This document shows positions 1 to 33,932 of a stretch of 33,932 bases of DNA, piece after piece. The first letter of the stretch is position 1, and every line of letters starts with the position of its first letter. The translations under genes were made by a program, and so were the position numbers. This stretch comes from Deltaproteobacteria bacterium. Lineage in GTDB: Bacteria > Desulfobacterota > Desulfuromonadia > Geobacterales > DSM-12255. The notes beneath the pieces are model-generated. The model was not told where the DNA came from. It saw nothing but the letters and a program-made list of their open reading frames with translations, and did not search any database. The stretch covers positions 1-33,932 of the forward strand of contig JAJZTK010000028.1 of NCBI GenBank assembly GCA_021849045.1, in the 5' to 3' direction.

Positions 1-413
<413 letters not shown>

Positions 414-494
414 GTACTGAATAAGTCTGAACTGCTCTTTGCAGTTCTCATCTTGTTTTACGAGAACCCACTCGCTTAGCTATCTGCTATTTAG

Positions 495-508
495 TTTTCA
501 AAGACCAA
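495..508 (-). promoter_or_regulatory. boxA-like antitermination site in the rRNA leader
   Basis: On the minus strand the leader reads GGTCTTTGAAAACT about 85 nt upstream of the 16S start. This resembles the boxA element of bacterial rRNA leaders, where the NusB-NusE complex binds to suppress Rho termination. It lies between the promoters and the 16S gene, where boxA is expected. Assignment rests on motif and position only. Confidence 0.5.
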
Positions 509-529
509 CCTGCCGTCAGCAGACTTCGC

Positions 530-558
530 AATATACTCAGATCAGCTTTCCCTGTCAA
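530..558 (-). promoter_or_regulatory. rRNA promoter, gene-proximal
   Basis: On the minus strand a perfect -35 box TTGACA (558-553) is followed after 17 nt by TATATT (535-530). Transcription would start near 523, just upstream of the boxA-like site. It is the nearest of three regularly arranged promoters ahead of the 16S gene. Prediction from consensus match only. Confidence 0.75.
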
Positions 559-578
559 CTTCTTTTTTTCAGCGCCAA

Positions 579-744
579 TCTTTTTTCTGCCCGGCCCTAT
601 CCCCTTGCGGACCGTCGTTAACAAGGAATCGCGTTTATACTGCAGAACCGATTCCCTTGTCAAACTCTTTTTTCTGCGCCGTCTCTTTTTTCTGCCCGGC
701 CCCATCCTCGTGCGGGCCGCGTTAACAAGGAATCGCGTTTTTAC
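579..744. repeat. Tandem duplicated unit in the rRNA leader (579-640 and 684-744)
   Basis: Two copies of about 62 bp, offset by about 104 bp, share a T-rich block, TCTGCCCGGCCC, a short GC-rich variable patch, GTTAACAAGGAATCGCGTTT and the promoter -10 box. Each copy therefore carries a -10 element, a discriminator and about 55 nt of transcribed leader. Shorter related pieces (GGCGCAGAAAAAAGAG on the minus strand) lie just upstream of the middle and proximal promoters, suggesting several rounds of duplication. Confidence 0.85.
634..663 (-). promoter_or_regulatory. rRNA promoter, middle
   Basis: Minus strand: TTGACA (663-658), an 18-nt spacer, then TATAAA (639-634). The bases directly after the -10 box are CGCG, a GC-rich discriminator of the kind linked to stringent control of rRNA promoters. 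The -10 box and everything downstream to the GGGCCGGGCAGA block recur at the distal promoter, so the two arose by duplication. Confidence 0.72.
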
Positions 745-766
745 TCCTGATCGTCTCCGCCGTCAA
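738..766 (-). promoter_or_regulatory. rRNA promoter, distal
   Basis: Minus strand: TTGACG (766-761), a 17-nt spacer, then TAAAAA (743-738), followed by the same CGCGATTCCTTGTTAAC segment seen after the middle promoter. It starts only about 25 nt beyond the stop codon of tyrS, and no clear intrinsic terminator is visible between them, so tyrS transcripts may run into the rRNA leader. Confidence 0.6.
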
Positions 767-791
767 CCAAAAAAAGCGGCATAGGCTATTT

Positions 792-2000
792 TTAAAATGC
801 AATCTTGGCAAAGCGGCGCTTACCGACCTGGATTATATAGGTTCCTTCGCAGGGCAGCTCAGCCTGCTCGTCGTTTATCTTCTCACCATTCACCTTGACC
901 CCACCCTGCTTGATGGCTCGGCGCCCTTCGCTGTTGGAGTCAACGAGCCCGGCAGTGGCAAGTATTTTGGCAAGGAGCATAGCGGCACCCTCGCGCCCAA
1001 GGGTGATTTCCGACATCTCTTCCGGCACCTGATTATCCCGGAACCGTTTGACGAAATTCTCCTCAGCCGCCTGGGCCGCTGCCGCTCCGTGATACCTGGC
1101 GACAATCTCGCGACCCAGCTGCTTCTTGACCTCCATGGGATGGAGCGAGTGTTCCTTGATCCGCTTCTTCAGATCTTCGATCTCAACCAGGGTAAGATCG
1201 CTCAGCAACTCATAGTAACGGAGCATCAGTTCGTCCGAAATGGACATGACCTTGCCGAAGATCTCATCGGCCGGATCATTGATGCCAATGTAATTACCCA
1301 GGGATTTGGACATCTTGTTGACCCCGTCCAGACCTTCCAGGAGGGGCATGGTAATGACGGTCTGGGGAGGCTGCCCCCATTCCCGCTGCAATTCACGGCC
1401 CACCAGGAGGTTGAACTTCTGGTCAGTGCCCCCCAGCTCCACATCGGCCTTCATGGCCACCGAATCATATCCCTGCATAAGGGGATAGAGGAATTCGTGG
1501 ATGCTGATCGGCATCTGGGTGGCGAACCGCTTGCCGAAGTCGTCCCGCTCCAGCATCCTGGCCACGGTATACTTGGCGGCCAGTCCGATCATGTCGGTTG
1601 CGGTCAGTTTGCCGAGCCACTCCGAGTTGAAGACAACCTTCGTCTTCTGCGGATCAAGGATCTTGAAGACCTGTTCCTTGTACGTCTCGGCATTCACGAG
1701 CACGTCTTCGCGGGTCAGCGCCCTGCGGGTCTCGGATTTGCCGGTGGGGTCGCCGATCATGCCGGTAAAATCGCCGATGAGGAAATAGACCTCATGCCCC
1801 AACTGCTGGAACTGACGCATCTTGTGCAAAAGGACGGTATGCCCGAGATGAAGATCCGGAGCGGTAGGGTCGAAGCCGGCCTTTATCTTCAACGGCACGC
1901 CGGTATCGATGGATTTCCGGAGTTTCTCTTCGAGATCCTTCTCCAGAAGAATTTCTACGGCACCCCGCCTTATCTGTTCCATCTGTGCAGCTACGGACAT
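792..2000 (-). CDS. tyrS: Tyrosyl-tRNA synthetase
   Basis: Class I synthetase that charges tRNA-Tyr with tyrosine in the cytoplasm. With 402 residues it has the family's usual length. The HIGH-type motif is HLGH at residues 51-54 and the KMSKS loop is intact at 229-233 ([10 protein letters not shown]). The C-terminal 65 residues form an S4-type RNA-binding domain. The reading frame can be extended to a TTG at 2018 or an ATG at 2006. The ATG at 2000 is preferred because AAGGA lies seven bases upstream of it. It is the last gene of a leftward block after ymdB (14-nt gap), and the rRNA promoters begin just downstream. Confidence 0.96.
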
Positions 2001-2014
2001 ATCCATTTCCTTTC

Positions 2015-2803
2015 TCAATGGCAGGCGATATTGACCCGTTCAATCGCCAACGACTTGCCGGTAATTTCATCAACGGATATCACCACCCCGTTCAGGCGGA
2101 CATCCTTTTTGGCAACCTCGAACTTCGCCGGGAGTTGCGTCAGAAACTTCTGGATCGGTTCGTCCTTGCGTACGCCGATGACCGAATCGAACGCCCCGGT
2201 CATGCCGGCATCGGTGATAAACGCCGTGCCGCCGGGAAGCAGACGCTCGTCAGCGGTCTGTACATGGGTATGGGTACCGACCACGGCGCTCACCCTTCCA
2301 TCCAGATACCACCCCAGCGCGGACTTTTCGGAGGTCGCCTCGGCATGGAAGTCGACAAAAATGACCGGGGTCTCCTGCTTCAGCTTCTCAACTTCACAGT
2401 CCGCGGTACGGAACGGGCATTCCAGGCTGTTCATGAATACACGCCCCTCAAGGTTTATTACTCCGACCTTGACCCCGCCCGCTGTCCTGACTATGGCGCT
2501 CCCCTGCCCCGGCGTTCCGGGAGGATAGTTCGCAGGGCGGATGAGCCGCGATTCCCTGCCGATATACTCCAGGGCATCCTTTTTGTCCCAGATATGATTG
2601 CCGCTGGTAAAAAACTGTACTCCCTGCTCGAAAAGCTCTTTTGCCGTCTCAACAGTCAGGCCGAACCCGCCGGCGGCATTCTCGCCATTGGCAATTACCA
2701 GGTCAACACGGTACCGATCGACCAGTTTATGCAGCTCGCGCTCAACCGCCTGACGGCCAGGCTTGCCAACGATATCGCCGATGAACAGGATATTAACGGG
2801 CAT
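2015..2803 (-). CDS. YmdB-family metallophosphoesterase (TIGR00282)
   Basis: A 262-residue protein with the calcineurin-like metallophosphoesterase signature of the YmdB family: GDIVGKPGR at the N-terminus, [16 protein letters not shown], and HAEATSEK plus [10 protein letters not shown], which supply the two-metal ligands. Bacillus YmdB is a cyclic-nucleotide phosphodiesterase that affects biofilm and motility; that role here is inference. The start codon lies inside the last codons of rny (11-nt overlap), so the two are probably translationally coupled. The same rny-ymdB pairing is known in Firmicutes, which supports a link with RNA turnover. Confidence 0.9.
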
Positions 2804-4355
2804 ACTCGACAGCCCGGGTTTCCCGGATCACATGCACCTTGATCTGGCCGGGATAGGTCATCTCCGTCTCGATCTTCTTGGCAATGTCCTTGGCCAGCAC
2901 CACGGCACGCTCGTCGCTCACTTCCTCGCTGGAGACCATGATCCGGATCTCGCGACCGGCCTGAATGGCAAAGGCATTGGTGACCCCGCCGAACGAGGTG
3001 GAGATCCGCTCAAGGTCATCGAGCCTTTTCACGTAGGTTTCCAGCATCTCGCGGCGGGCACCGGGACGGGCGCCGGACAGGGCATCAGCCGCCTGGACCA
3101 GGACAGCCAGCACGGAGTTGGGTTTTTCGTCTTCGTGGTGCGCCATGATGGCATGGACGATCTTCGGCGACTCACCGTACTTCCTGGCAATCTCGGCGCC
3201 GATGACGGCATGGGAGCCCTCAACCTCGTGGTCTACCGCTTTCCCCAGATCGTGCAGCAGGCCGGCCCGTTTGGCCTGTTTGACATTGATTCCCAGCTCG
3301 GCAGCCATGACGCCGCAGAGGAAGGCGACTTCCAGCGAGTGCTGGTACACGTTCTGGCTGTACGATGTCCGGTACTTGAGACGGCCGATCAGCTTGAGGA
3401 TCTCGGGGTGGATGCCGTGTACGCCAAGGTCGAAGGCCGCCTGCTCTCCCGCCTCCTTGATGGTCAGCTCCACTTCTTCCTCGGCCTTGTGCACCACATC
3501 CTCGATCCGGCCGGGATGGATGCGCCCGTCGGCAATCAGTTTCTCCAGGGCAATCCGCGCCACCTCGCGACGCACCGGATTGAAACCGGAAAGAATGACC
3601 GCCTCGGGGGTATCGTCGATAATCAGATCGATGCCGGTTGCAGCCTCCAGGGCACGAATGTTCCGCCCTTCACGACCGATGATCCGCCCCTTCATCTCGT
3701 CGGAAGGAAGGGGGACCACTGAGACCGTGCGTTCAGCAACATAATCGCCGGCATAGCGCTGAATTGCCAGGGAAAGGATCTCCTTGGATTTTTTGTCGGC
3801 CGTTTCCCGTGTCTCTTCCTCAATGGCCTTGATCCGCTTGGCCGCATCGAGTTTGGCCTCGTTCTCCATCGCCTCCATCAAAACGGCCTTGGCTTCCGCC
3901 GCCGTCATACCCGATATCTTCTCCAACTGCTGCCGCTGCTCCTCGATGAGCTGGGAGATTTTCTCCTCCCGCTGACCCAAGGCCTGCTCTTTTTGGGCAA
4001 ACGCCTGCTCGCGCTTGCCGAAGTCCAGGTCGCGCTGGTCATAGAGGTTTATCTTTTTGTCGAGGTTCTCTTCCTTTTGCTGAAGACGCTTCTCCAGGGC
4101 CTGCAAATCCTTTTTCTTTTCCTTGGTCTCACGCTCGATCTCTGCCTTGGCCTGGTACACCTCATCTTTGGCCTTCAGGCTCGCTTCACGCAGGGTGGTC
4201 TCAGCCTCACGCCTGGCATCTTCAAGGATCTTGGCAGCCTGCTCATCAACATTCACAGCGGCCGGTCCCGCCGATCGCTTCTTCATCAAAAAACCGACCA
4301 GAACCCCCGCACCAATCGCAACAGCCATCAACAACAAGGCAACTTCAATCTTCAT
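2793..4355 (-). CDS. rny: Ribonuclease Y
   Basis: Membrane-anchored endoribonuclease that starts mRNA decay. The 520 residues show the expected order: an N-terminal membrane segment (about 4-24), a long charged coiled coil (about 35-200), a KH RNA-binding domain with GREG at 227-230, and an HD catalytic domain with the H-D pair at 368-369 ([12 protein letters not shown]). Length and layout match the family. AGGGAGAG precedes the ATG at a good distance. It lies 13 nt after fau and overlaps ymdB. Most Proteobacteria rely on RNase E/G, so RNase Y fits a Desulfuromonadota host. Confidence 0.96.
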
Positions 4356-4368
4356 GGCACTCTCCCTT

Positions 4369-4941
4369 CTATATTGATAAAGAGCCCCGCCCGACCTGGC
4401 GGCTTTCGGTGATGATCAGATCCATCAGGACATCGTGGGGCTCACCCGCAACTGCATCAACCAGCTGAAAATCATAACAAAGACCAACCAGCCTCCCCGA
4501 TCCTTCAAGAGAATGGACGGTTCGATCGTAAAAACCTTTGCCATAGCCGATGCGGTGTCCTCTCAGGTCAAAGGCCACACCGGGGATCACAATAAGATCA
4601 AGTTCTCCGGGATCGCGCGGAGGGAAACCTTCCTGCGGCTCGGGGATACCGAACGAGCCACAGACGAGTTCGCACTCGCCGGAAACCTGGCGAAACACGA
4701 GAGAACCTGCCTCGACCCGCGGATAGCACAGCAGCTTTCCCGCCGCCAGGGCGGCCCGGCAAATCTCAGAGGTGGCCACTTCATTATCGCGGGCCGCATA
4801 CAGGGCAAGCGAACGGGCAGCGACAAACTGCGCCGAGCCGATGACCGCCTTCTGGATCAGGTCGTTCAGGCGACTGCATTCGGCGACACTCATCCCGCGC
4901 CGGCGGGCAAGCATCTGGCTACGTAGCGAACGTTTAGGCAT
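4369..4941 (-). CDS. fau: 5-formyltetrahydrofolate cyclo-ligase
   Basis: ATP-dependent enzyme converting 5-formyl-THF to 5,10-methenyl-THF (folate salvage). The ATG at 4941 gives a 190-residue protein starting MPKRSLRSQ, the family's normal size. The frame stays open upstream to 5031, but that stretch is the tail of the 6S-like RNA region and does not look like protein. Diagnostic motifs are the basic N-terminal RRRGM patch and the C-terminal GYGKGFYDR substrate and ATP site. A good Shine-Dalgarno is not visible. Placement directly after a 6S-like RNA and zapA matches the zapA-ssrS-ygfA order of many Proteobacteria. Confidence 0.93.
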
Positions 4942-5049
4942 ACCGGACCATTTCGACAGTTGTACAGAGGCCCACAGCGGGCCGATCCTTGAGTGGAGGG
5001 CAATCAGGAGGGTGGAGGGAGGTGGTGACAAGGGGATAGAAATAGTGCG

Positions 5050-5218
5050 TTTTCAGGAAACCGGCAGTATGTTCAGTCGATCCTTATATCGCATCTTTGG
5101 CCGTGTAACATGCTCTTTCCTATCAGAAGCAGGGAACTGCAACATTCACCTGCTGAAGCCACTGAAACTTCCCAACCACGTCTCTTCTATATCGTCACGC
5201 CCCCCGGAGGAGACCGTC
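5050..5218 (-). ncRNA. ssrS: Candidate 6S RNA
   Basis: The roughly 275-bp gap between zapA and fau is where 6S RNA lies in many Proteobacteria. By eye the minus-strand transcript folds into a long imperfect hairpin. An apical stem CAGCAGG/CCTGCTTCTG is flanked by two unpaired strands of about 20 nt each (the central bubble). These are closed by CGTG/CACG and, further out, GGC/GCC, CCGG/CCGG and AGGA/TCCT. 6S RNA mimics an open promoter and sequesters sigma70 RNA polymerase. Ends are estimates; no clear own promoter is seen, so it may be processed from the zapB-zapA transcript. Confidence 0.6.
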
Positions 5219-5506
5219 CTAAGCTGCGCCGGGCAGAACCTCATCGATCGTCCTGATGAGCTCCACCACCTGTTCAGCGTCGATCTTGTTGCCGTCCTGC
5301 TTTTTTATAACCGAAAGATACTCTTCAGCCAAGGTCATCAAGGTCAGGATTGCCACCCCGAGTCTATCGCCCCCCCGAACCCTGGACTCGACCCGTGCGA
5401 CCGTATCATTGACAAAAGCCTCGATCTCCTGCACCGTTTCGGGTGTGGCGCTGCTTCTCACCTGAAGCTCCCGCCCGAGAATCCTGATGCAGTGGGAACC
5501 GCTCAC
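5219..5506 (-). CDS. zapA: Cell division protein ZapA
   Basis: A 95-residue protein matching ZapA, which binds and bundles FtsZ filaments at midcell. The N-terminal strand-rich head (IRILGRELQVRSS) is followed by a long helix (about residues 20-90), with the family's VARVESRVRGGDRLGVAILTL-type core and a C-terminal coiled coil. The start is GTG, sharing four bases (GTGA) with the stop of the upstream zapB-like gene, which implies translational coupling. It is followed directly by the 6S-like RNA. Confidence 0.88.
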   Translation of the reverse strand: MSGSHCIRILGRELQVRSSATPETVQEIEAFVNDTVARVESRVRGGDRLGVAILTLMTLAEEYLSVIKKQDGNKIDAEQVVELIRTIDEVLPGAA

Positions 5507-5688
5507 GTCCCTTGAATCTCCTCGATAGAAGCAATGATTCGGCTGACCTGCTCCTTGATCCCGCCCCGCTCAGCCAGGAGTCGGTCCAACTCCTGTCGGA
5601 GCTGGCCGTTTTCCCGCCGGAGCAACTGATAGGCCGCCACCAGCGCATCCACCTTTTCCTGCAGGGTATGTAGCAACTCAGCTTCCAT
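5503..5688 (-). CDS. zapB: ZapB-like coiled-coil cell division protein
   Basis: A 61-residue, almost entirely helical protein with heptad leucines (LLHTLQEKVDALVAAY, ENGQLRQELDRLL). It resembles ZapB, the small coiled-coil partner of ZapA that thickens the Z ring. The assignment rests on size, coiled-coil character and the four-base overlap with zapA; short coiled coils are easily misassigned. No Shine-Dalgarno is visible, and the predicted transcript start lies only about nine bases before the ATG, so translation may be near leaderless. Confidence 0.75.
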   Translation of the reverse strand: MEAELLHTLQEKVDALVAAYQLLRRENGQLRQELDRLLAERGGIKEQVSRIIASIEEIQGT

Positions 5689-5703
5689 AAATAAACCGGA
5701 ACG

Positions 5704-5733
5704 ATATTAGGAGAATCGCTGGCAAAAAGTCAA
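5704..5733 (-). promoter_or_regulatory. Sigma70-type promoter for zapB-zapA-6S-fau
   Basis: Minus strand: TTGACT (5733-5728), 18-nt spacer, TAATAT (5709-5704), in the 62-nt gap between ftsY and zapB. Transcription would begin near 5697, nine bases before the zapB ATG. Consensus match only. Confidence 0.65.
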
Positions 5734-5750
5734 GTAATTATTGGAAATGG

Positions 5751-6845
5751 CTACTGAAAAAGGGCTTCGACAAACTGACGTGGATCGAAATGACGCAGAT
5801 CCTCCACCGCCTCGCCTACCCCGATGTAGCGGACCGGAATCTGGAACTCGTTGCTCACTGCCAGGACAATCCCCCCCTTGGCGGTTCCATCCAGTTTGGT
5901 CAGGGCTATGCCGCTCACCTCGGCTGCCTCCTTGAACAGGCGGGTCTGGGAAAGGGCATTCTGGCCGGTTGCCGCATCCAGGACCAGCAGCGTTTCGTGG
6001 GGGCCACCGGGAATTTCCCGCCCAACGATGCGGCGCATCTTTTTCATCTCCTCCATCAGGTTTACCTTGGTATGGAGGCGACCAGCCGTGTCAACGATCA
6101 GCACGTCCACTTGCCTAGCCACGGCGGCCTTGCAGGCGTCGAAAACCACGGCTGCCGGATCGGCCCCTTCCTGATGCCGAATGACATCAACTCCGGCACG
6201 CTCGCCCCAGACCAGCAACTGTTCGGCAGCCGCAGCCCGGAAGGTGTCACCGGCCGCAAGCAGCACCTTTTTCCCGTCACCGGCAAACCTGCTGGCAAGT
6301 TTGCCTATCGTGGTGGTCTTCCCCACCCCGTTCACCCCGATCACCATGATCACGAACGGCGATGCATTCTCCACCTGTAGAGGCTGGGCAAAGCGCTCCA
6401 GTCTTGCCAGAATTTCCTCCTTCAGGGCTGAGCGAAGGGCCGCGCCATCCTGCAGTTCATTTCGCTTCAACCGCTGCTCCAGGGTGCGGATCAGTTCCAC
6501 CGACGTTTTCACGCCAATGTCAGCTGTGATGAGAATCTCTTCAAGCTCTTCGAGAGTATCGGCGTCGATCTGCTTCCGTCCCAGAACCAGCCGGTCTATC
6601 CGTCCCACAAGGCTCTCTGAGGTCTTGCTGAGCCCCTGCTTCAGCCGCTCGAAAAAACCGAGACGAGGTTTTTCCTGAACAGCAGGCGGCTCTGTCGGCT
6701 GTGAACTCTCCGGCACCGGTTCGGCAACCAGAGGGACGTCGCTCTCACCGGACTGCGTTTCGGACGGGTGAACAGTCTCTACCGGTTGCTCCGACCCGGC
6801 CAGCTTATCCATCAGACCGCGAAAGAACCCCTTTTTCTCTGTCAT
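5751..6845 (-). CDS. ftsY: Signal recognition particle receptor FtsY
   Basis: SRP receptor GTPase that docks ribosome-nascent chain complexes at the inner membrane. The 364-residue protein has a short acidic and proline-rich N-terminal region (1-60), then the helical N domain and the GTPase G domain. Visible motifs are GVNGVGKT (G1, about 170), DTFRAAAAEQL, DTAGRLHTK and TKLDGTAKGG. The ATG at 6845 shares one base with the stop of the upstream Roadblock gene (TGATG) and has AAGGAG eight bases away. A TTG at 6848 is a less likely start. Co-transcription with smc is also known in Bacillus. Confidence 0.96.
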   Translation of the reverse strand: MTEKKGFFRGLMDKLAGSEQPVETVHPSETQSGESDVPLVAEPVPESSQPTEPPAVQEKPRLGFFERLKQGLSKTSESLVGRIDRLVLGRKQIDADTLEELEEILITADIGVKTSVELIRTLEQRLKRNELQDGAALRSALKEEILARLERFAQPLQVENASPFVIMVIGVNGVGKTTTIGKLASRFAGDGKKVLLAAGDTFRAAAAEQLLVWGERAGVDVIRHQEGADPAAVVFDACKAAVARQVDVLIVDTAGRLHTKVNLMEEMKKMRRIVGREIPGGPHETLLVLDAATGQNALSQTRLFKEAAEVSGIALTKLDGTAKGGIVLAVSNEFQIPVRYIGVGEAVEDLRHFDPRQFVEALFQ

Positions 6846-7207
6846 CAATAAATCTCCTTTTCCAGCGGCTTGATACAGGAACGGAAATGGAAGAGAGCCA
6901 GCCCGACCAGGGCTGCCCGCTCCACAGTCATGACCAGTACATAGTCCGGTCCCACCGCACCGACCAGGATATGCTGGTCGGCCGCGGTAACCACGGTCTC
7001 CAGCAGCTCTCCCGCGCCAAGTGCCCCGTGGAGTTCACGCATCCGGTTCAGAATGATTCCCTTGTGCGCACCGATCACCTTCAGTTCATACTCGTCCCCT
7101 GCAGGGCAGTACTGGCTGACCGCTTCGCCTTCCCAATCGGCAAGTATGGCGCCAGTGGCACCGGGGACTCTCTCCACCAGCTCTGTCAGTATCGTCTGAA
7201 ACGGCAC
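6845..7207 (-). CDS. Roadblock/LC7 domain protein
   Basis: A 120-residue single-domain protein of the Roadblock/LC7 superfamily (MglB-like fold). An N-terminal helix (FQTILTELVERVPG) leads into GATGAILADWEGEAVSQY, then a central helix and a C-terminal sheet (ETVVTAADQHILVGAVG, YVLVMTVE). Such proteins form dimers and often act with small Ras-like GTPases, as MglB does with MglA. No such GTPase is next to it; the adjacent GTPase is FtsY, and a functional link is speculation. GTG start with GGGGGG just upstream; 22 nt after smc and overlapping ftsY by one base, so clearly one operon. Confidence 0.85.
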   Translation of the reverse strand: MPFQTILTELVERVPGATGAILADWEGEAVSQYCPAGDEYELKVIGAHKGIILNRMRELHGALGAGELLETVVTAADQHILVGAVGPDYVLVMTVERAALVGLALFHFRSCIKPLEKEIY

Positions 7208-7229
7208 GTTCCCCCCTTTCTCAACCGGA

Positions 7230-10200
7230 TCACTGCAGCCTCACCGACACCACCTTCGACACTCCGGGCTCTTCCATGGTGACGCCGTACAGGGTGTCGG
7301 CAACCGCCATGGTGGTCTTGCTGTGGGTAATCAGGATGAACTGGGAAACCGCGCACATCTCCCTGATCATATCGTTGAACCGGCCGATATTGGCATCGTC
7401 CAGCGGCGCGTCCACTTCGTCAAGGAGACAAAATGGCGAGGGTTTGATGAGGAAGATGGCAAAAATAAGGGCGACCGCGGTCAACGCCTTCTCCCCTCCG
7501 GAAAGAAGGGTGACGTTCTGCAACTTCTTTCCCGGCGGTTGGACAATAATGTCGATACCGGTCTCCAGCAGATCCTCCTCGTCGGTCAGGCGGAGTTCGG
7601 CCTGGCCGCCACAGAAGAGTCGGGGAAAGATCTCCCGGAACTTGGCGTTCACCAGATGGAACGTCTCCTGGAAACGTTTCCGGGTCGTCCGGTTGATCCG
7701 CTGGATAGCCTGCTGCAGGGCATGGAGCGATTCTTCCAAGTCGGCCATCTGGGCGGTCACGAAGGCGTGGCGTTCCTCCAGTTCCCGATACTCTTCGATG
7801 GCCGTCAGGTTCACTTCACCCAGTTCGTCCAGGAGCCGTTGCAGTTCAACCTGGCGTGCCTGGCGCTCCTCTTCGTCCAGTTGCATGTCGCTGGAGCGGG
7901 GAAGGACGTCTTCCATGGAGAGGCGGTATTTGTCCCGGACCACGGTTTCCAGGTGCTCCAACTGCAGGTTCAACTCCGACTGCTGCAGGGTCAGAATGCC
8001 AACCTGGCGCCGGAGTTCGTCCACCGAGGACTTGATCCCCTTCAGTGCCGCCTCATCGGTCTGACTCCCCTGTGACAGGACATTGAACCGCTCCCGCAGG
8101 GCACTGACCGCCTCCTCGGCTTCGGCCTGCCGGATGACCAGACCTTTTACCGCCGCCTCCTGCTCCGACAGCAGACCGGTCAGGCGCAAGGACTCCGCTT
8201 CGCTCCGGGTAAGCTCCTCACGCCGGCGGGCGAGACGCTGAGCAAGGTCGCCACGGAGCTCCTCGACCCGCTTCAGCGCCCGCAGGGTCGACTCCCGCTT
8301 TTCGTTCAGGGCTGCAGTCCGCACCTTCAGGGCGGTCACCGCTTCCCTCGCCTGCTCGATGCGACGCCGCTGCACGGCGAGGGATTCCTGCAGGACTGCC
8401 ACTGCCGCTTCACGCTCACCTTTGCACGCCGCGGCCTCTTCCCGCCGCCGGCCCGCGTTTGCCGCTTCCGCTTCGAGCAGTTCCCGTTCCTCGTTGAGCT
8501 GATCGTCTTCCAACGCCTTGACCGCCAACCGCTCTTCCAGACGCTGGCATTCCTCGCCGGCCCGTTGCAGGTCCTTTTCGGCGTTAAGCAGCGTCATATC
8601 CGCCTGATGAAGCTCCTGGCGCACCTGCCGCAACTCCTCTTCGACGGTTGCCAGGTCAGTGCCGGTCGTCTGCCGGTCAGCTCCCAGCGTGGCGACATTC
8701 GTCTCCAGTCGTGCCACGTCTCCGGTCAGCGCCCTGATCTCCCGTTTCTTGGTCACCAGCCCCTGCTGGGCCGCCTCACGGGAACCGCCGGCCACCAGGC
8801 CGCCGGCGCAGGCCAGGTCGCCCTGGGGTGTGACGAATGTCAGCTGCGGATGACGTCGGGTCAGTTCCAGACCAGCGGTCAGGTCTTCGGCAAGGTACAC
8901 GTCCCGGAGAAAGGGGGCTATCCGCTCCTGGTACTCGGGCAGTATCCGCACCAGGTCGAGGAGCCGGTCGGCGCCGGACAGCCCGTCACCGGCCGGCGGA
9001 ACCGACACCGAAGGGAGCAGGAACGAGCAGCGCCCGCCGGCGGTCTCTTTCAGGTGGCTTACGGCAGCCAGGACATCGACCGTCTCAGCGGCAAGCACCG
9101 CCTGGAGTCGCTCGCCAAGCACCGCTTCCAGGGCGGTTTCATACTTCTCGGCCGTCTCAACCAGGTCGGCCACAACCCCCCGGAAACGCTCCCGAAAACC
9201 ACTGGCCTGAAAAACGTTCCTGACCCCCTGACCGTAGCCGGCGAACTGGGCCTCCAGCTCCTCCAGGGAGTGGAGGCGGGAGGCGGTGCGGCTCAGTTCG
9301 TCGCGGTGCTGCTGCAGCTCCCGGTCGAGCAGGGTCAGCTTCGCCCTCAGCTCCTCTTCCCGGCCACGGAGTCGGGAAAGCGTCCCCTGCAGCTCCTCGC
9401 GGGCACCCTTGCCGGCAGCCACCGCCATTGCCAGTTCACCGGACCGGCCGGTCGCCTCGACAAGGCGCTCGGCAAGGGTCACTCCTTCACGCCTGCTGCG
9501 CTCCACCCGTTCCGCCAGTCCTTCCAGACGCCGGAGCGCGCTGCTCTCCTGGTTGCCGTACTGGGAGATCTCGGCCAAAAGGGTGAACAGGATACGCCGC
9601 TCGTCCTCCAGTTGGGCCGAGGTCTGCTTCTCCTCCTCGGTCAACTCCCTGAGATCAGCCTCCTGTTCGGCAAGGGCATCGACCTCGCCTGCCGCTTCCA
9701 GGCCAAACGATTCACGCCGCTCGTTCAGCAGGCGCTGCTCTGCCTCGGCCTCCACCAGTTGCCGCTCCAGGCTTGCCAGATCCTCGTTAAGGCGCACCGT
9801 CTGCTCACGACAGGCCGTCAGCTCCCGGCCGAGCAGCTCACGACGGTTATCGGCCGTCTGGAACTCGCTCCGCACCTGATAGAGCTGTTCCTGCCCCCGT
9901 GCCAGAAGCTGCTCCCCGTCGCACAGCGACATCCGCAACTGCTCCAGGGACAGTTCCCGGCCGGCCAGCTCGGCGGCAGCGGTTGTTTCCCGTTCGGCAA
10001 GGGCTGCCAGGTCAGAGGTCAGCCGCTGCCGGTCTGCAGAAAGCGCGGCAAATCGTCGTGCAACCATGAGGAGTTCGATCTCCTTCAACTCCTCCCGAAA
10101 CGCCCGGAAACGTTCCGCCTTCCTGGCCTGGCGCTGAAGTGAGCCGAGCTGCCGCTTCAGCTCCCCCACCAGGTCGCCGATCCGGAGCAGATTCTGGCGG

Positions 10201-10760
10201 GTAGTCTCGATCTTCTTCAGGGCCATCAGCTTTCGGGACTTGAACTTGGTGACGCCGGCCGCCTCCTCGATCAGGAAGCGGCGTTCCTCGGGCTTGGCCA
10301 GGAGGATCATGCCGATCCGCCCCTGCTCGATGATGGAGTAGGCCCTGGCGCCGACGCCGGTATCCATGAACAGCTCGGCGATATCCATGAGCCGGCACGG
10401 GGTCTTGTTCAGCAGGTATTCGCTCTCCCCGTCCCGATAGAGCCGGCGGGTTACCTGGATCTCGCTGAAGTTCAGATACCTTGCCGGCACCCGGCCGTCC
10501 TCGGCGGAAAAGACCAGGGAGACTTCGGCCATCCCCAAAGGCTTCCGCCCCTCGCTCCCCCCGAAGATGACGTCCTCCATCTGCCGGCCCCGCAGGTTCT
10601 TGACCGACTGCTCCCCCATGACCCAGCGGATTGCATCGACAACATTGGACTTGCCACAGCCGTTGGGACCAACCACCGCCGTCACTCCCTGGGGAAAGTC
10701 GAGTACGGTTCGGTCGACGAACGACTTGAAGCCAATTATTTCCAGGCGTTTGATCTTCAT
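7230..10760 (-). CDS. smc: Chromosome segregation protein SMC
   Basis: The 1176-residue protein has the full SMC architecture. The N-terminal Walker A is GPNGCGKS (31-38). Two long coiled coils (about 165-500 and 660-1010) flank a hinge domain (about 510-640, beginning near FAGYGQGVRNVF). The C-terminal head carries LLSGGEKALTAVAL and the Walker B FCLLDEVDAPLDD. With ScpA/ScpB it forms the condensin that organises and segregates the chromosome; scpAB are not in the window. The ATG at 10760 has no Shine-Dalgarno and lies only a few bases after the predicted transcription start. It heads the operon smc-Roadblock-ftsY. Confidence 0.97.
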   Translation of the reverse strand: MKIKRLEIIGFKSFVDRTVLDFPQGVTAVVGPNGCGKSNVVDAIRWVMGEQSVKNLRGRQMEDVIFGGSEGRKPLGMAEVSLVFSAEDGRVPARYLNFSEIQVTRRLYRDGESEYLLNKTPCRLMDIAELFMDTGVGARAYSIIEQGRIGMILLAKPEERRFLIEEAAGVTKFKSRKLMALKKIETTRQNLLRIGDLVGELKRQLGSLQRQARKAERFRAFREELKEIELLMVARRFAALSADRQRLTSDLAALAERETTAAAELAGRELSLEQLRMSLCDGEQLLARGQEQLYQVRSEFQTADNRRELLGRELTACREQTVRLNEDLASLERQLVEAEAEQRLLNERRESFGLEAAGEVDALAEQEADLRELTEEEKQTSAQLEDERRILFTLLAEISQYGNQESSALRRLEGLAERVERSRREGVTLAERLVEATGRSGELAMAVAAGKGAREELQGTLSRLRGREEELRAKLTLLDRELQQHRDELSRTASRLHSLEELEAQFAGYGQGVRNVFQASGFRERFRGVVADLVETAEKYETALEAVLGERLQAVLAAETVDVLAAVSHLKETAGGRCSFLLPSVSVPPAGDGLSGADRLLDLVRILPEYQERIAPFLRDVYLAEDLTAGLELTRRHPQLTFVTPQGDLACAGGLVAGGSREAAQQGLVTKKREIRALTGDVARLETNVATLGADRQTTGTDLATVEEELRQVRQELHQADMTLLNAEKDLQRAGEECQRLEERLAVKALEDDQLNEERELLEAEAANAGRRREEAAACKGEREAAVAVLQESLAVQRRRIEQAREAVTALKVRTAALNEKRESTLRALKRVEELRGDLAQRLARRREELTRSEAESLRLTGLLSEQEAAVKGLVIRQAEAEEAVSALRERFNVLSQGSQTDEAALKGIKSSVDELRRQVGILTLQQSELNLQLEHLETVVRDKYRLSMEDVLPRSSDMQLDEEERQARQVELQRLLDELGEVNLTAIEEYRELEERHAFVTAQMADLEESLHALQQAIQRINRTTRKRFQETFHLVNAKFREIFPRLFCGGQAELRLTDEEDLLETGIDIIVQPPGKKLQNVTLLSGGEKALTAVALIFAIFLIKPSPFCLLDEVDAPLDDANIGRFNDMIREMCAVSQFILITHSKTTMAVADTLYGVTMEEPGVSKVVSVRLQ

Positions 10761-10770
10761 AAACCGGCGA

Positions 10771-10799
10771 ATGATAGCAGAGCCCTGCGGTCAATGCAA
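10771..10799 (-). promoter_or_regulatory. Sigma70-type promoter for smc (near-leaderless)
   Basis: Minus strand: TTGCAT (10799-10794), 17-nt spacer, TATCAT (10776-10771). The expected transcription start near 10764 would leave only about four bases before the smc ATG at 10760, and no ribosome binding site is present. Consensus match only. Confidence 0.5.
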
Positions 10800-10823
10800 A
10801 GGCAAAGAACGGGACGGTATTCC

Positions 10824-10852
10824 TTGCGGCCCGGCAGACTCAGGAGTATACT
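10824..10852 (+). promoter_or_regulatory. Sigma70-type promoter for the AsmA-like gene
   Basis: TTGCGG (10824-10829), 17-nt spacer, TATACT (10847-10852), about 45 bases upstream of the ATG at 10898, back to back with the smc promoter. Consensus match only. Confidence 0.5.
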
Positions 10853-10897
10853 TCCCCTGTCCGCAGGGGTTTATTACAGCCCGTTATCGACCGCCTT

Positions 10898-11449
10898 ATG
10901 ACCATTACCCAAAAACAGCTGACCATACTCATTATCGTCCTCACCCTCATCGCCGGTCTCTGCGGCGGGGCCTGGCTTCTGGTCGCCAGACTCGGCAGCC
11001 TGGATACCTACCGCGACCAGATCATCGCCACACTTGAACGGGAACTGAAGCGCCCGGTCAGCTATGATGCCGGCAGCTTTACCATGGGGCTTCGTCCCTC
11101 CTTCACCTTCAGGAAGGTGATGATAAAAGAGCCGGATGGTCAGGCGATCTTCCTCGCCGCGGAAACCCTCACCTTCAAGCTCGACCTCCTTCCCCTCCTG
11201 GCCCGGCGGATAGCCATTCATGAACTCGCACTCAAGGCGCCGACCATCACGGTCATCCGCAAGCCGGACGGAACGTTCAATATCAGCGATCTGCTGGAAG
11301 GAGGGGGGAAGGAACTGCCGCTGTCCCTCCATGACCTATGGCTCGACCAGGGGACCATCACCTTCGCAGACCGGGCAGTGACACCGGCAGGGTTGACCAC
11401 CACGCTCCGGAACACGGAACTCTACATCAGCCGCCTTGCCAGGGAGTAA
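10898..11449 (+). CDS. AsmA-like protein, N-terminal fragment (ends at in-frame TAA)
   Basis: The 183 codons encode an N-terminal membrane anchor (about 8-30, ILIIVLTLIAGLCGGAWLLVA) and the start of an AsmA-type region (RDQIIATLERELKRPVSYDAG, then LDLLPLLARRIAIHELALKAPTI). AsmA and YhdP-like proteins sit in the inner membrane with a long beta-rich periplasmic part and are linked to outer-membrane lipid homeostasis. The frame ends at TAA 11447-11449, but the same frame resumes at once (LCSFKIAGQLGEGRDIQ) and runs on to 14119. This is best read as the 5' part of one 1073-codon gene broken by a nonsense change. No clear Shine-Dalgarno is seen. Confidence 0.75.
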   Translation: MTITQKQLTILIIVLTLIAGLCGGAWLLVARLGSLDTYRDQIIATLERELKRPVSYDAGSFTMGLRPSFTFRKVMIKEPDGQAIFLAAETLTFKLDLLPLLARRIAIHELALKAPTITVIRKPDGTFNISDLLEGGGKELPLSLHDLWLDQGTITFADRAVTPAGLTTTLRNTELYISRLARE

Positions 11450-11548
11450 CTGTGCAGCTTCAAAATAGCCGGCCAACTGGGCGAAGGACGGGACATCCAG
11501 AGCATCGCCCTGGGCGGCAAGGGGCACATCGCCCCGGCCGCAAAGCCG

Positions 11549-14119
11549 TTGACCGACACCACACTTGAGGTAAAGGTTGTCGGCAAGAACCTGGATGTCG
11601 CCCGCTACTGGCCCTATTACCAGCGCTACGTCCCCTTCCGACAGATAGTGGGCCGCTTTGAGACCGATACCACCTTCAGTGGCTCACTGAAGGTGTTCGA
11701 TACCAAGGGGAGCTTCCGTATGGCGGGGCTTCGCTTCGACTACCAGCCGATATTCCACGCACTCCTCACCCCGAGAGACCTTCGCTGCAAGTACGAACTG
11801 CGGGTCAACTCACGGGAGGTCGATGTCAAGGCCCTCGACCTGAAGATGGACGGCCTGGGAGTGAGGGGCAGTTGCCGGATCAGCGACATCCACACCAGAG
11901 ACCCCCGCATCACCGCCAAGGCAACCACCTCTACCTTCCGGCTGGAAGAGTTCCACCAGTACATCCCCTACGGCATCATTGTCGACCATGTTGCCAACTG
12001 GATCGAGGAGCATATCAAGGGCGGGGTGTACCGGCTTGACGATGGCCGGCTCGACGGCCGGGTAAGCCAGATCCTGCACATGGAGCGTGGAGAGAACTAC
12101 AACGTCCTGTACATCAAGGGACGGGTTGAGCAGGGGCTTGTCTCCTACGGTGCCAAAATGCCGGCCTTCAACAGCATCAAGGGCGAATTGGAGATGCGGG
12201 GCAAAGACTTCAACCTTAACGGCATGGCGGGCCGCTTCGGCACCTCCCCGTTCACCCTGACCGGCAAGATCGCCGACTACCCCCTGGACAAGCCCTCCGG
12301 CTACCCGTTCAGTATGGTCATGAATCCCGGCCAGGATGAGCTGGCCTGGCTCCTGGGGACGGATTTCGGCAAGAAGGTGACACTCGACGGCAGTTCCACC
12401 CTCCGCCTGAACGGTGCCGGCTACACCAGCAGTTACGCACTGGCCGGCGACTGGGACCTCACACCGGCCACCTACCGCTATGCAGACCAGCTGCGCAAGC
12501 CGGCCAGCCTGCACAATCGCATCGAGTTCAAAGGGCGGATCGACAAGTCATCGGCAACGCTCGATTCCCTTACCTACACTGTGCCCCATGCCAGCATTGC
12601 GCTCTCGGCCGCCTACCGGTACGCCACGGACAAGCAGTTGACCGTGGGACTCAAGACCAACGCCATGGAGATGAGCGAGGTGGCTCCCCTCCTCCCCTAC
12701 CTCGCCGGCTACAAGCCTCGGGGAAGGCTGCAGGCAAGTCTCCAGGCCGAAGGAACCAAAGGTCCGGGTGATCTGCTCTGGCGAGGGACCGTATCCCTCC
12801 AGCACGGCTCGCTCCAGCCATCTTCATTCCCGTCGCCGGTGAGCGACCTGAACGGAGTCATTACCTTTACCGGCCCGGCGCTGCACACCTCACAGCTTTC
12901 GGCCCGGATCGGCAGTTCCATCGTCAGCGGCAAAGGCTCACTGGAGGGGTGGAAGGACCCGAAGATCAGCGCCACCTTTTCGTCCCCTCTCCTGAACCTG
13001 TCCGACCTGGGGCTGAAGGGTGCGGAAGGACCGGTCAGAATGAACCGGGTCGGAGGTGCCGTGAAGCTTGCCAACAACAACATTGAGATCAAGAATCTCT
13101 CCTGCCAGGTGAACAAGTCACAGCTCAACATCAAGGGAACGATAACCAATCCGGACAACCCGGCTATCGACCTCGCCATCAATGCCCCGTACCTGGAGCC
13201 AGGGGACCTGATTCTCCTGGCAGGACTCGAACGTCAGGGAGGGGCCACCAACGGTTCGGCACCGCTCTTGAAAGCAACGGTAAGCGCCAGCCGTGGCATG
13301 TTCGACGACATCCCTTTTGAAAAACTGAATGCCGTTATCCAGCATGAGAACCGGGTGACCTACCTGCAACCGGTCTCTTTTGCCGTCTTTGGCGGCAAGG
13401 CAACGGCCAAGGCCCGAATCGACCGGAGCAATCCCGCGGCTCCGCGCTATCAGGTGGGATACAACCTGGAGGGAGCGGCCGCCGACCAGGTGACCAGGGC
13501 ACTGGGGATCAAGAAGCAGGAGATCACCGGTTCTCTCTCCTCAAGTGGCGACCTGACGGCCCGGGGGAAAAACGGTGCCGAGCTGAAAAAAAACAGTCTG
13601 GGGTCCATCAGGGTCGTCTGCCAGGACGGGACCCTGCGCCGTTTTGAGATCTTGTCCAAGATATTCTCGATCCTGAACGTTTCCCAACTTCTCAAATTCC
13701 AGCTGCCCGACATGGTCTCCGGCGGGATGCCCTTCGACGAAATTAAGGGGACTATCGCCGTCAAGGACGGCATCCTCTCAACCACCGACCTCTTTCTGAA
13801 AAGCAACGCCATGAACATCTCGACCGTCGGCAGTATGGACCTTACCAAAGAGGAGTTGAACCTCACCATCGGAGTCCAGCCACTGCAGACCATTGACAAG
13901 ATGGTGAACCGGATACCGATCGTCGGCTGGATACTGACCGGCAAAGATCGCGCCTTTATAACCACCTACTTCGAGGCCAAGGGAAAGATGGAAAATCCGC
14001 AGGTATCGGCCATTCCGGTCAAGGCTATGGCCAAGGGCGTCTTCAATATTTTCAAGCGGGTATTCCAACTTCCGGCCAAGATTTTCACCGATTCCGGCGA
14101 AGTTCTCCTCGGGCAATAG
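11549..14119 (+). CDS. AsmA-like protein, C-terminal part of the interrupted gene
   Basis: This is the same reading frame as the upstream fragment, open from 11450; the first conventional start codon is TTG at 11549, without a ribosome binding site. The 856 residues lack a signal sequence and consist of repetitive beta-strand-rich sequence. The C-terminal region is AsmA_2-like (GSIRVVCQDGTLRRFEILSKIFSILNVSQLL, then GMPFDEIKGTIAVKDGIL, LNLTIGVQPLQTIDKMVNRIPIVGWILTG), typical of large YhdP/AsmA-type lipid-transport proteins. If made alone it could not be exported. It is probably the remainder of a pseudogene, or of an intact gene affected by a sequencing error. Confidence 0.75.
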   Translation: MTDTTLEVKVVGKNLDVARYWPYYQRYVPFRQIVGRFETDTTFSGSLKVFDTKGSFRMAGLRFDYQPIFHALLTPRDLRCKYELRVNSREVDVKALDLKMDGLGVRGSCRISDIHTRDPRITAKATTSTFRLEEFHQYIPYGIIVDHVANWIEEHIKGGVYRLDDGRLDGRVSQILHMERGENYNVLYIKGRVEQGLVSYGAKMPAFNSIKGELEMRGKDFNLNGMAGRFGTSPFTLTGKIADYPLDKPSGYPFSMVMNPGQDELAWLLGTDFGKKVTLDGSSTLRLNGAGYTSSYALAGDWDLTPATYRYADQLRKPASLHNRIEFKGRIDKSSATLDSLTYTVPHASIALSAAYRYATDKQLTVGLKTNAMEMSEVAPLLPYLAGYKPRGRLQASLQAEGTKGPGDLLWRGTVSLQHGSLQPSSFPSPVSDLNGVITFTGPALHTSQLSARIGSSIVSGKGSLEGWKDPKISATFSSPLLNLSDLGLKGAEGPVRMNRVGGAVKLANNNIEIKNLSCQVNKSQLNIKGTITNPDNPAIDLAINAPYLEPGDLILLAGLERQGGATNGSAPLLKATVSASRGMFDDIPFEKLNAVIQHENRVTYLQPVSFAVFGGKATAKARIDRSNPAAPRYQVGYNLEGAAADQVTRALGIKKQEITGSLSSSGDLTARGKNGAELKKNSLGSIRVVCQDGTLRRFEILSKIFSILNVSQLLKFQLPDMVSGGMPFDEIKGTIAVKDGILSTTDLFLKSNAMNISTVGSMDLTKEELNLTIGVQPLQTIDKMVNRIPIVGWILTGKDRAFITTYFEAKGKMENPQVSAIPVKAMAKGVFNIFKRVFQLPAKIFTDSGEVLLGQ

Positions 14120-14157
14120 CCCGATTTCCCGCAAATTTTTGCACTAGTTTTTTTATT
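14110..14157 (+). terminator. Possible terminator after the AsmA-like gene
   Basis: Two short hairpins follow each other: CGGGC-AATA-GCCCG across the stop codon, and GCAAA/TTTGC at 14131-14142, the latter followed after six bases by seven T residues. Stems are short, so this is tentative. Confidence 0.35.
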
Positions 14158-14218
14158 GTAAATTCATTCCAATCTATGTTACGTTTCCCGCTGCAAAAAA
14201 ACTCACAGGAGGATGATC

Positions 14219-14632
14219 GTGAAGAAGACTATCGTCGTACTGCTCTCCATCGTCGCACTCGCGGCTGCCGGGTGTCAGAAGAAGGAAGAAGCTAAGAATG
14301 TCGCGGCACCGCAGGCAGGCGGCGCACCGCAGATGCCGGCCGGCGCTGCCCCCGGTGGTGATCCCCATGCAGGCCTGAAGCCCCAGGAGATTCCTGCCGG
14401 CGCAGGCCACAAGGGTAAAGTTGTGCAGACCATGGATTCCGGTGGGTATACCTACCTGGAAGTGGAAGAAAATGGCCAGAAGCTGTGGGTAGCCGTTATG
14501 CAAACCCCGGTCAAGGTTGGCGATGTTGTTGAGTTCCCGGATTCGCCGCCGATGGTCAACTTCCAGAGCAAGACTCTCAAGAAGACCTTTGACAAGATCA
14601 TCTTCGCTGCCGGCGTACGGATCGCGAAGTAA
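14219..14632 (+). CDS. Small NrfJ-like lipoprotein
   Basis: A 137-residue exported lipoprotein. The signal peptide MKKTIVVLLSIVALAAAGC ends in a lipobox with the acylated Cys at 19. A Gly/Ala/Pro-rich linker (25-65) leads to a small beta domain: GKVVQTMDSGGYTYLEVEENGQKLWVA, then VKVGDVVEF and SKTLKKTFDKIIFAAGV. This C-terminal domain resembles NrfJ-related proteins found beside cytochrome c nitrite reductase in epsilonproteobacteria and in Geobacter. The function is unknown and no nrf genes are near. An ATG at 14213 abuts AGGAGG directly, so the GTG at 14219, six bases from AGGAGG, is the better start. Confidence 0.75.
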   Translation: MKKTIVVLLSIVALAAAGCQKKEEAKNVAAPQAGGAPQMPAGAAPGGDPHAGLKPQEIPAGAGHKGKVVQTMDSGGYTYLEVEENGQKLWVAVMQTPVKVGDVVEFPDSPPMVNFQSKTLKKTFDKIIFAAGVRIAK

Positions 14633-14633
14633 T

Positions 14634-16352
14634 TCAACTCTTGATGGCAGTTCCAGGCGAAGTCGCTCGCGGCTTCGCCTTTTTTTTGTCCAGTTGTTTC
14701 AGCCCCTTAAGCGCCGTCGGCTCACGGGAATCGATGGCCAGCGCCCTGGCAAACCATTCTCGGGCCAGTTCCTTTCTCCCGGCAAGTTTCGCCAGCTCTC
14801 CCCGTGCCGCATGGGCTGGAGCGTGACGGGGCACCAGCCCAAGGACGCGGTCGAAAGCCTGCTCCGCCTCGGCGAAACGCCCGGTTGAACCCAACAGTTC
14901 GCCCAGCAGCAGCCATCCCCATGGATTGTCCGCCTGATGGCGAATCAGTTCCCGATACTCGGCCTCGGCCCTTCCAGCCTCACCGATCCCTTCAAAACAA
15001 GCACCAGCCAGCACATTGGTCACCGACGACAAGCCGTACCGTTTCTTGTGTGCCTGAAAATCGCGGGGACGATAGGCATGCCGTTCGCCAGCGGCAGTTA
15101 TGGCATCCAGGAGCGTGGTCTTGGCCCGCAGCACAAAGGGATCGTTTCTGACCAGACACGCCTCGCCCCGGGAATCGGCAAACAGGGTCTCCGGGACCTC
15201 GCCCCGCGCTACGGCCTGCTCGAACAGCCTGGTCCCCGGATAATAGGCCAGCGGCGACACATGGCCGTCATGCGGCCGGAGCCGTTCGATCAGCCGGCAG
15301 GTCTCGCGCAGTTCCGCCTCGCCTTCGCCCGGAATGCCGGTAATGAGATAGATGGATAGCTGCAGGCCGACACGGCGGATCGCATCCCCCACCTGTACCA
15401 TTTGTTCAGGAATAAGCCCTTTACCCAGTGTCCTGAGCAATGAAGGAGCTCCGGACTCCACCCCCACCTGTACACATTCGCAGCCGGCCAGCTTGAGCCG
15501 GAACAGCAGTTCCTCGTCCAGGAAGTTCGCCCTCGACTGACAGTTCCAGAGGATATGCACCCCCTCCTCCACGAGGAGACGGCAGAACTCCAGCACTCGA
15601 CCGCGGTCGGCAGTGAAGGTGTCGTCGCGAAGAGAAAAGTAGATCAGACCGAAACGGTCCCGAATAAAGCGGATCTCGTCTACAATGGCCCGCGGCGAGC
15701 GAAAACGGAGCCGGTTCCCCCAAAAGCGGGGAGAGTTGCAGAAACTGCATGCCGCCGGACAGCCGCGGGACGTCACGATAAAGCCGAGTTGGCGCAACGG
15801 GTCAACGCCGATGGCGTCACTGCACTGCTCAGCCATCCGGGGAAGGGAATCCAGGTTGGGGATCGGCGGGCGAGGCGGCGTGGTAACGATCTCGTCACCG
15901 TCGCGGAAAGCAATGCCCTGTACCTGGCGCAGCCCATCCCGACCTTTGTTCCCCAACACTGCAGCCAGCTCCCGAATAGTGGCCTCCCCCTCGCCGATGA
16001 CGACCAGATCCACCGGCGAACCCGGCATGAGGAGGTCTGCCACGGCATGGCTCGCATGGGGACCACCGAAAACTATGATACAGGAAGGATTGATGGATTT
16101 GGCCAGAACAGCCAGGCGCACCATTTCATGGCGATTATGGGTGAATTGGGACAGTCCGAGCAGTTCGGGATTCTCCCGGCGCAGACAGGCTGTCACCTCA
16201 TTCCAGGAGAATCCGGACAGGTTGGCAAGGCGCGTATCGTGCCCCTGCTCGGTCAGGACGCCGCGGAGCGACAGCAGCCCAACCGGCAGGAGCGACGCAA
16301 AGGGGTCCCGGCTACCGGCCGGATGTGCTCTATAGGCCAGCAGTATCCGCAT
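14634..16352 (-). CDS. B12-binding-like domain / radical SAM protein with C-terminal TPR
   Basis: The 572 residues comprise three parts. A Rossmann-like N-terminal domain (1-160) is of the cobalamin-binding type, with VFGGPHAS and VVIGEGE but without the DxHxxG ligand motif. A radical SAM domain has the 4Fe-4S cysteines at 198, 202 and 205 (CPAACSFC). A TPR-like C-terminus (about 475-560, LLLGELLGSTGRFAEAEQAFDRVL) ends in a lysine-rich tail. It probably modifies an unknown substrate; I cannot name the reaction. The ATG at 16352 has GGGAG seven bases upstream and lies inside the end of the Nudix gene (23-nt overlap). The stop is one base from the opposing lipoprotein stop. Confidence 0.87.
   Translation of the reverse strand: MRILLAYRAHPAGSRDPFASLLPVGLLSLRGVLTEQGHDTRLANLSGFSWNEVTACLRRENPELLGLSQFTHNRHEMVRLAVLAKSINPSCIIVFGGPHASHAVADLLMPGSPVDLVVIGEGEATIRELAAVLGNKGRDGLRQVQGIAFRDGDEIVTTPPRPPIPNLDSLPRMAEQCSDAIGVDPLRQLGFIVTSRGCPAACSFCNSPRFWGNRLRFRSPRAIVDEIRFIRDRFGLIYFSLRDDTFTADRGRVLEFCRLLVEEGVHILWNCQSRANFLDEELLFRLKLAGCECVQVGVESGAPSLLRTLGKGLIPEQMVQVGDAIRRVGLQLSIYLITGIPGEGEAELRETCRLIERLRPHDGHVSPLAYYPGTRLFEQAVARGEVPETLFADSRGEACLVRNDPFVLRAKTTLLDAITAAGERHAYRPRDFQAHKKRYGLSSVTNVLAGACFEGIGEAGRAEAEYRELIRHQADNPWGWLLLGELLGSTGRFAEAEQAFDRVLGLVPRHAPAHAARGELAKLAGRKELAREWFARALAIDSREPTALKGLKQLDKKKAKPRATSPGTAIKS
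14656..14687 (+). terminator. Intrinsic terminator of the lipoprotein gene, inside the opposing gene
   Basis: Perfect 7-bp stem GGCGAAG (14656-14662) / CTTCGCC (14673-14679) with a 10-nt GC-rich loop, followed by eight T residues (14680-14687). It lies 23 bases after the lipoprotein stop codon and within the 3' coding end of the convergent radical SAM gene. Confidence 0.85.
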
Positions 16353-16737
16353 CATCGAACTCCCGTGCCAGCCGTTCTGCCAGGGGAACGTCCGCCGGCA
16401 GGAGGCGGTAGGTTGCCAGTGCCGAGGGCTCCACCCAGCGGTGCGCCGCCACCTGGAGATCCTGGATGTCACCGGCGAGCCACGCACAGCGGTACACGAG
16501 CACCAGTACCGTCCGATCCGGATAGCGGTGAAACAGCACGTCATAGATGCCATCGGCCCGCACGGTTATGCCCAGTTCCTCCATGAGTTCCCGCTCCACG
16601 CAGCGCATCGGGTCCTCGTCCGCTTCCACCTTGCCACCGGGGAATTCCCAGTAGCCCGGATACGGGGCGTCATCACGCCGCTTCGTCAAGAGAACCCTAT
16701 TGTTATGGAGCAACAGGGCCGCAGTTACCAGGAGCAC
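16330..16737 (-). CDS. Nudix hydrolase, MutT-like
   Basis: A 135-residue (deoxy)nucleoside triphosphate pyrophosphohydrolase. The complete Nudix box is present: GKVEADE, then RELMEELGI, which fits GX5EX7REUXEEXGU. The preceding YPGYWEFPGG is typical of MutT proteins that remove 8-oxo-dGTP, or of related clean-up enzymes. The frame opens at a TTG at 16752, but the GTG at 16737 has GGAGGT five bases upstream and gives the normal MLLVTAALLL start. It overlaps the downstream radical SAM gene by 23 bases. Confidence 0.9.
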   Translation of the reverse strand: MLLVTAALLLHNNRVLLTKRRDDAPYPGYWEFPGGKVEADEDPMRCVERELMEELGITVRADGIYDVLFHRYPDRTVLVLVYRCAWLAGDIQDLQVAAHRWVEPSALATYRLLPADVPLAERLAREFDDADTAGL

Positions 16738-16750
16738 AGCGCACCTCCGC

Positions 16751-16784
16751 AAAAAAAAATCCGGCCTCTGTGGGGGCCGGATTT
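16751..16784 (-). terminator. Intrinsic terminator after the NlpC/P60 gene
   Basis: Read leftwards, AAATCCGGCC pairs with GGCCGGATTT around a short loop, followed by a run of T residues (complement of the A-run 16751-16759). It lies about 25 bases beyond the stop codon of the LysM-NlpC/P60 gene and just before the Nudix gene, so it separates two transcription units. Confidence 0.9.
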
Positions 16785-16806
16785 CAGTCGTTCATTCAGA
16801 AGGGAT

Positions 16807-17853
16807 TCAGTTGCTGATCAGAGAAACGTCAGAACTGTCGTTATCAAGAGCGTTTTGCTCTATCTCCTCATCCACACCTTTCACCAGTTCATCCAGGTTG
16901 AAAGTGTCGGGCGCTATCTTGGCTATCCGCTTGGCCCCAATATACCGCGCCCGGTAGTAGGGGGTATTGACCGCCGAGATCACCACCCGTCGGTCACGGG
17001 ATGAGGCGTGTATCATGCGATTGTTACCGAGATAGATGCCGACATGGGAAGGGAACGAAGCGTAGGTACGGAAAAAGACCAGATCACCTTTTTTAAGATC
17101 GCCGGGAGAAACCATCTGACCTTCCTCGAACTGCTCGCGGGCAGTGCGGGGAAGCTTGACATCCATTTCCAGGAACACCTTCTGGACAAAGGCGGAACAG
17201 TCGAGGCCACTGCGTCCGGTTCCGCCGAACCGGTAACGGGTGCCGAGGAAACCGTAGGCTGCGCTCTTCAGAAGCTTCGCATTGTCGGTTTTGAGTTCTA
17301 TGTTGCTGGAAAGATCCACGGCCTTGTTCTGGTCCAGGTCCTTCTCCATCAGATCCGTCAGACTTTTCTCGTACTCTTTGTCATTGAGCAGATCAGCGTA
17401 GCGAAGCGAGGGCTTGTGGGCAACCTTGACAGCAGGCTCCGCATCACGACCCGTTTCCCTCAGGACCAGGATGGTGCCTGGCTTCAACCGGCCCTTGCCC
17501 AAGCCGTTAAGACGCTTCAGCTCCGCAACGGAGACGCCGGTCCGCTTGGCTATCCTGGCCAGGGTGTCGGCGCGTCGCACTTTAAAGGTTGCAGGCCGTT
17601 CCGTTTCGTTATCAGAGACGTCAGCCTTGGCTGATTCGCTCCGGGGGGGAATGACGAGAACCGTTCCGGATTTGACACGGGGATTAACGATGTTGTTGGC
17701 TGCCTTCAGGTCGGCAACCGAAACGTGGTATTTCTTGGCAATAATGACAAAGCTTTCGTTCTTTTTGACTTTGTGGGTTTTGGCGGCAAAGACAAGAGAA
17801 GGAAAGCTAAGGAGCACAACACAGAAGCCGAACACAAGCCTGGAAATGGTCAT
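16807..17853 (-). CDS. LysM and NlpC/P60 domain cell-wall hydrolase
   Basis: A secreted peptidoglycan endopeptidase of 348 residues. It has a signal peptide (1-23, ending LVFAA) and two LysM peptidoglycan-binding repeats (about 26-70 and 89-132, HKVKKNESFVIIAKKYHVS and FKVRRADTLARIAKRTGVS). A charged linker precedes the NlpC/P60 catalytic domain (about 195-310). The catalytic Cys is in LDCSAFV (219), the His in SHVGIYLG (270), and the third polar residue in IHASS (282). It likely cleaves D-glutamyl-meso-diaminopimelate bonds. It is a single-gene unit with its own promoter and terminator; AGGAGG precedes the start. Confidence 0.94.
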   Translation of the reverse strand: MTISRLVFGFCVVLLSFPSLVFAAKTHKVKKNESFVIIAKKYHVSVADLKAANNIVNPRVKSGTVLVIPPRSESAKADVSDNETERPATFKVRRADTLARIAKRTGVSVAELKRLNGLGKGRLKPGTILVLRETGRDAEPAVKVAHKPSLRYADLLNDKEYEKSLTDLMEKDLDQNKAVDLSSNIELKTDNAKLLKSAAYGFLGTRYRFGGTGRSGLDCSAFVQKVFLEMDVKLPRTAREQFEEGQMVSPGDLKKGDLVFFRTYASFPSHVGIYLGNNRMIHASSRDRRVVISAVNTPYYRARYIGAKRIAKIAPDTFNLDELVKGVDEEIEQNALDNDSSDVSLISN

Positions 17854-17896
17854 CGGTCCTCCTTTCTTGTTTTACAATTAAAATACAGACTGGGAA

Positions 17897-17925
17897 TTTA
17901 TATAACAATCGACACAAAACGTCAA
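17897..17925 (-). promoter_or_regulatory. Sigma70-type promoter for the NlpC/P60 gene
   Basis: Minus strand: TTGACG (17925-17920), 17-nt spacer, TATAAA (17902-17897) in an AT-rich gap. The transcript would start near 17890, giving a leader of about 37 nt. Confidence 0.7.
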
Positions 17926-17946
17926 CTCTTAAGAAAAAAATAATGC

Positions 17947-19350
17947 TCAGCGGCGTCCAACCATCACCCGCAAGTAGATCGGGGCGTCGTTAAGAATTCG
18001 CACCTGAGGCGCAGGCGCAACGAGCTTCACCTCGATGACCCTGTTTTCCCGCACTCTCCTCAGATCAACCTCCTCGGTTTCCACGGAATCCAGCCTGGAA
18101 ACCAAGTGTTCCGGTCCAACCACGGTGACCCGCTCGGGTTCCAGCCAGATCCGCATGCCGCGCAATACGGGCGGAATTTTTTTCAGGCGGATCGGCAGTT
18201 CACGTCTGATCTTGCGCTGGGCTACCACCTTCACCTTGGCAGGAGAGATACTAGCAACAACCGTACCTAACGGCAGTTGCAAATTGTCGCTCGTAACGGG
18301 GAGTTCGTTGTTACCCTCGCGAATCTTTGCCAGGTCGAGATCGGCGACAATATCCAGATTCCTGGGCGATGGTGTCAGGCTGGTAAAGACCTTCAGCTGC
18401 ACCTCCACCTCTTCCGGGGAACTGCTGCGCAGTGCCAGCGAATCGGGCAGGTTGTGATATTTTATCGGCACCGTTACCGTAACGATCCCCCCCTGACGTC
18501 CCGTAATAATGAGCCAACTCACTACAACCAGGAGAAGTGTTGCCAGTTTTGCACCGAGATTGCTGGTAAGGCGCCGCCGGATGGTCTTGACCGGTTCTTC
18601 GCTCACGGCCGGACCGAAAAGGTGGGTGAGGCGTTCGGTCAACTCCTCGGGCTTGGCAACCTCCGTCAACTCGCACCCCACGACCAGAGAGACTGTGCCT
18701 CGCTCCTCGGAAACCACGACTACTACCGCATCGGAACGCTCCGTAATGCCGATTGCGGCCCTGTGCCGAGTACCGAGATATTGGGGGAGGTCACCATTAG
18801 TGGAGAGCGGCAGGTGGCACGAAGCAACCGCGATGCGGCCGTCGCGAACGACAACGGCACCGTCGTGAAGCGGGGTGCCATCCTCAAAAAGGGAGATAAG
18901 CAGCTGGCTGCTCACCAGGCTGTCAAGGGGAATGCCATGAAGCAGGAACTCGTCGAGCCGCTCCTGTCTCTGGAAAACAATGAGTGCACCGGTTCGGGCT
19001 GCCGCGAGGGAGAAGACCGCTGACGACACCTCCAACAGATCGAGGCGCACTCCCCCCTCCTGTTTACCGAAAACGGCACGCAACGGACTGAAGCGATAAA
19101 GGGCCTGACGAATCTCGTTCTGAAAGACCACAATAATCAGAACAAAGAGAACCGTTCCCAGTTCCTGAAGTATCCAACTGGTCATAAGCAACCCGATATT
19201 CTTGGTGATGACGTAGAGGATACCGAGAAAACCGAGCCCCATCACTACCTGAAGCGCCCGCGTGTTGCGGAACCAGCTGTAGAGCTGGTAGACCAGGATG
19301 GTCATGATGATGATGTCGATAATGTCCTGAGGACGGAGGTAGGGAACCAC
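17947..19350 (-). CDS. cdaA: Diadenylate cyclase CdaA fused to a YbbR (CdaR-like) domain region
   Basis: One 467-residue chain joins two proteins that are usually separate. Residues 1-100 hold three membrane segments. Residues about 105-250 form the diadenylate cyclase domain with both catalytic signatures, HDGAVVV (DGA at 163-165) and GTRHRAAIG (RHR at 195-197). A further membrane segment (268-284) is followed by YbbR-type beta repeats (290-467) placed outside the membrane. It makes the second messenger c-di-AMP from two ATP. CdaR normally regulates CdaA, so the fusion gives a built-in sensor. The GTG at 19350 has GGAGGAG seven bases upstream; an ATG at 19392 is less likely. No glmM or folP is adjacent. 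Confidence 0.92.
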   Translation of the reverse strand: MVPYLRPQDIIDIIIMTILVYQLYSWFRNTRALQVVMGLGFLGILYVITKNIGLLMTSWILQELGTVLFVLIIVVFQNEIRQALYRFSPLRAVFGKQEGGVRLDLLEVSSAVFSLAAARTGALIVFQRQERLDEFLLHGIPLDSLVSSQLLISLFEDGTPLHDGAVVVRDGRIAVASCHLPLSTNGDLPQYLGTRHRAAIGITERSDAVVVVVSEERGTVSLVVGCELTEVAKPEELTERLTHLFGPAVSEEPVKTIRRRLTSNLGAKLATLLLVVVSWLIITGRQGGIVTVTVPIKYHNLPDSLALRSSSPEEVEVQLKVFTSLTPSPRNLDIVADLDLAKIREGNNELPVTSDNLQLPLGTVVASISPAKVKVVAQRKIRRELPIRLKKIPPVLRGMRIWLEPERVTVVGPEHLVSRLDSVETEEVDLRRVRENRVIEVKLVAPAPQVRILNDAPIYLRVMVGRR

Positions 19351-19540
19351 GCTGAAACTCCTCCGAAAACCGGCCGGCCCGTGGAACGGCAAGATCAGAG
19401 CCGGCGGTCGGCGATATCTCCGCGTCGATGCGGAGAATCATCATTTTTGCGGAACTGGTGACCTGCACAACTGCTGGCGCGACAGTTTTCACTGGCACCC
19501 TGGCAGCGGTTGTGCTAAAAATGACGGGCGCCCGCACACG

Positions 19541-19570
19541 TTGAACCTGCTGAAAATCAAGTTTTATAGC
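19541..19570 (+). promoter_or_regulatory. Possible sigma70-type promoter for ubiE/menG
   Basis: TTGAAC (19541-19546), 18-nt spacer, TATAGC (19565-19570), 28 bases before the ATG. The remainder of the gap back to the cdaA start (19351-19540) shows only a short hairpin, CTCCGC/GCGGAG at 19418-19435, and nothing else recognised. Confidence 0.4.
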
Positions 19571-19598
19571 ACTCCTGACAGAAAAAGGATAGTCCTGA

Positions 19599-20309
19599 AT
19601 GTACCAACTTTCGCCAAAAGGTGAACGGATCAGGGAGATGTTCGACAATATCGCCCCCCGCTACGATTTCCTCAACCGCCTCCTGTCGCTGGGGATCGAT
19701 CAACATTGGCGCCGCTTTGCGGTGCGTCAGATCCGCTGGAGCGAAGGCGGGAAGGTGCTGGACGTAGCGACCGGCACCGGCGACGTGGCACTGGCACTAG
19801 CCGCAGCCACACCGGCATCGGTTTCAATTATCGGGGTCGACTTTTCTGCTGAAATGGTAGAGCTTGGGCGGGAGAAGGTGCGCAAAACCCCCTATGCCGA
19901 CCGGATCAGGCTGGAAGTGGCACCATGCGAGGCGATCCCCTTTCCCGACGCTACCTTTGACTCGGCAACCATCGCGTTTGGCATCCGGAATGTGATTGAC
20001 CGTCTCGTCGGGATACGGGAAATGGGGCGGACTCTGAAAAAGGGGGGGAAGATCGTCGTTCTTGAATTCTCCAATCCCCGCTCGCGTCTTTTCAAGGCCC
20101 TCTACTACTTTTACTTCCTCAAGGTCCTGCCGGTCATCGGTGGGTTCTTTTCCAAATTCAGCGCCTATCAGTACCTTCCCGAGTCGGTCCTGGAGTTCCC
20201 GGACCAGGAGACGTTCAAAGGGCTCATGATCCAGGCCGGATTCACCAACGTGGCCCACTTCGATCTGACCTTCGGGATTGCAACGGTGTATGTCGGGGAA
20301 AAGGTATAG
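19599..20309 (+). CDS. ubiE: Demethylmenaquinone (ubiquinone/menaquinone) methyltransferase
   Basis: SAM-dependent C-methyltransferase that performs the last step of menaquinone synthesis (MenG role). The 236 residues show the family's N-terminal signature FDNIAPRYDFLNRLLSLG, the SAM motif I VLDVATGTGDVAL (about 53-65), and the second family signature FGIRNV with GGKIVVLEFSNP. AAGGA lies nine bases before the ATG. It stands alone on the plus strand among leftward genes. In an organism relying on menaquinone respiration the product would be menaquinone rather than ubiquinone, hence menG is an equally fitting symbol. Confidence 0.95.
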   Translation: MYQLSPKGERIREMFDNIAPRYDFLNRLLSLGIDQHWRRFAVRQIRWSEGGKVLDVATGTGDVALALAAATPASVSIIGVDFSAEMVELGREKVRKTPYADRIRLEVAPCEAIPFPDATFDSATIAFGIRNVIDRLVGIREMGRTLKKGGKIVVLEFSNPRSRLFKALYYFYFLKVLPVIGGFFSKFSAYQYLPESVLEFPDQETFKGLMIQAGFTNVAHFDLTFGIATVYVGEKV

Positions 20310-20312
20310 CGT

Positions 20313-20888
20313 CTATCGGGAGAATTTCTGAAAGATGAGCCGAGCAGTCGGGTTCTTTCCCTCCGGCAACTCCTCGTTCAAGAGTATCTGCCCGGGATAC
20401 GCCGCGAACAGCGTTGCCAACTCTCCGGGCTGCAGCAGATAGAGCGGGTCATGGGGAATGATGGCGCCGGGACCGGCCATGATCGTGTCGACCAGCAGCA
20501 GTCCGCCCGGCGACAGGGCTGCCACGCACTTCCCAAAGAGTTCCCGCAAAAGAAAATTGATGTTCAGAATCAAGTCGTAACAGCCGGGAATGACAACCGC
20601 CTCCAGGTCGGCATTGATCCAGTCAACTCTCACCCCTTCGGCTGCTGCCCACCGCTCGGCTTTTGCCAGAGCCTCTTCCGCAATATCCACGCCGGTCACG
20701 CTAAACCCCTGACTGGCAAGAAAGATGCTGTTCCGTCCCTCCCCGCAGGCCAGATCGAGCGCCCTTCGGCCCGGGCAGTGGCCGACAATCAGCGGCAGAC
20801 TCTCCACCAGGAACGTCGACGGTCTATCCCCCATCAGGTACTCTTCTGTGCGATACCGCTCGTTCCAGCGCTGACGGTCTGTCTTCAT
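20313..20888 (-). CDS. Class I SAM-dependent methyltransferase
   Basis: A 191-residue methyltransferase of the small TehB/Tellurite-resistance-like group. The N-terminus is RQRWNERYRTEEYLMGDRPS. Motif I is ALDLACGEGRNSIFLASQG, the acidic residue is in VTGVDIAEEAL, and the post-motif is YDLILNINFLL. The substrate is unknown. An in-frame TTG lies upstream at 20912, but the ATG at 20888 matches the normal family start. It follows the response regulator gene by about 30 bases, and its stop lies three bases from the convergent ubiE stop. Confidence 0.85.
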   Translation of the reverse strand: MKTDRQRWNERYRTEEYLMGDRPSTFLVESLPLIVGHCPGRRALDLACGEGRNSIFLASQGFSVTGVDIAEEALAKAERWAAAEGVRVDWINADLEAVVIPGCYDLILNINFLLRELFGKCVAALSPGGLLLVDTIMAGPGAIIPHDPLYLLQPGELATLFAAYPGQILLNEELPEGKNPTARLIFQKFSR

Positions 20889-20918
20889 TCCCTTCCGTTC
20901 TCCGCCTCTCAAATGTAG

Positions 20919-21305
20919 TTACGGCAACAGACCGTGCTTGCTCAGGAGTACGCGCAGGGCGTGCTGAACCACAGGTTTGGTCAGGTAGTCATCGCACGCC
21001 CCCAGTAGCCCCTCAAGCATGTCGTCAGGCGAACTGCTCGCCGTAATCATGAAGACAATCGTTTTTCTCCCCCCGGCCTCTGCCTCAAGGGTACGGATGG
21101 TCCTGAGCACCTCGTGTCCACTCAACCTGGGCATGGTAATATCCAGACAGACCAGGTTGAACGGATCCCCCTGATTCAACGCCTCCGTGAACAACTGTAC
21201 GGCACGTTCGCCGTCGTCCGCACACTTGACCCGCGCGAGGCCTTCAAATGCTACGGCCAGAAGTTCGCGTGAGATTTCACAATCATCGGCTATCAGGACC
21301 TTCAT
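20919..21305 (-). CDS. Receiver-only response regulator
   Basis: A single CheY-like receiver domain of 128 residues with no output domain. The acidic pocket is D7-D8 (IADDCE), the phosphorylation site is D55 (LVCLDITMPRLSG), and the switch residues are T88 (MITAS) and K110 (YLTKPV). It likely works by protein contact. The ATG overlaps the fapA-like stop by four bases (ATGA) and has AAAGGGG seven bases upstream, so the two proteins are made together. No histidine kinase is nearby. Confidence 0.92.
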   Translation of the reverse strand: MKVLIADDCEISRELLAVAFEGLARVKCADDGERAVQLFTEALNQGDPFNLVCLDITMPRLSGHEVLRTIRTLEAEAGGRKTIVFMITASSSPDDMLEGLLGACDDYLTKPVVQHALRVLLSKHGLLP

Positions 21306-22768
21306 ACGGCCGCCCCTTTTTCTGCTGCGTATTTGCCAAGCTTTTGCTGCTCCACGAAGGCACTCTCGATATCCTGTGCCTTGATCGATAGCTCCGTGAG
21401 GCCAAGAAAGCGCAGCCCGGATTCGATGGTATTCTCGATGATCGACATGGGACCTTTCCTTTCTTCCCTGATCGTCTCGCTGTAACTGCCGAGGGTAATG
21501 GTAACGCCGTCGTAGAGCATCTTCCTGACGTTGACCTTGGGGTTGGTTGCCTCGTGCTGTCGCGACCTGACCTCCTGAGTCCGGGCAGTAACAGCCGCAC
21601 GGGCGGTCTGGAACTCCTTGAGATCGGAGGCTGTCTTCTGGGTGGCGTTGAAGCGGGTAATGACCTCCTTCAACTCATTGAACAGGCGGGTGATCTCCTC
21701 CTGATCGCCGTAGTGGACACCGGCGATGATATGGGTACGGAGGGACGAGACCGCGCCCAGCGAGCCAGCATCCACGCCTGCCAGAGCAACGCACTCACCT
21801 CCCGCCATGCCTCGCTTGCCGACGCGAACGGCACCCAGGGTCCTGATCTGGCAATTGCGGATCTCGGTATCCGCTAGCAGGTCGCCGGTGGCGTCGATCG
21901 TAGCGTCATAGATGAAATTGGCGGCTATCGACCCGCCGCAGCGGATCACCCCTTTGCCCTGCCCGCTCATCCCGCAAAAGGAGACGTTCCCACCCGATTC
22001 TATCAGACAGGCCTCAATATTACCGTGAACCTTGACCCCCTTGGTCGCTTTCACGGTAAAGCCGTCCAGGACATCGCCGCGAATTTCGACGAAGCCATTG
22101 AACTCGATGTTGCCGACCTTGAAATCCACATCCCCCTTCACCAGATAGGTCTCTTCAACGGAAATATCCGCACCCTGGCAGTAGACGCGACCCGCCGCAC
22201 TGGCGTAAACCGTGCCGTCTTCCTCATTGAATCTCACATTCGACCCGAGGTGAAGATCCAAAGGTTTCCCCGGTTGGGGCGGAATAGTGCGCGCGCGGAT
22301 GGTACGACCGGCAGTCCCTCCCCCCGGCGGAAGGACGCGGGCGATCAGATCGTCCGCATTGACATTGATGAATTCCTGCACCTGGCGCATATCGACAATG
22401 GACGTATCTTCACTGCCGCGTGCCTCGTCAGCAGGATCTTCAGCGACCTCCAGCACAATCTTTCCATCCTCGCCGGGAGACATCGGCTCTCCCTTGGCAA
22501 GGAGCAGCCCGGCGGCACCATTTTGGGAAGCTGCCGAATCAAGGAGTGCGGCGCCCCCCTCCTCGATCACCCCCTCACGGATTCTCGCCTGGGCAAGGAA
22601 ATCTTCCAGTTCCTCGGCAGTGAGAGGCTTCCCATCCTCGTTCGGCTCGTAAGTACAAAAACATGCCAGTTCGTCAGCCGAGACTTCCAGCACGAGCGTA
22701 TAGCCCAGACGCTTGAACTCCAGGCGCTCGATCTTTTCCTCTTCCTTGATAAAAGAGTCATCAGCCAT
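21302..22768 (-). CDS. FapA (DUF342) domain protein
   Basis: A 488-residue protein of the FapA/DUF342 family. A variable N-terminal part (1-140) precedes a beta-helix-like region rich in short repeats (about 155-345: GDVDFKVGNIEFNGFVEIRGDVLDGFTVKA, then GNIEACLIESGGNVSFCGMSGQGKG and IRTLGAVRVG). The C-terminal part is helical (370-488). Members are called flagellar assembly protein A after FapA of Vibrio, where it affects polar flagellum placement, but many copies occur outside flagellar loci. Coupling to a receiver-only regulator suggests a signalling role; this is inference. The ATG has only a weak ribosome binding site. Confidence 0.87.
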   Translation of the reverse strand: MADDSFIKEEEKIERLEFKRLGYTLVLEVSADELACFCTYEPNEDGKPLTAEELEDFLAQARIREGVIEEGGAALLDSAASQNGAAGLLLAKGEPMSPGEDGKIVLEVAEDPADEARGSEDTSIVDMRQVQEFINVNADDLIARVLPPGGGTAGRTIRARTIPPQPGKPLDLHLGSNVRFNEEDGTVYASAAGRVYCQGADISVEETYLVKGDVDFKVGNIEFNGFVEIRGDVLDGFTVKATKGVKVHGNIEACLIESGGNVSFCGMSGQGKGVIRCGGSIAANFIYDATIDATGDLLADTEIRNCQIRTLGAVRVGKRGMAGGECVALAGVDAGSLGAVSSLRTHIIAGVHYGDQEEITRLFNELKEVITRFNATQKTASDLKEFQTARAAVTARTQEVRSRQHEATNPKVNVRKMLYDGVTITLGSYSETIREERKGPMSIIENTIESGLRFLGLTELSIKAQDIESAFVEQQKLGKYAAEKGAAV

Positions 22769-22813
22769 TGACCGGCCTCGTTTGCCTTAGCCCGACTTTA
22801 AAACATCGTATCA

Positions 22814-22843
22814 ATAGTATCGGCTTGATAGGTATTTTCTCAA
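22814..22843 (-). promoter_or_regulatory. Possible sigma70-type promoter for the FapA-like operon
   Basis: Minus strand: TTGAGA (22843-22838), 18-nt spacer, TACTAT (22819-22814), 45 bases upstream of the start codon. A short stem followed by seven T residues just after the HAD gene stop (about 22855-22870) may terminate the preceding transcript. Confidence 0.4.
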
Positions 22844-22870
22844 TGAGCCGTGTAAAAAAACTTGAAGGGT

Positions 22871-23494
22871 TCAGAGTAGCCCAAAAATTTCGTCATGACA
22901 GTCGATTCGGGCGCCTGAGGGAAAGTCGGCCTTGTAGGCGACAAAAGGTACTCCGGCCGCAGTTGCGGCCTGGTGGTCGACGGCGGAATCGCCGACGAAA
23001 AGCGCCTCGGCAGGTGCGATGCCGTAATACTCCAACACCCTTAAGAGGGGTTCCGGGTGGGGTTTGGGGTTGGCTACCCTACTGGCGGTCATGACACAGC
23101 TAAAATAAGAGGTAAGGCCAAAGGTATCGAGAACGGCTTCCATGGAAGTGGAGCGATTGGTGCAGACCGCAAGTCGGTAGCTCTCCTGCAGCAGGTCCAG
23201 GGTCTCTACAAACCGTTCTTCCATGACCATCAGTGGTACCAGGTCAAGATAATCCATGGTGCCGGCAAAGCGGACCGCCTCCTGAAAGTCGGCAGGGGCG
23301 GGGAAAAGGTGGGCCAGCACCTCCCGGTTGGCGTAGGAGTGAAGGATGCGCGTGATTTCTCGATCATGCCGTTCCAACTTTCGCCCCATGTGGCCCATGA
23401 TCCGCTCGTAGAGGGTGAAATTCGCCTCAAAGGAATCGAACATCACCCCGTCGCAGTCGTAGATTATCGCCTTGTACGTGCCGTTGTTGCCCAT
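22871..23494 (-). CDS. HAD-superfamily phosphatase
   Basis: A 207-residue haloacid-dehalogenase-like hydrolase with cap type C1, similar to phosphoglycolate phosphatase. Motif I is DCDGVMFDS (D13, D15), motif II is CTNRST, motif III is KPHPEPL, and motif IV is FVGDSAVDHQAA. The substrate is a small phosphorylated metabolite that cannot be predicted. It starts five bases after the HNH gene stop, with GGGAG inside the end of that gene as the only ribosome binding site. A second HAD phosphatase (gph) lies at 29.9 kb. Confidence 0.87.
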   Translation of the reverse strand: MGNNGTYKAIIYDCDGVMFDSFEANFTLYERIMGHMGRKLERHDREITRILHSYANREVLAHLFPAPADFQEAVRFAGTMDYLDLVPLMVMEERFVETLDLLQESYRLAVCTNRSTSMEAVLDTFGLTSYFSCVMTASRVANPKPHPEPLLRVLEYYGIAPAEALFVGDSAVDHQAATAAGVPFVAYKADFPSGARIDCHDEIFGLL

Positions 23495-23498
23495 TGTT

Positions 23499-23837
23499 TC
23501 AGTTGCTCCCGCGTTCAGTGCCGGTCGTTTCCGGTCCCCGTCCCCTGGTCCCGGCCTTTTCCAGATACTCCTCCCACTCGACCGGGAGCAGATATTTCTT
23601 TCTGTTGTTGCACTCCTTGCAGGCCGGGACCACGTTTCCCCGCGTGCTCTTGCCGCCGCGGATAATCGGTACGATATGATCCATGGTCAACTCCTCCGGT
23701 GGGAAGGAATCACCGCACCAGTGACAAACACCTCTGGCTACGCGATTCTTCCACCACTGGCTCCTGCGGAGCTCTCGGGCCTTGTCCTTCTCCCGCCGAA
23801 CCTCCTGTTCGGGGATATCGCTGATGAAATAGTCCAT
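23499..23837 (-). CDS. HNH endonuclease domain protein
   Basis: A 112-residue protein with a compact HNH domain: a CHWC zinc pair (residues 38-41), MDHIVPIIRGGKSTRGN (His and Asn), and a second zinc pair in CKECNNRK. A charged N-terminal helix and a short basic tail surround it. Such stand-alone HNH proteins are widespread in Geobacter-like genomes and of unknown role; nuclease activity is likely but not proven. The frame runs open upstream to 24260, but that part is the shadow of rnhA. The ATG at 23837 with AGGG four bases upstream is the probable start. Confidence 0.83.
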   Translation of the reverse strand: MDYFISDIPEQEVRREKDKARELRRSQWWKNRVARGVCHWCGDSFPPEELTMDHIVPIIRGGKSTRGNVVPACKECNNRKKYLLPVEWEEYLEKAGTRGRGPETTGTERGSN

Positions 23838-23875
23838 GGAACCCTGTGAGATGCATGAGATGAACAACCTGAAAA

Positions 23876-24328
23876 TCAGTTGGTTCGTCCGGCGCCGAGC
23901 GTTACTATCGCCTTCCTGGCCAGTTCGTCGCACCGCTCGTTTTCCTGATGACCGGCATGCCCCTTTACCCACTCCCAGCGGATCGTGTGCACCTTGGCCA
24001 GTTCGGCCAGCCGCTCCCACAGGTCCCGATTGAGTACCGGCTCTTTCCTGCTGTTCACCCACCCTTTTCTGATCCAACCGGAGAGCCACTCGGTCATCCC
24101 CTTGACCAGATACTGGGAATCGGTGGTAAGCACTACGTGACAGGGACGGGTCAGGCTTGCCAGTGCGGTAATGGCGGCGGTAAGTTCCATCCGGTTGTTG
24201 GTGGTCTGTGCCTCGGCGCCGGAGAGCTCTTTTTCGCGACCCTGGTAGCGGAGGATGCACCCCCAGCCGCCGGGGCCGGGATTGCCGCTGCAGGCTCCGT
24301 CACAAAAGATTTCAACACTCCCCGACAT
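23876..24328 (-). CDS. rnhA: Ribonuclease HI
   Basis: Cleaves the RNA strand of RNA-DNA hybrids. The 150 residues match the E. coli length, and all four metal-binding acidic residues are present: D10 ([15 protein letters not shown]), E48 (NRMELTAA), D70 (TTDSQYL) and D134 (ERCDELA), plus H124 in WVKGHAGH. The basic protrusion ([14 protein letters not shown]) is also present. The ATG sits inside the plsC gene (17-nt overlap) with AGGGGG just upstream, so the two genes are coupled. Confidence 0.96.
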
Positions 24329-24965
24329 ACACCCCCTCAGCCTTCAACAGCTCGGCAATGGCCGCCATGGCCCGGTCTACGATGAGTTGATGGGTCTCCT
24401 TGACATCGGGCTGCTGGTAAAGGTCGGCAAAGTCCAGCGGTGCACCGAAGACCACCAGACCGTCCTGGCGAAGGCCGGGAAACTTCCAGTGGTTGAGGCC
24501 GACCAGAGCCGTCGGGATCACGGTCGGCCGGGTATCGTAAATGATCTTGCCAACCCCGCGGTTCCCCTTCCCCAGGCGCCCGTCACGGTGACGGGTCCCT
24601 TCCGGAAAGAGCATCACCCGCTGGTCAACAAGCAGTTCGTTAATGACCTTACCGGCACGGAGATCGCGCCCGCGCCGCACCGGAAACGCCCCCCACGAAC
24701 TGTACAGCCATCGCTGAAAGGGCTTCCGGAAGAGCTCTTCCTTAGCCGGCGCCCAAAGCAGACTCATTGGAAAAAGCCGAACAACGGCCCAGGGGAGAAA
24801 GATCGTCTCATAGGCGGAGATATGGTTGGCAACCAGGAGAACGCCGCCATGCCGGGGGATATGTCCCCCCCCTTTACTCCGGAAATTGTTCAGGATCGAC
24901 GCGTAAATGCCGATCACGTGGGCCGAAAAAGTGACCCACAGACGACGTGGCAGAGATCTGTTCAC
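24312..24965 (-). CDS. plsC: 1-acyl-sn-glycerol-3-phosphate acyltransferase (PlsC family)
   Basis: A 217-residue membrane-associated acyltransferase that would convert lysophosphatidic acid to phosphatidic acid. The acyl-acceptor motif is FPEGTR (120-125) and the catalytic motif region is NHISAYET (47-54). The usual HX4D is here HX4E (H48, E53), a conservative but notable change. An N-terminal hydrophobic stretch (about 8-28) anchors it. The start is GTG at 24965, without a strong ribosome binding site. It is translationally coupled to rnhA downstream. Another substrate within the lysophospholipid family is possible. Confidence 0.87.
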
Positions 24966-25090
24966 AGTGGGGTATCTCGCTTCAGGTAAATTCAGGCTGC
25001 AGATCGTTCGTCAAGCAGACCATACGGTTCCGGCGCTGTTGAAATTTAGGCATGTGACCACTCGTGCGTAGTTGACCAGAAAGCCGTACA

Positions 25091-25119
25091 ATCTTACTTA
25101 AGAAGCAATAAAGTTGCAA
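25091..25119 (-). promoter_or_regulatory. Possible sigma70-type promoter for plsC-rnhA
   Basis: Minus strand: TTGCAA (25119-25114), 17-nt spacer, TAAGAT (25096-25091), in the 187-nt gap between amrS and plsC. The leader would be about 120 nt long. No terminator is obvious after amrS. Weak evidence. Confidence 0.35.
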
Positions 25120-25152
25120 CGGTTTTGCACGGTGATCCGGTCGGGAAACGCC

Positions 25153-26181
25153 TCATGGTGCCCCGTGCCCCATATCGACCCCCGCTATCACAGCCCTGCA
25201 CGTTGGACAATGGCCATTCGTCAGCCTGTTGCTCACGACCGCGAACCCGTAACGTTCGATGATGAGCTCACTGCAGGCCGGGCAACGGGTATTCTCCCCC
25301 TCACCACCCGGCGTATTGCCTTCGTAGACATAGCGCAGACCGGCCTGGCGGCCTATCTCCCGCGCCCGGTGCAAAGTGCTGACCGGCGTGGGTGGACGAT
25401 CCAGAAGTCGGTAGGTGGGAAAGAAGCGGCTGACATGCCATGGCGTATCAATGCCGAGTTCCCTGACGATAAAGGCCGTCAGCTCCTGAAGTTGGGCAGC
25501 ATCGTCATTGAAGCCGGGAATAAGCAGTGTAGTGATCTCCACCCAGATCCCCAGCCGCCGGTATGACCGGATAGTGGCAAGCACCTCGGCCAGGCGGGCC
25601 CCCACCACCTCGCGGTAGAACTGCTCGGAAAACCCTTTCAGGTCGATATTGGCGCCATCCAGATAAGGAGCGATGGCAGCCAGGGCCTCATCGGTAATAT
25701 AGCCGTTGGTGACGAAAATGTTCTTCAGCCCCTGCTCATGAGCCAGGGCGGCGATATCACTGGCATATTCAAAAAAGATGGTCGGTTCGGTATAAGTATA
25801 GGAAATGGAACTGCAGCCGGCGGCCATTGCCCGTTCCACCACCCGCTCCGGCGGAAGTTCGGGGAGTTCATGGCGAAGAAGCTCGCCGGCACATTGGGAA
25901 ATCGAGTAGTTCTGGCAGTGGAGACAGCGGAAGTTGCATCCTGGCGTGGCAATGGAATAGGACCTACTCCCGGGCTGAAAGTGGAAAAGCGGCTTTTTCT
26001 CAACCGGATCGACATGTTCTGCAACCACATGCCCATAGCTATGGGTATACAGGGTACCGTCACGGTTTTCCCGTACCGCGCAGATCCCCCGACCACTGGG
26101 GACGATTCGGCAGCGATGCCGGCAAAGCCGGCAGAGCACAACCCGGTCCGGACATTTTTCGTAGAAACGAGCCTCACGCAT
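25153..26181 (-). CDS. amrS: AmmeMemoRadiSam system radical SAM enzyme
   Basis: A 342-residue radical SAM protein of the PflA-like AmmeMemoRadiSam group. An N-terminal cysteine cluster (CRLCRHRCRI, GICAVREN) precedes the 4Fe-4S motif CNFRCLHC (82-89), followed by SYTYTEPTIFFEY and ANIDLKGF typical of the family. A C-terminal zinc-ribbon-like part has CPAC and CPTC pairs. The family is named for its frequent partners AMMECR1 and MEMO, but neither is beside it here; the reaction is unknown. The ATG at 26181 with GGGAGGT five bases upstream is favoured over upstream in-frame codons (26214). Confidence 0.9.
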   Translation of the reverse strand: MREARFYEKCPDRVVLCRLCRHRCRIVPSGRGICAVRENRDGTLYTHSYGHVVAEHVDPVEKKPLFHFQPGSRSYSIATPGCNFRCLHCQNYSISQCAGELLRHELPELPPERVVERAMAAGCSSISYTYTEPTIFFEYASDIAALAHEQGLKNIFVTNGYITDEALAAIAPYLDGANIDLKGFSEQFYREVVGARLAEVLATIRSYRRLGIWVEITTLLIPGFNDDAAQLQELTAFIVRELGIDTPWHVSRFFPTYRLLDRPPTPVSTLHRAREIGRQAGLRYVYEGNTPGGEGENTRCPACSELIIERYGFAVVSNRLTNGHCPTCRAVIAGVDMGHGAP

Positions 26182-26227
26182 ACGTACCTCCCGGTTGCAT
26201 ATCACCATCATCAACCATCAGTTCGCA

Positions 26228-26288
26228 GCCTGAGCAGCACCCCACCTACCAGTTCATCCAGATACCGGCGGACAGGTATTGCTCAGGC
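26228..26288 (-). other. Inverted-repeat structure in the amrS leader
   Basis: A perfect 9-bp inverted repeat, GCCTGAGCA (26228-26236) and TGCTCAGGC (26280-26288), encloses 43 bases that themselves hold an ATACC/GGTAT hairpin. A further GGAGA/TCTCC hairpin lies just upstream in the transcript (about 26290-26305). Together these suggest a folded RNA between rodA and amrS. No known riboswitch class was recognised. Confidence 0.4.
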
Positions 26289-26406
26289 ACGGAGAAGAAC
26301 TCTCCCACGGTGGGTCTGTCGTAGTACAGTGAATAGATGCAATCTATAGTTTTCAAGTGTAGTCGCTGGTTGAGATAATTCCAGCAAGATAATGTACCGA
26401 CCGGGA

Positions 26407-27507
26407 TCAAAACATGAAGCGGCGCGTCCGGATGCTCAGCAGGATGCCTATCCCGATCATGGAGGTGACCATGGAGGTGCCGCCATAGGAAAAAAATGGC
26501 AGTGGTACCCCCACTACCGGGAAGAGACCGATGACCATGCCGATATTGATGACGATGTGCCAGCAGAGCATGGCTGTGACCCCGACGGCCAGAAGGCTCC
26601 CGAAACGGTCATTGCAGCGGTCGGCAATGGCCAGTCCCCAGAGGATCAGCAGAAAATAGAGGACAAGAAGCAGCAGGCAGCCGATGAACCCCCACTCCTC
26701 GGAAAAGACCGAGAAGGCGAAATCGGTATGCTGCTCGGGAAGAAAACGGAGCTGCGATTGGGTACCATGCAGAAAGCCCTTACCCGCAAGGCCCCCGGAA
26801 CCGACGGCAATCTTGCTCTGGATCAGGTGATAGCCGCTTCTAAGTGGATCCCTCTCCGGGTTGAGAAAATTGAGTATCCGGTTTTTCTGGTATTCCCTCA
26901 GATAGAACTGCCACCCCAGATAGCCAACCGGGACCGTGGCCAACAGGAGATAGGCAAAGGTTGACCAGCGGACACCTACCGCCAGCATGATGGTGCCTGC
27001 CACCAGCAGCACAATGATGGCAGTCCCCAGGTCAGGCTGTTTCATGATGAGCAGGGCGGGAAGGCCGAGTATCAGGAGGGGTACGGCCAGTTCCGACAGA
27101 CTCAGACCATCCGGATATGGCCGGCGCGCGAAATACCGGGCAAAGGTCACGATAATGACAATCTTCATCGGTTCGGACGGCTGGAGGGTGAAGAGTCCCA
27201 GGTTGAGCCAGCGGGTGGCACCCATGGAGGTCCTGCCGACCGCCAGGACAAGTACGAGCAGCACCAACACACCGCCGTACAGCCAGTACGCCAGATCTTC
27301 CAGCAGGTGGTAGTCGATACTGCAGGACAGAACTGCCAGTATCATGCCGGCAGCGACCCAGTAAATCTGTTTCACGGCGTACGGCGTACCAACAACCTTG
27401 TACGAGGCCGAAGCGCTGTAGATGTTCATCACGCCAACTGCCGCAATGAGCAGAATCATGATGAGGAGCTTCCAGTCAAAGTTTGTCACCAGCCTGCGAT
27501 CGATCAC
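26407..27507 (-). CDS. rodA: Rod-shape glycosyltransferase RodA
   Basis: SEDS-family peptidoglycan polymerase of 366 residues with about ten membrane segments. It works with the transpeptidase PBP2 (mrdA, directly upstream) in lateral wall growth. Family signatures seen are GRTSMGATRWLNLGLFTLQPSEPMKI, the KQPDLGTA segment, and the C-terminal PVVGVPLPFFSYGGTSM. The GTG at 27507 follows the mrdA stop by two bases and has GGGGGAG within the end of mrdA. It is the last gene of gph-mreD-mrdA-rodA. Confidence 0.95.
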   Translation of the reverse strand: MIDRRLVTNFDWKLLIMILLIAAVGVMNIYSASASYKVVGTPYAVKQIYWVAAGMILAVLSCSIDYHLLEDLAYWLYGGVLVLLVLVLAVGRTSMGATRWLNLGLFTLQPSEPMKIVIIVTFARYFARRPYPDGLSLSELAVPLLILGLPALLIMKQPDLGTAIIVLLVAGTIMLAVGVRWSTFAYLLLATVPVGYLGWQFYLREYQKNRILNFLNPERDPLRSGYHLIQSKIAVGSGGLAGKGFLHGTQSQLRFLPEQHTDFAFSVFSEEWGFIGCLLLLVLYFLLILWGLAIADRCNDRFGSLLAVGVTAMLCWHIVINIGMVIGLFPVVGVPLPFFSYGGTSMVTSMIGIGILLSIRTRRFMF

Positions 27508-27509
27508 GG

Positions 27510-29402
27510 TTACTCCCCCTGGCTCTTTTCAGCGGGCTGACCGCCATCGGCATCGTCAACTTCGATACCAGCGCCACGAACCGGCTTTTTGATGCCGCCC
27601 TTGGACTCGAAGTAGTGACGCAGGATGCTCCCTGCCACCGGTGCCGCAGCTCCGCCGCCATGCTCACCATGTTCAATCACCACGGCTACGGCCACTTCCG
27701 GCTTGTCATAGGGGGCAAATGCGACAAAAAGGGCGTGGTCCCGGTACTGATAGGGGATATCACCCTTGCCGTCCCGCATCTTGACCACCTGGGAGGTACC
27801 GGTCTTGCCGGCGACCTTCACCTCATAGAGCCGTGCCCCCGCACCGGTCCCCCGCGGCTCGTTGACCACAGCCAGGAGCCCTTCCTTGACCAGACGGAAC
27901 TGCTCGGCGCTGAACCGTGTCCTGCGCAGCACTTCGGGGGCAAACTCCTTGATGGTCCTGCCGTCCCGATCAACGACCTTCTTCACCAGGTGGGGACGGT
28001 AAACGGTTCCCTCATTGGCCACCGTAGCCATCATGGATGCCAATTGAATGGGAGTGGTCAGCACATACCCCTGCCCGATGGATACCGGCAGGGTCTCCCC
28101 CCTGTACCATTTCTTGCCGAACCGCTTCTCCTTCCAGGCCGCAGTGGGTATCAGACCGCTTTTCTCGTTTTCCAGACCGACTCCCAGCGTTTCACCCAGA
28201 CCGAATTGCCGGGCATAGGCGGCGATTTTGTCCACACCGAGCCGCTCCCCGAGCTGATAGAAGTAGACGTCGCACGACTCCTTCAGCGCCCGCTTGAGAT
28301 CCACCTTGCCGTGTCCTTTTTTTTCCCAGCAACGGAAGGTATTTTTCCCCAGGGTGTACTCACCCGAACAGTTCACGCTGGTATGCTCGTCGATTAAACC
28401 TTCTTCCAGGCCGTCCAGAGCGGTTACGATCTTGAAGGTTGATCCGGGGGGGTACTGGCCTTTCAGCGCCTTATTCTCCAGCGGATGCCGCTTGTCCTCC
28501 AGATATCCTTTCCAGGTGTCCACCGGCATCCGGCCGGTAAACAGGGCCGGGTCAAAGGTGGGATTACTGGCAAAGGCAAGGATCTCGCCATTGTTGACGT
28601 CCATCACCACAGCCGCTGCCGCCTTATCGCCAAGGGCCTTTTCGGTCGTTTTTTGCAACCCCTCGTCAATGGTCAGCATGATACTGTGACCAACCGTCGG
28701 CGCCGTCTCGCTGATGGTGCGCAGGAAGCGGCCGCGGGCGTCGACCTCGATCTGCCGGCCACCGTCGTCGCCGTGCAGGTAGGACTCCCAGCTCCGCTCC
28801 ACGCCGCTCTTGCCGACATAGTCACCGGGATTGTACTCGGCGAATTCCGTTCTTCCCAGTTCGCCCTCGGTGATTTCGCCCAGGTAGCCGAACAGGTGGG
28901 CCGCCAGGGTACCGTGCGGGTATTGGCGGATCGGCTTCATCTCGATATCGATCCCGGGGAGCCAGAGGCTGTTCTCCTCGAAGAATTCCAGTTGGTCCCG
29001 GCTAAGGCCGGCAGCGACGATGATCGGGAAATACTTGGCCCGCCCCTTCCCCTTTTCCCACTTTTCCTGCAGTTCGCGTCGGTCAAGACCCAGAATCGTG
29101 GCCAACTTCTCCAGCAGGGCATCCTTGTCGCGCACATCCTGGGGGATAAGAGCCAGGCTGAACGAAGGGGAATTATCCACCAGCACCTTGCCGTTGCGAT
29201 CCAGCAGTACCCCCCGGGATGAAGCCACCGGCACGAAACGAAGCCGGTTGTTCTCCGACATGGTCTTCAATTTTTCGGACTGGATGACCTGCAGGTACCA
29301 AAGGCGGCTCAGCAGGAACAGGAACAGAAACGCCACGCCGATGGAGATGAAGAAAATCCGCTGGCGTGGGGCGGCAACCCGTATGTAGCTCTGCTCCGGC
29401 AT
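27510..29402 (-). CDS. mrdA: Penicillin-binding protein 2
   Basis: Monofunctional class B transpeptidase of 630 residues that cross-links peptidoglycan during elongation. It has a short cytoplasmic tail, one membrane anchor (about 18-36), a PBP dimerisation/pedestal domain (about 60-240) and a transpeptidase domain. The catalytic serine is in PGSTFK (about 321), the second motif is SCD, and the third is GKTGTS. The ATG at 29402 shares a base with the mreD stop (TGATG) and has AGGAGG seven bases upstream; the GTG at 29405 is less well placed. It partners with RodA encoded just downstream. Confidence 0.95.
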   Translation of the reverse strand: MPEQSYIRVAAPRQRIFFISIGVAFLFLFLLSRLWYLQVIQSEKLKTMSENNRLRFVPVASSRGVLLDRNGKVLVDNSPSFSLALIPQDVRDKDALLEKLATILGLDRRELQEKWEKGKGRAKYFPIIVAAGLSRDQLEFFEENSLWLPGIDIEMKPIRQYPHGTLAAHLFGYLGEITEGELGRTEFAEYNPGDYVGKSGVERSWESYLHGDDGGRQIEVDARGRFLRTISETAPTVGHSIMLTIDEGLQKTTEKALGDKAAAAVVMDVNNGEILAFASNPTFDPALFTGRMPVDTWKGYLEDKRHPLENKALKGQYPPGSTFKIVTALDGLEEGLIDEHTSVNCSGEYTLGKNTFRCWEKKGHGKVDLKRALKESCDVYFYQLGERLGVDKIAAYARQFGLGETLGVGLENEKSGLIPTAAWKEKRFGKKWYRGETLPVSIGQGYVLTTPIQLASMMATVANEGTVYRPHLVKKVVDRDGRTIKEFAPEVLRRTRFSAEQFRLVKEGLLAVVNEPRGTGAGARLYEVKVAGKTGTSQVVKMRDGKGDIPYQYRDHALFVAFAPYDKPEVAVAVVIEHGEHGGGAAAPVAGSILRHYFESKGGIKKPVRGAGIEVDDADGGQPAEKSQGE

Positions 29403-29890
29403 CACTCAGCCTCCTGCAGCCGAAACGACGTTGCAGAGGTTACGAGCGACGCAACGAGGGCGCTCACCAACGCCTGGGGAACAAGGGCGGCCAGCAGCGT
29501 GGGGAAAATACCATCCGCCGCAGAGAAGAGCAGCAGAAGCAACAGGCTGAGCAGCCCGTGCGCCAGGGTCGCGAGGAACGCGACCACCACCATAAGCGTG
29601 CTGCTGTCCGTGTAGAGCTGATCGCGCAGGAGCCGGAGTACCAGGTAGATGACCAAAAACGAGAAGCCGCTGAGCCCCAGATAAATACCGCTGAAGGTAT
29701 CGTGCAGGAGACCCTGGCAGAAGGCTAACGGTGTGCCGACCAGGCCGGCCTCCTCCTTGACGCCAAGGTAGACCACCAGCAACAGCAGCAGGTTGGGCAC
29801 GAACGGCTCGCGCAGGAAGTACGGCAGGACGGTCACCTGAAGGATAAGGAGCAGGAACATCAGCAGGGTTATGAAAAGTGTCCTGAGCAT
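29402..29890 (-). CDS. mreD: Rod shape-determining protein MreD
   Basis: A 162-residue, very hydrophobic inner-membrane protein with about five membrane helices. The N-terminal pattern (VTVLPYFLREPFVPNLLLLLVVYLGV) and the GLLHDTFSG loop fit MreD, part of the elongasome scaffold with MreB, MreC, RodA and PBP2. It overlaps mrdA by one base and follows gph by nine bases. mreB and mreC, which normally precede mreD, are absent here; gph takes their place. Confidence 0.87.
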   Translation of the reverse strand: MLRTLFITLLMFLLLILQVTVLPYFLREPFVPNLLLLLVVYLGVKEEAGLVGTPLAFCQGLLHDTFSGIYLGLSGFSFLVIYLVLRLLRDQLYTDSSTLMVVVAFLATLAHGLLSLLLLLLFSAADGIFPTLLAALVPQALVSALVASLVTSATSFRLQEAE

Positions 29891-29899
29891 GGCTTTCGG

Positions 29900-30571
29900 T
29901 CAGCTCCCCACGGGCGGCTCGACAGCGAGCAGCGGCAGGGCCAGCAGCTCGGCGAACTCCCGGATGCGGATGGTCGCCCCGTCCAGTTCCGTTGGTTCAC
30001 CATAGCCATAGCTGCAGCCGATGGTCAGCACCCCGGCAGCCACGCCAGCGGCCACGTCGTTGATGCTGTCTCCCACCATGATCGTTTCATCCGCACTGCA
30101 GCCACAGACGCGCATGACATGCCTGAGCGGTTCCGGAGAGGGCTTGCGGGCCGGCAGGGAATCGGCACCGTATATGCCTGTAAAAAAGCCGTCGAGGTGA
30201 AGCAGTTCCAGCACCTTGCGGCAGAGGGCTTCGTTCTTGTTGGAGACGACAACGCTGGTGAAACCGCGGGGCGAGAGGAGTTCGAGGGTCTCCCGGACCC
30301 CGTGATACGGGACCGTCCGGTCGGCGATATGCTCCTCGTTGTATGCGAGGAAGAGCGAGAGCCCCTGCTCGATGTCCGCGTCCGGCGCACCCGGGAGTGC
30401 CCGTTCCACCAGGTTCCTGGCCCCCTGTCCCACCATGCCGCGCACAGCTTCGCGATCGAGGGGATCGAGACCGAAGGAGGACCGCATGCGATTCACCGCC
30501 TCGGTCAGGTCGTCCAGTGAGTCGATCAGGGTCCCGTCCAGGTCGAATATGATAAGCTTGATAGTTGACAT
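29900..30571 (-). CDS. gph: HAD phosphatase, phosphoglycolate phosphatase type
   Basis: A 223-residue HAD hydrolase. Motif I is FDLDGTLIDS (D10, D12), the C1 cap is helical (about 15-85), motif II is VVVSNKN, motif III is KPSPEPL, and motif IV is MVGDSINDVAAG. These match Gph, which removes 2-phosphoglycolate formed during DNA repair or oxidative damage; pyrophosphatase PpaX is an alternative. The frame opens at a TTG at 30583, but the ATG at 30571 gives the normal N-terminus. It is the first gene of an operon with mreD-mrdA-rodA. Confidence 0.85.
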   Translation of the reverse strand: MSTIKLIIFDLDGTLIDSLDDLTEAVNRMRSSFGLDPLDREAVRGMVGQGARNLVERALPGAPDADIEQGLSLFLAYNEEHIADRTVPYHGVRETLELLSPRGFTSVVVSNKNEALCRKVLELLHLDGFFTGIYGADSLPARKPSPEPLRHVMRVCGCSADETIMVGDSINDVAAGVAAGVLTIGCSYGYGEPTELDGATIRIREFAELLALPLLAVEPPVGS

Positions 30572-30590
30572 CGGCGTATCCAAAAACTGA

Positions 30591-30612
30591 GGGGCAATTT
30601 AAGAATTGCCCC
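30591..30612 (-). terminator. Hairpin, probable terminator after guaA
   Basis: Perfect 9-bp stem GGGGCAATT (30591-30599) / AATTGCCCC (30604-30612) with a four-base loop. On the minus strand it is followed by TCAGTTTTTG, so it can stop leftward transcripts from guaA. It lies just 20 bases upstream of gph. A TATAAA box at 30629-30624 lies upstream of it, so any gph transcript from there would pass through the hairpin. Confidence 0.55.
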
Positions 30613-30682
30613 TGTCTAATTCCTTTATAGATTTGCTATTCCCCAGGTTTGTCAGGTTAGGAAATTGCTGCACAGCTATGAA

Positions 30683-30834
30683 GCCCCGTTAGGGGCGCTC
30701 GCCTGTAGCCGGGGGATTCATCCCCCGGATGTTTGCCGATATATCTCTGCGTCACGTACGTGACGGGAGTGGCATTTTGCCAAGACGACCGGGGAATAAA
30801 TTCCCCGGCTACAAGCATTCTGTCCCTACGGGAC
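30683..30834. repeat. REPIN-like element: inverted pair of GTAG-headed hairpin units
   Basis: Two similar units face each other. The left unit has a small hairpin, GCCCC/GGGGC (30683-30696), an 8-nt spacer, GTAG and an 8-bp stem CCGGGGGA (30705-30728). The right unit, on the other strand, has GTCCC/GGGAC (30834-30822), a spacer, GTAG and stem CCGGGGAA (30812-30789). Between them is the perfect 16-bp palindrome CGTCACGTACGTGACG (30750-30765). GTAG heads and inverted pairing are hallmarks of REP elements mobilised by RAYT transposases. No RAYT gene is in the window. Confidence 0.8.
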
Positions 30835-30861
30835 GTAAGATAAAACCTAACTGATGCGGAC

Positions 30862-32424
30862 CTATTCCCACTCAATGGTGGCCGGTGGTTTGGAACTGAT
30901 ATCATACACCACCCGGTTCACCCCTTTCACCTCGTTGATGATCCGGCTGCTTATGCGGGCCATGTCCTCATAGGGAAGCGGATACCAGCCGGCGGTCATG
31001 AAATCCTTGGTCTCCACCGCCCGCAGGGCAACGACATACTCGTACGTCCGGCCATCCCCCATGACCCCTACGCTCTTCACCGGCAGGAACACGGCAAAGG
31101 CCTGACTGATCTTGTCGTAGTGGCCGGCGGCATACAGTTCCTCGATGTAGATGGCGTCCGCCTGGCGCAGGATATCGGCATACTCCCTGGTGACCGCGCC
31201 GAGGATCCGTACCCCCAGACCGGGGCCGGGAAAGGGATGACGCCAGACCATCTGGTGCGGCAGTCCCAGCTCTTCGCCGATGGCCCGCACCTCGTCCTTG
31301 AACAGCTCCCTGAGCGGCTCCAGGAGCTGCAGCTTCATATGCTCCGGCAGGCCGCCGACATTATGGTGGCTCTTGATGTTGTGCGCCTTGCCGGTCTTGG
31401 CCCCGGCCGACTCGATCACGTCGGGATAGATGGTTCCCTGGGCCAGCCACCGGGCATCGGTCAGTTTCAGCGACTCTTCCTCGAAGATCTCGACGAACAG
31501 GGTGCCGATGATCTTCCGCTTCCGCTCCGGGTCGCTGACCCCGGCCAGGGCGGAGAGAAAACGCTCCTCGGCATCGACCCGGATCACCTTGACCCCCAGG
31601 TTTTCGGCAAAGGTGGCCATCACCTGATCACCCTCACCGAGCCTTAGCAGGCCGTTGTCCACGAAAACGCAGGTAAGCTGGTCACCGATGGCGCGATGGA
31701 TCAGGGCCGCGGCCACCGAAGAATCGACCCCGCCGGAAAGACCGAGAATCACTTGTTCGCTCCCCACCTGCCTGCGGATGCGCGCCACGGCATCTTCAAT
31801 GATGTGGCCCGGAGTCCATTGGCCGGTACAGCCACAGATCTTGCGGACAAAGGTATCGATAAGCAGCTCGCCGCGCGGCGTGTGGTTGACCTCGGGGTGG
31901 AACTGCACCCCGTAGAGGCGACGGCCGACATCCTGGATGGCGCAGACCGGGGCATTGGCCGTCTCGGCCACCACCTCGAACCCGGCCGGCACCCTGGAGA
32001 CATGGTCGCCGTGGCTCATCCAGACCGGGCTCTTCCCCTCGACAAAGAAGCCGTCAAACAGCGGTCCCGGCTTGCCGGCGGCATGCAGGTCGGCGTGGCC
32101 GAACTCCCTTTTGCCGGCCGGCACCACTTCGCCACCAAAGTGACGACTCATCAGCTGCATGCCGTAGCAGATCCCCAGGACCGGCACCCCCAGTTCGAAG
32201 AGCTCTTCGGTCACCGCCGGGGCTTCCGGCTCGTAGACCGATTTGGGACCGCCGGAAAGGATGATGCCGGTCGGGGCAAAGGCGCGGATCGTTGCCAGAT
32301 CGAGGTCGAACGGATGCAGCTCGCAGTAGACATGCGCCTCGCGCACCCGCCGGGCAATGAGCTGGGTATACTGGGAGCCGAAGTCGAGGATCAGTATCTT
32401 TTCACTGTGGATGTCGCTGGACAT
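30862..32424 (-). CDS. guaA: GMP synthase (glutamine-hydrolysing)
   Basis: Converts XMP, ATP and glutamine to GMP. The 520 residues have the normal two-part layout. A class I glutamine amidotransferase domain (10-200) has the catalytic Cys 86 in GICYGMQ and His/Glu in FHPEVNHT. The ATP pyrophosphatase domain has the loop [13 protein letters not shown] (about 230). The C-terminal dimerisation domain ends in [14 protein letters not shown] precedes the ATG at 32424. It lies 91 bases after guaB in the same direction, with a REPIN-like repeat between. Confidence 0.97.
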
Positions 32425-32451
32425 GAATTCCCTTTTGAACGTAGGACAGAT

Positions 32452-32506
32452 GTAGGGGCAAACCTTGTGTTTGCCCCAGTCGGGCGATCACAAGGATCGC
32501 CCCTAC
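32452..32506. repeat. REPIN-like element of a second family, between guaB and guaA
   Basis: Two near-identical units in inverted orientation, four bases apart. Unit A (32452-32477) is GTA plus a 9-bp stem GGGGCAAAC with loop CTTGT. Unit B (32506-32482, other strand) is GTAGGGGCGATC with the same CTTGT loop and a matching stem. Outer arms TGTAGGGGC and GCCCCTACA can also pair. The sequence family differs from the element at 30.7 kb. It would fold strongly in the guaB-guaA transcript. Confidence 0.85.
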
Positions 32507-32515
32507 AAACACCGG

Positions 32516-33932
<1,417 letters not shown>

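Follow-up and report, generated by a model that had tools for sequence, protein, structure and literature searches.

A REPIN-Like Element With a Conserved Central Palindrome Between guaA and gph in a Member of the Geobacterales

Organization of the Element Between guaA and gph

We identified a hairpin-palindrome element between the genes guaA and gph in the window, the whole stretch of 33,932 nucleotides that was analyzed, which is contig C59 of draft genome G000 (Geobacterales; 4.33 Mb, 271 contigs). The element at 30683-30834 consists of two inverted halves, each with a small hairpin and a GTAG hairpin, around CGTCACGTACGTGACG, the longest perfect palindrome of the window. Both this arrangement and the position between guaA and gph had been given in a preliminary description of this DNA and were confirmed by direct reading of the sequence; the two genes lie on the minus strand. 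The features of the locus are as follows.

29900-30583, minus strand: gph-like HAD phosphatase gene, downstream of guaA and in the same direction (assigned from the open reading frame and the character of its sequence)
30635-30643: left copy of the target duplication, GCTATTCCC, matching CCTATTCCC at 30861-30869 in 8 of 9 positions
30644-30661, plus strand: left terminal inverted repeat, CAGGTTTGTCAGGTTAGG, which differs from CAGCGTTGTCCGGTTTGG at 4 of 18 positions
30683-30696: left small (foot) hairpin, GCCCC-GTTA-GGGGC
30705-30728, plus strand: left REP, GTAG (30705-30708) and the hairpin CCGGGGGATTCATCCCCCGG (30709-30728)
30751-30764: central palindrome, GTCACGTACGTGAC (14 bp); with the flanking C and G it forms the 16-bp CGTCACGTACGTGACG (30750-30765)
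30789-30812, minus strand: right REP, the hairpin CCGGGGAATAAATTCCCCGG (30789-30808) and then CTAC (30809-30812), which on the minus strand read GTAG and CCGGGGAATTTATTCCCCGG
30822-30834: right small (foot) hairpin, GTCCC-TAC-GGGAC
30843-30860, minus strand: right terminal inverted repeat, degenerate (TCCGCATCAGTTAGGTTT on the minus strand)
30861-30869: CCTATTCCC, the right copy of the target duplication, which overlaps the stop codon of guaA
30862-32424, minus strand: guaA (GMP synthase), with the element inserted at its stop codon

The two halves, described earlier as having hairpins with similar spacing, follow the same hairpin plan with spacers of 22 and 24 nt between the GTAG hairpin and the 14-bp core, but the stems of their hairpins differ in sequence. 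The core hairpins do lie within 30683-30834, whereas the whole element reaches further. Because the left end reads GCTATTCCC followed by CAGGTTTGTCAGGTTAGG and the right flank carries CCTATTCCC across the guaA stop codon, the full extent of the window copy is 30644-30860 (217 bases). Compared with dinucleotide shuffles, the element folds strongly (z -4.8; 0 of 200 shuffles as good). A terminator-like hairpin with a T tract is located at 30590-30613 (minus strand), between the element and gph.

An element is also present at the same guaA stop-codon target in G. argillaceus (G007), a congener of the window genome (locus L326, contig C19, around position 1341), where it is flanked by the duplication GCTATTCCC/ACTATTCCC. 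Its ends, CAGCGTTGTCCGTTAGG and CAGCAGTGTCCGGTTAGG, are intact and its arms stand in the opposite order to those of the window copy, reflecting either an inversion in place or a site that was hit twice. In G001, G002, and G005 the guaA-gph region is without the element, and the other genera have none there.

Copies of the Element and Conservation of the Central Palindrome

The window genome contains 10 copies of the palindrome (8 exact and 2 with one mismatch), compared to 1 for a reversed control pattern. All 10 lie inside such elements and none, at up to one mismatch, is free-standing. A palindrome arising by chance was ruled out by this excess over the control and by its presence in REP pairs. 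Using a 181-base query, three more (nearly) full copies with 88-93% identity and several diverged ones were found in the window genome, and the copy at C264:10367 has only one recognizable half. As had been anticipated, pairs of the unit are present at numerous loci; the majority of GTAG hairpins in G000 and G007 are paired with another or adjoin a palindrome, doublets outnumbering singlets. Palindrome copies among the matches listed numbered 33 in G. argillaceus and 37 in G050, a relative with a single 5,136,364-bp contig; for such copy-rich genomes all counts are among the matches listed, many genomes are incomplete, and copies within one genome are not independent. Distances of 38 or 111 bp separate neighboring palindromes at L077:6132-6183 and L083:1785-1909, a pattern resembling an internal duplication of parts of the element. 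A scan of public sequences for the palindrome together with a hairpin returned 74 stretches, in which the named groups are Geobacter-type, Geotalea or Desulfuromonadaceae and the rest Deltaproteobacteria. Most genomes of the order are without the palindrome.

Since a scan for palindrome plus hairpin presupposes the palindrome, pairs were also searched without requiring it. Inward-facing GTAG-hairpin pairs with any gap of 45-75 nt occur in 13 of 141 genomes of the order, representing 7 genera (control 0). The preliminary description had asked whether the palindrome is always present, and it was central in 59 of 59 REP pairs that were fetched (48 exact, 11 with one mismatch; 13 genomes, 7 genera). 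This search, being independent of the palindrome, rules out a search artifact. A looser scan of all loci retrieved, allowing inward pairs with gaps of 30-110, yielded 91 distinct pairs, of which 70 have the exact palindrome, 12 have it with one mismatch, 6 have exactly GTCGCGTACGCGAC, 2 are one step from GTCGCGTACGCGAC, and the remaining one has the center GTCGCTACGCGAC, the foot-hairpin form. GTCGCGTACGCGAC, a symmetric double change at positions 4/11 that is present in 8 genomes including G098, is the only recurrent alternative center.

Information content amounts to 1.5-2.0 bits at the palindrome positions, 1.22 bits at the adjacent base and at most 0.72 bits in the flanks from -2 outwards, and a pyrimidine-rich tract is mirrored on both sides of the palindrome (72-91% pyrimidine at -1 to -7). 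The flanking spacers of different subfamilies are unrelated while the palindrome is identical; as judged from this sequence comparison, the 14 bp are therefore under a sequence-specific, dyad-symmetric constraint. The palindrome belongs to the inner core of the element and not to the outer layer described in the next section.

An origin of the element as two inverted copies with once-identical arms was rejected, as left and right spacers are alike only at chance level (1 of 59 exceeds the 99% level of the null). After clustering of the arms by average linkage (single linkage at 70% merges nearly everything), spacer types were seen to reassort; arm cluster 10, for example, is paired with clusters 13, 7, 3, 5, and 6. 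Both arms belonged to one cluster in 0 of 86 elements. A tendency of REP dimers towards unlike halves is explained in the text of PMC3733652 by avoidance of long perfect hairpins.

A perfect 5-bp hairpin lies 4-14 nt upstream in 175 of 249 distinct REP units (null 4%). The stems of these foot hairpins are mostly GTCCC, GCCCC, GTCGC or GTCAC and the commonest loop is GTA, and they take the form GTCCC/GTCGC/GTCAC-GTA-GNGAC. The center, GTC[A/G]C-GTAC-G[T/C]GAC, corresponds to this motif with a four-base loop. The likeness is a resemblance and not proof of common recognition, and it could have arisen by convergence.

Terminal Inverted Repeats and Target Duplications

Many copies, including the one in the window, are larger than the core: at 217-219 bp they carry terminal inverted repeats and are flanked by 9-bp target duplications. 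Copies in G050 end on both sides in CAGCGTTGTCCGGTTTGG. This genome has 15 distinct CAGCGTTGTCCGGTTTGG-ended MITEs (mostly 219 bp and near-identical) with 9-bp direct repeats, perfect in 12 of the 15; three of them have altered or other interiors without the exact palindrome. Over all genomes, end repeats were present on both sides of 25 palindrome elements, and the adjoining 9-mers of 22 of these are identical in at least 7 of 9 positions (random pairings 0.7%). G050 also contains an IS of about 1335 bp that encodes an IS4-family transposase, has 9-bp duplications of its own and has its ends in common with the MITEs; the right-end 25 bp of the MITE are 92% identical to the IS end. This partner IS was found only in G050 and none was located in the window genome. 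Ends shared with an IS4-family IS (in G050) and a constant 9-bp duplication are both characteristic of IS4-type MITEs. Compared with the IS4-type ends, the window copy has 4 of 18 differences in its left repeat, a degenerate right repeat and a duplication matching in 8 of 9 positions.

Movement of the IS200/IS605 type leaves no target duplication, and the copies with duplications were therefore inserted by DDE enzymes; the terminal inverted repeats combined with 9-bp duplications indicate insertion as MITEs. REPINs are expected to move as single-stranded DNA without target duplication, whereas the window copy and the other copies with terminal inverted repeats have 9-bp duplications. The original identification as a REPIN holds for the GTAG REP doublet of the core, but this doublet is only a portion of the mobile unit at this locus. 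Outside it lie terminal inverted repeats and a target duplication of 9 bp, and the unit thereby bears the signature of a DDE (IS4-type) MITE rather than of RAYT/IS200-type movement.

G050 also has MITEs whose interiors are unrelated but whose IS4-type ends are the same and which are flanked by 9-bp duplications (L342:159-336 and L344:151-369), and a MITE with the 9-bp duplication AACCAGCAT is split by some 1.9 kb of sequence in which a further transposase-like frame lies (L338:191-2271).

A second subfamily, with a CCCGGCG hairpin, ends in TTCTACTTTGTCA and probably has 4-bp duplications (7 of 16 perfect vs. 1.25 expected, p < 5e-5). No partner IS for the TTCTACTTTGTCA ends was identified in the loci examined; one 2.3-kb pair of these ends is present at L138. 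Among elements that have neither of the known end types, none showed a terminal inverted repeat with 9-bp duplication, the same as the null. Neither outer repeat type is present in 59 palindrome elements, some of which are decayed and some true bare cores.

A Y1 Transposase Gene Is Associated With the Core

In the window genome, a gene for a 150-aa Y1 transposase lies among hairpin units at C86:22810-23259. Close relatives (65-100% identity) are present in 10 of 141 genomes, with a single close copy in each. The exact palindrome is present in nine of these 10 genomes, and each of the 10 has either it or the symmetric variant: G098 has a close Y1 gene and no standard palindrome, but it has the GTCGCGTACGCGAC variant. 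The co-occurrence gave Fisher p-values of 9.7e-8 (exact) and 8.6e-9 (exact or variant), which are optimistic as the genomes are related. Thirteen genomes have the palindrome but no close Y1 gene; several of them are incomplete and some may hold relics. Full REP-palindrome-REP units without outer repeats lie directly beside the Y1 gene in G102, G088, G050, and G098, and a similar bare tandem array of units is present in G083.

Against NCBIfam models, the Y1 protein scored 73.8 bits for IS200/IS605 TnpA (cut-off 55) and 21.7 bits for REP_Tyr_transpos (cut-off 80), and its PDB matches are to the ISHp608 transposase (E 2.6e-9). By these scores the predicted protein is closer to IS200/IS605 TnpA than to canonical RAYTs. 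The suggestion that a matching RAYT gene might be found is borne out to the extent that a Y1/IS200 gene with a matching distribution lies inside the unit arrays, but this gene scores below the RAYT cut-off.

Comparison With Known Repeat Families

Like REPIN/BIME elements (Bertels and Rainey, 2011; PMC3116915), the family is dispersed and multi-copy and consists of intergenic, inverted GTAG-tagged REP doublets at a fixed short spacing, with arrays adjoining a Y1 gene. Unlike them, it has an invariant 14-bp center and extra foot hairpins, and many copies have DDE-type ends and target duplications. REPIN spacers are said there to be less conserved, what is critical being their length and pairing, and the REPIN descriptions contain no central palindrome, in agreement with the earlier remark that it falls outside the usual REPIN description. 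Di Nocera et al. (2013; PMC3733652) reported GTAG-tagged REP families, including one of G. uraniireducens, with heterodimers and structured spacers. The hairpins are probably the same as the present ones and likewise form head-to-head dimers of unlike hairpins, but the passages on them, figures aside, mention neither a universal central palindrome nor 9-bp duplications. With IS4-family MITEs the present elements share terminal inverted repeats, the 9-bp duplication and, in one relative, the ends of a full IS4-family IS; they differ in that their interior is a conserved REP-palindrome-REP core which also occurs outside MITEs. Literature searches returned no paper joining Geobacter with REPIN and RAYT or G. 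uraniireducens with MITE and IS4, and the literal 14-mer only in an unrelated paper; figures or supplements of PMC2700814, PMC2996986, and PMC3733652 may still show the palindrome.

A Proposed Two-Layer Element and Alternative Explanations

The element is probably built of two nested layers, a REPIN-type core whose spread is linked to Y1 and IS4-type MITE ends around it, with the palindrome as a symmetric recognition site. In the inner layer, GTCACGTACGTGAC has on each side about 23 nt, then a GTAG hairpin and, outermost, a foot hairpin, and this core most likely spread with the single-copy IS200-like Y1 gene around which the bare tandem arrays lie. The outer layer comprises the terminal inverted repeats and 9-bp duplications, and copies with this layer inserted as non-autonomous MITEs, most likely through an IS4-family transposase acting in trans, as suggested by the IS of one relative that shares these ends. 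REP movement and the function of the REPIN middle are standing questions on which this family bears. Its center, a dyad-symmetric 14-mer that stays invariant over 7 genera or more, together with its likely Y1 transposase gene beside bare copies, provides a directly testable third site. The presence of the same core inside cut-and-paste MITEs offers REPs another way of spreading and cautions against assuming that every REP doublet is RAYT-mobilized.

Since the palindrome retains its sequence and dyad symmetry amid neighboring sequence that turns over, it most likely serves as a symmetric recognition site. Our favored, though unproven, proposal is that the Y1 dimer of the core or a partner would recognize the palindrome as one more instance, the third, of the foot motif GTCNC-GTA-GNGAC. 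In folding predictions, a long REP-to-REP pairing and separate local hairpins have nearly equal energies (-40.9 vs. -39.4 kcal/mol), and so, speculatively, a center hairpin held by a protein could favor two presented GTAG hairpins. Tentatively, the element may be seen as a REPIN with a central operator, in which one core is served by two unrelated transposition systems (Y1/HUH, acting on single strands, and DDE MITE) and the palindrome would be a third site, akin to the foot hairpins, that the Y1 dimer must bind and at which unlike halves would reassort, never with their own kind.

It is possible, though doubtful, that the palindrome serves the host instead: a dimeric DNA-binding protein would bind it in double-stranded form as an operator or nucleoid site, and the mobile element would have dispersed this site. 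The perfect dyad, the conservation that is sequence-specific and not of structure only, the symmetric 4/11 change and the mirrored pyrimidine tract would all suit such a site. The sites of the window genome, however, are all 10 inside elements with none free-standing, and the presence of the palindrome tracks the Y1 gene, most genomes of the order being without it. IHF sites are AT-rich and asymmetric. The E. coli RIB/RIP elements, in which IHF binds between two REPs (Boccard and Prentki, as related in PMC6006769), provide a precedent with a protein-binding-type sequence centered between inverted REPs, but the present center is a GC-containing perfect palindrome which by eye is not IHF-like.

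A role in RNA, with the element as a structured guaA 3' element that stabilizes, terminates or processes the message and the palindrome as its apical stem-loop, is unlikely. The strong folding, the location between co-directional genes and the resemblance of the halves to the candidate RNA Acido-Lenti-1, which exceeds the cut-off only in some copies at Y1 loci or in arrays, are consistent with it; yet in the palindrome it is the sequence that is conserved, a single pair change being tolerated, while other hairpins vary freely with compensation, no terminator-like signal lies inside the element (the sole one, at 30590-30613, is outside), and the orientation of the element at guaA is reversed in G. 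argillaceus. Very unlikely is a MITE only, in which REP hairpins and palindrome would be passengers and their apparent conservation would reflect the youth of the copies: the inverted repeats with 9-bp duplications, the near-identical 219-bp copies in G050 and the unrelated interiors with the same ends in that genome would fit, but the palindrome is identical between subfamilies whose spacers have no similarity, its variant is symmetric, and the same core is found within two MITE types that differ in their ends as well as in bare arrays beside the Y1 gene.

Similarity of the Halves to a Candidate RNA

The Rfam family RF01687 (Acido-Lenti-1) is a candidate RNA of Acidobacteria and Lentisphaerae (PMC2864571). 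Both halves of the window element score below its cut-off of 37 bits, the left half (30682-30728, minus strand) with 30.9 bits and the right half (30789-30835, plus strand) with 28.5 bits. Units of relatives at some Y1-gene loci or bare arrays score above it (38.6-39.9 bits); RF01687-like units are located at L203:852-897, L204:1448-1493, and L286:1541-1586 and 1706-1751. Acido-Lenti-1 and the present unit are both two-hairpin units with a GGCUA junction, but the present unit is half of a mobile DNA element. The match suggests that the listed candidate RNA Acido-Lenti-1 may be a REP-type mobile DNA unit.
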